Below are positions 1 through 64,000 of a stretch of 64,000 bases of DNA, piece after piece. Source of the stretch: Gluconacetobacter liquefaciens (GTDB lineage Bacteria; Pseudomonadota; Alphaproteobacteria; Acetobacterales; Acetobacteraceae); the NCBI RefSeq assembly GCF_003350405.1, contig NZ_QQAW01000004.1, forward strand, positions 124,001 through 188,000, given 5' to 3'. Under the pieces are notes generated by a model that worked only from the letters and a program-made list of their open reading frames with translations, was not told where the DNA came from and ran no database searches. A program made the position numbers and the translations under genes. Position 1 is the first letter of the stretch; the number at the start of each line of letters is the position of its first letter.

Positions 1-1293
1 CGCGGTATCCACGACCTCGACCGTACCCGGCGCGAGGTTCAGGATGTCGCCATCCTCCAGCAGGATCGGCAGCACGCCCTTCTCGCGCGCGATGGCGGCA
101 TTGGCCGTCAGATGGCGCCACTCGCCATGCACCGGAACCGCAAAGCGCGGCCGCACCAGATCGAACAACCGCCGCACATCGCCGCCCGTTGCATGACCAG
201 ACACATGCACCAGATGGTCACGGTCGGTCAGCACCCGTACCCCGCGGCGGGTCAGATTATCCTGGACCTGCATCACCGCCTGCTCGTTCCCAGGGATCAT
301 ACGGCTGCTGTAGATGACCGTATCCCCCTGCCCCAGCGAGATATTGGGGTGGCTGTCGCTGGCGATGCGCGAGAGAGCCGAACGCGGCTCGCCCTGGCTA
401 CCGGTGATGATCATCACCACTTCATCATCCGGTAGCGAATTGGCTTCCTGCTCGGACAGGAAAGCTGGCACATCGGCCAGATAGCCGCATTCCCGCGCCG
501 ACACGTCCAGATTGCGCAGTGAACGGCCGACGATCACCACCGACCGTCCGGCCGCCTGCGCCGCCTTGGCAATCGTCTCGATACGGGCAACGTTGCTGGC
601 AAAACAGGTCACGGCGATGCGCCCGCTCAGCGACGCGATCAGGTCGGTCATGCTGCGCCGCACGTCGGATTCCGACGCCGACGGTCCCTGCGTCATCACA
701 TTGGTGCTGTCGCAGACCATGGCCAGGACGCCCTCGTCCCCCAGAGCCTCGAACGCCGCCACGTCCGTGGGCGGACCCACCATAGGCTGAGGGTCGAACT
801 TCCAGTCGCCAGTATGCACCACGATGCCATGCGGCGTGCGCAGCACCACTGCCTGGGCCTCGGGCACCGAATGCGTCACCGGGATGAAACGCAGGTCAAA
901 CGGCCCGACATTGAACGCGCCACCGGGAGCAATGACGTGGATCTTCACCTGCTGGGTCAGATGCGCCTCGCCCAGCTTGCGGCGCAGCACCGAAGCGGCA
1001 AAGGGCGTGGCGTAGATCGGGCAACCCAGACGCGGCCACAGATGGGCCACCGCTCCCAGATGGTCTTCATGCGCGTGGGTAATGACCAGACCCGCCAGAT
1101 CAGCCTTGCGATCCACGATAAAGACCGGGTCCGGCATCAGGATCTCGGCCTCGGGCGTGTCGTTGCCGGAAAAACCGATGCCGCAATCAATGGCAAGCCA
1201 GGTGGTCCCCAGCCGGTAGAGATTCAGATTCATGCCGATCTCGCCCGTTCCGCCCAGAGGCAGAAAGGCCAGACCATCATTGGTGTCGTTCAT
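1..1293 (-). CDS. rnj: Ribonuclease J (3' end beyond window)
   Basis: Translated by hand from the open minus-strand frame: 431 residues with no stop before the window edge, so roughly the last fifth of a usual ~550-residue RNase J is missing. It starts LPLGGTGEIGMN and carries the metallo-beta-lactamase motif THAHEDH (His73, His75, Asp77, His78), then HTGDWK and the beta-CASP features TGSQGEPRSAL and HVSGHA. The family is a cytosolic endo/5'-exoribonuclease for mRNA decay and rRNA maturation. The ATG at 1293 follows AAAGGAT. It is the last gene of the nuo-birA series, but a 267-bp gap before it suggests it may have its own promoter. Confidence 0.93.
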   Translation of the reverse strand, partial: MNDTNDGLAFLPLGGTGEIGMNLNLYRLGTTWLAIDCGIGFSGNDTPEAEILMPDPVFIVDRKADLAGLVITHAHEDHLGAVAHLWPRLGCPIYATPFAASVLRRKLGEAHLTQQVKIHVIAPGGAFNVGPFDLRFIPVTHSVPEAQAVVLRTPHGIVVHTGDWKFDPQPMVGPPTDVAAFEALGDEGVLAMVCDSTNVMTQGPSASESDVRRSMTDLIASLSGRIAVTCFASNVARIETIAKAAQAAGRSVVIVGRSLRNLDVSARECGYLADVPAFLSEQEANSLPDDEVVMIITGSQGEPRSALSRIASDSHPNISLGQGDTVIYSSRMIPGNEQAVMQVQDNLTRRGVRVLTDRDHLVHVSGHATGGDVRRLFDLVRPRFAVPVHGEWRHLTANAAIAREKGVLPILLEDGDILNLAPGTVEVVDTA

Positions 1294-1560
1294 AACCTAT
1301 CCTTTTGTACCAACACGAATCATGACGGGAAAACAGCCCCTTCATGGGAATATGCATATCGGGATGGCCCGCGCGGCCCGCGAGGGGCCTGCCGGCATCT
1401 CTCCCTTTGCGGACAGTGATTCTGTCCATCAGACTCCAACGCCCCCTTCGGGGCAATCCCACCGTATCCGGCCGCACGGCCCTTCCGATCGGAGCCCGGA
1501 ACCACCCGTTCCCGCTCGACGATCATCGGCCCCATACGACCCTAAAACCCTGACCGGCCG
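1294..1560. other. birA-rnj intergenic region, no supported gene
   Basis: This is the largest gap in the nuo-birA-rnj series. Short open frames exist on both strands, but none resembles a known protein and none has a convincing ribosome binding site. In many Rhodospirillales and related alphaproteobacteria a type III pantothenate kinase gene (coaX) lies here; no trace of its ASKHA motifs is visible. It contains a 17-bp inverted repeat (1411-1427) and a small GCCCC/GGGGC hairpin (1441-1454). Confidence 0.5.
1411..1427. repeat. 17-bp inverted repeat upstream of rnj
   Basis: GGACAG-TGATT-CTGTCC is a perfect 6-bp dyad with a 5-bp spacer, 118 bp upstream of the RNase J start. It could be an operator or an RNA hairpin in the rnj leader. 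The function is unknown. Confidence 0.4.
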
Positions 1561-2343
1561 TCAGGTTCCCGCCCGCCCGGATCCCCCGGTAGCGTCACGG
1601 TCCAACAGCAGAATCTCGCCGGTCGAAATCCGTTTCAGCCCGTCGGCACAGTCCAGCAGGAGCATTCCTTGCTCGTCCAGCCCCACGAATGAACCTTCTA
1701 CCTGCCCGCTTTCGCCGCGCACTACAAGTCTCGTGCCAAGCGGATGGGCCCGTTCCAGCCATGCCGCGCGCAGCGAACCGAACCCATCCGAGCGCCACAC
1801 CGCCTGCCAGCGATCCAGTTCGACACAGATCGCACGCGCTACGACCGCAGGATCCGGTGCGGTCCCATAATCGGCGACGCAGGCAAGAGTCCGCCCGGCA
1901 ATCGAAGGCGCGGCCCGCAGATTGGCTCCGAACCCAATGACCAGCCACCGCCCGATGGCGTCGCTCCCGCTCTCAATAAGAATGCCGGCGGTCTTGCGTC
2001 CACCCAGCAGCAGATCGTTGGGCCATTTCAGCCGCAACTGTGCGGGATCGCGAATCCAAGGCAGGATCGCCCCATGAAAGGCCAGCCCGGCTACGAACGG
2101 CCACAGCCCAACCGCACCTTCCGCCTTGATGGGGCGCAGCAGAACCGAGAAGGCCAGATTGCCGCCTGGATCCTGCCAGTCACGGCCTCGGCTCCCCCGG
2201 CCACTGGTCTGGCGCCGGGCCATGATCGCCAGACCAGCCTCAGCCCCGACGCCGGCCTGCGCGATGCAGCAATCGGACGTAGACCCCAGTTCGTCATGAA
2301 TCTCGAGGCGCCAGGCTGTCGCCCCCGGCACCGGCGGCGCCAT
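1561..2343 (-). CDS. birA: Biotin--[acetyl-CoA-carboxylase] ligase
   Basis: A 260-residue biotin protein ligase that attaches biotin to the BCCP subunit of acetyl-CoA carboxylase. The sequence shows ELGSTSD near the N-terminus, the biotinyl-AMP loop GRGSRGRDW and KWPNDLLLGGRKTAGILIE, followed by the small C-terminal SH3-like domain. There is no N-terminal helix-turn-helix, so this is the monofunctional (group I) form without repressor activity. ATG 2343 overlaps the nuoN stop by one base (TGATG), indicating translational coupling; a GTG one codon upstream is possible. Association of birA with the 3' end of nuo operons is common in alphaproteobacteria. Confidence 0.93.
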   Translation of the reverse strand: MAPPVPGATAWRLEIHDELGSTSDCCIAQAGVGAEAGLAIMARRQTSGRGSRGRDWQDPGGNLAFSVLLRPIKAEGAVGLWPFVAGLAFHGAILPWIRDPAQLRLKWPNDLLLGGRKTAGILIESGSDAIGRWLVIGFGANLRAAPSIAGRTLACVADYGTAPDPAVVARAICVELDRWQAVWRSDGFGSLRAAWLERAHPLGTRLVVRGESGQVEGSFVGLDEQGMLLLDCADGLKRISTGEILLLDRDATGGSGRAGT

Positions 2344-3767
2344 CACCTGAACAGAGCCTGAGCCGCTGCCTGGGCCGCCGTCGAAACCGGCCCCAGCACC
2401 ACCAGGAATCCTACGGTCGCAACCCCCATCCCGACGGAGACGAAGGACAGCGACAGGGGCCGCCGGTCAAGCGGCGCCGTCGCCTCGTCGAAGAACATCA
2501 CCTTGATGATACGCACATAATAATAGGCACCGATCACACTGCTGACGACACCGACCGCCGCCAGCCCAAACAGATGAGCATTGATCGCGGCATAAAACAC
2601 CATCAACTTGCCGAAGAAACCGGCCAGCGGCGGCGCCCCCGCCATGCTGAACATGAAGATCGCCATCGCGGTGGCCAGCCCCGGATCAGTGCGGCCCAGC
2701 CCGGCCAGATCGGCAATCCCCGTCACCGCCCGCCCCTTGCGACGCATGGCGATAATCACGGCGAACGCACCGACATTCATGAGCAGATAGGTCGTCAGAT
2801 AAACCAGCGTACCACGCATGCCTTCTTCGGTACCAGCCGACAGACCCATCAGCGCGTAGCCCATATGGCCAATCGAGGAATAGGCCATCAGCCGTTTGAT
2901 ATCGGTCTGCGGAATGGCGGCCAGCGACCCGAACACCATCGAGACGATCGCAATGGCTTCGACCAGGATCTGCCATTGCGGCGCGACGTGACCGAACGGC
3001 CCGGCCATCACCCGCAGCAGCAGCGCAAAGGCCGCGATCTTCGGCGCACCGGCCATGAAAGCCGTCACCGGGGTCGGCGCGCCCTGATAGACGTCAGGCG
3101 TCCACATATGGAACGGCACCGCCGACAGCTTGAAAGTCAGACCCGCCAGCATGAACACGATGCCGATCATCAGCCCCATCGGCACGGCGGACGTCGCGCT
3201 GAGCGCGGTCTGGATGGCGCCATATTCCATGGTACCGGCAAAGCCATAGACCAGAGCCGAACCATAGAGCAGCAGCCCGGAGGCCAGCGACCCAAGCACG
3301 AAATATTTCAGCCCAGCCTCCGCCCCCCGCACATCATCCCGTGCAAAAGCGCAGAGGATGTAGATGGCCAATGACGACAGTTCCAGCCCGATGAACAGCG
3401 TCATCAGATTACCCGACGAAGCCATCATCATCGTGCCAAGGGTTGAAAACAGCAGCAGGACCGGGAATTCGAATCGTTCCACCTTCAGTTCCCGCGCATA
3501 GCCGACCGTCAGCATAGTGGCCAACGCCCCGCCGGCCAGGCTGAGAATCTTCATGAAACGGGCAAAGCTGTCATTGACGAAGATGTGGTTGTAACCGATC
3601 CCGTCCGGCGACATCACGACCAGGAATGCGGTCAGGACGAAGGCGCCGATCGTCAGCATGGAACAGGCAAGAAAGGGCTGCCCTTTCTTCTGCACCACCC
3701 CGAAGACGAGGATAGCGAGGCCACACAGCGCCAGGACGATTTCCGGCAGAGCAAGTGTCCAGTTCAT
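2343..3767 (-). CDS. nuoN: NADH-quinone oxidoreductase subunit N
   Basis: A 474-residue Mrp-antiporter-like membrane subunit of complex I, one of the three proton-pumping modules of the membrane arm. It shows about 14 hydrophobic segments and the hallmarks LELSSLAIYIL, HMWTPDVYQGAPTPVTAF and DIKRLMAYSSIGHMGY. The ATG at 3767 (MNWTLALPE) is chosen. The open frame runs 66 codons further upstream, but that part is the nuoL gene read in another frame. The immediately preceding gene is nuoL, with no nuoM between them. Confidence 0.96.
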   Translation of the reverse strand: MNWTLALPEIVLALCGLAILVFGVVQKKGQPFLACSMLTIGAFVLTAFLVVMSPDGIGYNHIFVNDSFARFMKILSLAGGALATMLTVGYARELKVERFEFPVLLLFSTLGTMMMASSGNLMTLFIGLELSSLAIYILCAFARDDVRGAEAGLKYFVLGSLASGLLLYGSALVYGFAGTMEYGAIQTALSATSAVPMGLMIGIVFMLAGLTFKLSAVPFHMWTPDVYQGAPTPVTAFMAGAPKIAAFALLLRVMAGPFGHVAPQWQILVEAIAIVSMVFGSLAAIPQTDIKRLMAYSSIGHMGYALMGLSAGTEEGMRGTLVYLTTYLLMNVGAFAVIIAMRRKGRAVTGIADLAGLGRTDPGLATAMAIFMFSMAGAPPLAGFFGKLMVFYAAINAHLFGLAAVGVVSSVIGAYYYVRIIKVMFFDEATAPLDRRPLSLSFVSVGMGVATVGFLVVLGPVSTAAQAAAQALFR

Positions 3768-3790
3768 CGGTTCAAACCCGTTCCCGGAGA

Positions 3791-5731
3791 TCAATGGAAG
3801 ACCAGCAGGGTGGAGACGAGCACCACCAGACCAATCAGCATCGTGAAGGCATAGATCGCGATCGAACCGGTCTGGGTCCGCACCGCCTGAGCAGCGGTTC
3901 CGGCTGTCATCCTGGCCAGACCGTGCGGAATCCCCTCGATCACCCCTTCGTCCGCGCCCTTCCACAACAGGTTGGCCAGCGCGCGGTACGGCCGGACGAA
4001 CAGATGGTCATACAGTTCGTCGAAATACCATTTGTTCAGCAAGAACAGATAGATCGGCCGCAGGCTGGTCGCGAACGACGCCGGAATGGTCGGGCTGGCC
4101 ACATAGCAGAGATAAGCGACCAGAATCCCCAGCACGCCGGCAAAGGTCGGCACCAGCGCGATCAGTTCCGGCGTCTGTTCCAGCGTCGCGATGACGGTGT
4201 TACCCGGCGCATTCACAATCGCCCCGCTCCAGAACGCAGCCTGCCCTTCGCCGACATAGTACGGCGCCAGCAGCAGCCCGGCCAGCACGGCACCCACGCC
4301 CAGCAGAACCAGCGGCAGCGTCATCCAGACCGGGCTCTCATGCGCGCCCTCATGCAGGTGCGCATCGCGCGGCGCACCATGGAAGACCAGAAAGATCAGA
4401 CGCCAGCTATAGAGCGCGGTAATGAAGGCCGTAATGCAGCCCAGCGTCCAACCATAGAAGCCGAGACCGCTATGGGCCATCCATGTGGCCTCCAGAATCG
4501 CGTCCTTCGACCAGTATCCGGCGAAGGGAAAGATACCGGCAAGCGCCAGGCTGCCCAGCCACATTGCGCCATAGGTCAGCGGAATCTTCTTCCACAGGCC
4601 CCCCATGCGGAACATGTTCTGCTCGTCATGAACGGCATGGATCACCGAGCCCGCACCCAGGAAGAGTAGCGCCTTGAAGAAAGCATGCGTCGTCAGATGA
4701 AACATCGACGCCTGGTACGCCCCAGCCCCGACCGCCATGAACATGTAGCCAAGCTGCGAACAGGTCGAATAGGCGATCGTGCGCTTGATATCCGGCTGCA
4801 CCAGCCCCACCGTGGCGGCGAAGAAGCAGGTCGTCGCGCCGATGAACAGAATGAAAGCCTTGGTATCAGGCGCGAATTCCACCAGCGGCGACATCCGCGC
4901 CATCAGGAACACGCCGGCGGTCACCATGGTCGCGGCATGGATCAGCGCGGAGACCGGCGTCGGGCCTTCCATGGCATCCGGCAGCCAGGTGTGCAGGAAA
5001 AGCTGCGCCGACTTGCCCATCGCGCCGATAAACAGCAGCAGGCAGATCGTCTCATAGATCCGGTGCGTGCCGAGCAGCGTGTAGGTGTCGTCACCATGTG
5101 CCGGCACCAGCGCAAAGATATTGTCGTAGGTGACCGAGCCGAATTCGACGAACAACAGCGCGATCCCGACCATGAAGAACAAATCGGCGACGCGATTGAC
5201 CACGAAAGCCTTGATCGCGGCCGCACAGGCGCTGGGCCGATCATACCAGTAGCCAATCAGCAGATAGCTCGCGAGGCCCACCCCTTCCCAGCCGAAGAAG
5301 AGCTGGATCAAGTCGTTCGACGTCACCAGCATCAGCATGGCAAAGGTGAAGAGCGAGAGGTAGGAGAAGAACCGATAGGTCGGGGTCGTCTCGTGCCCCA
5401 TGTAACCGATGCTGTAGATATGCACGAGAGCCGAGACCGCCGTGACCATGGCGACCATCGACAGCGACAGCGTATCCAGTCGCAGCGTCCAGGCGGCATG
5501 GAAGCTGCCGGCACGGATCCAGTCCGCCAGTTGCACCACGACCGGCATGCCGCCGATATGCATCGCGGTGAACAGCGCGCCACTGCCGCACAGGGCTGCG
5601 ATCACCATGATGGACGTAGTCAGCGCCTTGGCCGGCCCGTCGCCCATCATCCGCCCGAACAGTCCCGCCACCATGCAGGCGAACAGGGGCCCAAGGACCG
5701 CGATCTCGAAAAGGGTAGATGCCGTTTGCAT
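3791..5731 (-). CDS. nuoL: NADH-quinone oxidoreductase subunit L
   Basis: A 646-residue, strongly hydrophobic distal proton-pumping subunit of complex I. Signatures include FFGWEGVGLASYLLIGYW, LPDAMEGPTPVSALIHAATM, DIKRTIAYSTCSQLGYMF and HAFFKALLFLGAGSVIHA. The C-terminal part carries the long lateral helix expected of NuoL, and the length is normal for the family. It follows nuoK by 7 bp. The next gene is nuoN after only 23 bp, so this copy cannot be a nuoL-nuoM fusion: its length fits NuoL alone. Confidence 0.96.
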   Translation of the reverse strand: MQTASTLFEIAVLGPLFACMVAGLFGRMMGDGPAKALTTSIMVIAALCGSGALFTAMHIGGMPVVVQLADWIRAGSFHAAWTLRLDTLSLSMVAMVTAVSALVHIYSIGYMGHETTPTYRFFSYLSLFTFAMLMLVTSNDLIQLFFGWEGVGLASYLLIGYWYDRPSACAAAIKAFVVNRVADLFFMVGIALLFVEFGSVTYDNIFALVPAHGDDTYTLLGTHRIYETICLLLFIGAMGKSAQLFLHTWLPDAMEGPTPVSALIHAATMVTAGVFLMARMSPLVEFAPDTKAFILFIGATTCFFAATVGLVQPDIKRTIAYSTCSQLGYMFMAVGAGAYQASMFHLTTHAFFKALLFLGAGSVIHAVHDEQNMFRMGGLWKKIPLTYGAMWLGSLALAGIFPFAGYWSKDAILEATWMAHSGLGFYGWTLGCITAFITALYSWRLIFLVFHGAPRDAHLHEGAHESPVWMTLPLVLLGVGAVLAGLLLAPYYVGEGQAAFWSGAIVNAPGNTVIATLEQTPELIALVPTFAGVLGILVAYLCYVASPTIPASFATSLRPIYLFLLNKWYFDELYDHLFVRPYRALANLLWKGADEGVIEGIPHGLARMTAGTAAQAVRTQTGSIAIYAFTMLIGLVVLVSTLLVFH

Positions 5732-5738
5732 GGCCCGC

Positions 5739-6062
5739 TCAGCCCTTCATCATGGTGATGTCTTCGACCTCGATCGAACCGCGATTGCGGAAATAGACCG
5801 TCACGATCGCCAATCCGATGGCGGATTCAGCCGCCGCGATGGTCAGGACGAACAGGGTGAAGACCTGCCCGGACAGATCGCCGAGCGCGGAAGAAAATGC
5901 GACGAAATTCAAATTCGCCGACAGCAGGATCAGTTCGATCGACATCAGGATGATGATGACGTTCTTGCGGTTCAGGAAAATGCCGAACACACCCAGAACC
6001 AGCAGGATGGCACTGACCGTCAGATAAGGCCCGATGCCGATGCTTCCCAGTCCGCCGGTCAT
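5739..6062 (-). CDS. nuoK: NADH-quinone oxidoreductase subunit K
   Basis: A 107-residue, three-helix membrane subunit of complex I (MrpC-like). The conserved membrane glutamates are visible in [14 protein letters not shown] (helix 2) and in [14 protein letters not shown] (helix 3). The start overlaps the nuoJ stop by 4 bp (ATGA), so translation is probably coupled. Full length for the family. Confidence 0.96.
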
Positions 6063-6817
6063 TGCGCCAGCCCTCCATGGTTGTCGGCACCGTGTTTCAG
6101 GGGGCCCTCGACCGGCTTGCCCTGAGGCACGGGGTCGGCTGTCACCCCGTACGATCCGGGCACCGACGCGATGTAGTAGGATTCTTCCGGCCGGCGGAAA
6201 CCGCCATTGGCAGCCACACCCTGCCCCAGCGGCACAGTCATCATGGCAAGCGTATCCGTCACCGTACGTTCGTGCTGCCGATCGATGTTCTGCCGCCGCC
6301 CCATCGGCCGTTCGCGCAGCGTCAGCACGATCGCGCCGATCATCGCCACCAACAGCACCAGACCGCAGGATTCGAACAGGAAGATGTAATGCGTATACAG
6401 CACGTCACCTAACGCCGCGGTATTGGTCCGTCCCGGCGCCGCCACCACATGCGGCACGGAACCGATATCCTGCGCGACTTGCCAGTGGCTGAATGCCAGC
6501 GCCAGTTCGGCCAGCAGCACCAGCCCCACCGCCGCCCCGAAGGGCGCGTAACGCTGCAATCCCTCGCGCATCTGCGCGAAACGGACATCGAGCATCATCA
6601 CGACGAACAGGAACAGCACCGCAACGGCACCGACATAGACGATGACCAGGATCATCGCGAGGAATTCGGCCCCCGCGACCAGAAACAGACCCGCAGCATT
6701 GAAGAATGCCAGGATCAGAAACAGCACGGAATGAACGGGATTACGCGCGCTGACCACCGTGCCGGCCGACAGGACCAGTACCGTCGCGAACACGTAGAAG
6801 ACGATTTGGGTCATCAT
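6059..6817 (-). CDS. nuoJ: NADH-quinone oxidoreductase subunit J
   Basis: A 252-residue complex I membrane subunit with five predicted transmembrane segments in the first ~170 residues, including the typical [21 protein letters not shown] segment near residues 54-75. The remaining ~75 residues are hydrophilic ([19 protein letters not shown] onward), which makes this longer than many bacterial NuoJ proteins (~165-205). The tail repeats the pattern of other alphaproteobacterial NuoJ proteins but its role is not known to me. There are two adjacent ATG codons at the start (6817, 6814). Confidence 0.94.
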
Positions 6818-6877
6818 CGGTGACCTTCCTGCCGCATGGCTCTTTTCTCCCGCTGTCCTACCGTCTCGGCAGCGCGC

Positions 6878-7366
6878 TCAACGATAGGGCGCATCGAGTT
6901 CCAGCCGCCGCGCCAGGACACTTTCCCAGCGGTCGCCGTTGGCGAGCAGCTTGTCCTTGTTGTACATGAGTTCCTCGCGCGTCTCGGTCGCGAACTCGTA
7001 ATTCGGCCCTTCGACAATCGCATCGACCGGGCAGGCCTCCTCGCACAGGCCGCAATAGATGCATTTCGTCATGTCGATGTCGTAGCGCGTCGTGCGCCGC
7101 GACCCGTCATCGCGCGGTTCGGATTCGATCGTGATCGCTTCCGCCGGGCAGGTCGCCTCGCACAGCTTGCAGGCAATGCAGCGTTCCTCGCCGTTCGGAT
7201 AGCGACGCAGGGCATGCTCCCCACGGAAACGCGGCGAGAGCGGCCCCTTTTCGTATGGATAGTTGATCGTCACCTTGGGTTTGAAGAAGGCCCGCAGCGT
7301 CGCTCCCATGCCGGCCACCAGTTCGGCCAGCAGGAAGGAACGGACCGTCCGGTCAAGATACCCCAT
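6878..7366 (-). CDS. nuoI: NADH-quinone oxidoreductase subunit I
   Basis: A 162-residue peripheral-arm subunit that carries the two [4Fe-4S] clusters N6a and N6b passing electrons toward N2 in NuoB. Both ferredoxin motifs are intact: [12 protein letters not shown] and [15 protein letters not shown] 7366 ([10 protein letters not shown]) overlaps the nuoH stop by one base (TGATG); the longer open frame upstream is nuoH read out of frame. 60 bp separate it from nuoJ. Confidence 0.96.
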
Positions 7367-8391
7367 CAGCTCGCTCCTCCCTGGGGCAACAGCCCGGTGG
7401 CCAGCAGAAAGCCCGCCGTCAGCACCATCCACACCAGCGAGAGCGGGAGGAACACTTTCCATCCCAGGCGCATCAACTGGTCGTAGCGGTAACGCGGAAA
7501 CGTCGCGCGCACCCAGATAAAGACGAACAGGCAGAACAGGATTTTCGCAATCAGCCACAGCGGCCCCGGTATCCAGGTAAAGGGCGCGATCCCGATCGGC
7601 GGCAGCCAGCCACCGAGAAACAGAATGCTGACCATCCCCGACATCAGGAACATGTTGGCATATTCGCCCAGGAAGAAGAGGCCGAAGGCCAACGCCGAAT
7701 ATTCGACGAAGAAGCCAGCCACCAGTTCACTCTCGCCCTCGGGCAGATCGAATGGCGCGCGGTTGGTCTCCGCCAGCGCCGAGATGAAGAAGATGATGAA
7801 CATCGGAAACATCGGCAGACAGAACCAGACATGGCGCTGCGCGAGCACGATGTCGTTCAGGTTCAGGCTGCCCACCGCCAGCAGCACCGACACGATCACA
7901 AGGCCGATCGACACCTCATACGACACCATCTGCGCCGCAGCGCGAAGGCCGCCGAGAAAGGCATATTTCGAATTCGACGCCCAGCCCGCGATCAGCACGC
8001 CATAGACACCTAGCGACGAGATGGCGAGCAGGTAGAGAACACCGACATTGATATTCGCGATCGCCCAACCATCGTTTGTGGGAATGACCGCCCAAGCCGT
8101 CATAGCCAGTGAAAAGGTCAGGAAGGGTGCGAACAGGAACAGAAACCGGTTGGCTCCGGACGGGATCACGGTTTCCTTGGTAATCATCTTGATCGCGTCG
8201 GCAAAAGCCTGCAGCAGACCAAAGGGGCCGTTGACGTTCGGCCCCTTGCGAAGCTGCATCGCCGCCATGACCTTGCGTTCGGCCAGCGTCAGATAGGCGA
8301 CGCCCAGCAGAAGCGGCACCAGAACGGCCAGGGCTTCGAGAACCGTCAGGATCACCTGACCGATCATTGTGTGCAGAAAGAAATGCGCCAC
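7366..8391 (-). CDS. nuoH: NADH-quinone oxidoreductase subunit H
   Basis: A 341-residue, eight-helix membrane subunit that forms the quinone-binding chamber at the junction of the two arms. Signatures include [41 protein letters not shown] and [15 protein letters not shown]. The start is a GTG at 8391 ([11 protein letters not shown]), 6 bp after the nuoG stop; an in-frame ATG lies eight codons later. Length is typical. Confidence 0.95.
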
Positions 8392-8397
8392 GTCGCC

Positions 8398-10464
8398 TTA
8401 CTCCGCCGCCACAGTCCGGGGATGGACATAAATCCGCGAACATTCGCCCATCGTCGGGCTCGCCCGGCAGATCGGGTCCGTCTGATAATAATCGTCGAAG
8501 ACCGGACGGAACGGCACCGGCGACACCGCACCGCCCCCCGCCGGCCCCGGCAGCACGGACACGTCCACCGCATCCAGCCCGCCGATCACCCGGAAGACCG
8601 GATTGACCGTCGCCAGCCGCTCGCGCAGCACCTCCATGGTGTCATAGGGTAGCGTATGACCCACGACCTCGGAGAACGCCCTCAGGATGCGCCAGTCCTC
8701 GCGCGCGTCGCCGGGCGGCATGATCGCCCGAAACGACCGCTGAACCCGCCCCTCGGTATTCACATAAGTGCCCGATTTCTCCGCATAGGTCGCGCCAGGC
8801 AGGATCACATCCGCCCGCGCCGCCGCCGCGTCGCCATGATGCCCCTGATAGATAACAAACGTCTGCGGCCCGATCTGCGCGGTATGGAACTCGTCCGCCC
8901 CCAGCAGCCACAGCACGTCGACGCCGCCACTCATCATCCCGGCAGCGCTGCGCCCCCCCTTGCCCGGCACCAGCCCCAGATCCAGCCCGGCGACCCGACT
9001 GGCCGCGCGATGCAGGACATTGAATCCGTTCCACCCCGCCGCGACTGCCCCCGTCTCGACGGCCAGCGCCCAGGTCGACGCCAGGATCGCCCGCGCATCG
9101 GGCCGCATCAGCGCACCGTGCCCAACGATGATCATCGGCTTCTTCGCCGCCTTCAGCGTCTCGGCGAACGGATGCGTGCCATCGCGCAGAGCGGCCAGCA
9201 CGTCCGGCCCCTCGCCCAGCAGGTCCGCCTTGTAGGTCGGGTCAGCCGTCGGCGCACCGATCAGCCCGATCGGGAACCCGCCCCGGCCCGCCGACAGGAA
9301 ACGCTTGCGAATACGCGCATTCAGCACCGGCGCTTCCTGGCGCGGGATCGCGCCGACGATCAGCAGCGCGTCGGCATCTTCGATCCCGGCAATGCTGGTA
9401 CCGAAGGTGTAATAGGCCCGATGCGACAGATCATACTCCGCACCATCCTGGCGGCAGTCGATATTGGGCGAACCCAGCGCTGTCATCAGGTCCTTCAGCG
9501 CCAACAGGCTCTCGGCATCGCACAGATCGCCAGCAATGGCCCCGATCCGATCACCCGGCACACCATCCAGCCGACGACCGATAGCCACGAACGCATCCTG
9601 CCACGAAACCGCCTGCAACTTGCCATGGACCCGCACCCAGGGTCGGTCCAGACGACGATGCTTCAGCCCATCGACCGAGAAGCGTCCCTTGTCGGCCAGC
9701 CATTCCTCGTTCACCGCGTCATTGACACGCGGCACGGCCCGCAGCACGGCGCTGCCACGCACATGCAGGCTGATATTGGCGCCCACCGCATCGCTGACGT
9801 CGATCGAGTCCGTCCGCTTCAACTCCCAGGGCCGGGCGGTGAAGGCATACGGCTTCGAGGTCAGAGCCCCCACGGGGCAGATGTCGATCAGATTACCCGA
9901 AAGCTCAGAAGTCAGCGCCTTCTCGACATAGTTGGTGACTTCCATGTTCTCGCCGCGCGAGACTGCGCCCAATTCAGGCACGCCCGCGATCTCTGTCGCG
10001 AACCGGATACAGCGCGTGCACTGAATGCAGCGCGTCATCACCGTCTTGACCAGCGGGCCGAGATATTTGTCCTTCACGGCGCGCTTGGCTTCCTGATAGC
10101 GCGAGTGATCGGCACCATAGCCGAACGCCTGGTCCTGCAGGTCGCATTCGCCACCCTGGTCGCAGATCGGGCAGTCCAGCGGATGGTTGATCAGCAGGAA
10201 TTCCATCACCGCCCGCCGCGCCTTGCGCACGATCTCGGTGTCGGTCAGGATTTCCATCCCCTCAGCAACCGGAAAACCGCAGGACGCGACTGGCTTTGGC
10301 GCCCGCACGACCTGCACCAGGCACATGCGGCAATTGCCCGCGACCGACAGACGCTCATGGAAACAGAAGCGCGGAATTTCCTTGCCGGCCGCCTCGCACG
10401 CCTGCAACGCGCTGGACCCGTTGGGAACATCGACGACGATTCCGTCGACGGTTACTTTCACCAT
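8398..10464 (-). CDS. nuoG: NADH-quinone oxidoreductase subunit G
   Basis: A 688-residue large iron-sulfur subunit of the NADH-input module. The N-terminus binds the [2Fe-2S] N1b cluster (Cys residues in CFHERLSVAGNCRMC), then come HPLDCPICDQGGECDLQDQ (N5, His plus three Cys) and TRCIQCTRCIRFATEI (N4), followed by a molybdopterin-oxidoreductase-like domain without a cofactor. ATG 10464 (MVKVTVDG) is chosen because the domain begins there; the 96 codons of open frame upstream are nuoF out of frame. Stop TAA. Confidence 0.96.
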   Translation of the reverse strand: MVKVTVDGIVVDVPNGSSALQACEAAGKEIPRFCFHERLSVAGNCRMCLVQVVRAPKPVASCGFPVAEGMEILTDTEIVRKARRAVMEFLLINHPLDCPICDQGGECDLQDQAFGYGADHSRYQEAKRAVKDKYLGPLVKTVMTRCIQCTRCIRFATEIAGVPELGAVSRGENMEVTNYVEKALTSELSGNLIDICPVGALTSKPYAFTARPWELKRTDSIDVSDAVGANISLHVRGSAVLRAVPRVNDAVNEEWLADKGRFSVDGLKHRRLDRPWVRVHGKLQAVSWQDAFVAIGRRLDGVPGDRIGAIAGDLCDAESLLALKDLMTALGSPNIDCRQDGAEYDLSHRAYYTFGTSIAGIEDADALLIVGAIPRQEAPVLNARIRKRFLSAGRGGFPIGLIGAPTADPTYKADLLGEGPDVLAALRDGTHPFAETLKAAKKPMIIVGHGALMRPDARAILASTWALAVETGAVAAGWNGFNVLHRAASRVAGLDLGLVPGKGGRSAAGMMSGGVDVLWLLGADEFHTAQIGPQTFVIYQGHHGDAAAARADVILPGATYAEKSGTYVNTEGRVQRSFRAIMPPGDAREDWRILRAFSEVVGHTLPYDTMEVLRERLATVNPVFRVIGGLDAVDVSVLPGPAGGGAVSPVPFRPVFDDYYQTDPICRASPTMGECSRIYVHPRTVAAE

Positions 10465-10469
10465 CGCCC

Positions 10470-11795
10470 TTACTCCGCCGCCACAGGAATACCGAGCGGC
10501 ACCTGCGTAATCCGTCCACCGCCATGAGCCGCCTTGTAGGCGGTAATCCGCTCTTCCATCACCGGACGGAAATGCCGGATCAGGCCCTGGATCGGCCACG
10601 CGGCCGCATCGCCCAGGGCACAGATCGTGTGGCCCTCGACCTGGCGCGTCACCTGTTCGAGCATGTCGATTTCCTCGATTTCCGCCCGCCCCTCGACCAT
10701 CCGGTTCATGACCCGCATCATCCAGCCGGTACCTTCGCGGCACGGCGTGCACTGGCCGCAGCTCTCATGCTTGAAAAATTGCGAGAACCGGGCAATCGCC
10801 TTGATGATGTCGGTCGATTTGTCCATCACGATCATGCAGGCGGTGCCCAGGCCCGAACGCTCGGCGCGCAGGCTGTCGTAATCCATCAGCACCGTTTCAC
10901 AGATCGACGCCGGCAGCACCGGCACCGAACATCCGCCGGGGATCACCGCCAGCAGATTGGCCCAGCCGCCGCGCACGCCGCCGCCGTGCTTCTCGATGAT
11001 CTCCTTCAGCGGCACGCCCAGCTCTTCCTCGAACACGCAGGGCGTATTCACATGGCCCGAAATGGCCATCAGCTTGGTGCCCGCATTGTTCGGCCGCCCC
11101 AGCGCCGAGAACCACGCGCCCCCGCGCCGCAGGATGGTAGACGACACCGCAATGCTCTCGACATTGTTGACAGTCGTCGGACAGCCATACAGCCCCATCG
11201 CCGCCGGAAAGGGCGGCTTCATGCGCGGCTGCCCCTTCTTCCCCTCCAGGCTTTCCAGCAGTGCGGTTTCCTCGCCGCAGATATAGGCTCCGGCACCGCG
11301 ATGGATGTAAAAATCGAAGTCCCACCCCGATCCGGCGGCATTCTTGCCGATCAACCCGGCCGCATAGGCTTCGTCTATCGCGATCTGGAGATGGCGCGCC
11401 TCATTGAAAAACTCGCCGCGGATATAGATATAGGCTGCATGGGCTCCCATCGCGAAGGAAGCGATCAGAGCGCTTTCAATCAGCTTATGCGGCTCGTGCC
11501 GCAGGATCTCACGATCCTTGCATGTCCCCGGCTCGGACTCGTCGCCATTGATGACCAGGTAATGCGGCCGCCCATCCGAACTCTTGGGCATGAACGACCA
11601 TTTGACACCGGTCGGAAACCCCGCCCCGCCGCGACCGCGCAGGCCAGAGCCCTTCATCTCGTTGATGATGGCATCCCGGCCACGCGCCAGGATCTCGGCA
11701 GTGCCGTCCCAATCGCCGCGCTGGCGCGCGCCTGCCAGCCGCCAGTCGTTCTGACCATACAGGTTGGTGAAGATCCGGTCTTTATCCTGAAGCAT
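10470..11795 (-). CDS. nuoF: NADH-quinone oxidoreductase subunit F
   Basis: A 441-residue catalytic subunit that binds NADH, FMN and the [4Fe-4S] N3 cluster. The sequence shows the NADH/FMN glycine-rich stretch [46 protein letters not shown] and the cluster motif [11 protein letters not shown] with a further Cys in [13 protein letters not shown]. It lies 15 bp downstream of nuoE and 5 bp before nuoG, in the usual E-F-G order. Confidence 0.97.
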
Positions 11796-11810
11796 TGCCG
11801 TCTCTCCCGC

Positions 11811-12449
11811 TCAGCCCTGTTCCGCCGGACTATCCGCCAGCGTCCTGCGTCCACCGGCTGGCGCCGAGTTCACCCGGTCGATCGTCGGTCCCGGCGTCGG
11901 CCGCTCGCCACGACGCAACGCCTCGATCAGTTCGATCGTGCGCGGTCCGTCCAGATCCTCGTAGAAATCGTCATCAACCTGCAGGATAGGCGCATTGGCA
12001 CAAGCCCCCAGGCACTCCACCTCGGTCAAGGTAAACAGCCCGTCGGCGCTCGACTGACCGAAACCGTCAATCCCGGTCGCCTTCTTGCAAGCCGCGACCA
12101 CATCGTCCGACCCACGCAACCAGCAGGAGGTCGTTGTGCAGACCTGAAGATGATACCGCCCGATCGGCTTGGTATTGAACATCAGGTAGAAGGTCGCCAC
12201 CTCGTAGACACGGATCGGCGCGACTTCCAGCCGGTGGGCGACCTCGTCCATCGCCACGCGCGGCACCCAGGCGCTACCCGTCTGCCGCCCCATCTGCTTC
12301 TGCACGACATACAGAAGCGGGAGCGTGCCGCTGGCCTTACGTTCGGGCGGATATTTGGCCAGGATCGCCGCGATCTGCTCTTCGCTTTCAGCATCAAAGG
12401 CGAAGCTGTCGGGCTGTTCGATCTGATCGATGGGGGAATGAGCAGACAT
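11811..12449 (-). CDS. nuoE: NADH-quinone oxidoreductase subunit E
   Basis: A 212-residue thioredoxin-fold subunit binding the [2Fe-2S] N1a cluster. The four cysteines are visible in VCTTTSCWLRG and VECLGACANAP. It carries a C-terminal tail of about 50 residues rich in Arg, Pro and Gly after EALRRGERP, beyond the core domain. ATG 12449 (MSAHSPIDQIEQ) is chosen; the upstream open frame is nuoD in another frame. Confidence 0.95.
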   Translation of the reverse strand: MSAHSPIDQIEQPDSFAFDAESEEQIAAILAKYPPERKASGTLPLLYVVQKQMGRQTGSAWVPRVAMDEVAHRLEVAPIRVYEVATFYLMFNTKPIGRYHLQVCTTTSCWLRGSDDVVAACKKATGIDGFGQSSADGLFTLTEVECLGACANAPILQVDDDFYEDLDGPRTIELIEALRRGERPTPGPTIDRVNSAPAGGRRTLADSPAEQG

Positions 12450-12454
12450 CTCTG

Positions 12455-13705
12455 TCACCTGTCTATCTCGCCGAACACCAGGTCGAGCGACCCGATGATC
12501 GCGACCGCGTCGGCCAGCATGTGGCGGCGCGACATCTCGTCGATCGCCTGAAGATGGGCGAAGCCGGTCGGCCGAATCTTGCATCGGTAGGGGCGATTAC
12601 TGCCGTCCGCGACCAGATAGACCCCGAATTCGCCTTTTGGGCTTTCCACCGCCGTATAGGTCGCGCCGGGCGGCACGTGATACCCTTCGGTGAACAGCTT
12701 GAAATGATGGATCAACGCTTCCATCGACCGCTTCATCTCCCGCCGCGGCGGCGGGGTGATCTTGTGGTCCTGGATCTTGACCGGCCCCGGCTTGATCTGC
12801 GCCAGGCACTGCTCGACGATCTTCACGCTCTCGCGCATCTCCGCCACACGCACCAGATAGCGATCGTAGCAATCGCCCTGGCGCGTGACGGGGATATTGA
12901 ACGTCACCTTGTCATAATTGTCATATGGTTGCGCGCGACGCAGATCCCACGGCACGCCCGAAGCCCGCAGACAGGGACCGCTGAAGCCCCAGGCCAACGC
13001 CTGCTCGGTCGTGAACACGCCGATCCCGACCGTCCGCTGCTTCCAGATGCGGTTATTGGTCAGCAACGTTTCCAGATCGTCGATCCAGCGCGGGAATTGC
13101 CGCGCCCATTCCGCAATCCGCTCTTCCAGACCCGCCGGCAGGTCTCGGGCCACACCACCCGGACGGAAATAATTTGCATGAAAGCGCGCGCCAGACGCGG
13201 CCTCGTAGAACTCGATCAGCTTCTCGCGCTCTTCATACCCCCACAGCGCCGGCGTCAGCGCACCGCAATCCAGCCCGAACGAGGTCAGATTCAGGATATG
13301 GTTCAGGATGCGCGTCATTTCTGCGAACATCACGCGAATCCATTTCGCGCGGTCAGGAATCTCGATCCCCAGCAGCTTTTCCGTCGCCAGCGCGAATGCC
13401 TGCTCTTCGCACATCGGCGAAACGTAATCGAGCCGATCGAAATACGGCAGCGCCTTGGGATAGGTCTTGTATTCGATCAGCTTCTCGGTGCCACGATGCA
13501 GCAATCCGATATGCGGAATGGCACGGGCGACGACTTCACCTTCCATCTCCAGCACCAGACGCAGCACGCCATGGGCCGACGGATGCTGCGGACCGAAATT
13601 CAAGGCGTGGGAATCGATCTCCACCGTCCGGATCTGTGCCTCGGCAGCCGCGTCCGCGGACATCAGATCTTCCGGAATATCCTCGTGAAGGACAATCTCG
13701 CTCAT
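12455..13705 (-). CDS. nuoD: NADH-quinone oxidoreductase subunit D
   Basis: A 416-residue peripheral subunit related to the large subunit of [NiFe] hydrogenases, forming part of the quinone site with NuoB and NuoH. Conserved blocks include [21 protein letters not shown] (quinone-site His and Tyr region), [26 protein letters not shown] and [21 protein letters not shown]. It ends DLVFGEIDR, the usual C-terminus. It is separate from nuoC (52-bp gap), unlike the fused nuoCD of enterobacteria. Confidence 0.97.
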
Positions 13706-13757
13706 CGTCCGCTCTCCCTCACCTTGCGCACCCTCGCCATATGCCTGAACGGTCCCG

Positions 13758-14423
13758 TCATCGCGGCAACTTCAGTCCCTGGCGGGATTCATGGGCCTTC
13801 TCATCACCCGGCAGGGTCAGGATACCCTCCCACGGCGATTCAAAATCGAAATTGCGGAAATCCTGCGTCAGCTTCACCGATTCGTAGACCACCTGACGGC
13901 GATCCTCGTCGTACCGCATCTCGACATAGCCGGTCAGCGGGAAGTCCTTGCGCAGCGGATGCCCCTCGAACCCGTAATCGGTCAGAATGCGCCGCAGATC
14001 CGGCTGCCCCGAAAACAGGACCCCATACATGTCGTAGCACTCGCGCTCCCACCACGTAGCGCACGGCCACAGATGATGGACCGACGCCACCGGATTGGCC
14101 TCATCCGTCGTCACAATGACACGAATCCGGTGGTTATGCGTCACCGACAACAGATTATAGACGACCTCGAATCGTTCCGCCCGAGCGGGATAGTCGACAC
14201 CACACAGATCCATCAGTTGCTCGCAGGCATAGCGCGGATCATCGCGCAGCAGACCCATCAGCGCGAGCAAGCGGTCCCGGCCGGTCCTTACAACCAGTTC
14301 GCCCTCCTCAATCGCGGCTGAATGGATACCGGGTACGCCCGTCGACAGCGCGAAAGCCAGCGACCCCAGCGCACCACGCGCCAGAGACACCTTCATCGTC
14401 AGTTCGGTGCCCGGTTCAGCCAC
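13758..14423 (-). CDS. nuoC: NADH-quinone oxidoreductase subunit C
   Basis: A 221-residue peripheral-arm structural subunit. Signatures are [44 protein letters not shown] and [25 protein letters not shown] start at 14423 overlaps the end of nuoB by 8 bp and has an AGGGA sequence upstream; the alternative ATG at 14396 (MKVSLARG) has none. The C-terminal LKLPR is close to the family norm. Confidence 0.94.
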
Positions 14424-14991
14424 GGAGAATCGTCCCTGTCCTGCGGATTTTCTTCTGGAGCTGCAGGATGCCGTAGATCAGCGCCTCCGCCGTCGGCGGG
14501 CAGCCGGGAACATACACGTCCACCGGCACGATCCGGTCGCATCCGCGCACCACGGAATAGGAATAGTGATAATAGCCCCCGCCATTGGCGCAGGATCCCA
14601 TCGAGATCACCCAACGCGGCTCGGCCATCTGGTCGTAGACGCGGCGCAGGGCGGGCGCCATCTTGTTGGTCAGGGTCCCGGCCACGATCATCACGTCCGA
14701 CTGGCGCGGCGATCCGCGCGGAATGATGCCCATCCGGTCCAGGTCATAGCGCGGCATGTAGGCGTGGATCATTTCCACCGCACAGCACGCCAGCCCGAAA
14801 GACATCGGCCACAGGCTGCCAGTACGGCCCCAATTGACCAGTTTGTCGAGGTTGGCGACGACGAACCCCTTCTCGGTGATCTCGCCGGTAATACCCTTGA
14901 TGACGGCATCCTGCTCCGGCCCCGGCGGCAGCATGTCCCGATTCCAGGCTATCGCGCCCTGCCCATCACTTGTCGCATCAGCGGTACTCAT
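14416..14991 (-). CDS. nuoB: NADH-quinone oxidoreductase subunit B
   Basis: A 191-residue subunit carrying the terminal [4Fe-4S] cluster N2, which reduces quinone. The cluster ligands are seen as the tandem cysteines in [10 protein letters not shown], the Cys in [10 protein letters not shown] and the Cys in [14 protein letters not shown] 14991 (MSTADATSD) is chosen; upstream codons in the open frame overlap the nuoA spacer and lack homology. Confidence 0.96.
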
Positions 14992-15026
14992 GCCTCGTCT
15001 CCTCCCGTCGCTCGATCCTAGGCCGC

Positions 15027-15392
15027 TCAATCCCAGTCCAGGGCACCCTTGCACCACTCATAGATGAACCCCACCGTCAGAATGCCCAGGAACCCCATCA
15101 TCGACAGAAAGCCGAACAGGCCGATCCGCGACAGACTGACCGCCCAAGGGAAAAGAAAGGCGACTTCAAGGTCAAAAATGATGAACAGGATCGCCACCAG
15201 ATAGAACCGGACATCGAAACGATGCCGCGCATCGTCGAATGCCTCGAACCCGCACTCGTAAGCCGAGACCTTTTCGGCATAGGGTTTCTGATGACCGAAG
15301 AGCAGGGAGCTTCCCAGCATCGCGCCGGCAATCACGACCGCCAGGACACCAAAAATCAGAACTGGAAAATAATCCGCAAGAACGGACGTCAT
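15027..15392 (-). CDS. nuoA: NADH-quinone oxidoreductase subunit A
   Basis: A 121-residue, three-helix membrane subunit and the first gene of the complex I operon. The conserved loop [29 protein letters not shown] (shown by its cysteine, the Glu-Ala pair and the [11 protein letters not shown] block) is intact. 285 bp separate it from the tRNA-Asp gene; the operon promoter should lie there, though I see no clear consensus. Confidence 0.96.
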
Positions 15393-15677
15393 GGCGCGTC
15401 TCCCTGACTGATGGCCCGCTTGCTGCAGGCGTCATGACGAACAGGGCGTCGTCATGGTCAGGAGGTTAGACCCATCGCCCGGACGCGACCAGACCACGAC
15501 CCGCCACCAGGGGATGAACATTCCCGTGATGATGAATACGCTACGCGGATATGCGCGTTAGGGACGACTTATCCGTCCTCGCACCAAAATATTGGGGAAC
15601 GGAACAGATCCGATTATTGGGGAGATGCCCTTTAACAGGCTCAACACAGTCGATCATTATTAAACATGAAACGACTA

Positions 15678-15754
<77 letters not shown>

Positions 15755-15866
15755 GAAGGCGTGAGGCGGTGTTTAACCATGCCGCCGGGAAGCGTCAACC
15801 GGAGATGATCATTTTGTCCGGCATCCCGACGAGACAGGACAGGCAAGCCGGCACCGAGCCGGCAGG

Positions 15867-15941
15867 TGGTGGGCGATGACGGGATCGAACCGCCGACCCT
15901 CTCGGTGTAAACGAGACGCTCTACCGCTGAGCTAATCGCCC
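15867..15941 (-). tRNA. tRNA-Val(TAC)
   Basis: A cloverleaf on the minus strand. The acceptor stem GGGCGAT pairs with ATCGCCC, the anticodon stem CTCGT/ACGAG encloses TTACACC (anticodon TAC), the T-arm is GGTTCGATCC, and CCA is encoded. It lies just downstream of hup. Confidence 0.95.
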
Positions 15942-15944
15942 ATC

Positions 15945-15973
15945 AGACAAAGGCTGACCCCTCAGGGCCAGCC
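15945..15973 (-). terminator. Probable intrinsic terminator after hup
   Basis: On the minus strand GGCTGGCCC-TGAG-GGGTCAGCC (one mismatch in a 9-bp stem) is followed by TTTGTCT. A second hairpin without a T tract (15975-15999) lies between it and the hup stop. Confidence 0.55.
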
Positions 15974-16017
15974 AGGGCAGGCGGACGAGCCACCTGCCCG
16001 GTCGTATCAGCGCGTGA

Positions 16018-16302
16018 TCAGTTCACGGCTTCCTTCAGGTTCTTGCCCGGCTTGAAACGAACCGAGGTCGAAGCCGCGATGTCCATTTCCATACCCGTGC
16101 GGGGATTACGCCCCTTGGCCGCCTTGCGGGTGGCAGTCACGAAGGTCCCGAAGCCCACCAGGCGGACTTCCTGCTTCTTCGCAAGGGCCTTCTCGATCGC
16201 GTTCAACACGGCGTCGACCACTTCGCCGGCCTTCGCCTTCGGCAGATCCGCATCATCGGCCACAGCGGCGACGAGTTCCTGCTTGTTAAGTGGCTTCTCC
16301 AT
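16018..16302 (-). CDS. hup: DNA-binding protein HU
   Basis: A 94-residue nucleoid protein of the HU/IHF family that binds and bends DNA without sequence preference as a dimer. The start MNKQEL-like block reads MEKPLNKQELVAAVA, with the core VRLVGFGTFVTATRKAAKGRNPRTG and a C-terminal VRFKPGKNLKEAV. The RPG-type tip is GRNPRTG. ATG 16302 follows AAAGG. It lies downstream of lon in the conserved lon-hup order, but a promoter-like sequence upstream suggests independent transcription. Confidence 0.95.
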   Translation of the reverse strand: MEKPLNKQELVAAVADDADLPKAKAGEVVDAVLNAIEKALAKKQEVRLVGFGTFVTATRKAAKGRNPRTGMEMDIAASTSVRFKPGKNLKEAVN

Positions 16303-16365
16303 TTTACGCCTTTCTTTCTCTGTGCATGCGTCGGAACCGAGTTCTCGCCAACGCCGCATTGGCCC

Positions 16366-16395
16366 GCACTATGCAGCCGTTTTTTGCCGCGTCAA
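16366..16395 (-). promoter_or_regulatory. Candidate sigma-70 promoter for hup
   Basis: On the minus strand TTGACG (16395-16390) is followed after 16-18 bp by CATAGT/TAGTGC. This is about 65-90 bp upstream of the hup start codon. The -35 is good and the -10 is weak. Confidence 0.45.
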
Positions 16396-16473
16396 CCGAG
16401 CACACCGCCCGGATAAGCCGAAAATTCGGCCAAACCGGGGCGTTGGTGCCATTTTGACACAATCAGCAGGGTC

Positions 16474-18993
16474 TCAATGCGGCAGGGACGCAGCAGCCAT
16501 TCCCGCGGCAGGGGCCGGTTTGGCAACGGCGTCTTCCGATTCCTGGCTCCATTCGATCGGCTCGGGCCGCCGAACCAGTGCCTGACCGATCACGTCATCG
16601 ACATGGGAGACAGGGATGACGCGCAACCCCTTCTTCACCGTCTCGGGAATATCGACCAGATCCTTTTCGTTATCCTTGGGGATGAAAACGGTCTTAATTC
16701 CCGCTCGATGGGCGGCCAGCAGCTTCTCCTTCAGCCCACCGATCGCCAGGACACGTCCACGCAGCGTGATCTCGCCCGTCATCGCCACGTCACGCCGCAC
16801 GGGAATGCCCGTCAGCACGCTGACCAGCGACGTCGCCATCGCGATACCGGCCGACGGCCCATCCTTCGGAGTCGCCCCCTCGGGCACATGAACGTGCAGG
16901 TCGCGCTTCTCGAACAGGGTCGGCTTGATACCGAAGGTCACCGCGCGGCTACGGACATAAGACAGTGCCGCCGCGACACTTTCCTGCATCACGTCGCCCA
17001 GCTTGCCGGTGTGCTTGATCACACCCTTGCCCGGCACCATCACGCTCTCGATGGTCAGGATCTCGCCGCCGACCTCGGTCCAGGCCAGACCGGTCACCAC
17101 GCCAACCATGTCCTCGGCCTCGGTCTCGCCATAGCGGAACCGCTTCACGCCCGCATATTTTTCAAGGTTCTTGCGCGTGATCGCCACCTTCTTGGTCTTG
17201 CCGGTCACGATTTCGCGCACCGCCTTGCGGGCCAGCGTCGCAATCTCACGCTCCAGGTTCCGCACACCAGCCTCACGGGTGTAGCTGCGCACCAGTTCGC
17301 GCAACGCATCATCGCTGACCGACCATTCGTCCGGCTTCAGGCTGTGGGCTTCACCCTGCTTGCTCAGCAGATGGCGCTTGGCGATTTCGACCTTCTCGTC
17401 CTCGGTGTAACCGGACAGGCGAATGATCTCCATGCGATCCAGCAGCGGCTGGGGCATGTTCAGGCTATTCGCTGTGGTGACGAACATCACATCCGACAGG
17501 TCGTAATCGACCTCCAGGTAATGATCGGCGAACGTGCTGTTCTGCTCCGGATCCAGCACTTCCAGCAGAGCCGAAGACGGATCGCCACGCCAATCGGCAC
17601 CCAGCTTATCAATTTCGTCCAGCAGGAACAGGGGGTTGGAAGATTTCGCCTTCTTCATCCCCTGGATGATCTTGCCAGGCATCGAACCGATATAGGTCCG
17701 CCGGTGACCACGAATCTCAGCTTCGTCGCGCACACCGCCCAAGGACATGCGCACGTAATGGCGCCCCGTCGCCTTGGCGATCGACCGCGCCAGCGAGGTC
17801 TTGCCCACGCCAGGCGGCCCAACCAGACAGAGAATCGGTCCCTTGACCTTCTGCGACCGGCTCTGGACCGCCAGATATTCCAGAATCCGCTCCTTGACCT
17901 TCTCAAGACCATAATGATCGGTATCAAGCACCTTTTCGGCTTCGGTCAGATCAGCGCGCACCTTCGACCGCTTTTTCCACGGCAGGCTCAGGATCCAGTC
18001 CAGATAATTGCGCACGACCGTCGATTCGGCCGACATCGGGCTCATCGCCCGCAATTTCTTCAACTCGCCCAGGGCCTTGTCGCGTGCCTCCTTGGGCAGG
18101 CGGGCCTTGGCGATCTTCTCCTCAAGCTCGGCCGTCTCGTCGCGGCCTTCCTCACCCTCACCCAGTTCCTTCTGGATCGCCTTCAACTGCTCGTTCAGGT
18201 AGTACTCGCGCTGCGTCTTCTCCATCTGCCGCTTGACACGGTTACGGATGCGCTTTTCCACCTGCAGGACACCGATCTCGGCCTCCATGTGTGCGAACAC
18301 CCGCTCCAGCCGGGCATTGACGCCAGGGATCTCCAGGATTTCCTGCTTCTCGGCGATCTTCAGATTCAGATGGCTGGCAATGGTGTCGGCCAGCTTCGAC
18401 AGATCTTCGATCTGGTTCAGCGAAACCAGCACTTCGGGCGCGATCTTCTTGTTCAGCTTGATATATTGCTCGAACTGCGAGACCACGGTGCGCCCCAGCG
18501 CCTCGCCCTCGTTATCGGATGCCGGCTCCTCGGCAACGGCCGTAATCTCAGCCTCGAAATGTCCATCAATGTCATGTAGCGCGGTGATCCGCGCCCGACG
18601 CACGCCCTCGACCAACACCTTCACCGTGCCGTCGGGCAGCTTCAGCAGTTGCAGGATCGTCGACACAGTGCCGTAACGATAGATATCGTCAGCCGACGGA
18701 TCGTCCTGCGAGGCGTTCTTCTGCGCGACCAGCAGGATCTGCTTGTCATGCTTGGTGACCGCTTCCAGCGCCCGGACCGATTTCTCGCGCCCGACGAACA
18801 ATGGAACAATCATGTGCGGGAAGACGACGATATCGCGCAGCGGCAGCACCGCCATCGTCTCGGAATCGGAAATCCCGGCTTCATCCCCATCGGAGTCGGA
18901 GACTGAAACAGGCACGGCCAGATCGTGGCTCTCGACAGGGGCGGGCTCACCGCTCTCGGGACGGTCAGAATCGGATCGGTTGGGTTTGGGCAT
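16474..18993 (-). CDS. lon: ATP-dependent protease Lon
   Basis: An 839-residue cytosolic AAA+ serine protease that degrades misfolded and regulatory proteins. The N-terminal substrate-binding domain starts at [24 protein letters not shown] (key block from residue ~47), preceded by a ~45-residue acidic, Ser/Asp-rich extension. The Walker A is [20 protein letters not shown] and the Walker B lies in [10 protein letters not shown]. The protease Ser714 sits in DGPSAGIAM and the catalytic Lys757 in GLKEKLLAA, 43 residues apart as in E. coli Lon. ATG 18993 follows AGGAGGT. Upstream lies a sequence resembling a heat-shock sigma-32 promoter. Confidence 0.97.
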
Positions 18994-19148
18994 ATCGTGT
19001 GACCTCCTGAAGGACGATCGCGGGCGGGCGCCCAATCGCGGCGCGCACCGCCCGGTGTCATCGCTGACGCGATGACGGATAACATCATGTCGTCATTCGG
19101 GGCCGCCACGGCAAGGCCCCGGACGACGGGAAGAAACCGGGACCGCCC

Positions 19149-19173
19149 ACATGGGGCTCACCTCCGCTGCAAG
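19149..19173 (-). promoter_or_regulatory. Possible heat-shock (RpoH-type) promoter for lon
   Basis: On the minus strand CTTG (19173-19170) is followed after 13 bp by CCCCATGT (19156-19149), which matches the E. coli sigma-32 -10 consensus CCCCATNT. The spacing is slightly short. It lies in the clpX-lon gap, about 155 bp upstream of lon. Confidence 0.35.
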
Positions 19174-19212
19174 GCGGAAATCCCAAAAAGAAAAGCGAGA
19201 GATAACAATCGG

Positions 19213-20472
19213 TCAGGCCGACTGCTCCGCAGGCTTTTCCTTGCCATAAACATAGACCGGACTGGTCTTGTTCTCGGCGACCTCCTTGTTGATCACCACC
19301 TCTTCCACGTTCTCCAGCCCAGGCAGGTCGAACATGGTGGACAGCAGAATACTCTCCATGATCGCACGCAGGCCGCGCGCGCCGGTGCGCCGCGCAATCG
19401 CCCGCAGTGCCACCTGCTTCAGCGCATCCTCGGTGAAAGTCAGCTTGACCCCTTCCATCTGGAACAGACGGGCATACTGCTTCACCAGCGCGTTCTTCGG
19501 CTTGGTCAGAATCTCGATCAGCGCCGCCTCGTCGAGATCCTCCAGCGTCGCCACCACCGGCAGACGGCCGATGAATTCGGGAATCAGCCCGAATTTCAGC
19601 AGATCCTCAGGCTCGACATCACGCAGGATCGCACCCGTGCGCCGCTCGTCGGGAGACTGGACATCCGCGCCGAAGCCGATCCCCGAGCCCTTGCCGCGCG
19701 CGCCAATGATCTTGTCCAACCCGGCGAAAGCACCGCCGCAGATGAACAGCATGTTGGTGGTGTCCACCTGCAGAAATTCCTGCTGCGGATGCTTGCGGCC
19801 ACCCTGGGGCGGCACCGAAGCCACCGTCCCTTCCATGATCTTCAGCAGCGCCTGCTGCACGCCCTCGCCGCTGACATCGCGCGTGATCGACGGATTGTCG
19901 GATTTGCGCGAAATCTTGTCGATTTCGTCGATATAGACGATGCCGCGCTGCGCCCGCTCAACATTATAGTCGGCAGCCTGAAGCAGCTTGAGGATGATGT
20001 TCTCGACATCCTCACCCACATAGCCGGCCTCGGTCAGCGTCGTCGCATCGGCCATGGTGAACGGCACATCGAGAATCCGTGCCAGCGTCTGGGCCAGCAG
20101 CGTCTTGCCCGATCCGGTCGGCCCGACCAGCAGGATGTTCGACTTCGCGATCTCGACGTCGTTGTTCTTCTGGCTGTGGGCCAGGCGCTTGTAATGATTA
20201 TGGACCGCGACCGACAGCACCTTCTTCGCGTGGAACTGCCCGATCACATAATCGTCCAGAACCTTGCAGATCTCCTTGGGAGTCGGCACGCCATCGCGCG
20301 ACTTCACCAAATGCGTCTTGTGCTCTTCACGGATGATATCCATGCAGAGTTCGACACATTCGTCACAGATGAAGACAGTCGGACCAGCGATCAGCTTCCG
20401 GACCTCATGCTGCGACTTGCCGCAGAACGAGCAATACAACGTGTTCTTGGAATCGCTGGACTTGTTATTCAT
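19213..20472 (-). CDS. clpX: ATP-dependent Clp protease ATP-binding subunit ClpX
   Basis: A 419-residue AAA+ unfoldase that recognises tagged substrates and feeds them to ClpP. The N-terminal zinc-binding domain shows four cysteines (CSFCGKSQ and [10 protein letters not shown]). The AAA+ part has Walker [13 protein letters not shown], Walker [10 protein letters not shown] and the pore/RKH-region sequences [10 protein letters not shown] and [11 protein letters not shown]. The start ATG 20472 gives a normal N-terminus ([14 protein letters not shown]). It is 210 bp downstream of clpP, so the two genes could be cotranscribed. Confidence 0.97.
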
Positions 20473-20682
20473 AACCGCTCCTCCCCCCGGAATGCCAAGC
20501 CGCGTGCTGCCCGAACCGGGGTCGAAAATCTTGACTCAGGACAGGACTTCCATCAAGCCCACCCAAGCCGGCGGGTTGCGCCGAAGATAGATAAAGCGCA
20601 CCCGCCCCATATGCCCGAAACCTGAACTCCAGGAATTTCAGGTCACGGACATTAAAATAAATCAATACCTTAAAGACCGGCC

Positions 20683-21321
20683 TCAACTTTTGGCGGCAAC
20701 CGTCGATGCGTGATTGCGCACAACCTCGTCCACGATGCCAAAGGCCAGCGCCTCGTCCGCCGACATATAACTGTCGCGCTCCAGCTTGCGTTCAATGTCC
20801 TCGAGCGACTGGCCGGTATGGGTTTCATAGATCTCGTTCAGGCGCTGGCGAATCGTCAGGATCTCACGCGCCTGGATTTCGATGTCGCTGGCCTGCCCCT
20901 GGGCACCGCCCGAAGGCTGATGTACCATGACCCGCGCGTTCGGCAGGGCGAAACGCCGCCCCTTCTCACCGCCCGCCAGCAGCAGCGACCCCATAGAGGC
21001 CGCCTGACCGATGCACACCGTGCTCACGGGGCTGCGGATGTACTGCATGGTATCATAGATCGCCAGACCAGCCGACACCACCCCGCCCGGGCTGTTGATA
21101 TAGAACGAGATCTCCTTGGTCGGATTCACGCTCTCCAGATACAGAAGCTGCGCCGACACCAGGGCAGACACCTGATCATAGACCGGCCCGGTCAGGAAGA
21201 TGATCCGTTCCTGCAACAGGCGGGAATAGATGTCGAAAGCCCGCTCCCCGCGAGAGGTCTGTTCGACCACCATGGGCACTAGGGCGTTGCTGAAGATCTC
21301 CACGGGATCCCGATCCCTCAT
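20683..21321 (-). CDS. clpP: ATP-dependent Clp protease proteolytic subunit ClpP
   Basis: A 212-residue serine protease that forms the tetradecameric chamber capped by ClpX or ClpA. The catalytic Ser109 is in [14 protein letters not shown], His134 in VMVHQPSGG, and the Asp in [11 protein letters not shown]. The family signature [19 protein letters not shown] (cut here to its key residues) is intact. It sits between tig and clpX, the standard arrangement. Confidence 0.97.
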
Positions 21322-21360
21322 AGTCTCATTCCCGTTCTGAAGACGCGAAGACCCGACTCA

Positions 21361-21396
21361 CCACCCCAAGGAACGCCGGGGCGTTCCTTGGGGTGG
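21361..21396 (-). terminator. Long perfect hairpin between tig and clpP
   Basis: Two 17-nt arms (21361-21377 and 21380-21396) are exact reverse complements around a 2-bp centre, with the arm sequence CCACCCCAAGGAACGCC. There is no T tract on either strand, so it may be a processing or attenuation hairpin in a tig-clpP transcript rather than a classical terminator. Confidence 0.5.
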
Positions 21397-21519
21397 GTGG
21401 CCGGGTCATTCCCCGGTTACCTCCAACAAGATAGAGATAAACCGGCCGGATACCACCCCACCGCCATCATTTCGCGGCGATAAAAGCGATGGGGTGCCGA
21501 TGGCGGGAGTCCGAACCGA

Positions 21520-22857
21520 TCAGAGATCGGCAGGCGGGATCTCGGCCAGTTCCTCGGGCGTCACGTCCTTGTCGGTCACGGTGGCCAGTTCGATCACATA
21601 ATCGACGACCTTGTTTTCGAAGATCGGGCCACGCAGACTCTCGGCTGCCTGCGGGTTCTTGCGGAAGAAGTCGAACACCGCCTGCTCCTGGCCCTGATAG
21701 CGCATGGCCTCGGCCCGAATCGCCTGGAGCATCTCGTCCTGCGAAACCGTGATGGCATTGGCACGGCCAATCTCGGCCAGCAGCAGACCCAGCTTCACCC
21801 GGCGCTCGGCGATCTTGCGGTAATCGGCCCGCAGAGTCTCTTCGTCCTTGCCCTGGTCTTCCTCGTCAAGCTGCCCTTCCTTGCGGTCGGCCTCGACGCG
21901 CTGCCAGATCTGGGCGAACTCGGCATCGACCATGCCCTGAGGAGCCTCGAAGTCGGTCTTTTCCGCCAGGGCATCCAGCAGTTCGCGCTTGATACGCAGG
22001 CGCGAAAGCTGCTCGTATTCCTGCTCGACCTGCTTGGTGATCAGCTCGCGAACCTGCTCCAGGCCCTCGAAACCCATCTTCTTGGCCAGATCCTCGTCGA
22101 TCTCGACATCGACCGGGCGCTTCAGCCCCTTGGCCTTGATGTCGAAGGTCGCTTCCTTGCCCGCCAGAGCCTCCGCCGAGTAATCGGCCGGGAAGGTCAC
22201 GGTGATCACCTTCTCCTCGCCGGGCGACAGTCCCTCGAGCTGCTCGGCGAAGCCGGGGATGAAGCCGGCGCCGCCGATCTCCACATTGACGTCGTCAGCT
22301 GTACCGCCCTCGAACGGTACACCGTCCAGCTTGCCCACGAAATCGACAACCACGACGTCGCCCGCCGCAGCCGGACGAATCTCTTCGACCGTCACGAAGT
22401 TGCGCTGGCGGCTCGCGATATCCTTCAGGGCCTTGTCGACCGTCTCGGCGTCCGCCGTCGCCTTCAGGCGGGTCAGCGTCAGATCCGACAGGTCCGGCTG
22501 CGCGATCTCGGGCAGCACTTCCATCTCGATCTTGAATTCCAGGTCGGCCTTGCCATCCGCCTCGGCGCCCGAAACCAGATCGACACGCGGCTGCAGCGCA
22601 GGGCGCAGATTGCGTTCCTCCAGCAGTGCACGGGTCGCGTCGCTGACGGCCTGCTCCAGCACTTCACCCTGCACAGCGGCGCCATAGCGCTGCGTCACGA
22701 GGCTCAGCGGCACCTTGCCGGGACGGAAACCCGGCAGATTCATGGACTGCCCCATTTCCTTCAGGCGAGCGGTCCGCTTGCTCTCCAGTTCGCCGGCGGG
22801 CACCGTGACGGTGAAACCGCGCTTCAGGCCGTCGGAAAGCGTTTCAGTAACCTGCAT
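21520..22857 (-). CDS. tig: Trigger factor
   Basis: A 445-residue ribosome-associated chaperone and peptidyl-prolyl isomerase. The N-terminal ribosome-binding domain contains the signature GFRPGKVPLSLVTQRYG (residues ~41-57). The FKBP-type PPIase domain follows (DVVVVDFVGKLDGVPFEGG, then FIPGFAEQLEGLSPGEEKVI), and the C-terminal helical chaperone arms end at LAEIPPADL. ATG 22857 (MQVTETLSDG) matches the family start. An ATG four codons earlier abuts its own GAGAGG, while that same GAGAGG is 12 bp from the chosen start. Confidence 0.96.
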   Translation of the reverse strand: MQVTETLSDGLKRGFTVTVPAGELESKRTARLKEMGQSMNLPGFRPGKVPLSLVTQRYGAAVQGEVLEQAVSDATRALLEERNLRPALQPRVDLVSGAEADGKADLEFKIEMEVLPEIAQPDLSDLTLTRLKATADAETVDKALKDIASRQRNFVTVEEIRPAAAGDVVVVDFVGKLDGVPFEGGTADDVNVEIGGAGFIPGFAEQLEGLSPGEEKVITVTFPADYSAEALAGKEATFDIKAKGLKRPVDVEIDEDLAKKMGFEGLEQVRELITKQVEQEYEQLSRLRIKRELLDALAEKTDFEAPQGMVDAEFAQIWQRVEADRKEGQLDEEDQGKDEETLRADYRKIAERRVKLGLLLAEIGRANAITVSQDEMLQAIRAEAMRYQGQEQAVFDFFRKNPQAAESLRGPIFENKVVDYVIELATVTDKDVTPEELAEIPPADL

Positions 22858-23004
22858 CTGCGAGGCCATCCTCTCGGTCAGAACTTCCAAAGAACGCACG
22901 AGCCCACCCGGGACGGCGGTATCCGCACGCAAAAACAACCGGCGCGAGCCACAGCCGCATTCGCGCCCGCATCCCGTGCCAATTCAATCAGTCTCTCGCC
23001 GGGC

Positions 23005-23089
<85 letters not shown>

Positions 23090-23118
23090 ATCGGCGCCCG
23101 GTCTCCAAGCGCGCGGCT

Positions 23119-24636
23119 TTAGCGCACACCGCCTGATCCGGCAAGCCGACAATGGCGCGAGTCCGCGCCCCGGGGCGTAGCCTCCCCCAACCCCAGCGAG
23201 ACAGCACGAGCCCGCGCCGCACCCAGATGTCGGTCGAACTGCTCAGCCACCGGCCACGGGCCGGCACGCATGCCGGCCTCGCCATGGATCCACACGCCGG
23301 CGCAGGCCGCATCCCAGGGCTCCATCCCCGCCGCCAGCAGCGCGGCAATGATGCCGGTCAGCGTATCGCCCGAACCGGCCGTCGCCAGCGCCGCCGTAGC
23401 ATGGTCGTTGATCGCCGCCCTGCCGTCAGGCGCCGCGATCACGGTGTCCGGCCCCTTCAGCACCACCACGGCCCCGATCCGCCGCGCGGCCGCTCGGGCC
23501 GCCTCCAGCCGCCCATTCACCGGCGCCCCGAACACCCGCGCGAATTCCCCTTCATGCGGCGTGATCACCCCAACCCCGACAAGCCGTTCGGGCTGCCCGG
23601 CCGCCCAGGCAAACACTCCGGCATCGGCCAGCACGGTCCGCCCAGCCTCCACCAGCGCCGGCAGCGCCCGGCCGACCTCCGCCTCCGTCAGGCCCGGCCC
23701 GCAGACCCAGACCATCCGGCGCCGATCCTCCAGCAGACCGGACAGATCGCCGTCATCCACGATCAGTCCCGGCTCGGTCATTCGATACAATGCCGCCGCC
23801 GAACCCGCCGCCAGCCGAACCAGCCCCGCCCCAGCCGTACGCGCAGCCCCGGCAGCCAGTCGCGCCGCGCCAGGCATCGTGCCCCCACCGCAGATGCTGA
23901 CCACCCCACGCGCGTATTTGTGACTATCCACCGTCAAGCCCGGCACCTGCCATAAGCCCGGCGCATTACGCCAGGTGCGCACCGGTACCGTGTCCCACAC
24001 AGTGGCGGGCATGCCGATATCGGCAACCACCAGCCGCCCCAGCCTTTCACGCCCCGGCAACAACAGATGCCCCGGCTTGGCCCGCACAAAGGTCACGGTC
24101 ATTTCCGCGGAAGGTGCATAACCAAGGACGCGCCCCGTCGCCCCATCGATGCCGCTAGGCATGTCCACCGCCACCACCCGCCGCGCGGCCGCCAGCACGG
24201 ATGCCAGGTCCGGTTCGATCGCGCGGCTGAGCCCCGCACCGAACACCGCATCAATGACCAGGTCAGCGCGGATGACCTCGTCCGCCGTAAACGCCACACG
24301 CGGCCCCTGCCATTCAGCCGCCGCAGCAGCAGCGTCGCCACCTGCCCGAGGGGGCGCCAGTGCTGCCACAGCAACCGGCCAGCCGGCCTGCGCCAGACGC
24401 CGCGCCGTGACATAGCCATCTCCGCCATTATTGCCCGGACCGCAGAGCACCAGCACCCGGCACGGCGCAACATGGCGCATCACGGCGCGCGCCACGCCCC
24501 GGCCCGCATGCTCCATCAGATCGCGCACCGGAACGGTTCGACTCCCCACCCGGTCGATCAGGGCCATCTCCGCCGGGTCCGGCAACAGCAGCGCGGTCAC
24601 GGACGGGCATTCGCTCTTGGATTGGGGCTGGCCCAT
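23119..24636 (-). CDS. nnr: Bifunctional NAD(P)H-hydrate epimerase / ADP-dependent dehydratase
   Basis: A 505-residue metabolite-repair enzyme that epimerises and dehydrates damaged NAD(P)HX back to NAD(P)H. The N-terminal YjeF_N epimerase domain (residues ~10-215) shows LCGPGNNGGDGYVTARRL and DMPSGIDGATG. The C-terminal ribokinase-like dehydratase domain shows ITPHEGEFARVFG, VVLKGPDTVIAAPDGR and the ATP/anion-hole motif LATAGSGDTLTGIIAALLA. Full length for the fused bacterial form. It ends 29 bp before the tRNA-Leu gene on the same strand. Confidence 0.95.
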   Translation of the reverse strand: MGQPQSKSECPSVTALLLPDPAEMALIDRVGSRTVPVRDLMEHAGRGVARAVMRHVAPCRVLVLCGPGNNGGDGYVTARRLAQAGWPVAVAALAPPRAGGDAAAAAAEWQGPRVAFTADEVIRADLVIDAVFGAGLSRAIEPDLASVLAAARRVVAVDMPSGIDGATGRVLGYAPSAEMTVTFVRAKPGHLLLPGRERLGRLVVADIGMPATVWDTVPVRTWRNAPGLWQVPGLTVDSHKYARGVVSICGGGTMPGAARLAAGAARTAGAGLVRLAAGSAAALYRMTEPGLIVDDGDLSGLLEDRRRMVWVCGPGLTEAEVGRALPALVEAGRTVLADAGVFAWAAGQPERLVGVGVITPHEGEFARVFGAPVNGRLEAARAAARRIGAVVVLKGPDTVIAAPDGRAAINDHATAALATAGSGDTLTGIIAALLAAGMEPWDAACAGVWIHGEAGMRAGPWPVAEQFDRHLGAARARAVSLGLGEATPRGADSRHCRLAGSGGVR

Positions 24637-24784
24637 CGGGCAATGTCCTCCGGTCAGGGGCGGGTTATAGGGGGCATCCGCGCACCGCCGCCTTGCGCGC
24701 CGGGGCGGAATTGGCGATCAAGCATACCATCGACGCCCGCACCCCGTCACGCGGGCCATCCACTCACCCCGCCCGGGAGTTGAC

Positions 24785-25237
24785 ATGACCTCCTCGATCC
24801 TCTGGAGCCTCGTGCTCGCGATCCATCTACTCGGCATGACCGCCTGGGTCGGCGGCATGATCTATGCCGTGTTCGTCCTGCATCCCAGCCTGGGGCTGCT
24901 GGACGCCACCCAGCGCGCGTCGGTCCACCTGCAAACGCTCACCCGCTTCTTTCGCGTCGTCTGGCACACAATGCCCACCGTCCTGATCACCGGCTGGCTG
25001 ATGATCCTGCACGAGGGCGGTTTCGCCGCCATCCCGTGGCAGGTCAACGTAATGCAGCTTCTGGGCCTGGTCATGGCAGCTGTATTCGCCCGCATCTATT
25101 TCGGTCCGTTCCAGAAGGCCCGCCGCGCCATCCGCCCCCAACCCGCCCTGTTCGACACCATCCGCTCGCTGGTGACGATCAATATCGGCCTCGGAATTCT
25201 CACGATCCTCTCCGCCGCCATGGCCCGCGGCCTGTAG
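24785..25237 (+). CDS. CopD-like four-helix membrane protein
   Basis: A 150-residue integral membrane protein with four hydrophobic segments (about residues 8-30, 58-76, 84-102 and 126-147). The HLLGMTAWVGGMIYAVFVLHP start and the conserved His residues in helix 1 and at VVWHTMPTVLITGW resemble the CopD domain family, whose members are linked to copper uptake or haem binding; the function here is not established. The ATG follows GGGAG. It stands alone, divergent from nnr and convergent with the GH15 gene. Confidence 0.75.
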   Translation: MTSSILWSLVLAIHLLGMTAWVGGMIYAVFVLHPSLGLLDATQRASVHLQTLTRFFRVVWHTMPTVLITGWLMILHEGGFAAIPWQVNVMQLLGLVMAAVFARIYFGPFQKARRAIRPQPALFDTIRSLVTINIGLGILTILSAAMARGL

Positions 25238-25244
25238 GCCGGCG

Positions 25245-25300
25245 CGGCTGCACCGCTCCTGGCGATCGACGCGCGTTTTCTCCGCTTCGGTGCAGCCGCT
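25245..25300. terminator. Hairpin between convergent genes
   Basis: Arms GCGGCTGCACCG (25245-25256) and CGGTGCAGCCGC (25289-25300) form a perfect 12-bp stem with a 32-nt loop between the stops of the CopD-like gene and the GH15 gene. It could serve as a bidirectional terminator, though no T tract is present. Confidence 0.45.
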
Positions 25301-25316
25301 CAAGCCTATGTCAGCA

Positions 25317-27149
25317 CTACAGAACCGGCAGCGGCGCCGCCCCCATGGTGGTAATGCGGCCGGCACTGAGGATCGACGCCGAGTTGATCAGCGACAGGTG
25401 CGAGAACGCCTGCGGGAAATTTCCCACCTGCCGCCCAGTGATCGCGTCATATTCCTCAGCCAGAAGACCAAGGTCGCTGCACAGCGCCAGCAGCCGGTTG
25501 AACAGGGCATGGGCCTCCTCCATCCGCCCCTGGGCGACATAGGCATTCACCAGCCAGAACGAGCAGGCAATGAACGCCCCTTCGTCCCCGGCTACGCCTT
25601 CGATCACACGATCGGGCAGATAGCGGCGGACAAATCCATGCTCGTCCAGTAATTCGCGCTCGATCGCCGCAATGGTGCCGCTGACGCGCGGATCATCGGC
25701 GGGCAGAAAGCCGACGACCGGGATCAGCAGCAATCCCGCATCCAGCCCGGTGCCGCCGAAATACTGGACAAAGCTGTTCTTCTCCGCATTGAACCCCTCG
25801 CGGCAGACCGTGTCGTGAATGTCCTGCCGCAGGGCTTTCCATTCCTCCAGCGGCGCCTCGAGCCCATATTTCTCGACATCCCGGATCGCCCGGTCGAATG
25901 CCAGCCAGCATGAGATCTTGGACACGGTAAACTGGCGCCGCCCCCCGCGGACTTCCCACATCCCTTCGTCCGGTTCCTTCCAGATCGTCGCCAGATGCTG
26001 CAACAGCCCGACCTGTAACCGCCAGCCATCGGTGATCGCGCAAAGGCGCGTCTGGCGGGCGACATGCAGGGCCGCGATCGCCTCGCCATAGACATCGAGC
26101 TGCAACTGACCGGCCGCCGCATTGCCGACCCTAACCGGCTTCGACCCCTCGTAACCGGCCAGCCAGCCGGCCTCCCATTCGTTCAGCAGCCGCTCGCCGG
26201 CGATGCCATACATGATCTGGACTTGGTCGGGGCTACCTGCGACGGCCGCCTGCAACCAGTCACGCCACGCCATCGCCTCTTCAAAATACCCACCGGCCAT
26301 GATCGCGATCAGCGTCAGCGAGGCATCACGCAACCAGCAATAGCGATAATCCCAGTTCCGTCCGCCCCCCAGTTCCTCGGGCAGCGAGGTCGTCGGCGCC
26401 GCCACGATCCCCCCCGTCGGCTGGTAGATCAGCGCCTTGAGCGTCAGCAGCGAGCGCCGCACGATCGAGGCATGCTCGCCCTGATAGGTACAGCGCCCGA
26501 TCCAGTCCGACCAGAATTGTTCCGTCCGATGCAGCGCGGCCCGCGCGTCGATGGGCTGGGACAACGCGCCGTGCGAATCCATATAGGTCAGCACGAAAGG
26601 CACCTGATCACCTTCCGACACGATAAACCGCGATACGGTATGGCGATCCTCGCCATGCAGGGCCACCGGGCAGCGCAGCACGCAACGCGAGGGGCCGGCA
26701 ATGGCACTGATGCCCATATTGTCCGGCAGGCGCGTCACCCACGGCACCGACAGCCCGTAATCGAAACGCAGCACCAGCCAGTTGAGGATCGGCACCGCCC
26801 CGCGCCGGCCTTCGACAATCCGGATCAGGGTCGGTTCGGCGGCACCGATGGCCATGAAATCCAGTACCGCGACCACGCCGGTATGCGTCTCAAACACCGT
26901 TTCCAGCACCATGCCCTGGTTGCGGTACGACCGCGTCACCGTAACGGGCGTGCCCCCACGCTCTTCGTCCGGCGCCAGTTGCCAGTGCCCGTTCTCCCCG
27001 TCTCCCAGCAGGGCGGCGAAACAGGCCGGACTGTCGAATCGCGGCCAGCAGAGCCAGTCGATCGACCCGTTCCGCCCGACCAGCGCGCAACTGCGTCCAT
27101 CGCCGATCAGGCCATAATCCTCGATTTTCAACGGCGTGACTGTGACCAC
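25317..27149 (-). CDS. Glycoside hydrolase family 15 protein (trehalase/glucoamylase-like)
   Basis: A 610-residue member of the bacterial GH15 group, cytosolic because no signal peptide is seen. The N-terminal beta-sandwich domain starts LKIEDYGLIGDGRSCALVGRNGSIDWLCWPRFDS. The (alpha/alpha)6 catalytic domain shows TTSLPEELGGGRNWDYRYCWLRDA and later LLAEEYDAITGRQVGNFPQAFSH (key Glu). Bacterial relatives include trehalases and glucoamylases, so the substrate cannot be fixed from sequence. A GTG start at 27149 follows GGGGGA; a GTG 12 codons upstream is possible. Confidence 0.85.
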   Translation of the reverse strand: MVTVTPLKIEDYGLIGDGRSCALVGRNGSIDWLCWPRFDSPACFAALLGDGENGHWQLAPDEERGGTPVTVTRSYRNQGMVLETVFETHTGVVAVLDFMAIGAAEPTLIRIVEGRRGAVPILNWLVLRFDYGLSVPWVTRLPDNMGISAIAGPSRCVLRCPVALHGEDRHTVSRFIVSEGDQVPFVLTYMDSHGALSQPIDARAALHRTEQFWSDWIGRCTYQGEHASIVRRSLLTLKALIYQPTGGIVAAPTTSLPEELGGGRNWDYRYCWLRDASLTLIAIMAGGYFEEAMAWRDWLQAAVAGSPDQVQIMYGIAGERLLNEWEAGWLAGYEGSKPVRVGNAAAGQLQLDVYGEAIAALHVARQTRLCAITDGWRLQVGLLQHLATIWKEPDEGMWEVRGGRRQFTVSKISCWLAFDRAIRDVEKYGLEAPLEEWKALRQDIHDTVCREGFNAEKNSFVQYFGGTGLDAGLLLIPVVGFLPADDPRVSGTIAAIERELLDEHGFVRRYLPDRVIEGVAGDEGAFIACSFWLVNAYVAQGRMEEAHALFNRLLALCSDLGLLAEEYDAITGRQVGNFPQAFSHLSLINSASILSAGRITTMGAAPLPVL

Positions 27150-27403
27150 GAATCCCCCAGAGACAAAACGCCAGAGACATGACACGCAAAGACCTGCGAC
27201 ACCCCGGACAGACTCCGCTCGCTCCCGTGCTCGGTGCTTGATTTTCGTCGCATTTACCGATACGGACAGTCACGCGGAATCGGAGGATTCGCCTTCATTT
27301 TCGCAAGGCCCTGCTTCGTCGCAGGAAAACAGGCCGAAAAGCCTGCCGGACCACATCGTGGCGGAATGGACGGGACCACACCACTGACACGTTCGAGAGA
27401 ATT

Positions 27404-29047
27404 TTGAGCGCCAAGACGAATGCCTCCGCTTCGGCCGAACCTGACGCCGCAGCCCATCCCGTCTCCATTGTCCCACCTGACACGGACGCCGGCTCCCCCG
27501 GTGACGCGCTGTCTGCTTCCGGTGCCGTGGACACCCCCGACGAGCAGGCCGAAGCCGCTGCACAGCCTCTCTTTTCCGATCTTGGCCTGTCCGAGCCGAT
27601 CCAGCGTGCCATCGACGAAGCCGGCTACATTCACCCCACGCCGATTCAGGCCCAGGCCATCCCGTATGTGCTGATGGGCCGAGACGTGCTGGGCGTGGCC
27701 CAGACCGGCACCGGCAAGACCGCCAGCTTCACGCTGCCGATGCTCGAAATCCTTTCGGGCTCCCGGGCACGGGCCCGCATGCCGCGCTCGCTGATCCTGG
27801 AGCCGACGCGCGAACTGGCGCTCCAGGTGGCCGAGAATTTCGTCAAATACGGCAAATATCTCAAGCTGAACCACGCGCTGCTGATCGGCGGCGAGAGCAT
27901 GGCCGAGCAGAAGGACGTGCTGAATCGCGGCGTCGACGTGCTGATCGCGACGCCGGGTCGGCTGATCGACCTGTTCGAGCGCGGCGGCCTGCTGTTGACC
28001 CAGACCCGCCTGCTGGTGATCGACGAAGCCGACCGCATGCTCGATATGGGGTTCATTCCCGATATCGAGAAAATCGTCGGCATGTTGTCGCCCCTGCGGC
28101 AGACGCTGTTTTTCTCCGCCACCATGGCACCGGAAATCCGGCGCCTGGCGGACATGTTCCTGCAGAACCCCAAGGAAATCACCGTCAGCCGCCCATCCTC
28201 CGTCGCCACGACCATCGAGGCCGGACTGGTAGTGGTCGACGAGGACGACAAACGGCGCGTGCTGCGCCAGATGCTGCGCGACGACACGGTGCAGAACGCC
28301 ATCATCTTCTGCAATCGCAAGCGTGATGTCGACGTGCTGTGCAAGTCACTGGTCAAGCACGGCTTCTCCGCCGGCGCGCTGCATGGCGACCTGCCGCAGT
28401 CGGTTCGGTTCTCGACGCTCGAACGCTTCAAGGCTGGCGACCTCAAATTCCTAGTCTGCTCCGACGTCGCGGCGCGCGGCATCGATATCGGCGGCCTGTC
28501 GCACGTCTTCAATTTCGACCTGCCGTTCCATGCCGAAGACTACGTGCACCGGATCGGCCGCACCGGCCGCGCCGGTCGCACCGGCCACGCCTACAGCCTG
28601 GCTTCGCCGCATGACCGGGGCCTGGCCGAGGCGATCGAAAAGCTGATCGGCCACCCGATTCCGCGTCTGGCGGTCGAAGGCGTGACTCAGCTCGACTGGT
28701 CCGAGGAAGAGCGCCCCCGTGGGGGCAAGGGTCGCGGACGCGGCCGGGAGAAGGACGACCGGCGCGGCCCCAAGTCCGCCCGTCCTGCCGCCACTCCCGC
28801 CGTACCGGCCGAGGCCACCCCTGTCCCCGAGACCGCCGTGGCTCCGCCGCCGCCTGCCCGCAAGCCCCCACCGCCACGCCATCATCGGGAGCGCGAACTT
28901 GAAGACGCCGCCGTGCAGGCAAACGGCAACCCGGTCACGGGCTTCGGCACGGAGGTTCCCGCCTTCATGCTACTGCCCCGCCGACAGTTCACGATCACGC
29001 CCTCGGCTGACGAAGAGAGCACCCATACGGCCGACGAACCGGCCTGA
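27404..29047 (+). CDS. DEAD-box ATP-dependent RNA helicase
   Basis: A 547-residue RNA helicase of the RhlE/DeaD type. After a ~55-residue acidic, low-complexity N-terminus come FSDLGLSEPIQRAIDEAGY (Q motif region), AQTGTGKT (motif I), PTRELALQ, TPGRLIDL, DEADRMLDMGF (motif II), SAT (motif III) and HRIGRTGRAGRTG (motif VI). The C-terminal ~130 residues are rich in Arg, Gly, Pro and Ala, a typical RNA-binding tail. No ATG is available before the Q motif. TTG 27404 after GAGAGAA is the best start. Confidence 0.92.
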   Translation: MSAKTNASASAEPDAAAHPVSIVPPDTDAGSPGDALSASGAVDTPDEQAEAAAQPLFSDLGLSEPIQRAIDEAGYIHPTPIQAQAIPYVLMGRDVLGVAQTGTGKTASFTLPMLEILSGSRARARMPRSLILEPTRELALQVAENFVKYGKYLKLNHALLIGGESMAEQKDVLNRGVDVLIATPGRLIDLFERGGLLLTQTRLLVIDEADRMLDMGFIPDIEKIVGMLSPLRQTLFFSATMAPEIRRLADMFLQNPKEITVSRPSSVATTIEAGLVVVDEDDKRRVLRQMLRDDTVQNAIIFCNRKRDVDVLCKSLVKHGFSAGALHGDLPQSVRFSTLERFKAGDLKFLVCSDVAARGIDIGGLSHVFNFDLPFHAEDYVHRIGRTGRAGRTGHAYSLASPHDRGLAEAIEKLIGHPIPRLAVEGVTQLDWSEEERPRGGKGRGRGREKDDRRGPKSARPAATPAVPAEATPVPETAVAPPPPARKPPPPRHHRERELEDAAVQANGNPVTGFGTEVPAFMLLPRRQFTITPSADEESTHTADEPA

Positions 29048-29057
29048 GAGCCCGATC

Positions 29058-29094
29058 GCATGTGCGCGCTGGTGGCGATCCAGCGCGCGCATGC
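29058..29094. terminator. Strong hairpin after the helicase gene
   Basis: GCATGTGCGCGCTGG (29058-29072) pairs with CCAGCGCGCGCATGC (29080-29094) with one G-T wobble around a 7-nt loop, 11 bp after the helicase stop. No T tract follows; it may act as a factor-dependent terminator or RNA-stabilising structure. Confidence 0.45.
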
Positions 29095-29259
29095 AAGGTA
29101 TCGGCGCTCAAGCCGATCAAGGCTGCTCCGATACGTGAAAACCCATGCCGGAGCGGCCATGATCGCTCCCGCTCACCAGCCCATATGCCAGTCAGGCTCT
29201 GAGTTCCGGGCGTCCTGGCCGACGCAGACCGGCCGGGACGATCTGGATATAAAACCCTG

Positions 29260-30540
29260 ATGAACACCGAAATCGAAATCAGCGCACTCGGAGCGGACGG
29301 CGATGGTCTGGCCCGGATGCCGAATGGCGACCCGCTGTTCGTTCCCGGCGCCCTGCCGGGCGAACATGTCCGTATCGAACCGTTCGATGCCCGTTCTGCC
29401 CACTTGCTGTCGGTGCTGCGCCCCAGCCCGGACCGGGTAGAGCCGCCCTGCCCCCTGTTCGGGCAATGCGGCGGCTGCGCCATCCAGCATCTGTCCCTCC
29501 CCGCCGCGCTGGCGTGGAAGAGCGAAACAGTCGTCCATGCCCTGGAGCGCGCCGGCTTTGCCGAACCCCTCGTCACGGCGCGATTCCAGAGCCCGCCCGC
29601 TTCCCGGCGGCGCGTCGATCTGGCGATCCGTCGCCGGCCGGACGGTGTGGCAATCGGCCTGCACGCACGACGCGGGGAGGTGGTCGATTTGACGACCTGC
29701 CCGATTCTCACTCCCGCTCTGTTCGCTCTCCTCCCCGCGTTGCGCGAGGTCACCCGCTCGCTGGGCGCATTGCGGCAGAACGGCGACGTGCTGATCAACC
29801 TCCTCGACTCGGGGCCAGACCTGCTTCTGGCGACCGATGGCCCCCTGGAGCCGAGCGATCGCGCCAAACTGGCGGAATTCGCGCGCAGCCAGCGCATCCC
29901 CCGCATTGCCTGGCGCCGCGTCGGCAGCACCGACACGCCGGAAACCGCCGCCCAGACGGGACCGGTGCATCACCTGTTCTCGGGTGTCTCCGTCGCCCCC
30001 CCCTCCGGCGCCTTCCTCCAACCCAGTCGCGAAGGCGAAGCCGCGATCATTGCAGCGGTCCTGGCCGCGCTGCCGCGCAAACTGGCACGCCGCGATGCGA
30101 TCATCGAACTGTATGCCGGCTGCGGAACCCTCTCTTTTGCACTCAGTGAGAAAGCCAGGGTCATGGCGTTCGAAGGCCATACCGACGCTGTCGCCGCCAT
30201 GCGCCGCGCGACCAGCGGCACCCGCGTCGTCGCCGAACAGCGCGACCTGAACCGCCAGCCGATCATGGCCCGTCAGATCGCCGAAGCCAGCGCCATCGTC
30301 CTCGATCCCCCCTATATGGGCGCTGGCGCCCAGATGGCGCAGATCATCGACGGAAAGCCGGCCCGGATCATCTATGTCAGTTGCAACCCGCAGGCCCTGA
30401 CCCGTGACACCACCGGACTGAAGGCGGCGGGATACCGGCTGGATGGCGTAACGGTCATCGACCAGTTCCTGTGGTCGACCGAAGTCGAAGCCGTCTGCGT
30501 GTTCAGCGCCCCGCCCGCCCCACGCCGCCGCCCACGATAA
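29260..30540 (+). CDS. Class I SAM-dependent RNA (uracil-5-)methyltransferase, RumA/TrmA family
   Basis: A 426-residue cytosolic enzyme of the family that makes 5-methyluridine in 23S rRNA or tRNA. The N-terminus is TRAM-like. Four cysteines typical of a [4Fe-4S] cluster appear in CPLFGQCGGCAIQH and TTCPIL, pointing to the RlmD-type. The SAM-binding block is IIELYAGCGTLSFAL, with DPPYMGAG and the nucleophile region IYVSCNPQALTRD near the C-terminus. Which uridine is modified cannot be told from the sequence. Confidence 0.9.
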   Translation: MNTEIEISALGADGDGLARMPNGDPLFVPGALPGEHVRIEPFDARSAHLLSVLRPSPDRVEPPCPLFGQCGGCAIQHLSLPAALAWKSETVVHALERAGFAEPLVTARFQSPPASRRRVDLAIRRRPDGVAIGLHARRGEVVDLTTCPILTPALFALLPALREVTRSLGALRQNGDVLINLLDSGPDLLLATDGPLEPSDRAKLAEFARSQRIPRIAWRRVGSTDTPETAAQTGPVHHLFSGVSVAPPSGAFLQPSREGEAAIIAAVLAALPRKLARRDAIIELYAGCGTLSFALSEKARVMAFEGHTDAVAAMRRATSGTRVVAEQRDLNRQPIMARQIAEASAIVLDPPYMGAGAQMAQIIDGKPARIIYVSCNPQALTRDTTGLKAAGYRLDGVTVIDQFLWSTEVEAVCVFSAPPAPRRRPR

Positions 30541-30613
30541 ACCACACGGGGGCATGGTCCCCCAACAAGCGCATGATCGTTTCCGGCTGCCCCGAAACGC
30601 GAATCGCCCATCC

Positions 30614-30659
30614 AAAAAAACAGGCCCGGATCGCCTCCACCTGAAGCGCTCCGGGCCTG
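30614..30659 (-). terminator. Intrinsic terminator for the M13 peptidase gene
   Basis: On the minus strand the arms CAGGCCCGGA (30659-30650) and TCCGGGCCTG (30630-30621) form a perfect 10-bp stem with a 19-nt loop, followed directly by seven T residues (30620-30614). Confidence 0.75.
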
Positions 30660-30679
30660 ATATGAATACCCCATACGAA

Positions 30680-30703
30680 CCGGCCGGGCTTTTGCCCGGC
30701 CGG
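30680..30703. terminator. Second hairpin between methyltransferase and M13 peptidase
   Basis: CCGGCCGGGC-TTTT-GCCCGGCCGG is a perfect 10-bp stem-loop that lies 8 bp beyond the peptidase stop. It is near palindromic and could work on both strands of this convergent junction. Confidence 0.55.
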
Positions 30704-30710
30704 TCTTGCG

Positions 30711-32828
30711 TTACCAGATCTTCACGCGGTCCTGGGGCTTGAGATAAAGCTTCTGCCCGGCCTCGACGGCCCATGCAGCGTACCAGGCGTCAATATTGTG
30801 CATCGGGATATTGACGCGCGCGACCGGCGGCGAATGCGGATCGACCACGATTTCCTGACGAACGGCATCGTCACGCACCTTCTCGCGCCAGACCTGCGCC
30901 CAGCCGAGAAACACGCGCTGGTCACCGGTCAACCCGTCGATCACAGGGGCCGGCTTGCCCTGAAGCGATGCGTGATAGGCATCGAGCGCCAGCGTCAGCC
31001 CGCCGAGATCGGCAATGTTCTCGCCCATCGTCAGCTTGCCGTTCACATGCACACCCGGCAGGACCTCGAATGCGTCGTACTGCGCGCCCAACCGGTCCGC
31101 GAGCTTCTGGAACCGCGTCGCATCCGCCTTGGTCCACCAATCGCGCAACCGTCCATGCTCGTCGAACTTGCGGCCTTCATCATCGAAGGAGTGGGTCATC
31201 TCATGCCCGATCACGCCGCCGATCGCGCCATAATTGATCGCCGCATCCGCCTTCGGGTTAAAGAAGGGCGGCTGGAGAATGGCAGCCGGGAACACGATCT
31301 CGTCGAAGACCGGCATATTGTAGGCATTCACCGTCTGCGGCGTCATGTCCCACTCGTCGCGATCGACCGGCTTGCCCAGATGGCCTAGCCAGTACTGCCA
31401 TTCAAAGGCAATCGCCCGCGTGGCATTGCCGTACACATCGCCCTTGTGGACCTCCAGCGTGCCATAGTCGCGCCACTTGGTGGGGTAGCCGATCTGGATG
31501 GTAAAATTGTCCAGCTTGCGAAGCGCGGCGGCGCGGGTGGCCGGCCCCATCCAGCTATTATGTTCCAGACGGACATGGAACGCGGTCTTCAGCGCATCCG
31601 TCAGGTGCCCCATCTCCACCTTGCTCTCCGGCGGGAAATAGCGCGCGACATAGACGCGGCCGATCGCCCACCCCATCGCGGAACTCGTCGCCCCCACCGC
31701 ACGCTTCCAGCGCACGGGCAGTTGCGGCTGGCCGGACAGAGTCTTGCCATTGAAGGCAAACCACGCATCGACGAACGGCTTCGACAGGTCGGGGGCCGCA
31801 TTATCCGCCAGATGGAACGCCATCCAGGCCCGCAGGGTCGCGATATTCGTCGCGCCGAGAATCTTCGCCTCTCCCGCAATCGCACTCGGCTCGCCTGCGA
31901 TCAGGACGCGCTGCGCAAGGCCCGCCTCGGGGAGGCCCGCCGCCTTCAGCCATGTCGGCCAGTCGAAACCGGGCGCATCCTTCTGGAGTTGCTGCACGGT
32001 ACGCGGATTGTAGCTTTTCTCCGGATCGCGCATCTCGTCGCGCGCCCAGTGCACCTTCGCAATCGCCGTCTCAAGGGCAACGATATCGGACGCGGCCTGC
32101 TTCGCGTCGGGCCAGCCGATCAGGCCGAGCATCTGCTCGACATAGGCCAGATACGCGGTCTTCTTCGCGGCGAAAGACGGCTTGGAATAATAGTCGCGAT
32201 CCGGCATGCCCAGGCCAGCCTGGTCCAGATCGAGCGCGTACCGCGTCGGGTCCTTGGCATCGGGCTGGATCATGAGCGAGAACGGCGAGGACTGGAATGT
32301 CTCCTGCGCTTTCGCCGCAAGAGCAGCAAAGGATGCGGCATCATGCACGGCACGGATCGCCGCCAGGTCTGCCGCCAGCGGCTTGGCGCCCAGCGCCTCA
32401 ACGGCCGCCTCATCCATGAACGAGGCATAGAATGTCCCGAGCTTGCCTTCGATCGTCGCGGGATTCGCCTCAGGCCGGGACGATACGTCCTTCAGGATCG
32501 CCTGCACCCGCGTGCGCGACAGTTCCGCAAGCTCGTTGAACGGGCCCCAGCTTGTCCGATCCGGCGGAATGACCAGATGATCGACATAGGTGCCGTTGGC
32601 ATAATCGAAGAAATTATCGCCCGGCTTGACCGAAAGATTGCGGCCGGGCAGGTCGAAGCCCCACGGCCCCTGCGCCATCGCGGGCACGCTCGGCGTCGCG
32701 GGCGCCGTCATGGTCGCGGCGGCCTGCGCTTGCGTCCCCGCCAGCACTCCGGCAAGGCAGGCCGTGCCCAGCAGCATCATGGTCCTGACACGGCGCTTCG
32801 CGGCACCATGAAGTTTCGTCCGGATCAA
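30711..32828 (-). CDS. Exported M13 family zinc metallopeptidase
   Basis: A 705-residue neprilysin/PepO-type endopeptidase that cleaves oligopeptides. The zinc site is in VIGHEMTHSFDDEGRKFDEHG (HExxH) and GENIADLGGLTLALDAY (third ligand Glu plus the Asp). VNAYNMPVFDEIVFPAAILQPP is the typical substrate-binding block, and the protein ends in VKIW as the family does. TTG 32828 is chosen: it follows GGGGAGAA by a good distance and gives a basic N-region (MIRTKLHGAAKRRVR), a hydrophobic core and a cleavage site near TQAQA-AA, so the enzyme is periplasmic or secreted. Confidence 0.93.
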   Translation of the reverse strand: MIRTKLHGAAKRRVRTMMLLGTACLAGVLAGTQAQAAATMTAPATPSVPAMAQGPWGFDLPGRNLSVKPGDNFFDYANGTYVDHLVIPPDRTSWGPFNELAELSRTRVQAILKDVSSRPEANPATIEGKLGTFYASFMDEAAVEALGAKPLAADLAAIRAVHDAASFAALAAKAQETFQSSPFSLMIQPDAKDPTRYALDLDQAGLGMPDRDYYSKPSFAAKKTAYLAYVEQMLGLIGWPDAKQAASDIVALETAIAKVHWARDEMRDPEKSYNPRTVQQLQKDAPGFDWPTWLKAAGLPEAGLAQRVLIAGEPSAIAGEAKILGATNIATLRAWMAFHLADNAAPDLSKPFVDAWFAFNGKTLSGQPQLPVRWKRAVGATSSAMGWAIGRVYVARYFPPESKVEMGHLTDALKTAFHVRLEHNSWMGPATRAAALRKLDNFTIQIGYPTKWRDYGTLEVHKGDVYGNATRAIAFEWQYWLGHLGKPVDRDEWDMTPQTVNAYNMPVFDEIVFPAAILQPPFFNPKADAAINYGAIGGVIGHEMTHSFDDEGRKFDEHGRLRDWWTKADATRFQKLADRLGAQYDAFEVLPGVHVNGKLTMGENIADLGGLTLALDAYHASLQGKPAPVIDGLTGDQRVFLGWAQVWREKVRDDAVRQEIVVDPHSPPVARVNIPMHNIDAWYAAWAVEAGQKLYLKPQDRVKIW

Positions 32829-33277
32829 ATCATATTCTCCCCGGCGCGCAACCGCGCACCGATTACATGTTGTGGTCGTCCAGGCCCTGCATGACATGGA
32901 TGTCCGCACCCAGACGTTTGCGTGGCCCCTGAGTCGGCCAGAACAGCCGACGATGCCATCGAAAGAGCATGAGGCCGAACCCGCATCAAGATGTTACTGC
33001 TTCAGATTGAACACTTTCTTGATATTCGGATCGGCTACATAATGTTTAAAAAATGCTGGGTCGGCGGTTGCACTTAAAGTAAAATATTATTAATACCCAG
33101 AATGAAAACAGGTATTCGCGGTGACATTCCAGGCATAATGCCTCATCGCCAGGGAATCAGTCGCCAGCGGCGGCATACGTACCATCGCGAGTAAATGATA
33201 TTGATCGTTATGCCGACCAGTATCCGATGGACAGTTACAGGATCGTCGTCACACAACGTCTGGCAAAGGATGAAGCA
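32829..33277. other. 449-bp divergent intergenic region
   Basis: No gene is supported. The stretch 33000-33120 is clearly more AT-rich than its surroundings and contains the promoter-like sequence at 33068-33096. The leader of the M13 peptidase lies at the left end and the long leader of the exported protein at the right end. No tRNA or known riboswitch is recognised. Confidence 0.6.
33068..33096 (+). promoter_or_regulatory. Candidate sigma-70 promoter
   Basis: TTGCAC (33068-33073), a 17-bp AT-rich spacer and TAATAC (33091-33096) fit the sigma-70 consensus well. Used for the gene at 33278 it would leave a leader of about 175 nt. Confidence 0.5.
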
Positions 33278-34003
33278 ATGCGCTTGACGCTCTTGGCCGC
33301 TCTACCGGCCTGCCTGTTCGTTGCCTCCCCGGCATCGGCTGAAGATATCGCCATTCGCGGTGCGTTTCATCATGTCGTGCTGTCGAATCTCAGCCGTATG
33401 ACGGGTATGATGAACGCCATTGGCCTGAAAGACGGCCACCCAACGGGTCTTCACCTGCACGTCCGGGCGCTCCTGGAGCCCGGCGACCATCAACCCGAAG
33501 ACGCCCACATTTTTCTCGATGCGAAGCAGGGCCATGTCTCCCTGTTTCCCAGAGGCGACAACGAAATCGTCCTCCCTACCGAGCCAGCCTTGCAGGCGGA
33601 AAACCCGAATGTCGTGGCAGCCCTCTCCAAAGGCCAGGAGATCAGGTTTCAGGCGACAGTCAGCATGGACTCGCCACCGACAACCCGTTTCACGGGCAAC
33701 GACGCCAGAGGATGGCTATCGAGGCTTGATCATCAAATAAGCCGCAAGGCCGGTCTCGTCATGTCAGCCTTTCTACCGGACGCGAAGACGGTCACCCTTA
33801 CCCTGCCGCCCCAATCCGAACTGTCCGTGACCGAAGCAGGCAAGACATTCAGCCTCGTTCAGAATAATGGCGATAAACCCTATGACTTCTCTTTTCAACC
33901 TCGCGTTTATCCTGCTGAGGCCGTGTTCGTCAGCACAAAGCCGATCGCCGGCATGACAATGATTTTTCCAGTCCCGTTCACCCCCTGGAAGCGGACAGAC
34001 TAA
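33278..34003 (+). CDS. Exported protein of unknown function
   Basis: A 241-residue protein that I do not recognise. The ATG at 33278 follows AAAGGA at good spacing and gives a clean signal peptide (MRLTLLAALPACLFVASPASA, cleaved before EDI). The open frame extends 17 codons upstream, but without an export signal. The mature part is His- and Pro-rich early on (HHVV, GLHLHVRALLEPGDHQPED) and probably mostly beta strands, with no obvious lipobox, cysteines or membrane anchor. A hairpin (CGGCCC-GTCA-GGGCCG, 34033-34048) lies just after the stop. Confidence 0.75.
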   Translation: MRLTLLAALPACLFVASPASAEDIAIRGAFHHVVLSNLSRMTGMMNAIGLKDGHPTGLHLHVRALLEPGDHQPEDAHIFLDAKQGHVSLFPRGDNEIVLPTEPALQAENPNVVAALSKGQEIRFQATVSMDSPPTTRFTGNDARGWLSRLDHQISRKAGLVMSAFLPDAKTVTLTLPPQSELSVTEAGKTFSLVQNNGDKPYDFSFQPRVYPAEAVFVSTKPIAGMTMIFPVPFTPWKRTD

Positions 34004-34245
34004 GCGGTTGCCTCAAAGGCTCCGGCGGCGAACGGCCCGTCAGGGCCGCCACGCTTGCGCTCGCCATCCCAGTTCTTGAAACCGCCTCTGAAAAACGGAA
34101 TGCGTCGCCCGGCATCTCCGATGCCGCGCGCGCCCATGGTCACAGTCACTCCAGCGGCATGAACGCAACCACGCCATCCGACGTTATCATGGGTCCCGAT
34201 GCTCCAAACGGCGCCTGAAGAAGGACGCGACAAGGACGGCCTCTC

Positions 34246-34917
34246 ATGATCATCGTGCATCATCTCGAAAATTCCCGCTCGCAACGTGTACTCTGGCTGC
34301 TCGAAGAACTCGGCGTGCCATACGAGATACGCTTCTACAAACGCGATCCCCGAACGATGCAAGCGCCGCCGGAACTCCGGAAAATCCATCCCCTGGGCAA
34401 GTCACCGATCATCACGGAAGGGGATGTCACGCTCGCGGAAAGCGGGGCCATCCTCGAATATCTTCTCGATGAATATGATCAAGGCCATCTGCGCCCTCCT
34501 GTCGGAACCCCGGAATATCGCAGTTTCATCTACTGGCTGCATTATGCTGAAGGATCGGCCATGCCACCACTGGTGATGAAACTGATCTTCGGGATGTTGC
34601 CATCCCGCGTACCATTCCTGCTCCGCCCGTTCGCCTCCCTCATCGCGAAGGGGGTCCAGACCCACCTTCTGGACCCGGAAATCAAGCGTCACACAACCTT
34701 CTGGGAAGACTCGCTGACGCAGACCGGCTGGTTTGCCGGAGATGCGTTCAGCGCCGCGGATATCCAGATGAGTTTTCCACTGGAGGCCGCATCCACCCGA
34801 ACGGGGGCGGTGCGGCACCTTCCCCATGTCGGGGCGTTTCTGCGTCGTATCCACGCAAGACCGGCCTGGAGGCGGGCACTCGAACGAGGCGGCCCTTATG
34901 CCTATTCAGGGGTATGA
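34246..34917 (+). CDS. Glutathione S-transferase family protein
   Basis: A 223-residue soluble protein. The N-terminal thioredoxin-like domain carries SRSQRVLWLLEELGVPYEI, the conserved cis-Pro in GKSPIITEGDVTLAESGAILEYL, and the glutathione-contacting Glu-Ser of the latter block. The C-terminal helical domain ends with the N-capping pattern FSAADIQMSFPLE. The substrate is unknown. 242 bp separate it from the upstream exported protein, and it converges with the GH20 gene. Confidence 0.88.
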   Translation: MIIVHHLENSRSQRVLWLLEELGVPYEIRFYKRDPRTMQAPPELRKIHPLGKSPIITEGDVTLAESGAILEYLLDEYDQGHLRPPVGTPEYRSFIYWLHYAEGSAMPPLVMKLIFGMLPSRVPFLLRPFASLIAKGVQTHLLDPEIKRHTTFWEDSLTQTGWFAGDAFSAADIQMSFPLEAASTRTGAVRHLPHVGAFLRRIHARPAWRRALERGGPYAYSGV

Positions 34918-34966
34918 TGCGGACCTGACGTGACGGGTGGAGAATGATCCTGCCGCCCCCACATCC

Positions 34967-37147
34967 TCATTGCTGGCCGAGAAGTTTTCTCACTGCCGGC
35001 TCGGCCGCGATCATCAGCCCCGCAGGCGGCAGGCTAGCGGGGCCACCCGATGAACCGGAGACATCGGCCGAACTGTTGATGGCCGCATCTTCCTGGTCGA
35101 AAATCTCCTTCTCCGCGTCAGAGAGCGTCGGCTTGCCATCGAGCGCCCTCAACCCTGCCTGGGCGATCACCGCGAGATGCCGGGACGTCACCCGCGCCTC
35201 GGACAGGCCACGGACAGAGGCCACCGGGGCAAACGCCGCATCATTGTCGCGCCACGCCACAAGCTGCCGCCGAAGTGCCGGCGCCACCGCATGGTCGCCC
35301 GACACATAGCGCGTCACCAGCATCGAGAACCGCAGCGCGGGCGCCGGATCGGGCGACGCCACTTCCCCGATCTCGTCCAGCCTCCTGCCGTGGCGTCCCA
35401 CATAACGGTTCATGTTGTAATTACGCAGCGGCACCGTCGCACCTGCCAGAACCATGACCGGATCGACCGCGCCGGGCGAGAGTCGCGCCGCCATGCGCCA
35501 TCTGTTCGCCTCGGCTTGCAATCCCGTGATCTGAAGTTCGGCATTCACCACCGCGAGACGGCGATACATGTCGTCGACATCCCGCACCTCGGCAGGCGAC
35601 CAGAACCGTTCGGCAATCGCGGCGGCACGGGGCCAGATCCGCGCATCGAGCATCTCGTCGGTCACGAGTTCCGCCCACAGCGGCGCCTCGCCCCCAAGGA
35701 CGAAGGCTTTCTGCTCCCCGGTCAGCGGCGGAGGGGCCGGCTCCTTCAGGAACGCATTCACCAGATCGGGGCGCATCCCCTTCTTCAACAATCTGTCGGC
35801 CTGCTCTCGGGTCACGCCATTCGCGGCCGGATCGTATGGGTCAACCAGATAATGCTGCCCGGCCGGCTGAAGAAGATCGAGATAATATCCGGCAGAAACG
35901 ATAACGGGATGATGGCCTGCGGTCGCGGACGCGATGAATTTCGAACTCCGCCAGACATCGACCACCACGTCGGATGGAATAGCGGCCTCGCTGACTTCAT
36001 CCCACCCGACCATGACCTTCCCCTGCGCGGCCAGGATCTTCTGCACCTGGACGGTAAACCCCGCCTGCAAGGCCTGCGGCGTGGTATCGCCATGCACATT
36101 CATCCAGGCGACGATCTTCGGATTCTTCACCCATTCGTCCGGCTCGACCTCGTCGCCACCGGCATGAAAATAGGCATCCGGAAACAGCCCTCCCATCTCA
36201 CCATAGAGCCGGCGCACCAGTCGCAGCGTCGCCGGCAGGGTGGGATCAAGCGCGGCCGTATTCTTGTTCTTCGGCTCCGGATCGACCGGATGGGTGGCCG
36301 CCAGTTCCGGATGGGCCAGCAGCACGGCCAGGGCGTGGCCCGGCAGGTCAAATTCGGGCACGATCCGAATGCCCCGATCCGCCGCATAAGCCACCAGATC
36401 GCGGATCTGCGCCTGGGTATAATATTGGCCGTGCGATCCCTTGGCAGTCAGTTCGGGCAGCACACGGCTCTCCACCCGAAAGCCGGTGCCGTCGCTGAGA
36501 TGCAGGTGCAGAACATTGAGTTTCAGCATCTCCATCGCATCGATCTGGCGCTTGATGGTCTCGACCGTCACGAAATGGCGCGACGTATCGATCATAATCC
36601 CGCGCCAGACGAAACGAGGATGATCCGCAATGGTCGCAAAACCGATTTTCGGGCCATTTTCATCCCGGACAATCAGTTGCGTGAGGGTCGCCAGACCATG
36701 GAGCACCCCATCAGGACCACTGGCCGTCAGCCTCACGCCGTCAGAGCCGACCACCAACCGGTAATCCTCCTTCGCCCGCGTGCTCAGCCAGCCCGCATCC
36801 AGCCCGGCATCAATCCGGAGCGAAACCGGCCCGGCCGTGGAGTCGACCGGGCGCTCCGCCACAGGCAACACCCGCCCCGCAAGCGCATCGGCACGGCGCA
36901 GAAAACGCCCGGCCGCCGCGCGCAGCATCGCAGAAGGCGGATGACCCCACGTCACGGCAAACCCCTCGGACAAGGGAAGCGCACCGCCGGAGAAGGTAAC
37001 CGAGGACGGAAGCGGCATCAGCGCGGGGGCCAGGGACTGCGCCACCGCCGGCTGTTCACCCGAGGGCGCCGCCCACGCCGGAACGACCATCATCGCGGCC
37101 AGCAACGAAGACCCGAAGAGGGCCGCGCGCCCGGTCGAAAACGTCAT
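34967..37147 (-). CDS. Exported beta-N-acetylhexosaminidase (GH20)
   Basis: A 726-residue periplasmic or secreted glycosidase that releases terminal GlcNAc/GalNAc from chito-oligosaccharides or glycoconjugates. A signal peptide (MTFSTGRAALFGSSLLAAMMVVPAWA) is followed by the N-terminal GH20b domain and the TIM barrel with FVWRGIMIDTSRHFV, NVLHLHLSDGTGFRVES, EFDLPGHA and the catalytic pair Asp-Glu in FHAGGDEVEPDEW, then DVWRSSKF. ATG 37147 is preferred over the ATG two codons earlier because AGAGAGG sits 6 bp upstream. It is 88 bp downstream of nagB on the same strand, suggesting a joint amino-sugar pathway. Confidence 0.92.
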   Translation of the reverse strand: MTFSTGRAALFGSSLLAAMMVVPAWAAPSGEQPAVAQSLAPALMPLPSSVTFSGGALPLSEGFAVTWGHPPSAMLRAAAGRFLRRADALAGRVLPVAERPVDSTAGPVSLRIDAGLDAGWLSTRAKEDYRLVVGSDGVRLTASGPDGVLHGLATLTQLIVRDENGPKIGFATIADHPRFVWRGIMIDTSRHFVTVETIKRQIDAMEMLKLNVLHLHLSDGTGFRVESRVLPELTAKGSHGQYYTQAQIRDLVAYAADRGIRIVPEFDLPGHALAVLLAHPELAATHPVDPEPKNKNTAALDPTLPATLRLVRRLYGEMGGLFPDAYFHAGGDEVEPDEWVKNPKIVAWMNVHGDTTPQALQAGFTVQVQKILAAQGKVMVGWDEVSEAAIPSDVVVDVWRSSKFIASATAGHHPVIVSAGYYLDLLQPAGQHYLVDPYDPAANGVTREQADRLLKKGMRPDLVNAFLKEPAPPPLTGEQKAFVLGGEAPLWAELVTDEMLDARIWPRAAAIAERFWSPAEVRDVDDMYRRLAVVNAELQITGLQAEANRWRMAARLSPGAVDPVMVLAGATVPLRNYNMNRYVGRHGRRLDEIGEVASPDPAPALRFSMLVTRYVSGDHAVAPALRRQLVAWRDNDAAFAPVASVRGLSEARVTSRHLAVIAQAGLRALDGKPTLSDAEKEIFDQEDAAINSSADVSGSSGGPASLPPAGLMIAAEPAVRKLLGQQ

Positions 37148-37235
37148 GCTCATCCTCTCTGGGGACTCTCCGCGGATACCGCCACGACGCGCCCAAGGCG
37201 TGTCGCACCACCCACATTCCCGCCCCATCAATGTC

Positions 37236-38036
37236 TTACCGACCGATCGCCTGAATCGCGAGCAGTTCCGCATCATGGCGCATCTGCCATTCGATCGCGT
37301 CGCGCCGCATCAGCGCGGACGCCGCCGCCAGATCGAGGAGGACAAGGCAATCGGGGTGACATTGCAAGGCAGATCCCGGCACCGAGGCGCTGACCGGCCC
37401 CTCGATGGCCCGTGCGGCAATCTCGGCCTTCCGGGCGCCGGTCACGACCATCAGCGCCTTGCGCGCCTCTAGGATCGTTCCCGTACCCATCGTGATGGCC
37501 CGCATCGGCACGCGGGCCGGATCGCCATCGAACAGTCCTGCATTCTGCTCCAGCGTCGCCCGCGCCAGGGTGACGACGCGGGTGCGGCTGGCAAGCGAGG
37601 ATAACGGCTCGTTGAAGCCGATATGTCCGTTCTCTCCCAGACCAAGAAGCTGCAGATCAATCCCGCCCACCCCGGCAATGCGCGCTTCATAGGCCAGGGC
37701 TTCCGCATCGGCATCCCGCGCCGCACCGTCGGGAACATGGGTTCGCGCACTGTCGAGATTGACGTGCCCGAACAGATGCGCGTGCATGTAATGGCGGTAA
37801 GATTGGGCATCTCCACCCGACAGGCCGACATATTCATCAAGGTTGAAGGTGGTCACCGCGCCAAAATCGATGCTATCCGCGCCGGCGATTCCGACCAGCC
37901 GGCGGTAGATGCTCTCCATCGTCCGCCCCGTCGCCAGTCCAAGGACGGAATCCGGCTTGCCGCGCACCTGTCCGGCCAGCAGCCGCGCCGCCAGTTCGGC
38001 CACGCGACCGGAATCGGAACAGATGAGAACCTTCAT
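37236..38036 (-). CDS. nagB: Glucosamine-6-phosphate deaminase
   Basis: A 266-residue cytosolic enzyme converting glucosamine-6-phosphate to fructose-6-phosphate and ammonia. Conserved blocks are LGLATGRTMESIYRRL (phosphate binding), TTFNLDEYVGL, QLLGLGENGHIGFNEP and TMGTGTILEARKALMVVTG. ATG 38036 follows AAGGAG. It comes before the GH20 gene; no nagA deacetylase or phosphotransferase gene is seen nearby, so these steps must be encoded elsewhere. Confidence 0.93.
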   Translation of the reverse strand: MKVLICSDSGRVAELAARLLAGQVRGKPDSVLGLATGRTMESIYRRLVGIAGADSIDFGAVTTFNLDEYVGLSGGDAQSYRHYMHAHLFGHVNLDSARTHVPDGAARDADAEALAYEARIAGVGGIDLQLLGLGENGHIGFNEPLSSLASRTRVVTLARATLEQNAGLFDGDPARVPMRAITMGTGTILEARKALMVVTGARKAEIAARAIEGPVSASVPGSALQCHPDCLVLLDLAAASALMRRDAIEWQMRHDAELLAIQAIGR

Positions 38037-38163
38037 GCCATTTCGCTCCTTCCCAATACCACCGGCGGGTCGCCCATCCACCCAGGGAAAGAGCACGGCT
38101 CACGGCCTCTACAACCCGGCTTCAGACCGCATGACAACAGCCCATCGCCCGGAGACGCCGCAT

Positions 38164-38547
38164 TCAGACGTGGAAGCTTTCGCCGCAGCCGCAGCGGCCC
38201 TTCTCATTCGGATTATTGAAAGTAAAGCCGGATTCGAGCTGCTTGACCTCATAATCCATCGTCGTGCCGATCAGGAACAGCGTCGCCTTGCGGTCGACCA
38301 GAACGGTCACGCCCTTGTCGGTCACCACTTCGTCCCCCGGCCCGGCCGCCTCGACGAAACTCATGTCGTAGGCATGGCCGGAACAGCCCTTGGTCGAGAT
38401 CGCGATCCGCAGCAACTGCCCGGCATGGGCCGTGGCGTACAACGCCCGCAGCCGATCGGCCGCCCGGTCGGACAGCGCCATCAGGGGCGGCAGAGCCCGC
38501 CTGGCAGGGGTGGGCGATGCGGTCGTCGCATTGCTGGAAACAGTCAT
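38164..38547 (-). CDS. sufA: A-type iron-sulfur carrier SufA/IscA family
   Basis: A 127-residue A-type carrier that receives Fe-S clusters from SufBCD and passes them to apoproteins. The three conserved cysteines are Cys55 (TKGCSGHAYDM), Cys119 and Cys121 (GRCGCGESFHV). The core domain begins around LPPLMALSDRAADRLRAL. ATG 38547 follows GGGAG. It is the last gene of the suf operon, 46 bp after sufT. Confidence 0.93.
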   Translation of the reverse strand: MTVSSNATTASPTPARRALPPLMALSDRAADRLRALYATAHAGQLLRIAISTKGCSGHAYDMSFVEAAGPGDEVVTDKGVTVLVDRKATLFLIGTTMDYEVKQLESGFTFNNPNEKGRCGCGESFHV

Positions 38548-38593
38548 TGGCAATCTCCCGATCCCGGCGGGCATGGCGCCCCGCCGCGACGTG

Positions 38594-39052
38594 TCAGAAC
38601 ATATTCAGGCTCAGGCGGGCATCGTCGCTCATGCGCGACATGTCCCACGGCGGATCCCAGACGATCTCGACCGTCGCATCGGTCACGCCGGGGACGGTAC
38701 GAACCGCTTCCTGCACCTGGGCCGGCAGTTCCTGCGCACTCGGACAATTGGGGGCCGTCAGTGTCATTTCAACACGCACCGTGCCGTCACGATGCAGGTC
38801 GATGGCGTAGATCAATCCCAGTTCATAGATATTCACCGGGATTTCCGGATCGAAGACGGTGGCGATCGCCGCGATCACCGCCTCCTCGTCAGGCACCGCG
38901 ACGGCCGCCTCAGCAGCCGGCTGGCCATCGGGCGTCCAGCCTTGCACGGAGGGACTATCGCCGGCCGGCGGCGCATCGAACGAGAAGCCATGCCCCTCCG
39001 CCCCGGTCCCGGTCTCTTCCATCGCGGCCATCCTGTCGGTCTCAACCATCAT
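38594..39052 (-). CDS. sufT: SUF system assembly protein SufT (MIP18/DUF59 family)
   Basis: A 152-residue protein with a low-complexity N-terminus (~50 residues) and a C-terminal DUF59 domain: VFDPEIPVNIYELGLIY, LTAPNCPSAQELP (single conserved Cys) and VWDPPWDMSRMSDDARL. Family members act in Fe-S maturation under high demand. It sits 7 bp downstream of sufU inside the operon. Confidence 0.92.
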   Translation of the reverse strand: MMVETDRMAAMEETGTGAEGHGFSFDAPPAGDSPSVQGWTPDGQPAAEAAVAVPDEEAVIAAIATVFDPEIPVNIYELGLIYAIDLHRDGTVRVEMTLTAPNCPSAQELPAQVQEAVRTVPGVTDATVEIVWDPPWDMSRMSDDARLSLNMF

Positions 39053-39059
39053 TCCCGCC

Positions 39060-39503
39060 TCATCCGTCCTTCGAGTCTTCCGCCGGGGCCCCGGTCAACG
39101 CCGCCTCCAGCGCCGACCACGCCAACGTCGCGCAACGAATGCGCGACCGATGCTGCCGCAAGGGCGCGAAAACCATCAGTTCCGGCCGAACACCATCATC
39201 CTGCCCGGTCTGCAACAGGGCAGTGAACGCGCGCCCCATCATCACGGCCCCGCTCTGCTCCTGCCCCACCGCCAGTTCGGCCATCATGTCGGCCGAAGCC
39301 AGGCAGATCGCGCATCCCCTGGCCTGATGGCGCACCGTCCCGATCCGCCCCTCTCCATCAAGCCAGACCCCGACGCGCACCCGGTCGCCGCACATCGGGT
39401 TCGTTCCTTCACCCCGCCCGGTCGCACCTTCCAGCGGGCCGGCGTGAACGGGCGTGCGGGCCCGCTCGATCACCTGCTGCTGGTAAAGCCCGTCCTGATC
39501 CAT
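39060..39503 (-). CDS. sufU: SUF system sulfur-transfer/scaffold protein SufU
   Basis: A 147-residue NifU/IscU-like protein. The ligand residues are Cys in NPMCGDRVRV, Cys in RGCAICLASADMM and Cys in RIRCATLAW, with the conserved Asp after the first Cys. In SUF systems without SufE the zinc-bound SufU accepts persulfide from SufS. ATG 39503 (MDQDGLYQQQVIERA) matches the family start; the upstream open frame is sufS out of frame. Confidence 0.93.
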   Translation of the reverse strand: MDQDGLYQQQVIERARTPVHAGPLEGATGRGEGTNPMCGDRVRVGVWLDGEGRIGTVRHQARGCAICLASADMMAELAVGQEQSGAVMMGRAFTALLQTGQDDGVRPELMVFAPLRQHRSRIRCATLAWSALEAALTGAPAEDSKDG

Positions 39504-39514
39504 CGGTATCCGCC

Positions 39515-40765
39515 TCAGACGAAAAAGCCGCGGATCTGCGTCAGCGTCGATGCCAGGGCATCCACCTCCTCGCGCGTCGTATAAAGTGCGAAGCTCGCGC
39601 GCGCGGTGGCGGAGAGGCCCAGGCGCCGCATCAGCGGCTCGGCGCAATGATGGCCCGCCCGCACCGCAATCCCGTTGCGATCCAGCAGGGTGGCGATGTC
39701 GTGCGGATGCACGTCATCCATCGTAAACGAAATGACGCCCCCACGCTCGGCGGGTGCCCCCACCACATGCAGACCCGGCACCTCGGCCAGACGCGGTAAC
39801 GCATATTCGACCAGCGCCGCCTCATGCGCCGCGACGGCCTCATACCCAATAGCCTCGATGTAGCTGATAGCTGCCCCCAGCCCGATCGTCTCGATGATCG
39901 CAGGCGTGCCGGCCTCGAATTTATGCGGCACGTTGGCCCAGGTGGAGCGCTCGAAGGTCACGGAGGAAATCATGTCGCCGCCGCCCATGAACGGCGGCAT
40001 CGCATCCAGCAGTTCCCGCCGCCCCCACAACACACCGATCCCCGTAGGACCATACAGCTTGTGGCCGGTGAAGGTGTAGAAATCAGCATCGATCGCCTGC
40101 ACATCGACCCGGCGATGCACGACGAACTGACTGCCATCGAACAGCACGCGCGCCCCTGCCGCATGGGCGATATCGGCAATTTGCCGTGCCGGCGTCACAG
40201 TCCCCAGCACGTTCGACATATGGGTAACGGCCACCAGCGCCACCTTGCCGTCCGCCACCAGACGCTCCAGCGCGTCCAGTTCGATATCGCCGTCATCGGT
40301 GATCGGCGCCACGCGCAGTTCAATGCCCGTCCGGTCCCGCAGCATCTGCCACGGCACCAGATTGGCATGGTGCTCCATCTCCGAAATCACCACAGCCTGC
40401 CCCGGCCGCATCATGCTGCCGAAGGAGTAGGCAACCAGATTGATGGCTTCGGTGCTGTTGCGGGTAAAGATCACCTCTTCCCGCGCCGAAGCACCGATCA
40501 GCCCGGCCACCTGATCACGCACCGCCTCGTAGACATCGGTGGTGCGCTCGCTCATCCAGTGCAGGCCGCGATGAATGTTGGCGTATTGCGTACGCATGGC
40601 GTCGCCCATCGCATCGATCACCTGGACGGGCTTCTGTGCGGAGGCCGCACTGTCCAGAAAGACCAGCGGGCGGCCATGCACCGTCTCACCCAGGATCGGG
40701 AAATCGGCGCGCCTGTCGCGCAACGAATCGATGGGGTCGATCATCACCACGGGCGGGACATCCAT
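39515..40765 (-). CDS. sufS: Cysteine desulfurase SufS
   Basis: A 416-residue PLP enzyme (class V aminotransferase fold) that takes sulfur from cysteine as a persulfide. Visible are VFLDSAASAQKP, RNSTEAINLVAYSFG, EMEHHANLVPWQ, the PLP lysine in TGHKLYGPTGIGVLWG, and the persulfide Cys in RAGHHCAEPLM. ATG 40765 has AAAGGA 9 bp upstream. An ATG two codons earlier overlaps the sufD stop (ATGA) but lies too close to that site. Either way, translation is likely coupled to sufD. Confidence 0.95.
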   Translation of the reverse strand: MDVPPVVMIDPIDSLRDRRADFPILGETVHGRPLVFLDSAASAQKPVQVIDAMGDAMRTQYANIHRGLHWMSERTTDVYEAVRDQVAGLIGASAREEVIFTRNSTEAINLVAYSFGSMMRPGQAVVISEMEHHANLVPWQMLRDRTGIELRVAPITDDGDIELDALERLVADGKVALVAVTHMSNVLGTVTPARQIADIAHAAGARVLFDGSQFVVHRRVDVQAIDADFYTFTGHKLYGPTGIGVLWGRRELLDAMPPFMGGGDMISSVTFERSTWANVPHKFEAGTPAIIETIGLGAAISYIEAIGYEAVAAHEAALVEYALPRLAEVPGLHVVGAPAERGGVISFTMDDVHPHDIATLLDRNGIAVRAGHHCAEPLMRRLGLSATARASFALYTTREEVDALASTLTQIRGFFV

Positions 40766-40767
40766 AA

Positions 40768-42033
40768 TCATGCGTCCTTTCGGTTCCACCAGGTCTCGAC
40801 CGCGCGGTTCAGCACCTCCCGCAAGGCCTCGTCGCCCATCAGTTCCACCGCATCGTGCAGGAAGGCCTTGACCAGAATCGCCCGGGCCTCATCTCCCGCC
40901 ACACCGCGGCTGCGCAGATAGAAAAGCTGCTCCGCATCCAGCGCCCCCACGGTCGCGCCATGGCTGCACCGCACGTCATCGGCATAGATTTCCAGTTCCG
41001 GCTTGGCGTCGATCTCGGCGGTATCCGACAGCAGCAGGGCCTGATTCATCTGGTAGCCGTCAGTCTTCTGCGCAACACGCTCGACCAGGATCTTGCCCTG
41101 GAAGACGCCCCGAGCATGGCCCGCCAGCACGTTCTTCACCGTCTGGCGCGAATTGCACGACGGCGCGGCATGGGTAATCACGCTGGTCAGGTCAGCCACC
41201 TGCCGCCCGTCCAGCAACTGCGCGCCATTGACATGCACGATGCCACCCTCGGCCGCCAGCCTGGCATGCACTTCGTGCCGCGCCAGCGCCGCACCCAGCG
41301 TCAGGGTAAAGCTGTCATAGGACGCATCACCCGCGACCTCGGCATGCACCACCGCCAGATGCCGGGCAACCGGGTCCTCGGTCTGCAGCTTGGCGTGGAT
41401 CAGATGCCCGCCTTCCGCAACCGCGACATCCAGCACCGGGTTGTTCAGATAATCGCCACGCCCGACCGACAGATCGAGCACCGACAGGCGCGCTCCCGCC
41501 CCCAGCACGATCCGGTGCCGGGGATGGACCGACAGCACGACACCATCCGGCGCCACCACGACCGACAGCAGCGCCATCCGCCCGGCATCGACACCGGCCG
41601 CCACGATCAGCGTCAGCCCGTCTTCCGCCAGCAGGGCATTCAGCGCGCTGGCCACATCATCATGCGGCACCAGATCCGCGCCCGCCGCGAAGCGCGTCAC
41701 CGACACCCCGTCCGGCAGGCGCGACAGGTCAGGCGCAAAACACCCATTCACCATCACCGCGCGCGGCAGGCCGGCATCCAGTGCGTAGGCCCGCACGGCC
41801 TCAGCCAATAGGGCATCGACCGCCGCCGCATCAGCCTGCGCCGGCGCGCCGGCAAACGCGATATCCGCGAGCGTCCGCAGCGACGTGTATTTCCACGCCT
41901 CGACACCCGCGCGCGGCAGTCCCGCCTTGCGCAACAGGTCAGCCGCCTGGGCGCGCGTGGCATTCCCCTCCCCGCCGGCATAGCGGTTCAGGAACGCAGC
42001 GGCGCTGACGCCGGCGGGAGAGATCGCGTTCAC
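40768..42033 (-). CDS. sufD: Fe-S cluster assembly protein SufD
   Basis: A 421-residue scaffold subunit that pairs with SufB on the SufC ATPase. The C-terminal core shows FQGKILVERVAQKTDGYQMNQALLLS, PELEIYADDVRCSHGATVG (His and Cys of the SufB-SufD interface) and FYLRSRGV, with the beta-helix before it. The GTG start at 42033 overlaps the sufC stop by 4 bp (GTGA). Confidence 0.95.
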   Translation of the reverse strand: MNAISPAGVSAAAFLNRYAGGEGNATRAQAADLLRKAGLPRAGVEAWKYTSLRTLADIAFAGAPAQADAAAVDALLAEAVRAYALDAGLPRAVMVNGCFAPDLSRLPDGVSVTRFAAGADLVPHDDVASALNALLAEDGLTLIVAAGVDAGRMALLSVVVAPDGVVLSVHPRHRIVLGAGARLSVLDLSVGRGDYLNNPVLDVAVAEGGHLIHAKLQTEDPVARHLAVVHAEVAGDASYDSFTLTLGAALARHEVHARLAAEGGIVHVNGAQLLDGRQVADLTSVITHAAPSCNSRQTVKNVLAGHARGVFQGKILVERVAQKTDGYQMNQALLLSDTAEIDAKPELEIYADDVRCSHGATVGALDAEQLFYLRSRGVAGDEARAILVKAFLHDAVELMGDEALREVLNRAVETWWNRKDA

Positions 42034-42812
42034 GCGGCCTCCGCCAGGAAACGGGCATAGCCCTGGGCCTCAAGCTGCTTCGCCAGTTCCGGCCCACCAC
42101 TATGGATGATGCGCCCGCGCGCCATCACATGGATGCGGTCCGGCACGATGTAATCCAGCAGCCGCTGGTGGTGGGTAATGACCAGCGCCGAGAAATCCGG
42201 CGCGCGCAACGAATTCACACCCTCGGCCACGATCCGCAGCGCATCGATATCCAGTCCGCTGTCGGTCTCGTCCAGAATGGCGAAGGACGGGTTCAGCATG
42301 CGCATCTGCAGCACTTCGTTGCGCTTCTTCTCACCACCCGAAAAGCCGACATTCACATTGCGCTTCAGCATGTCGTCGGACATCGACAGATGCTTCGTCT
42401 CCTGCCGCACCGCCTTCAGGAAGGCCACCGCATCCAGTTCTTCCTGCCCGCGCGCCCGGCGCACCGCATTGACGGCGGTGCGCAGGAAATTCGCATTATT
42501 GACGCCCGGCAGTTCGACCGGCGCCTGAAACGCCAGGAACAGCCCCAGCGCCGCACGCTCCTCCGGCTCCAGGGCCAGCAGGTCCTGGCCCTTGAAGGTC
42601 GCGCTGCCCGCCGTCACCTCGTAATCCTCGCGCCCCGCCAGAACGTAGGAGAGCGTGGATTTACCCGACCCGTTCGGCCCCATGATCGCATGGACCTCAC
42701 CGGCCGGGATTTCCAGATCGACGCCACGCAGGATTTCCTTGTCCGCGCCGTTATCCGAAATCTTGGCGCACAGGCCGGCAATCCGCAAAAACTCGTTGCT
42801 CACGTCACTCAT
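42030..42812 (-). CDS. sufC: Fe-S cluster assembly ATPase SufC
   Basis: A 260-residue cytosolic ABC-type ATPase that drives cluster assembly on SufB-SufD. The Walker A is MGPNGSGKSTLSYVLAG, the signature FSGGEKKRNEVLQM, the Walker B AILDETDSGLDIDAL and the H-loop VITHHQRLLDYI. It is 6 bp downstream of sufB. Confidence 0.97.
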   Translation of the reverse strand: MSDVSNEFLRIAGLCAKISDNGADKEILRGVDLEIPAGEVHAIMGPNGSGKSTLSYVLAGREDYEVTAGSATFKGQDLLALEPEERAALGLFLAFQAPVELPGVNNANFLRTAVNAVRRARGQEELDAVAFLKAVRQETKHLSMSDDMLKRNVNVGFSGGEKKRNEVLQMRMLNPSFAILDETDSGLDIDALRIVAEGVNSLRAPDFSALVITHHQRLLDYIVPDRIHVMARGRIIHSGGPELAKQLEAQGYARFLAEAA

Positions 42813-42818
42813 CTCCGT

Positions 42819-44309
42819 TCAGCCGACGCTGCCTTCAAGGCTGATCTGCAGCAATTTCTGGGCCTCGACCGCGAATTCCATCGGCAGTTCCTTCAGCACG
42901 TCCTTGCAGAAGCCGTTCACGATCAGGCCCACCGCATCTTCCTCGGACAGGCCGCGCTGGCGGCAATAGAACAGCTGGTCTTCCGAAATCTTCGAAGTCG
43001 TCGCCTCATGTTCGATCTTGGCCGACAGGTTGCGGCTTTCGATATAGGGCACGGTATGCGCACCACACTGATCGCCGATCAGCAGGCTGTCGCACTGGGT
43101 GAAGTTCCGCGCCCCGGCGGCCTTGGGCATCATCCGCACCAGACCGCGATAGGTACTGTCGGAATGCCCGGCACTGATGGTCTTGGCGATGATCGTCGAG
43201 CGCGTATTGCGCCCCAGATGGATCATCTTGGTCCCGGTATCGGCCTGCTGATGATTATTGGTCACCGCGACCGAGTAGAACTCACCCACCGCGCCATCGC
43301 CCTGCAGGATGCAGGAGGGATATTTCCAGGTAATGGCCGATCCGGTCTCCACCTGCGTCCACGAGATCTTGGACCGGTCGCCCCGGCACGCGCCGCGCTT
43401 GGTCACGAAATTATAGATCCCGCCGCGCCCCTGCTCGTCGCCCGGATACCAGTTCTGGACCGTCGAGTATTTGATCGACGAATCTTCCATCGCCACCAGT
43501 TCGACCACCGCCGCGTGCAACTGGTTCTCGTCGCGCATCGGCGCCGTGCAACCCTCCAGGTACGAGACCGACGCCCCGTCCTCGACCACGATCAGCGTCC
43601 GCTCGAACTGCCCGGTATTGCGCGCATTGATGCGGAAATAGGTCGAAAGCTCCATCGGGCAGCGCACGCCCTTGGGCACATACACGAACGAGCCATCGGT
43701 AAAGACGGCCGAATTCAGCGCCGCATAGAAATTGTCGGCCACCGGCACCACGCTGCCCAGATAGCGGCGCACCAGTTCGGGGTGCTCGCGCACCGCCTCG
43801 GAAATCGGGCAGAAGATCACGCCGGCCTTGGCCAGGGTCTCGCGGAAGGTGGTCACGACCGACACGCTGTCGAACACCGCATCCACCGCCACCGGCGGCC
43901 GCGCGGTCTCCCCCTCGGGCAGTTCCACCCCGGCCAGCATCGCCTGCTCATGCAGCGGGATACCCAGCTTTTCGTAGGTGCGCAGCAGTTCCGGATCGAC
44001 CTCTTCCAGCGATTTCGGCCCCGGCTTCTTCTTCGGCGCGGCATAATAATGCGCGTCCTGGAAATCGATCGGCGGATGGCTGACCTTGGCCCAGGTCGGC
44101 TCGGTCATGGCCTGCCAGGCCTGGAACGCCTTCAGCCGCCATTCCAGCAGCCATTCGGGTTCCTGCTTGCGGTGCGAGATCAGGCGGATCGTGTCTTCGG
44201 TCAGGCCCTTGGGGGCCATGTCCATCTCGATCTCGGTCTCGAAGCCCCACTTGTAGGTGGATTGGCCCAGAGTCTCGACCGCATCGCGGGTTTCGGCAAT
44301 CGCTGGCAT
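42819..44309 (-). CDS. sufB: Fe-S cluster assembly protein SufB
   Basis: A 496-residue cluster scaffold. Typical blocks are [68 protein letters not shown] (key Cys residues), [20 protein letters not shown] and [22 protein letters not shown] with the conserved Cys and Glu. Length is standard. It is the first structural gene, 15 bp after the regulator. Confidence 0.97.
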
Positions 44310-44324
44310 GTCTTCCTGCTCCCC

Positions 44325-44795
44325 TCAGACTGCGACGGCCGGGCCGGCAGCGGATATGTCATGGGCCGCGCAACCGGCCCCCGGTCCCCGCGCGGCCTGC
44401 CCGCGGGTCTGCATGTCGGCCAGCGTGATCGAGGACAACGCCCCCCGGATCGCGTCATTGACCGCATCCCACTGCCCGCACAGGCCGCACAGGGTGCGCG
44501 CATCGCACTCCCCGCCATCGACGCACGCCGTCAGCGAGATCGGCCCATCCACGGCGGTGATGACCCGCGCCACCGAAATTTTATTCAGCGGCTGCGCGAG
44601 ACGGTATCCCCCACGGGCGCCGCGCAGGGAAATCACCAGTTCGTCGGCTGCCAGAATCTTCAGCACCTTGGCCACCGTCGGTTCGGGAATCCCCGTAGCA
44701 TGCGAAAGCGAAGGCGAGGTCATCATCTCGTCCTGCTGCGCCAGGCGCACCAGGGCAACGACGGCATAGTCGGTCAGCTTCGAGAGTCTCAGCAC
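44325..44795 (-). CDS. Rrf2-family SUF operon regulator (IscR-like)
   Basis: A 156-residue transcription factor. The N-terminal winged helix is LRLSKLTDYAVVALVRLAQ through LKILAADELVISLRGARGGYRLAQP. The cluster-binding loop holds Cys91, Cys97, Cys103 and Cys106 in a C-x5-C-x5-C-x2-C array; E. coli IscR has His at the fourth position. It fits the family annotated as SUF system Fe-S cluster assembly regulator, likely an Fe-S sensing repressor of the operon it leads. The GTG start at 44795 follows an AGGGGGGG run. The last ~35 residues are low-complexity Ala/Gly. Confidence 0.9.
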   Translation of the reverse strand: MLRLSKLTDYAVVALVRLAQQDEMMTSPSLSHATGIPEPTVAKVLKILAADELVISLRGARGGYRLAQPLNKISVARVITAVDGPISLTACVDGGECDARTLCGLCGQWDAVNDAIRGALSSITLADMQTRGQAARGPGAGCAAHDISAAGPAVAV

Positions 44796-44833
44796 CCGCC
44801 CCCCCTTTTCGTCCCTGGATTCCGGCCCGCTCC

Positions 44834-44852
44834 ATAGCGGACCAATTCAGTC
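44834..44852 (-). promoter_or_regulatory. IscR type-1-like binding site before the suf operon
   Basis: On the minus strand GACTGAATTGGTCCGCTAT aligns with the GACT-RWWW-YAGTC-RRSTAT core of the E. coli IscR type-1 motif with only two mismatches in that core (A to G in YAGTC, and one R). It lies about 40-57 bp upstream of the regulator start, where a promoter operator is expected. Inference from motif similarity. Confidence 0.5.
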
Positions 44853-44942
44853 CTGATTTACGATCCAGATGATGCCCAACAGCGCCATCGTCAAGTGCAA
44901 ACCGCGCACACCGGGTCGTCAGGACCGCATGGCGCGGCCCGA

Positions 44943-46256
44943 TCATCCCACCTGCGCCCCAAAAACAAGGTGCAGCGCCAGCGACAGCACTGCCCCCGCG
45001 AGGAAGCCGACCAGCGTGCCGTTCAGCCGCACGAACTGAAGATCCCGGCCCACCCGCAATTCCAGCCGCGAAACCAGCATGTCGGTATCCCAGGCCGCCA
45101 CGACCCCGGCAATGAAGCGCGACAGCCGCTCGCGCACGAAAGGCAGGCTACCCAGGATCATGCGGCGCGCCCACCCGACCACACGCTCGCGCAACGCCTG
45201 GTCGGTACGCATCTGGTCGGCCAGGCGCTGCAACGTGTCCCGCACGATCGACGCCGTCCAGCCATCGGAGCGGGTCATGTCGGCCTCGATCATCTGCCGC
45301 ATCCGGCGCCAGACGTCGCTCCCCCAGTCGCGGATGCTGTCATGGGTCATCACGCCTGCGATCGCGCCCGTGATCTCCCGGCGCCGCTCGGGGTCGGTCT
45401 CGATCCGGTCGATCTCCCCGCGCACCCAGGTGGTGAAGCCCTCGCGCAGGTCCGAATTCTGCGGATCGACCCGATCCAGTTCCTGATTGACCGCAATCAG
45501 CACCTTGGTCGCGATCGAGCCACCGATGGCCCAGCCCAGAATCCGCCCACCCTGCTCGCGCACGCGGTCCTCGATCATCGCACGCAGCGATTCTTCCTTG
45601 GCCTTCAACCCGTCTTTCAGCCGCGCCAGCAGGAACGACAGCACTTCCTGATGCCGATCGCCTTCCACCAGCGCCCGCAAGGTCCGCGCCACCACCGGCG
45701 CCACTTCCTCGCCTCCCAGAATCAGCGGCAGCATCCGCGTCACGGCCGATCCCGCGCGCCCATCCTCCAGCCGCGCCATCACGGCGGGCGCGGCGCCGGC
45801 CAGCGTACGGCATACGGTCTGGGCGGTCGCCGGGTCATCCAGCAGGCCGGCCACGATTCCGGGCAGGTCGATCCGCTCCAGCGCAGCCGCCACATCGGCC
45901 TCGGTAAAGACGTGGGTCGCCACGAAGCGGCCCAGCGCCTCGCCCAGACGCGCTTTCTGCGCGGGCAGGATAGCGGTATGGGGAATCGGCAGCCCCATGG
46001 GCCGCCGGAACAGGGCCGTCACGGCGAACCAGTCGGCCAGACCGCCCACCACACCGGCCTTCGCGCCCGACCGCAGCACATCAAGCCACAGGGCATTGGT
46101 CACCAGGCCGGCCGCCGGCGCGGCACAAGTTGCTACGGTCAGCACCCCCATGCCGGCCAGAAGGCCGCCCGCCGCGAGGCGATATCGGCGCAATGTCCGC
46201 CAGGCGGCCCGATCCGCATCGGACATGGCGTTTTCCGCATCGGGGCTCGTCTTCAT
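44943..46256 (-). CDS. DUF445 family membrane protein
   Basis: A 437-residue protein of unknown function. It has a membrane segment near residues 25-55, the family block GAKAGVVGGLADWFAVTALFRRPMGLPIPHTAILP, a long helical, charged middle (residues ~100-400) and a final hydrophobic segment (VRLNGTLVGFLAGAVLSLALHLVFG). The DUF445 family is annotated as YjiN-like inner-membrane proteins. ATG 46256 is used; a second ATG at 46226 is equally possible. It is divergent from the ppc gene. Confidence 0.85.
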   Translation of the reverse strand: MKTSPDAENAMSDADRAAWRTLRRYRLAAGGLLAGMGVLTVATCAAPAAGLVTNALWLDVLRSGAKAGVVGGLADWFAVTALFRRPMGLPIPHTAILPAQKARLGEALGRFVATHVFTEADVAAALERIDLPGIVAGLLDDPATAQTVCRTLAGAAPAVMARLEDGRAGSAVTRMLPLILGGEEVAPVVARTLRALVEGDRHQEVLSFLLARLKDGLKAKEESLRAMIEDRVREQGGRILGWAIGGSIATKVLIAVNQELDRVDPQNSDLREGFTTWVRGEIDRIETDPERRREITGAIAGVMTHDSIRDWGSDVWRRMRQMIEADMTRSDGWTASIVRDTLQRLADQMRTDQALRERVVGWARRMILGSLPFVRERLSRFIAGVVAAWDTDMLVSRLELRVGRDLQFVRLNGTLVGFLAGAVLSLALHLVFGAQVG

Positions 46257-46440
46257 CCCCTGCTCGATACCACTCCGCACGCACAGACCCAAGCGCCGCC
46301 CACGAAACCCGCGGCCCCCTCGCGGCACATCGACCGAAATTCGACGTGATCGACACCACCAGAGATTGCGATGGGAACGCGAACATGAAACCCTGCCGGG
46401 GCGTGACGCCACGGATGATTACAGAAAAGACAGGCCAGCA

Positions 46441-49254
46441 ATGACCGACACCTCCATCAGCGACGCGGCGGAAATGCTGCTCGACCTCGCACGGCAATCG
46501 GTTACGGGGGCCGAGGATCTGTCCGCGGGCAATCCCATCATCACCCTGGCGCGCCGAATCGGCCGGCGGCTGACTGCCGGTACACTCACGACCGACATGC
46601 TCGACGGCGTGGTGCGCCAGCTGCGCGACGACGCCTTCCGCGCCCGGGCCGCCCGGCTGGGCAGCTATGTCGACGGCACCGACGATGCGCAGATCGCGGC
46701 CCGCCTGCGCGAGGTCGCGCGCACGGTTGCCACCGCTGCGGGGCCGGAGGGCACACCGCCCACCTTCGGCGCCTTCCGCAAGACCGTGGAACGCTGCCGC
46801 TTCGCAGCCGTCTTCACCGCCCACCCGACCTTCGCCCTGGCCAATCCGGTCTACGCGCTCCTGGTGACGATGGCGTCAGCCGATCCCGCCGCACCGCCCC
46901 CCCTGCCGGAGATGGAAACCCATCGCCGCGCCGCACCACCCACCCTGGAAGAGGAATTCACCCTCGCCTCGGCTGCGATCCTGCGCGGACGCGACGCGCT
47001 GGACCGGCTGACCGGCGCCTTGCTGGCCGAAGCCCGCGCCCGCTGGCCGCATGAATGGTCGGTCCTCAGCCCCCGCCCGGTGATCCTGACCAGCTGGGTC
47101 GGCTACGACACCGACGGGCGCACCGATATCGGCTGGTGGGACACGATCCGCCTGCGGCTGCGAATGAAGAAGCTGCAACTGGAGCGGCTACAGGCGCAGA
47201 TCGCACCATTGCTGCCCCTGGCCGAAACCCTGCATGCACGGGTCGGCAGCGCGCTGGAGGCCGTCACCGCCCAGATCGAGGCCTGCCCGGTCGGCACCTC
47301 CGTGCAGCCCGAAGCCGTCGCCGCCTTCGCCGCCGTGCTGATCGAGCGCAGCGACGAGGCCATCCCCGCCGCCAGCCTGCTGGCCGCTCCGTTCCAGGAG
47401 GCCATCGACGCCGCCCCGCCCGACGACCGCATGGCCCTCTCCATCGCCCGCGCCGGGCTGCTGGCCCACGGCATGGGCGCCGCCCACACCCATGTCCGGC
47501 TGAATTCGACGCAGATCCACAATGTCGCGCGCCAGCGGCTTGGGATCGAGGACAATCCGGACAATCCGTCGCAGCGCCGCGCCCTGCTCACGCATATCAA
47601 CGACGCGCTGGAACAGGCCCAGCCGGTCGAGATCGATTTCGGCTCGCTGCTGGTCGAGCAGGCAACCGCCGGCCGCCTGATGATGACGGTGCGCCAGATC
47701 ATCCGCCACATCGACAATGAAAGCCCGGTCCGCTTCCTGATCGCCGAGACCGAAAGCGGCTATACGCTGCTGGCCGCCCTCTGGCTGGCCCGCACCTTCG
47801 GCATCGCCGACAAGGTCGAGATCTCGCCGCTGTTCGAAACGCAGGAAGCGTTGGAAAACGGCGCCCATATCGTCGAGGAAGCCCTGCGTTCGCCCCATTG
47901 GCGCGACTATCTGCGCCGCACCGGCCGGATGAGCCTGCAATTCGGCTATTCGGATTCCGGCCGCTATGTCGGGCAGCTCGCCGCCACCTATCTGATCGAA
48001 CGCCTGCGACTGAAAATCTGCGACCTGCTCCGGCGCTGGGACCTCACGGAGGTCGAGGTCATCCTCTTCGACACTCATGGCGAGAGCATCGGCCGCGGCG
48101 CCCACCCGTTCCGCCTGGCCGACCGGCTCGACTACCTGTCGCCACCGCAGGCACGGGCCACCTTCGCCGATGCAGGCGTGCATATCCGCGAGGAAACCGC
48201 CTTCCAGGGCGGTGACGGTTACCTGCTGTTCGGCACGAGCGCGCTGGCCGACGCCACCATCAGCATCATCGCCGAGCACGCCTTCGCCCATCCGCCCCGC
48301 GACCGCGACCCGGTGTATGACGAGCCCGATTTCTCCGCCGATTTCTTCTCCACCATTGGCGCGGGCATGGCCACCCTGGTCGAAGACCCAGGCTATGCCG
48401 CGCTGCTGGGCGCCTTCGGTCCGTCCCTGATCGACAAGACCGGCTCGCGCCCCTCGGCCCGCCAGAGCGATGCCGGCGCCGCCACCACGCGCATCAGCCA
48501 TCCCAGCCAGTTGCGCGCCATCCCCAACAACGCAATCCTCCAGCAACTCGGCTGGTGCGCCAACACCATCCAGGGCCTCGGTACCGCCTCCGCCCGCCAC
48601 CCCGAAACATTCGAGGAATTTCTCGGCCGCAGCCCGCGCTTCCGCCGGGCGCTGGATTTCGCGGCCCACGCCCTGGCCCACTCGGATGACATGGTGCTAC
48701 GCGCCGTCATCTACATGCTCGACCCGGATATGTGGCTCAACCGCGCAACGGCCGAGACCGACCCGGCCCGGCGCGACGCCTATCTGGTCCTGATGCAGGG
48801 GCTGGAACGGCTGAATTTCTGGGCCAGCACCCAGGCCATGTTCCGCCGCATCCAGTCCGATCATCTCGCCCTGCGCCGCGCCTGGGCACAGGCCCCCGCC
48901 ATGGGCACCGAGGAAAAGCTGCTGCACGCGATCCGCATCGCCATGATCGAGCAGATCTGGCTGCTATCGACGCGCATCCCCTATTTCTCGCCGCGCAACG
49001 CCTTCTCGCGCGACGCGCTGACAACGCGCGTGCTGTGCCTGGAAATCCCCTCCGCCCTGCGCGAGCTGGACCATGTCTTCCCCTCGGTCACGCGCAGCGG
49101 CCTGGAACTGGACTACCACGAGCCCCACGGCCCCCGCTCCGAAGGCGCCTATGTCCGCGAACATGCCGAAATCTTCGTGCCCATGCTGCGCCTGTTCAAC
49201 CTGCTGCGCGAAACCAGCGTCGCGGTGATGCACCATGTCGGAGCCTTCGGCTGA
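46441..49254 (+). CDS. ppc: Phosphoenolpyruvate carboxylase family protein (atypical active site)
   Basis: A 937-residue protein recognisable as the PEPC family over its length. The catalytic His of the TAHPT motif is kept (His128 in AVFTAHPTFALANP). Other landmarks are SWVGYDTDGR (218-227; usual SWxGGDRDGNP), YSDSGRYVG (503-511; usual YSDSAKDAG), FDTHGESIGRGAHP (543-556; usual FHGRGGSIGRGGGP) and LRAIPNNAI (691-699; usual LRAIPWIFAW). So the Arg of SIGRG (Arg552) is present, while the usual Lys, His and first Arg of those loops are replaced by Arg508, Asp544 and His546. PEPC would make oxaloacetate from PEP and bicarbonate; whether this protein does so is uncertain. ATG 46441 is the first Met of the family-like region. 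Confidence 0.82.
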   Translation: MTDTSISDAAEMLLDLARQSVTGAEDLSAGNPIITLARRIGRRLTAGTLTTDMLDGVVRQLRDDAFRARAARLGSYVDGTDDAQIAARLREVARTVATAAGPEGTPPTFGAFRKTVERCRFAAVFTAHPTFALANPVYALLVTMASADPAAPPPLPEMETHRRAAPPTLEEEFTLASAAILRGRDALDRLTGALLAEARARWPHEWSVLSPRPVILTSWVGYDTDGRTDIGWWDTIRLRLRMKKLQLERLQAQIAPLLPLAETLHARVGSALEAVTAQIEACPVGTSVQPEAVAAFAAVLIERSDEAIPAASLLAAPFQEAIDAAPPDDRMALSIARAGLLAHGMGAAHTHVRLNSTQIHNVARQRLGIEDNPDNPSQRRALLTHINDALEQAQPVEIDFGSLLVEQATAGRLMMTVRQIIRHIDNESPVRFLIAETESGYTLLAALWLARTFGIADKVEISPLFETQEALENGAHIVEEALRSPHWRDYLRRTGRMSLQFGYSDSGRYVGQLAATYLIERLRLKICDLLRRWDLTEVEVILFDTHGESIGRGAHPFRLADRLDYLSPPQARATFADAGVHIREETAFQGGDGYLLFGTSALADATISIIAEHAFAHPPRDRDPVYDEPDFSADFFSTIGAGMATLVEDPGYAALLGAFGPSLIDKTGSRPSARQSDAGAATTRISHPSQLRAIPNNAILQQLGWCANTIQGLGTASARHPETFEEFLGRSPRFRRALDFAAHALAHSDDMVLRAVIYMLDPDMWLNRATAETDPARRDAYLVLMQGLERLNFWASTQAMFRRIQSDHLALRRAWAQAPAMGTEEKLLHAIRIAMIEQIWLLSTRIPYFSPRNAFSRDALTTRVLCLEIPSALRELDHVFPSVTRSGLELDYHEPHGPRSEGAYVREHAEIFVPMLRLFNLLRETSVAVMHHVGAFG

Positions 49255-50165
49255 CCACGCGCCTCGAATCCCGCCCCCGCCCCTCCTGGCAGGTCCGCGA
49301 ACCACCGCCGCCCACGGGCCGTCCCCTGAAGGCGGCGGCGCACCTGCCGGGGCTACGGCGTATCGTCGCCCCCAATCCCGGCCCCATGACCGGGCACGGC
49401 ACCAATAGCTGGCTGGTCGACCATCCCGGCGGCACCGCCGTCATCGACCCCGGCTCGGACCATCCCGCGCATCTCGAAGCGATCCTCGCGGCCGGGGGCG
49501 GCCGGATCACGCATATCCTGCTGACCCACACGCACCGCGACCACCTGACGGGCGCCCGCCCGCTGGGCCGCATGACAGGCGCACCGGTCTGCGGCTTCCG
49601 CCACAGCGCGGTCCCATCCTTCACGCCGGACATCGCGCTCGACGACGGATCGGTCGTGGCTGGACTGACCGCCCTGCACACGCCGGGCCATGCGGCCGAC
49701 CATCTCTGCTTCCTGACGGAGGAGGGGATCGTCTTCACCGGCGATCACATCATGGGATGGTCGACGACGATGGTGCCGCCCGCGCCGGATGGCTCGGTGC
49801 GCCAGTTTCTCGACGGGCTGGAAAGGATCAGCGCCCTGGCTCCGCCCTTGCTGCTGCCGGCCCACGGACCGCCGATCCCCACACCCGAACCCTGCATCCG
49901 CGCCCTGATCACCCACCGCCTCTCGCGCGAGGACAGAATCCTGGCCGCCCTGCGGCAAGGCCCCGCAACGCTCGAGGACATGATGCGGCGCGTCTATCGC
50001 GCCATACCAGCCTCCCTCCACCGGGCGGCGGAACTGAATCTGCTGGCGCACCTGGAAAAATTGCGTGATGACGGTTGCGCCATGCACGATCACGATGTCT
50101 GGCGCGCCGATGCCGCACACGGAGCCTCCCCGCCTCCGCAGGAACCGGCACGCCCGGCCCCCTGA
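49251..50165 (+). CDS. Metallo-beta-lactamase-fold hydrolase (start uncertain)
   Basis: A soluble MBL-fold protein of the LACTB2/glyoxalase II-like group. Metal ligands are in THTHRDHLTG, the His in LHTPGHAADHLCF, the Asp in FTGDHIMGWS, and LPAHGPPI. A winged C-terminal helical domain follows. The conserved LRRIVAPNPGPMTGHGTNSW block shows that translation starts before the only near ATG (49386). Between the ppc stop and that ATG there is no ATG, GTG or TTG in frame. A CTG at 49251 overlapping the ppc TGA is used here as a placeholder for the true start. It ends 16 bp before the S10 gene. Confidence 0.75.
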   Translation: MTTRLESRPRPSWQVREPPPPTGRPLKAAAHLPGLRRIVAPNPGPMTGHGTNSWLVDHPGGTAVIDPGSDHPAHLEAILAAGGGRITHILLTHTHRDHLTGARPLGRMTGAPVCGFRHSAVPSFTPDIALDDGSVVAGLTALHTPGHAADHLCFLTEEGIVFTGDHIMGWSTTMVPPAPDGSVRQFLDGLERISALAPPLLLPAHGPPIPTPEPCIRALITHRLSREDRILAALRQGPATLEDMMRRVYRAIPASLHRAAELNLLAHLEKLRDDGCAMHDHDVWRADAAHGASPPPQEPARPAP

Positions 50166-50181
50166 CCAACCGGAGGAACCG

Positions 50182-51828
50182 TTGACCACACGCCTGACCC
50201 TGCTGCTGTCCGCCTCGCTCATCTGCCTGGGCCTGTCTCCGGCCCGCGCCGCCATCGACCACCCCGATACGGCCCATCCCGACCCCGCCCATGCCGCCCA
50301 CCCGGCCCAGCCCATCGAACGGACCAGCAGCGGCACAATCACGATCGACGGCAAACCCGTCGCCTACCAGGCCGTCGCCGGCACACTGGTCGTGCACCCC
50401 CATGGCTGGGACGATTCCGACGAGACCGTCCAGCACCAGACACCGGGCAGTGACGCCCACGCCATCGACGGCAACCCGGACGCCACGGCGTCGATGTTCT
50501 ATGTCGCCTATTTCCGCAAGGACAGCCGCCCAGACTCCCGTCCCGTCACCTTCATCTATAATGGCGGGCCGGGTTCGTCCTCGGTGTGGCTGCATATGGG
50601 CGCCTTCGGCCCGCGCCGGGTGGTGACGAACGACGACACCCACACCCCTGCCAGCCCCTACCGGCTGATCGACAACCCACAGAGCCTGCTCGACGTCACC
50701 GATCTGGTCTTCATCGACGCGCCGGGCACCGGCTTCGGCCGCATCAACGGCAAGGACAAGGAAAAGCTGTTCTGGGGCGTGGACGCAGACGGCCAGGCCT
50801 TCACCAGCTTCGTCAGCCAGTTCCTGGCGAAATACGGCCGCTACAACTCGCCGAAATATCTGTTCGGCGAAAGCTACGGCACCATGCGCTCGGCCGTTCT
50901 GGTCAATGATCTGCAAAATCAGGAAAATATTGACTTCAACGGCGTGATCCTGCTGTCGCAGATCCTCAGCTACGACAACAGCGTGGACGAACCGGCACTG
51001 AATCCCGGCATGGACGAACCATTCGTGCTGGCGCTGCCCACCTACGCCGCCACCGCCTGGTATCACCACAAGCTGCCGCAGCAGCCCGAAGACCTGAAGG
51101 CCTTCCTTGCCGAGGTCGAGCATTTCGCCAGCACCGACTATCTGGCGGCGCTGCAACAAGGCGCGGCCCTGCCCGATGCCGACCGGGCACGGATCGTGGA
51201 ACGACTGCACGCCTATACCGGCCTGCCCGCCGACTATATCCGCCGGGCCGACCTGCGCATCGACGGCGGAGAATTCTCCAAGACCCTGCAATCGGACGAC
51301 GGCATGACGACCGGCCGTCTCGACACCCGCTTCTCCGGCCCCGCTCTGGACCCGCTGAGCGAGGAAGCCGGCTACGATCCGCAATCGACTGCCATCAGTT
51401 CGGCTTACGTGTCCCTGTTCAACGACTACGTGCGCAAGACGCTGAATTACGGTGACGGCCTGACCTATCGTCCGGAAATCGACATCCAGCACTGGAACTT
51501 CCACCACGCAGCCGGCGGCGGTACGGAGTCGGACGGCCCGGCCAACGTGATGCCAGACCTCGCGGAGGCGATGAAGACCAACCCAACCCTGAAAATCATG
51601 CTCAATGCCGGCTATTTCGACCTGGCAACCCCGTATTACGAAGGGGTCTACGAAATGCGCCACCTGCCGATCCCGACCGCCTTGCAGAAGAATATCGAAT
51701 TCCGCCAGTACCAGTCAGGCCACATGGTCTACGCCAACATCCCGGCCCTGACCCAGTTGCACGACAACATCGCCGACTTCATCCGCCGCACCGACAACCA
51801 GCCGGCACCCGGTTCCTCCGCGCCATAA
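50182..51828 (+). CDS. Exported S10 family serine carboxypeptidase
   Basis: A 548-residue secreted or periplasmic peptidase removing C-terminal residues from peptides. TTG 50182 follows GGAGG by 6 bp and gives a signal peptide (MTTRLTLLLSASLICLGLSPARA). The catalytic triad is Ser231 (FGESYGTMRS), Asp480 (NAGYFDLATPYY) and His514 (QSGHMVYAN), with the oxyanion block FIYNGGPGSSSVWLHMGAFGP. Its stop is 10 bp from that of a second, convergent S10 gene. Confidence 0.93.
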   Translation: MTTRLTLLLSASLICLGLSPARAAIDHPDTAHPDPAHAAHPAQPIERTSSGTITIDGKPVAYQAVAGTLVVHPHGWDDSDETVQHQTPGSDAHAIDGNPDATASMFYVAYFRKDSRPDSRPVTFIYNGGPGSSSVWLHMGAFGPRRVVTNDDTHTPASPYRLIDNPQSLLDVTDLVFIDAPGTGFGRINGKDKEKLFWGVDADGQAFTSFVSQFLAKYGRYNSPKYLFGESYGTMRSAVLVNDLQNQENIDFNGVILLSQILSYDNSVDEPALNPGMDEPFVLALPTYAATAWYHHKLPQQPEDLKAFLAEVEHFASTDYLAALQQGAALPDADRARIVERLHAYTGLPADYIRRADLRIDGGEFSKTLQSDDGMTTGRLDTRFSGPALDPLSEEAGYDPQSTAISSAYVSLFNDYVRKTLNYGDGLTYRPEIDIQHWNFHHAAGGGTESDGPANVMPDLAEAMKTNPTLKIMLNAGYFDLATPYYEGVYEMRHLPIPTALQKNIEFRQYQSGHMVYANIPALTQLHDNIADFIRRTDNQPAPGSSAP

Positions 51829-51838
51829 CGGGCGCAGA

Positions 51839-53368
51839 TCACCTGCCCGGCCACGGGCAGGGTTCCTCATGGGCATAAAAGGCATGAAGATCGCCCGAAA
51901 TCTTCTGCAACGCCGGCATATCGAAATACATCATATGCCCGGCCGGGTAGCGGCAGAAACCAATCTGCCGCATCCGCTCCAGAGAAATGTCGAGATGCCG
52001 GATATCATGAAGCGTCAGTGAAAAAGGCGTGGCCAGATCGTAAAGACCATTGAGAAACACGACCTGCATCCCCGGATTCCGCGTCATGGCCTCCGCCAGG
52101 TCATCGCCCGTCACCGCCGTTTCCAGCGGCCGGGCACGCCCCCGCGCCTTGTGTCGCCAGTCCCAAGCCGAACTGATCGTATTGTCATACACGACATAAG
52201 GGCGCGTACCGGCATAGCCGAAATCCAGATCGAGTTGCCGGTTCCATATCGCTGTCAGCGGCGCGCGGACATTCTCGTTCGCAGGGTCGAAAACCGGCAG
52301 ATCGGGCGTGACATGCGACATCGCGGCCGTGGCGCGCGCATCGTAGCGACCGATGCTCAACCCTTCGGATTTCAGCAGCGCGCTGCGAAACGTCGCGACA
52401 TCGATCTTGAGGCCATGGTCCATGATGTCGCCGACAGAAAGCCCCAGATAGCGTGACAATTGTTCCGCAACCCCCTGTTGCGACGCGACATCCAGGTCCT
52501 TGCCCTGCCATAGCGCCCGCATATACGGCCCGGCGGCAAAATCCTGTGCCTGGGCCATAACGTCGTCGAGCGGGCGATCCTGATAGCCGCTTTTATGATG
52601 GAACCAGGCGATAGCGGCATAGGACGGAAGATAACCCGCATTCGTCAGATCGACCCCCGGCAGCCTTTCTCCATAATCGAGAATTGTCGACATGAAGATC
52701 AACCCGTTCAGGAACACCCCGCGCTCGGTCAGGATGCGACTGGTGATGGACACCCGGGTCGTCCCGTAACTTTCGCCGAAAAGATAGAGCGGGGCATTCC
52801 ACCTATGGGCCATGGCCAGATAGGCCGTGACGAAATCGGCCGAACTGGCGGCATCCTGATCCACCTGCCAGAAATCCGCGTTTTTCTTCTCGCCCATCGG
52901 ATGGGAAAAGCCGGTGCCGACCGGATCAACGAAGACCAGATCGGTCACATCCAGCAGCGTCAGCGGATTGGCCGCAACATCATAAGGCGCCCCCGCGACC
53001 AGGTGGCTGGCTTCCGCACCAACGCGAAGCGGGCCGAACGATCCCAGTTGCAGGAATAGCCCCGACGATCCGGGGCCACCATTGAAGAAGAACGTGACCG
53101 GCCGGCTCCCCTCCTTCCCTGCGCTGTAGGCGACATAAGACAGGCAGGCGACGGCATTGCCCTTGGCATCCTTCAAGGGAAGCATCCCCAACTGCCGCTC
53201 ATAGGCCCATTTCCGCCCCTTGAGGGTGATCGCACCGGCCACATGCCTGTTCAGGTCACAGGCCGCCGGCGCGGCGGGTTCGGCAGCACGCGCGGCTCCC
53301 GGAAACAGCGTCGCCGCCGCAAGGCACAGTCCCGCCAGAACGCCCCACCATTCAGAGCGAGCATGCAT
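51839..53368 (-). CDS. Second exported S10 family serine carboxypeptidase
   Basis: A 509-residue peptidase with a signal peptide (MHARSEWWGVLAGLCLAAATLFPGAARA, cleaved before AEP). The triad is Ser200 (LFGESYGTTRVS), the Asp in NGLYDLATPFS and the His in PAGHMMYFDMP, plus FFFNGGPGSSGLFLQLGSFGP. It is shorter than the convergent paralogue and differs in the N-terminal region, so this is an old paralogue rather than a fresh duplication. It is the last gene of the TonB-receptor operon; ATG 53368 overlaps the preceding gene by 17 bp. Confidence 0.92.
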   Translation of the reverse strand: MHARSEWWGVLAGLCLAAATLFPGAARAAEPAAPAACDLNRHVAGAITLKGRKWAYERQLGMLPLKDAKGNAVACLSYVAYSAGKEGSRPVTFFFNGGPGSSGLFLQLGSFGPLRVGAEASHLVAGAPYDVAANPLTLLDVTDLVFVDPVGTGFSHPMGEKKNADFWQVDQDAASSADFVTAYLAMAHRWNAPLYLFGESYGTTRVSITSRILTERGVFLNGLIFMSTILDYGERLPGVDLTNAGYLPSYAAIAWFHHKSGYQDRPLDDVMAQAQDFAAGPYMRALWQGKDLDVASQQGVAEQLSRYLGLSVGDIMDHGLKIDVATFRSALLKSEGLSIGRYDARATAAMSHVTPDLPVFDPANENVRAPLTAIWNRQLDLDFGYAGTRPYVVYDNTISSAWDWRHKARGRARPLETAVTGDDLAEAMTRNPGMQVVFLNGLYDLATPFSLTLHDIRHLDISLERMRQIGFCRYPAGHMMYFDMPALQKISGDLHAFYAHEEPCPWPGR

Positions 53369-53840
53369 GCTGCGTGGCCCCCTTCTCATCCAACATGCTG
53401 AAATATTCGCTATAGACCTTGGGCGCCTGCGGAACCGCGCAACTGACGCCCCAGCGAAACAGCAATCCATCCCGGTCCGGGCGCCAGATCTCCGCGATCA
53501 GGATCGCTCCATCGCGCAGTTTCAGGATTTCCAATGCGCCATCGGGCAACAGACGCCCGCGCAGATGATCGAAGCGCCGACTACCCGCAAACGGATATGG
53601 GCGATCGTCGAGCGGAATATCGAAGCGGAAATGAGACGGTGCCGCCGCAGGATCGGTACGGTTGACCGAATGGTAGAACAGACGGCCGTCCCGCAGACAC
53701 AGGCTGACGGTCAGGCTCATGCTGTCGCGGGGGAACAGTCCGTTGCTCCAACTGGATCGCTCCCTTTCGATCATCCATGTTCCATTCAGGGCAGCGATCA
53801 CGGACTCAGGCACGCACATGCAGCAGGGCATCTCTGTCAT
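53352..53840 (-). CDS. Small beta-rich protein of unknown function
   Basis: A 162-residue protein without signal peptide or membrane segments, which I do not recognise as a named family. The pattern NGTWMIERERSSWSNG, then repeated short strands with FDIPLDDRPYPFAGSRRFDHLRG and LKLRDGAILIAEIWR, recalls small lipocalin-like domains that begin GTW and contain a DGKxYPxxG turn; this is inference. It overlaps the upstream amidohydrolase gene by 35 bp and the downstream S10 gene by 17 bp, which argues that it is real and translationally coupled. ATGs at 53831 and 53819 are alternative starts. Confidence 0.72.
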   Translation of the reverse strand: MTEMPCCMCVPESVIAALNGTWMIERERSSWSNGLFPRDSMSLTVSLCLRDGRLFYHSVNRTDPAAAPSHFRFDIPLDDRPYPFAGSRRFDHLRGRLLPDGALEILKLRDGAILIAEIWRPDRDGLLFRWGVSCAVPQAPKVYSEYFSMLDEKGATQHACSL

Positions 53841-54624
53841 CGGGATTGAAGGGCTCGGAAGAACAGGCGCGCAGCGCCTGGACCGTCATATCGGCCCATC
53901 GGGCGATGCCGGCCTTCGTGGCCAGCAGGTCGTTGCGGATTTCGACGATGACGGCAGGCAATCCCCGCCCATCACCATGGAAAGGAATCGTATGGTTCGA
54001 ATGCTTCCAGAGGTCATAAGGCTGGTTGCAGCCAACCTTCTCTCCGCTCGCCTCCGCCATGGATCGTGCCACCCTTTCCCCCTGGGCGCGCGACGCCCGA
54101 TACAGTACCCCAGCCCCCCACGGACGCGCCACCCCCGCATAAACCGGGGTAAAGGAATGAATCCCCACCAGAAAGGTCGCCAGTCCCAGGGCCGCGCGCC
54201 TATCCAGCAGCGCCCCCAGCCCGTCGTGGAACGGACGATGCCAGCGCGCCAGCCTCTCCTCACGTGCCTGCGCCGTCAGATCCGCATTCCCCGGCACCGG
54301 AACATCCTCGCTACGCGCCGGAATGCATTCGCAGCAGACTTCCGGCCGGTTCAGGTCGATGACCAGGCGCGACACCGGCGCGGTCACCAGAGGCGCGTCC
54401 AGTGCCCGGGCCACCCGCGACGCCACATCCACGGCATTGATGTCCCAGCCGATATGGCCAAGGGCCGTCTCCGGATCCAGGCCCAGACCGTCGTACTCCG
54501 GCGGAATGACCGATGACGCATGTTCGCAGACAATCACATAGGGGCCCCGGGCACCGGCATCGCGAACGATGATCGCCTCGTCGCCGCCCCGTTCGGCGTC
54601 CTTCGGTTCAGATCCCACCGGCAT
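53806..54624 (-). CDS. N-formylglutamate amidohydrolase family protein
   Basis: A 272-residue zinc-dependent hydrolase of the FGase family, which typically cleaves N-formyl-L-glutamate or related N-acyl amino acids. Recognised blocks are VIVCEHASSVIPPEYDGLG (metal/substrate Glu-His), HIGWDINAVDVA, RLVIDLNRP, FLVGIHSFTPVY and GLPAVIVEIRNDLL. No other histidine-degradation (hut) gene is nearby, so the substrate may be a different N-acyl compound. It overlaps the MFS gene by 17 bp. Confidence 0.88.
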   Translation of the reverse strand: MPVGSEPKDAERGGDEAIIVRDAGARGPYVIVCEHASSVIPPEYDGLGLDPETALGHIGWDINAVDVASRVARALDAPLVTAPVSRLVIDLNRPEVCCECIPARSEDVPVPGNADLTAQAREERLARWHRPFHDGLGALLDRRAALGLATFLVGIHSFTPVYAGVARPWGAGVLYRASRAQGERVARSMAEASGEKVGCNQPYDLWKHSNHTIPFHGDGRGLPAVIVEIRNDLLATKAGIARWADMTVQALRACSSEPFNPDDRDALLHVRA

Positions 54625-55843
54625 GTTCCTTTACGTCAAGAAGCGGCCTGTCGGGCCGCAGCCAGAAGAAACCGACTGCTCCGGCAGCGGCCGCAACGGC
54701 GGGCAGCAACAGCACGTCGGCCCACGAGCCACCGCTCCAGGTCACGATCCCGCCGACCCCCAGCGGTACGAGGCTGGCGGACAGGCTTCCCCAGAAGGCG
54801 GTGCAGCCGGTCACGAACCCGGTATAGCGGCCGCTGACATCCTGCACGGCGGACCAGAGCGACACCTGCACGAAGCCGATCGCCCCGAGGCAGCCCGTCA
54901 TCAGGATCAAAGCCGGCGCGGTGCCATGGACATGGCCGGCCACGGCCAGCAACCCCGCACTGAGCGCCAGCGCCAGCACCGGGGGCCCGGTCCTGACAAG
55001 GCGCAGGCCATATCCCATGGCGATCAGCCGGTCTGCGAGCACCCCTGCCAGCAGGACGGAGACATACAGCGCGGCCCATGGGGCGGAAGACAGCCAGCCC
55101 AGATCTTTCAGCCGGACATGATGGACTTCATGCAGCCACGTCGGAAACCAGCTGGCATAGAAACCCTGCACGCAGATCGTGCAGAAATACAGAAAGCCGA
55201 TCAGCCAGAATCGCGGCGCGCGAAGCAGTTCCCCGCGACCTGCGCCGGCCTCCACAGGCACCGCCGCCCCCCGGATACTCTCCGGCGGATCGCGGTAGCA
55301 GACCAGCCAGTAGACACTGATGACGATCCCGAAGGCGCCGAACAGCGCAAAGGCCAGTTTCCAGGAATAAGCCAGCATCAGCCAAGATGTCAGCGGCCCG
55401 CTGACGATGGAGCCCAGGTAGATGAAGCCCAGCAGCAGCGCATTGGCGCGGCTTCGCGATGCCGCGGCAAAACGCTGCTTCAGCACCAGCATGCTGCTCG
55501 CCCAGTCGGGCGCCTGCGCGGCCCCCATCCCGAAACGGGCCAGCAGAAAGGGCGCGAACCCCAGACAGAGCGGGCTGACGAATGTCGCGAGAGACCACAG
55601 GAAGGCGGCCCCGAACAGGACGCGGCGCGGCCCCATCCGCTCGGCAAGCCAGCCGGACAGGGGTTGGAGCAGCGAATATCCCCAGGTGGCGCAGGACAGG
55701 ATGAACGACGCCTCGGCGACGCTGAAACCCAGATCCTTGCGAATAACCGGCATGGCAATGGAAATCGCGTGCCGGTCCAGCGACATCAGGAAATTGATCG
55801 GCGCCAGCAGAAGGATCAGGACGATCCAGCTTTTCTCCCGCAT
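54608..55843 (-). CDS. MFS transporter (ACS/anion-cation symporter-like)
   Basis: A 411-residue inner-membrane carrier with twelve hydrophobic segments. The N-terminal half carries INFLMSLDRHAISIAMPVIRKDLGFS, the loop 2-3 motif GWLAERMGPRRVLFGAAFLWS and the TM4-5 sequence ARFGMGAAQAPDWASSMLVLKQRF. These resemble the organic anion:cation symporter branch (hexuronate, tartrate, 4-hydroxyphenylacetate-type carriers). It probably imports the product released by the outer enzymes of the operon. It is 9 bp after the amidase gene. Confidence 0.88.
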   Translation of the reverse strand: MREKSWIVLILLLAPINFLMSLDRHAISIAMPVIRKDLGFSVAEASFILSCATWGYSLLQPLSGWLAERMGPRRVLFGAAFLWSLATFVSPLCLGFAPFLLARFGMGAAQAPDWASSMLVLKQRFAAASRSRANALLLGFIYLGSIVSGPLTSWLMLAYSWKLAFALFGAFGIVISVYWLVCYRDPPESIRGAAVPVEAGAGRGELLRAPRFWLIGFLYFCTICVQGFYASWFPTWLHEVHHVRLKDLGWLSSAPWAALYVSVLLAGVLADRLIAMGYGLRLVRTGPPVLALALSAGLLAVAGHVHGTAPALILMTGCLGAIGFVQVSLWSAVQDVSGRYTGFVTGCTAFWGSLSASLVPLGVGGIVTWSGGSWADVLLLPAVAAAAGAVGFFWLRPDRPLLDVKEHAGGI

Positions 55844-55852
55844 GACCCGTCG

Positions 55853-56704
55853 TCAGTCCGTCACGGGGAGAGGAAGGCGCCGATGGTTGCCTAGCGGAAT
55901 GGCCTGCCGGATGTGCTGCGTGATGGCATGGTCCAGATAACCGGTCACGGAATGGGCGCCGTCCGACGCCATGGCCACGATATGGCCCCACGGATCGCAG
56001 ATCAGCGAATGACCATAGGTCGTGCGCAGATCCCCGCTCTCATGGCGATGCGACCCATACATGCCGGTCGCCACGATCCAGACCTGGTTTTCGATCGCCC
56101 GTGCCCGCAGCAGAACCTCCCAATGGTCCTTGCCGGTCTGCAAGGTAAAGGCCGCCGGAACGAAGATGACGTCAGCCCCCTTGTCGCGGAGGGCGCGGAA
56201 CAGCTCGGGAAAGCGCAGATCGTAGCAGATCGTGAAACCGGCGGTCATCCCGTCGATGTCGCAGGTCACCAGTTCCCCGCCGTGATTGAAATCGCGGCTC
56301 TCGTTGTAAACCGTGCCGTCCGGGCCGGTCACGTCGAAAAGATGCAGCTTGCGATAGCGCGCGATTTCCCGGCCTGCCGGGTCGAAGACCAGCGTGGTGT
56401 TGCACAACCGGCCGTCATCCAGTTCGGCGATCGAGCCGCCATGCACATAGGCATCATATTCCCGCGCCAGATCCACCATGGTCTGGTAGATCTCGCCACC
56501 CGGCGCGCCGCTGCCCAGTGCGGGCAGGCGTTCCGCCACCGCAAAACGCGTCGCCCGATCCGCGTTTCGGCAGGGCCACATCTCCGGCAGGCTGATGATA
56601 CGGGCTTTCTGGCGCGAGAAGGACTCCGCGATCATCCGGCGGACCGTGGCGATATTCTCGTCCTTCTTGTTGCCCGCGTTGAACTGGATCAGGGTGACAA
56701 GCAT
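55853..56704 (-). CDS. Carbon-nitrogen hydrolase (nitrilase-fold amidase)
   Basis: A 283-residue cytosolic enzyme of the nitrilase superfamily. The Glu-Lys-Cys triad is visible in IISLPEMWPC, RYRKLHLFDV and GFTICYDLRFPELFR, with HWEVLLRARAIENQVW as the family helix. The closest named groups are omega-amidase/Nit2-like and related amidases that hydrolyse amides or N-carbamoyl bonds; the substrate is unknown. It starts with MLVTLIQFNAGNKKDEN, 18 bp after the receptor gene. Confidence 0.9.
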   Translation of the reverse strand: MLVTLIQFNAGNKKDENIATVRRMIAESFSRQKARIISLPEMWPCRNADRATRFAVAERLPALGSGAPGGEIYQTMVDLAREYDAYVHGGSIAELDDGRLCNTTLVFDPAGREIARYRKLHLFDVTGPDGTVYNESRDFNHGGELVTCDIDGMTAGFTICYDLRFPELFRALRDKGADVIFVPAAFTLQTGKDHWEVLLRARAIENQVWIVATGMYGSHRHESGDLRTTYGHSLICDPWGHIVAMASDGAHSVTGYLDHAITQHIRQAIPLGNHRRLPLPVTD

Positions 56705-56722
56705 GATGGTATCCTCGAATGT

Positions 56723-59116
56723 TCAAAAACCTGTCGAGATGGAAACGAGCGCGGCAAATCCCGCTCCCAGGTCGTAGGTCGGCGTCGCGGCGGCGATGGT
56801 CGCCCCGTTGGCGCCCTTCTGGGCCTTGGCGTTGGCGACGGGCGCCACGACACCCGACAGATAATTGCTGTTGGCGGCGTTGATGATGTTCAACTGGATC
56901 TGCGGCCGATACAGAAAGCCCAGCTTCCCCATCCGGTATCCGGCGTTGAGATCCAACGTCTTGCGCTCCGGAATCCCCTGATCGTTCATGAAGCTCGCAT
57001 ACATCGAATCGACCCAGTTGAACTGCAGACCGCCGAAGAAGCTGCCATCGTCATAATTGATGCCGATCGCCGCCGTCGCCTTCTGGCTCATCGGCGCGAT
57101 CTTTCCTTTGGTACGCAGATATGTTCCGGCGGTATGGAAATTGTCGTTGATGGTCGCATGCAGATACGAGATCGACGCATAGGGCGAGATATGATGCCAC
57201 GGCTTCAGACCGATTTCCGCCTCCACACCGCGTGATGTCTGCCCCCCGACATTGAGATACTGCGTGGTCAGCACCCCATTGAGCGGCGCCGTCGCGGAAA
57301 GCTGTCGATTGCGGAAATCATAGTTGAACACACCGATCGAGGCGTTGAACAAGCCTGTATACCGATATCCCAGTTCCTCCGAGATGGAATATTCCGGCTT
57401 GATCGACGAACTGCCGCGAGACGTGATCTTTCCAGTCGAAACGCTCAGCACATCGTAAAACGGCGTATCGCCCACGGGGGTGCGGAACGCAGTGTTCACA
57501 TTGAAGAAGATCTGGTGTTCGGCATTGAAGTTGTAATGCACGCTCATGCGCGGCAGCGGAATCGCATAGCTCGCCCCGGCATAATAGCGCGCACCAGGCA
57601 GCATGTTCGCACCCCGCAGATCGACCATCGCCTCCTTGAACCCGGCGGAAATCTTCAGCTTGTCATGCAGCAGCGAAACCGTATCCTGGACATAGAGCGC
57701 CGTCGTCTGCTGGATCTCATGCAGATTGGTGCTGTAAAGAACCGGCCCGCTGGCCATCGTGATGGCATCCCCGCCATACAGGTTGGCGGCCTGCCCATTC
57801 TGGTTCACCGCCGCGTAGGACGTAATGGCCCGCCGGTCGAGGTAATTGTACCAGGTCCCGAACTCGAACAGATTGATGCCCGTCCGATAAGCCAGCCCGG
57901 CATTGACACCGCTCGAAAACGTATAGCCTGCCGCCACCGCTGCCACGACCCCGCGGCCCGCTGTCAGATTTTCCAGCCCCAGATCCCCGGCCGGTTCGTT
58001 CCCCGAATAACTGCCGGTATTGCTCAACGTGCTCCCATTCGGCACCGTCCCGCTCATCCACAGATAATACGGCGTCGCCGAGAAGGACAGCCCATGTCCC
58101 AGATTGAAGTGCGATGGCAACGAAACCATGACGCGCGAACGGCGATTGATCCACAGCTTGTAGTAATTCGCCTGTCCGCTCTTGAAGGATGTCGCCAGAT
58201 TGTAATTCGGCCCATATTTCTGCCACTGGCTCAACGTCAGATAGTTCATCCAGGAATCCTGGACGCGGTTATAGGTCACGACGGCCGCCACGCGATTGCC
58301 GTTTCCCCATTCCTTCACGAACTTGCTGTCGACATGATAGCGCGAATTGGTGCCCGGCCCGCGCCAGTTGTCATTGGTCGTATAGGAAAACGAGGTGAAA
58401 TTCCGGATACCCGTATGACCGATCTCCCCTGTATCCAACCGGATAAATTCACGAAACGCATTATTCGTGCCGAAGCTGGACCCGAAATACCCACCGCGCT
58501 GCCGTGACGGATCGCGCAGGGACGAACTGATCAGCGCGCCCACGGCGTTCAGCGCCGGTGCCGTAATATCCGGCGAACCCTGCCGGATCTCGAAATGGCC
58601 GATATTCTCGGCATCCGACCATTCCGAGGAATCCGCGACATGGTTGACCTGGTCATCGGCGGGCATGCCTTCGAATTCCCAGCCGATCTCGTTCTGCTGC
58701 ATGCCACGGATCAGAACATTCGCCCGGTCGCTCAACCCCAGCGGATCGGTCTTGGCGACCGTCACGCCGGGCGACATCTGCATCAGGCTGAACAGATTGC
58801 TGGTTGGCGCCTGTTTCGCGATATAATCGCGGGTCGCGCCGCTGACCATCGCGGAATCATCCCGGGTTGGCAGCAATCCGCCACCCGGCGTCTGGTTGGT
58901 CACACCGTTGGCGTCCCGCAATACCCCGACCACGCGCAGTTCCTCGGCTTTTCCCTGGGCCTGGACACCATTCCCGCCGGGCGGCGTCTGCGCGCGCACT
59001 TTGATATGCGACGGACGATCGTCTCCCTTCGGCGCGCTGTCGGCTGCCCTGGCTGCGTCGAGGCTGCCGGACAGCGCAGTCATGCACAGAAGTGCAAACA
59101 TCGTTTTATTCCGCAC
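56723..59116 (-). CDS. TonB-dependent outer-membrane receptor
   Basis: A 797-residue outer-membrane active transporter. A GTG start at 59116 after GAGG gives the signal peptide MRNKTMFALLCMTALSGSLDAARA. The plug domain (residues ~65-200) has LFSLMQMSPGVTVAKTDPLGLSDRANVLIRGM, and the 22-strand barrel ends in ISTGF with a terminal Phe, as needed for BAM recognition. The upstream MFNNN part of the open frame lies in the regulatory region and is not used. The ligand is unknown; the operon partners suggest a peptide or N-acyl/amide compound rather than a siderophore. Confidence 0.93.
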   Translation of the reverse strand: MRNKTMFALLCMTALSGSLDAARAADSAPKGDDRPSHIKVRAQTPPGGNGVQAQGKAEELRVVGVLRDANGVTNQTPGGGLLPTRDDSAMVSGATRDYIAKQAPTSNLFSLMQMSPGVTVAKTDPLGLSDRANVLIRGMQQNEIGWEFEGMPADDQVNHVADSSEWSDAENIGHFEIRQGSPDITAPALNAVGALISSSLRDPSRQRGGYFGSSFGTNNAFREFIRLDTGEIGHTGIRNFTSFSYTTNDNWRGPGTNSRYHVDSKFVKEWGNGNRVAAVVTYNRVQDSWMNYLTLSQWQKYGPNYNLATSFKSGQANYYKLWINRRSRVMVSLPSHFNLGHGLSFSATPYYLWMSGTVPNGSTLSNTGSYSGNEPAGDLGLENLTAGRGVVAAVAAGYTFSSGVNAGLAYRTGINLFEFGTWYNYLDRRAITSYAAVNQNGQAANLYGGDAITMASGPVLYSTNLHEIQQTTALYVQDTVSLLHDKLKISAGFKEAMVDLRGANMLPGARYYAGASYAIPLPRMSVHYNFNAEHQIFFNVNTAFRTPVGDTPFYDVLSVSTGKITSRGSSSIKPEYSISEELGYRYTGLFNASIGVFNYDFRNRQLSATAPLNGVLTTQYLNVGGQTSRGVEAEIGLKPWHHISPYASISYLHATINDNFHTAGTYLRTKGKIAPMSQKATAAIGINYDDGSFFGGLQFNWVDSMYASFMNDQGIPERKTLDLNAGYRMGKLGFLYRPQIQLNIINAANSNYLSGVVAPVANAKAQKGANGATIAAATPTYDLGAGFAALVSISTGF

Positions 59117-59187
59117 GCCTTTTCCCCTCGCAGGATATGGATCCTGGAAAACTTCAGGATCCATCAATGTCATATCCAGACCGAAAC

Positions 59188-59217
59188 AGTATTGACGGAG
59201 CCATCTGAAGCCGACAA
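59188..59217 (-). promoter_or_regulatory. Possible promoter of the TonB-receptor operon
   Basis: On the minus strand TTGTCG (59217-59212) is followed after 18 bp by AATACT (59193-59188), about 70 bp before the receptor start. Operator copy 1 overlaps its -35 element. Confidence 0.35.
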
Positions 59218-59241
59218 ATGTTATGTTGTTATTGAACATTT
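59216..59241. promoter_or_regulatory. Operator-like element, copy 1
   Basis: AAATGTT-N12-AACATTT is a perfect 7-bp inverted repeat with an inner TGTT-ATTG-AACA dyad. Its right half belongs to an 18-bp exact direct repeat (TTGTTATTGAACATTTAA at 59226-59243) found again at 59354-59371. It sits at the receptor operon promoter. Confidence 0.65.
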
Positions 59242-59315
59242 AATTCTGCTCTCTGCGGACCGACGAAAAAAGAAGGAGGTTACCCTGGTGTCAGGGCACA
59301 AACACCTCTTGCGCG

Positions 59316-59324
59316 TGATATAAT
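59316..59324 (+). promoter_or_regulatory. Extended -10 promoter for the MocR-type regulator
   Basis: TGA-TATAAT is a perfect extended -10 element (TG at 59316, TATAAT 59319-59324). No good -35 is present 17 bp upstream. It lies 70 bp before the regulator start, and operator copy 2 lies between them. Confidence 0.5.
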
Positions 59325-59343
59325 CTGTGTATGACGTTATTTT

Positions 59344-59369
59344 AAGTGTTTCTTTGTTATTGAACATTT
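59344..59369. promoter_or_regulatory. Operator-like element, copy 2
   Basis: AAGTGTT-N12-AACATTT has the same architecture as copy 1 with one mismatch in the left arm. It is in the same orientation, 128 bp away, and ends 24 bp before the regulator's start codon, suggesting autoregulation. Confidence 0.65.
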
Positions 59370-59393
59370 AAAATTGGTCAAAGGCGGCGTGTA

Positions 59394-60728
59394 TTGACAA
59401 ACACCATCTCTGCATCGTGGCTCTCCGATCATCTTCCCGATCGCAGCGTCACAGGCATCACCCGGCGAACCCGCTTTCTCATCCAGTCCGGATTACTGCC
59501 GCTCGGCAGCCGGCTTCCGTCGCTACGCGAACTCGCCTTCTGCATGGAAATCAGCCCGGCGACCCTGTGTCTCGCCTGGGCCGAACTGCGCAAGGACGGC
59601 ATTATCGAAGGGCGCGGACGCCTGGGCAGTTGGGTCTGCCAGGCTTCCTCCTCTCCCCGCCCCAGGCGGCGCGGCGTCCAGAAACATGCCGGGCGCGATC
59701 TCATCAATCTCGCAGCGGCCATACCCGACCGCTCCCTCCTGCCGCCGCTGACCGAAGCCCTCTCCCATGTTGCCCAGATGCCGGACGTCAATTCCTACGC
59801 CAAGATCCGCATCACCCCGGCGCTGGAGAGCGCGTGCCGCGAAAGCTGGGCCTATCAGGCCGAGGCGTTTCTCGCCACCAACGGCGGGTTCTGCGCCCTG
59901 AATGAAACCTTCTCGGCCCTCCTTTCCAGGGGCGCGGTCGTGGCCGTCGAAACCCCGACAGCCACGGCCACGCTGGATATCCTCGAGCATCTCGGCGTCA
60001 CGGCCATACCAGTCGTGTCGGATCACCAGGGGCCCTGCCCGCGGTCGCTCGCCAGGGCGCTCCTCCAGGACCCCGCCGCCTTCGTGCTCCAGCCCCGGGT
60101 CAACGGCATCACCGGGCGCCATGTCAGTCCCGAGCGCCTGGCCGCCATCGCGGCACTGCTCAAGGACAAACCGTCATGGATCATCGAGTGGGACGCGCTG
60201 GACGCGCTGTCCCACACGCCACCAGCCAGCCTCGGCCACTGGCTGCCGAACCATACGGTTCATATCCGCTCCTACTCCAAGAGCATGGCGCCGGACCTGC
60301 GTCTGGCCGTGCTGTCCGCGTCTTCGGAAATCGTTGCAAAAATCCATCAGTTCCGCGCATTCGGTGCCGGCTGGACCAGCCGTATCCTGCAAGAAGCGAC
60401 GGCATGGCTGCTGGGGGACTGGGCGGCGCAGGACTGTATCCGCAACGCCCGCGCAATCTACGCGAACCGCCGCCGCCACCTGGTAAACGCCCTGCGCGAC
60501 AAAGGCGTCACCGTCGATGACGAAGGCAGCGGCCTCACCCTCTGGCTGCCCGTACAGAACGAGCAGGCGGCCTTGGCCTTTCTGGAGGAAAACGGCGTTC
60601 TCGTCTCGGCCGGGCACAAACACTCCCTGGCATCGGCCTCCTGCATCCGCGTCGCCTATTCCAATCTGCAAACCAATTTCGACTGGATCGGCGGTCTCAT
60701 TGCCACCGCCACGCGCCTGTGCGACTGA
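59394..60728 (+). CDS. MocR-type transcriptional regulator (GntR HTH + aminotransferase-like domain)
   Basis: A 444-residue regulator. The N-terminal GntR winged helix shows LPLGSRLPSLRELAFCMEISPATLCLAWAELRKDG. The rest is a class I aminotransferase fold with the PLP lysine kept (Lys296 in SYSKSMAPDLRLAVLS). Such proteins sense PLP-linked amines or amino acids and often bind repeated sites in front of a divergent target. TTG 59394 after AAAGG is the only good start. It is divergent from the TonB-receptor operon, which I infer to be its target. Confidence 0.9.
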   Translation: MTNTISASWLSDHLPDRSVTGITRRTRFLIQSGLLPLGSRLPSLRELAFCMEISPATLCLAWAELRKDGIIEGRGRLGSWVCQASSSPRPRRRGVQKHAGRDLINLAAAIPDRSLLPPLTEALSHVAQMPDVNSYAKIRITPALESACRESWAYQAEAFLATNGGFCALNETFSALLSRGAVVAVETPTATATLDILEHLGVTAIPVVSDHQGPCPRSLARALLQDPAAFVLQPRVNGITGRHVSPERLAAIAALLKDKPSWIIEWDALDALSHTPPASLGHWLPNHTVHIRSYSKSMAPDLRLAVLSASSEIVAKIHQFRAFGAGWTSRILQEATAWLLGDWAAQDCIRNARAIYANRRRHLVNALRDKGVTVDDEGSGLTLWLPVQNEQAALAFLEENGVLVSAGHKHSLASASCIRVAYSNLQTNFDWIGGLIATATRLCD

Positions 60729-60919
60729 ACGAACGCGACGAATTTCGTTGACGCCGGATCACTCCATCGCAATTCTGATCCCGGTCCGATGCAACCTGCC
60801 GCCTGCGGCCCAATGGCCACGGTGAATGCGTCTTCGCTCCGTTCCCCTCCTGTTCGGGCGAGCCTATCAGCAATGCAGGCCCTGATCCCGATGGTTCGCC
60901 CTGACAGACGAGGTTAGGC

Positions 60920-61678
60920 ATGCGTACCTTCAAACACGCCAAGCTCATGGCATCGACCCTGCGCGCGGGCCTTGCGGAACGCGGCACGGCGATCAGCCAC
61001 TCCGAAAGCCTGGAGATCGTGGCACGACAATTCGGCTTCAGGAACTGGAATATTCTGGCCGCCCGTATCGCCGCCGCCAGACAGCAGGCCGCCCCTGCCC
61101 GGCTACCGGAAGGATGGTTCGCCGCCGGCACAGCGCCCGAAAATTACAGGATCGGCGCTGAGCCGGATCATGACGACGCAGGCAAACGGGTCGGCAGTAT
61201 CCAGTGCCTGTTCCCGGCTGACGACCCGGATGCAATGAGGATCGAAAAGGGTTTCGCCACCTTGATGCAATCGGTCGAGGCCCGCTCCCTCATCGGGCAG
61301 CGCCTGCGCTTCTCCGCCCGGTTGAAAACCCGCGACGTCTCCGGACACGCCGCCATCTGGATGCGCGTCGACGATGACAGACCCGTCACGATCCTCTTCG
61401 ACAATCTGACGAATCGCGAAAGCGATGGCGCGCTGACGGGCACCTCGGACTGGACCCAACGCCATATCGTCTTCCAGATCCCCGACGATGCCGACAGCCT
61501 CCATTTCGGAATCCTGCTGAGCGGCATGGGCTCACTCCAGGCGCACGATCTCCGCCTGGAAGAAGCCGCGACGGACGAACGCATCTCCGCCACACGGCAG
61601 CATGATCAGGATCAGCGCCGCAAGCGTCGCATCATCGAAGGCAGTCCACGCAACCTGGATTTTTCCACCCTCATATAG
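60920..61678 (+). CDS. Glyoxalase-superfamily-like protein with C-terminal beta domain
   Basis: A 252-residue soluble protein. The N-terminal ~55 residues (KHAKLMASTLRAGLAERGTAISHSESLEIVARQFGFRNWNILAARI) match the short helical domain annotated as 'glyoxalase superfamily' in many alphaproteobacteria. The remaining ~190 residues look beta-rich: SGHAAIWMRVDDDRPVTILFDNL and WTQRHIVFQIPDDADSLHFGILLSGMGSL, a pattern seen in carbohydrate-binding-like domains of some regulators. No metal-binding glyoxalase residues are evident. The role is unknown. Confidence 0.72.
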   Translation: MRTFKHAKLMASTLRAGLAERGTAISHSESLEIVARQFGFRNWNILAARIAAARQQAAPARLPEGWFAAGTAPENYRIGAEPDHDDAGKRVGSIQCLFPADDPDAMRIEKGFATLMQSVEARSLIGQRLRFSARLKTRDVSGHAAIWMRVDDDRPVTILFDNLTNRESDGALTGTSDWTQRHIVFQIPDDADSLHFGILLSGMGSLQAHDLRLEEAATDERISATRQHDQDQRRKRRIIEGSPRNLDFSTLI

Positions 61679-61688
61679 CCGCCACCGA

Positions 61689-61718
61689 CCATCCGGTCCC
61701 GGCTCAGGGGCCGGATGG
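61689..61718. terminator. Hairpin between convergent genes
   Basis: CCATCCGGTCCC (61689-61700) pairs with GGGGCCGGATGG (61707-61718), with one wobble and a 6-nt loop, between the stops of the genes at 60920 and 61736. It is a likely bidirectional terminator although no T tract follows. Confidence 0.5.
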
Positions 61719-61735
61719 CGGCAGGTGCACAAACA

Positions 61736-62233
61736 TCAGTCCATGACCATCGCAGCCATCATGTACAATCCGGCATCGCCCTTGCCGAGACTACGCAGGA
61801 TCTCGCGCTGTTCATGCAGGAAGAAGCTGCGTCGCCGGGTTTCGTGGCGCAGGATCTGCGCCGTATTGTCGATCAGGCTGGCAATGCAGATGGTCTGGGC
61901 TTCGGCCGAGGCCCGGGCCAGTTGTTCGTGGTCCACCGGCCCCGGCAGATCATCGGCCAGGCAATGTGCCGACATCGTCACCATGTCCACCAGCGACGCC
62001 ACATCCGGCCCGAAGATCGCGACGAGTTCCGCCAGCGTTACCGGCGTCCCCTCCAGAACATCATGCAACCAGGCCGCCGCCACCACCTCCGGGCGCGCCC
62101 CTGTCCCGGCAACCAGTTCAGCCACCCGCATGGGATGCGTGATGAACGGCTCGTCAGTATAACGGAGGCGCTGACCGCTCGCAGCATGGATCGATGCCGC
62201 AAAAACCGCCGCGCGCCTTACCAGATCCGTCAC
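61736..62233 (-). CDS. HD-domain protein, (p)ppGpp hydrolase-like
   Basis: A 165-residue stand-alone HD domain similar to small alarmone hydrolases (MESH1-like) and the N-terminal half of RelA/SpoT. Matching blocks are YTDEPFITHPMRVAELV, AAAWLHDVLEGTPVTLAELVAIFG and ASLIDNTAQI. The HD pair is His57-Asp58. In active hydrolases the following motif is usually ED-T; here it is Glu61-Gly62 (LEGT), so the second acidic residue is missing. The activity is therefore doubtful. Confidence 0.8.
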   Translation of the reverse strand: MTDLVRRAAVFAASIHAASGQRLRYTDEPFITHPMRVAELVAGTGARPEVVAAAWLHDVLEGTPVTLAELVAIFGPDVASLVDMVTMSAHCLADDLPGPVDHEQLARASAEAQTICIASLIDNTAQILRHETRRRSFFLHEQREILRSLGKGDAGLYMMAAMVMD

Positions 62234-62317
62234 CTGCCGGCCCTCCCCTCCACATATGCTCCGTGCTTAATGCCCGGACATGTCGATGGGTTCCCACGCA
62301 GGCCGATCATCGGGGTC

Positions 62318-62345
62318 CTCCGGGAGGGACACCCTCCTCCCGGAG
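62318..62345 (-). terminator. Hairpin after the RidA gene
   Basis: CTCCGGGAG (62318-62326) and CTCCCGGAG (62337-62345) form a 9-bp stem with a 10-nt loop directly after the RidA stop codon. There is no T tract. It is the likely end of the amine-oxidase operon. Confidence 0.5.
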
Positions 62346-62351
62346 CCGGCA

Positions 62352-62861
62352 TCAGTGGGTGCGCACTGCAACCACTTCGATTTCCACCAGCCAGCCGGGA
62401 TTGGCCAGATGGGCGACTTCAAACGCCGAGCGCGTCGGCAGCTTCGGCTGGGCCGGCGTGCCATAGAACTCGGTGTAGGCTTTCATCATCCCGGGAAAGT
62501 CGATCTTGCCCAGCTTCGGATCGGCGACCAGATAGATGTGCATATTGACGACATCGCCCATGGTCAGCTTCAGCTTGGCCAGTTCGCCCTGGATACGGGT
62601 CAGCGCGCCACGCACCTGGGTTTCCGTATCGCCGTAGGCCGCCAGCGTCTTCGGATCGGCAGTCTTGTCGGCCGGCGGAGCCCCCATGCCGCTCAGATAG
62701 ATGGTCGTGGCCCCCGGCGGCACCTCGATCGCGGTGGAAATCGGGAAATGGCTGCCCGGCTCGCTATGCCGCACCACATCCGCTGCTCCGGCCGCAGAAA
62801 TCGTGCCGCCCGCCAGCACCGACGCCAGCGCGGCAATGCGGACTGTCCTGAAAATCGTCAT
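62352..62861 (-). CDS. Exported RidA family protein
   Basis: A 169-residue YjgF/RidA-family protein that would hydrolyse reactive imines/enamines to ketones or aldehydes and ammonia. Unlike ordinary cytosolic RidA it has a signal peptide (MTIFRTVRIAALASVLAGGTISAAGA), so it should act in the periplasm. The conserved substrate-binding Arg is present in LPTRSAFEVAHLANPG. ATG 62861 is chosen because it starts the signal peptide. It is 7 bp after the cytochrome c gene. Confidence 0.9.
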   Translation of the reverse strand: MTIFRTVRIAALASVLAGGTISAAGAADVVRHSEPGSHFPISTAIEVPPGATTIYLSGMGAPPADKTADPKTLAAYGDTETQVRGALTRIQGELAKLKLTMGDVVNMHIYLVADPKLGKIDFPGMMKAYTEFYGTPAQPKLPTRSAFEVAHLANPGWLVEIEVVAVRTH

Positions 62862-62868
62862 ATCCCTG

Positions 62869-63288
62869 TCAATCCTCTTCAGATTTGATGGTCGGATGCT
62901 GGGCCGCAACATCCGACGGCTTCACCATGTCGGTGTAATGATTGCCGAAATGGGTACGGATATAATTTACCACGTCCGCCACCTGCTGGTCGCTCAACAT
63001 ACCCGAAAACCAGGGCATGCCGCCAAATCCGTTCAGCACGACATAGACAGGGTAATCCGCGCTGGCCAGCTTGGCATTCCCCGCCAGCGCCGGGAAGCGC
63101 GCACCGGCTCCTTCGGCTCCCTTGGCGTCAGGCATGTGGCAGCTCTGGCAGACATGCTTGTACACGTCGGCCCCGGTCTTCAACGGCTGCATCTTGCCCA
63201 CAACGGCACTGGCACTGTCGGCCCGCGCCTGCGGAGCAAGAAACGCGCCGGCCGCCAGGCCGGCCAGAAGCAGAAATACGGACCGCAT
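62869..63288 (-). CDS. Periplasmic c-type cytochrome
   Basis: A 139-residue monohaem cytochrome c. A signal peptide (MRSVFLLLAGLAAGAFLAPQARA) is followed by one haem site CQSCH in VYKHVCQSCHMPDAKG and a distal Met in the region NGFGGMPWFSGMLSDQQVADVVNYIR. ATG 63288 overlaps the amine oxidase stop by one base (TGATG), so the two are coupled. It is the probable electron acceptor of the oxidase. Confidence 0.93.
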   Translation of the reverse strand: MRSVFLLLAGLAAGAFLAPQARADSASAVVGKMQPLKTGADVYKHVCQSCHMPDAKGAEGAGARFPALAGNAKLASADYPVYVVLNGFGGMPWFSGMLSDQQVADVVNYIRTHFGNHYTDMVKPSDVAAQHPTIKSEED

Positions 63289-64000
63289 CAGGCAGCTCCC
63301 TGCGCGTGTTTGTGCAGACGGGTAATGGCATCCAGCGACGACAGGATGGCCCCCTCCTGCCAGCAACCGACATACGACGCATGCTCGCCAGCCAGCACGA
63401 TCCGGTTATCGATCTCGCACAGCGCCTTGTAATGGGTCTTGCGCGCCATTTCCGACCACATGGAACAGCAGCCGAGGGTCCATGGCATGCGGCTCCATGC
63501 CATGGACACGCCGGTACGGAATTCCTTGCGATAGTTGGCATGAATGGCCATGCCCTGCGCCAGACCGTGCTCGATCCGCTCGGCCGGGGTCATGCCCGCG
63601 AAATCATAGGCCGCCGGCCCGAACATGTAGCCACCCAGCAGAACTGCCGGCCCGTCCGAGAAATAGCCGTGGCTGGGGTAGGAAATCTGGCTGATCGGCT
63701 GGTCGGTAAAGCTGATGCCGCCATAGATCTGGTCGTCCTGCTCCCAGAACCGGCGCTTGAATTCCAGTCCAAGCTTGACGGACGACGCATAGGGCACCGC
63801 CGCGATCGCCGCCTTCATCGGGCCACTGACCTGCACATCGAGCTGCGAAAGAACCGGCAGCGGGATGGTGCAGACGCAATAATCCGCCTCGGCCTGCCTT
63901 ACCGCACCGCCATGAGCCATGTCGTTATAGGTCACAGTCACATGACGATCGTCCTGATGGATCGCCGTCACCTTGCAGTTCAGCGTGATCAGGTCATGCA
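63288..64000 (-). CDS. Flavin-containing amine oxidase family protein (5' end beyond window)
   Basis: The C-terminal ~236 residues of a FAD-dependent amine oxidase; the frame stays open to the window edge (…HDLITLNCKVTAIHQDDRH…). Family marks are YCVCTIPLPVLSQL, KLGLEFKRRFWEQDD, and the C-terminal flavin block IVLAGEHASYVGCWQEGAILSSLDAI. It probably oxidises an amine or amino acid to an imine. The partners immediately downstream are exported, so I infer that this enzyme is too; its N-terminus is not visible. Confidence 0.87.
   Translation of the reverse strand, partial: HDLITLNCKVTAIHQDDRHVTVTYNDMAHGGAVRQAEADYCVCTIPLPVLSQLDVQVSGPMKAAIAAVPYASSVKLGLEFKRRFWEQDDQIYGGISFTDQPISQISYPSHGYFSDGPAVLLGGYMFGPAAYDFAGMTPAERIEHGLAQGMAIHANYRKEFRTGVSMAWSRMPWTLGCCSMWSEMARKTHYKALCEIDNRIVLAGEHASYVGCWQEGAILSSLDAITRLHKHAQGAA

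Follow-up and report, generated by a model that had tools for sequence, protein, structure and literature searches.

The window analysed here, a stretch of 64,000 nucleotides (G000:C4:124001-188000), carries on its minus strand a nuo operon that runs from nuoA to nuoL and nuoN and is followed by birA. The same gene comes after nuoN in many relatives, both with the canonical gene order and with the split order described below. In a profile search, nuoA to nuoL and nuoN were recognized as 13 open frames, each of which matches an NCBIfam family. The curated cut-off is passed by 12 of the 13 operon subunits, the exception being NuoA. Upstream of nuoA, the same strand carries genes for tRNA-Asp and tRNA-Val (15678-15941). 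The features are listed below with their profile, bit score and cut-off.

1561..2346 (-), birA: TIGR00121, 117.9 bits, cut-off 83.1
2343..3767 (-), nuoN: NF004440, 609.2 bits, cut-off 519
3768..3790 (-), nuoL-nuoN junction, 23 bp from the nuoL stop to the nuoN ATG, without NuoM: the nuoM site in the canonical relatives that were read (order L-M-N)
3791..5731 (-), nuoL: TIGR01974, 786.2 bits, cut-off 407.5
5739..6062 (-), nuoK: NF004323, 161.1 bits, cut-off 89
6059..6817 (-), nuoJ: NF005164, 263.4 bits, cut-off 154
6878..7558 (-), nuoI (ORF limits; the true start is probably within the ORF, because the profile match starts at residue 68): NF004539, 306.7 bits, cut-off 225
7366..8391 (-), nuoH: NF004745, 517.3 bits, cut-off 450
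8398..10752 (-), nuoG (ORF limits; here, too, the true start is probably internal, because the match starts at residue 100): TIGR01973, 723.5 bits, cut-off 470.05
10470..11795 (-), nuoF: NF010120, 824.1 bits, cut-off 389
11811..12584 (-), nuoE (ORF limits; best profile match from residue 53): TIGR01958, 159.1 bits, cut-off 142.4
12455..13705 (-), nuoD: NF004739, 608.6 bits, cut-off 360
13758..14423 (-), nuoC: NF004733, 281.7 bits, cut-off 225
14416..15057 (-), nuoB: NF005012, 266 bits, cut-off 116
15027..15392 (-), nuoA: NF005922, 103.8 bits, E 7.6e-30, under the cut-off of 155

An earlier note on this DNA had described 13 nuo genes, with a spacing of only 23 bp from nuoL to nuoN and without nuoM in the gap, and this description is confirmed. 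Its further remark that nuoM has left "no trace" is true of the operon and fails for the genome.

A solitary nuoM on another contig

A search of the whole assembly with the Proton_antipo_M profile (PF00361) yielded six genes, of which two are the window's nuoL and nuoN, three lie on contig C7 and one lies on contig C2. The gene on C2 is a solitary, intact nuoM of 502 codons with a GTG start (G000:C2:277961-279469(+), identical to L007:7962-9470). All 14 core complex I subunits are thereby encoded in the genome, 13 in the window and NuoM on C2. Among the explanations that the earlier note had offered, that of a gene moved elsewhere was right in its outcome, and the genome-wide search for a nuoM homologue that it had proposed does find one.

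Ahead of the lone gene lie ribF-ileS-lspA-bamF(DUF3035)-mutL, where MutL alone was matched to NCBIfam and the other four names come from reading the proteins. The lone NuoM exceeds the curated cut-offs of NF004499 (588.8 bits, cut-off 585) and TIGR01972 (543.1 bits, cut-off 263.8). Its structural model (pLDDT 84.4) has complex I chains of the NuoM/ND4 type as best Foldseek matches, with a TM of 0.94 to chain M of the Paracoccus complex (8qby_M).

A second operon for complex I, in which nuoC and nuoD are fused and which includes a separate set of nuoL, nuoM and nuoN, lies on contig C7 (L008; G000:C7:153000-172000). The NuoM of this second complex could in principle serve both complexes, as it is encoded in the same genome by an open frame. 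We regard this as very improbable, however, since the genome also encodes the lone NuoM, whose best model is another one (NF004499 as opposed to NF004498), and since 8 of the 13 displaced genomes described below have no second NuoL at E<=1e-90.

Spread of the split, co-occurrence with the operon and upstream motif

A gene order with a lone nuoM is ordinary for acetic acid bacteria. The nuoM loci of the best 80 of 120 relatives were scored, and all 80 were examined for neighbours. At 70 of these 80 loci nuoM is displaced, i.e. there is no nuoK, nuoL or nuoN match in the stretch examined; the record titles name Gluconacetobacter, Novacetimonas, Komagataeibacter, Acetobacter, Commensalibacter, Lichenicoccus and unclassified Acetobacteraceae or Rhodospirillales. 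The other 10 (L086-L092 and L094-L096) show the usual order, with nuoL and/or nuoN adjoining nuoM, and belong to MAG-type records titled Rhodospirillales, Acetobacteraceae and, once, Asaia. This last locus (L091, CALQTN020000010.1, a MAG titled Asaia bogorensis) has a canonical nuoL-M-N run and a NuoM very close to that of the Acetobacteraceae MAG L088. Its title may be wrong, because loss of the common operon is reported for Asaia bogorensis (PMC4596401).

In the same set of the best 80, mutL lies upstream of the displaced nuoM on the same strand at 59 of the 70 loci. No mutL was found upstream at the other 11, namely L042 and L077, where the upstream sequence is short (0.2 kb and 4.6 kb), and nine Acetobacter loci (L040, L041, L043, L046, L052, L062, L064, L075 and L079). 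As there is no mutL within 10 kb upstream in these nine, nuoM seems to have moved a second time there. In some deep lineages (L069/L108, L078/L106, L080 and L084), about 2-7 kb separate mutL and nuoM.

By match positions, all 12 genus-mates G001-G012 (each at least 99% complete) have a nuoL-nuoN pair and a lone nuoM elsewhere, and the lone gene was confirmed in each of them by a search with the free-standing nuoM of G124, a genome with two copies. Genus-mate G013 (87% complete, 1310 contigs) gave three matches only. Of the 120 family genomes, 13 are displaced as read from match positions (G000, G001, G014, G034, G038, G055, G065, G080, G084, G095, G097, G110 and G141). The gap between nuoL and nuoN measures -1 to 76 bp in 12 displaced genomes, with the window included and G001 left out; for G080 and G055, the nuoN start codon used in this measurement is not pinned down. 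The comparison with related strains suggested in the earlier note finds the direct nuoL-nuoN junction again and again, which shows that it does not stem from a local assembly loss.

At E<=1e-90, NuoM is found in 99 of the 120 family genomes, NuoN in 98 and both in 97. The three mismatches are G106, with NuoN alone (73% complete, match at a contig start), and two genomes with NuoM alone, G017 (match at a contig start) and G115 (partial match, query 5-385). Neither protein was found at this threshold in 20 of the 120, 10 of which still contain a second-type NuoL with 39-42% identity to that of the window. MutL placement took in 13 of these 20 genomes; three of the seven others are less than 90% complete. 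In the resulting tree (36 rows, canonical root), the 13 genomes cluster as one clade (100/100), and all other members of the node that encloses it (98/98) are displaced genomes. In none of the 13 was nuoM found in the 4-5 kb after mutL. MutL has long end branches in the displaced lineages L067 and L105 (1.33 and 1.41 changes per site). The joint absence of operon genes and unlinked nuoM, which concerns a single lineage, fits a shared function. Together with homology, it suggests that the lone NuoM protein should occupy the position that NuoM normally has, flanked by NuoL and NuoN.

The remaining options in the earlier note had been a pump of reduced size, an operon in decay and a segment lost from the sequence. 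All that speaks for any of them is the gap in gene order between nuoL and nuoN, and we consider their chances negligible. All three are contradicted by the intact nuoM encoded elsewhere and by the presence of the same junction in many assemblies from several genera, both drafts and single-contig genomes (G011, G038). Furthermore, the NuoM frames are stop-free in every locus listed, and NuoN and NuoM go together in the family with only the three mismatches named above.

An alignment of ten mutL-nuoM gaps revealed a conserved block. Its motif, TCGGNNGAACGTGA, occurs with at most 2 mismatches within 220 bp upstream of nuoM at 59 of 83 loci scanned (a set in which some genomes appear twice and G124 is included), compared to 38 of 2000 random 220-bp stretches. 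The distance to the nuoM start is 85-104 bp in 53 loci, 168-169 bp in 4 and 135 bp in 2. At four loci that lack mutL in spite of a long upstream sequence (L040, L041, L043 and L075), the motif is kept at 88-89 bp, and it thus belongs to nuoM and not to mutL. It is absent from the other mutL-less loci scanned (L046, L052, L062, L064 and L079), and at the 85-104 bp spacing it was not found in the Commensalibacter, Lichenicoccus and G124 loci. Neither a sigma-70-type promoter nor an Rfam family was found in the mutL-nuoM gap. We infer that in the crown genera the motif serves nuoM as a promoter or operator.

In the whole G000 genome, the motif has 20 matches with at most 1 mismatch, compared to 4 for the reversed pattern, and it may therefore be a wider binding or regulatory site. 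The copies include C2:277875 and C4:200674; the latter, at the start of a 121-aa ORF, is the only other perfect copy in the genome. A promoter shared by the nuoA operon and the lone nuoM was considered and rejected, as the motif was not found upstream of nuoA. The window contains 3 matches with at most 2 mismatches where 7.2 are expected. Joint regulation of nuoM and the operon via this motif is not supported.

Divergence and phylogeny of NuoM

On a fixed topology of 23 genomes, the stem leading to the displaced clade has a length of 0.958 for NuoM, 0.240 for NuoL, 0.173 for NuoN and 0.320 for NuoK, so that the NuoM stem is 3-5.5 times as long as those of the other three. Mean distances within the displaced group and among the canonical genomes are 1.084 and 0.508 for NuoM, 0.932 and 0.779 for NuoL, 0.959 and 0.812 for NuoN, and 1.342 and 1.144 for NuoK. 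NuoM is thus also fast inside the displaced clade, and part of the effect may be a lasting relaxed constraint. A model-free comparison of mean identities, from which G016 was left out as outgroup, gave 77.8, 69.3, 66.6 and 79.8% between canonical genomes for NuoM, NuoL, NuoN and NuoK, respectively, and 51.3, 60.5, 57.4 and 70.1% between displaced and canonical ones. NuoM therefore ranks above NuoL and NuoN in conservation among canonical genomes and is the least conserved of the four between the two groups.

Among doubly conserved columns, 23 of 174 are differently fixed in NuoM, 4 of 260 in NuoL, 5 of 155 in NuoN and 2 of 57 in NuoK. When 76 distinct displaced NuoM rows were compared with 21 in-operon rows (17 of the family and 4 of other families in the class), 26 clade-specific sites were obtained, and the free copy of G124 has the displaced state at 18 of them. 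Six key residues were tested in the lone NuoM (E144, K223, K254, H311, H337 and E396 in P0001 numbering), which we take to be the proton-path residues E144, K234, K265, H322, H348 and E407 in E. coli numbering. They are kept in 76 of 76 displaced rows, in 21 of 21 in-operon rows and in the free copy of G124. Clade-specific sites lie within 5 residues of a key residue more often than unchanged conserved sites do (11 of 26 and 29 of 150; Fisher p 0.020), which is a hint only, because the key residues and the 5-residue span were picked after seeing the site list.

A NuoM tree of 54 rows unites the 26 displaced rows with the free copy of G124 (100/100). This clade falls within the in-operon NuoMs of the family, and the branch that leads to it measures 0.82 changes per site. 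The displaced rows without the G124 copy have a support of 93/85 and 89/84; the tree program marked the G124 copy as long-branched and uncertain in position. Where the free clade falls among the family NuoMs is weakly supported (85-90%), and the data do not reject a position outside every in-operon NuoM in the family (p 0.177). A donor from outside the Acetobacteraceae, which the trees would allow, was considered and set aside: the best identity outside the family is 55% (385 class genomes, E<=1e-150), and the 11 out-of-family loci read at this threshold are all L-M-N operons.

G124 contains a normal nuoK-nuoL-nuoM-nuoN-birA run and, separately, the free-standing NuoM; its mutL has no nuoM after it. 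Two NuoMs are present in 3 of 3 genomes of its genus, with the surroundings read in G124 only. A tree in which the two copies of G124 are sisters is rejected (AU p 9.5e-6). Used as query against 397 family genomes, the free copy has matches at E<=1e-165 in 62 genomes of 11 genera, a strict cut that misses some displaced genomes such as G038. Among nine neighbour genes of the free copy that were tested, none is shared with displaced loci; the single match, GltD at 30%, falls in L092, a canonical locus. Extra NuoMs with no nuo neighbour in 16 kb were also seen in L102 (G036:C1:985000-1001000) and L103 (G126:C1:2210000-2226000). In the NuoM tree these two group with the canonical L136, apart from the displaced clade. 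Overall, NuoM has been rebuilt far more than its partners, and both versions seem to occur together in one genus.

Origin of the free-standing gene and relation to known systems

The gene itself, its integrity, its place and the clade-wide pattern are direct observations. That the split is old and clade-wide, and the lone gene strongly diverged, goes beyond what a single window shows. As an explanation we favour, with a probability of about 0.72, a complete 14-subunit complex I to which NuoM is supplied in trans; its source is probably a diverged paralogue that took the place of the operon copy. Thirteen subunits would come from the operon of the window and the fourteenth from the free-standing gene with its own conserved upstream element. 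The most likely course begins with a duplication of nuoM in an ancestor within or close to the Acetobacteraceae, after which the free copy would have diverged fast with every tested proton-path residue kept. The operon copy would then have been cleanly deleted between nuoL and nuoN in the ancestor of the acetic acid bacteria, which would leave the free copy as the sole NuoM of the complex I with a window-type operon. The genus of G124 would either have survived from the two-copy intermediate stage or have acquired the free copy later by transfer.

The main rival is a plain relocation, in which nuoM itself left the operon in the acetic acid bacterial ancestor and then sped up, and the genus of G124 received a copy later by transfer. 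Several results suit this course of events. Displaced NuoM branches near G104, G067 and G105, and in a tree of NuoL, NuoN and NuoK the displaced clade again has G104 and G067 as its closest neighbours (93/92). A tree that unites displaced NuoM and the free copy with G104 and G067 is only slightly worse and not rejected (AU p 0.411). The tree of NuoL, NuoN and NuoK does not show G124 as the sister of the displaced clade, though such a pairing is not rejected (p 0.093), and the free copy may thus have reached G124 by transfer. The continuing speed of NuoM within the displaced clade agrees with relocation as well, and it weakens the case for a takeover, as relaxed constraint would suit it equally. 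Likewise, the position of the G124 copy away from mutL and its lack of shared neighbours with displaced loci count against duplication. However, the G124 copy branches outside all displaced copies, if not with strong support, and its displaced state at part of the clade-specific sites is what would be expected of an earlier branch. Relocation does not by itself predict a much longer stem for NuoM only. We thus judge relocation followed by transfer to be unlikely, and rank duplication, divergence and takeover above it as the most likely course. The free-standing nuoM is probably more than an operon gene that moved.

More tentatively, and with somewhat less than even odds, we propose that the ancestor of the acetic acid bacteria swapped the middle proton-pumping subunit for a diverged duplicate, and that the genus of G124 keeps both and may assemble two complex I isoforms that differ only in NuoM. 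If this is true, many conserved NuoM sites were changed, some of them beside proton-path residues, and few in NuoL, NuoN and NuoK. The swap would then be a natural experiment on the exchange of one antiporter-like module in complex I. How proton pumping is shared among the three antiporter-like subunits is debated. Two NuoM types could be compared directly in an industrially used clade where the rebuilding is confined to NuoM and where one genus apparently keeps both versions. A word of caution also follows, as scoring complex I by operon content would class these pumps as incomplete.

In the accessible parts of the literature searched, which included few subscription papers, no discussion of the split, its spread or its divergence was found. 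The split is already in print for Acetobacter pasteurianus as a list of locus tags, and the part of that source seen gives the same split with no remark on it, its age, its spread or the divergence. The common nuo operon of acetic acid bacteria that was lost in Asaia and Gluconobacter (PMC4596401) is probably the one described here, and its loss there is probably the loss seen here; that work used nuoHIJKLN and, in its accessible part, is silent on nuoM. According to the available portion of an RNA-seq study of G. diazotrophicus, nuoM is listed with nuoCD in a predicted Fur-controlled operon (PMC9368920), which we take to fit the second, nuoCD-type operon. For gut-associated Acetobacteraceae, what could be consulted of PMC6558740 describes the gain of a complete second set of complex I genes by transfer. 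Four points are apparently new: the displaced NuoMs form one clade on a stem several times longer than those of NuoK, NuoL and NuoN; all three genomes of G124's genus have two NuoMs, the free one being of the displaced type; 13 genomes that form one clade inside the displaced group have neither the operon NuoN nor the unlinked nuoM; and the conserved upstream motif of the lone nuoM stays with the gene after a second move.

The 2M complex I (Chadwick et al. 2018, as described in the part of PMC6606698 that was available) has a lengthened NuoL and two NuoMs within one complex. The genus of G124 resembles it in having more than one NuoM per genome. However, in the genomes compared (12 displaced, 11 canonical, G124 among them), NuoL has 644-652 residues, with one of 640, and a single NuoM at E<=1e-90 was obtained for every one of the 13 displaced genomes. 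With a NuoL that is not lengthened and one NuoM of this type, an identity with the 2M complex was rejected. The closest known system is the canonical bacterial complex I (nuoA-N) of Paracoccus denitrificans and of the canonical Acetobacteraceae, with which the present one shares 14 encoded subunits, the NuoM fold, the key residues and an otherwise identical operon order, but from which it differs in that nuoM stands apart from the operon and has diverged strongly compared with its partners.
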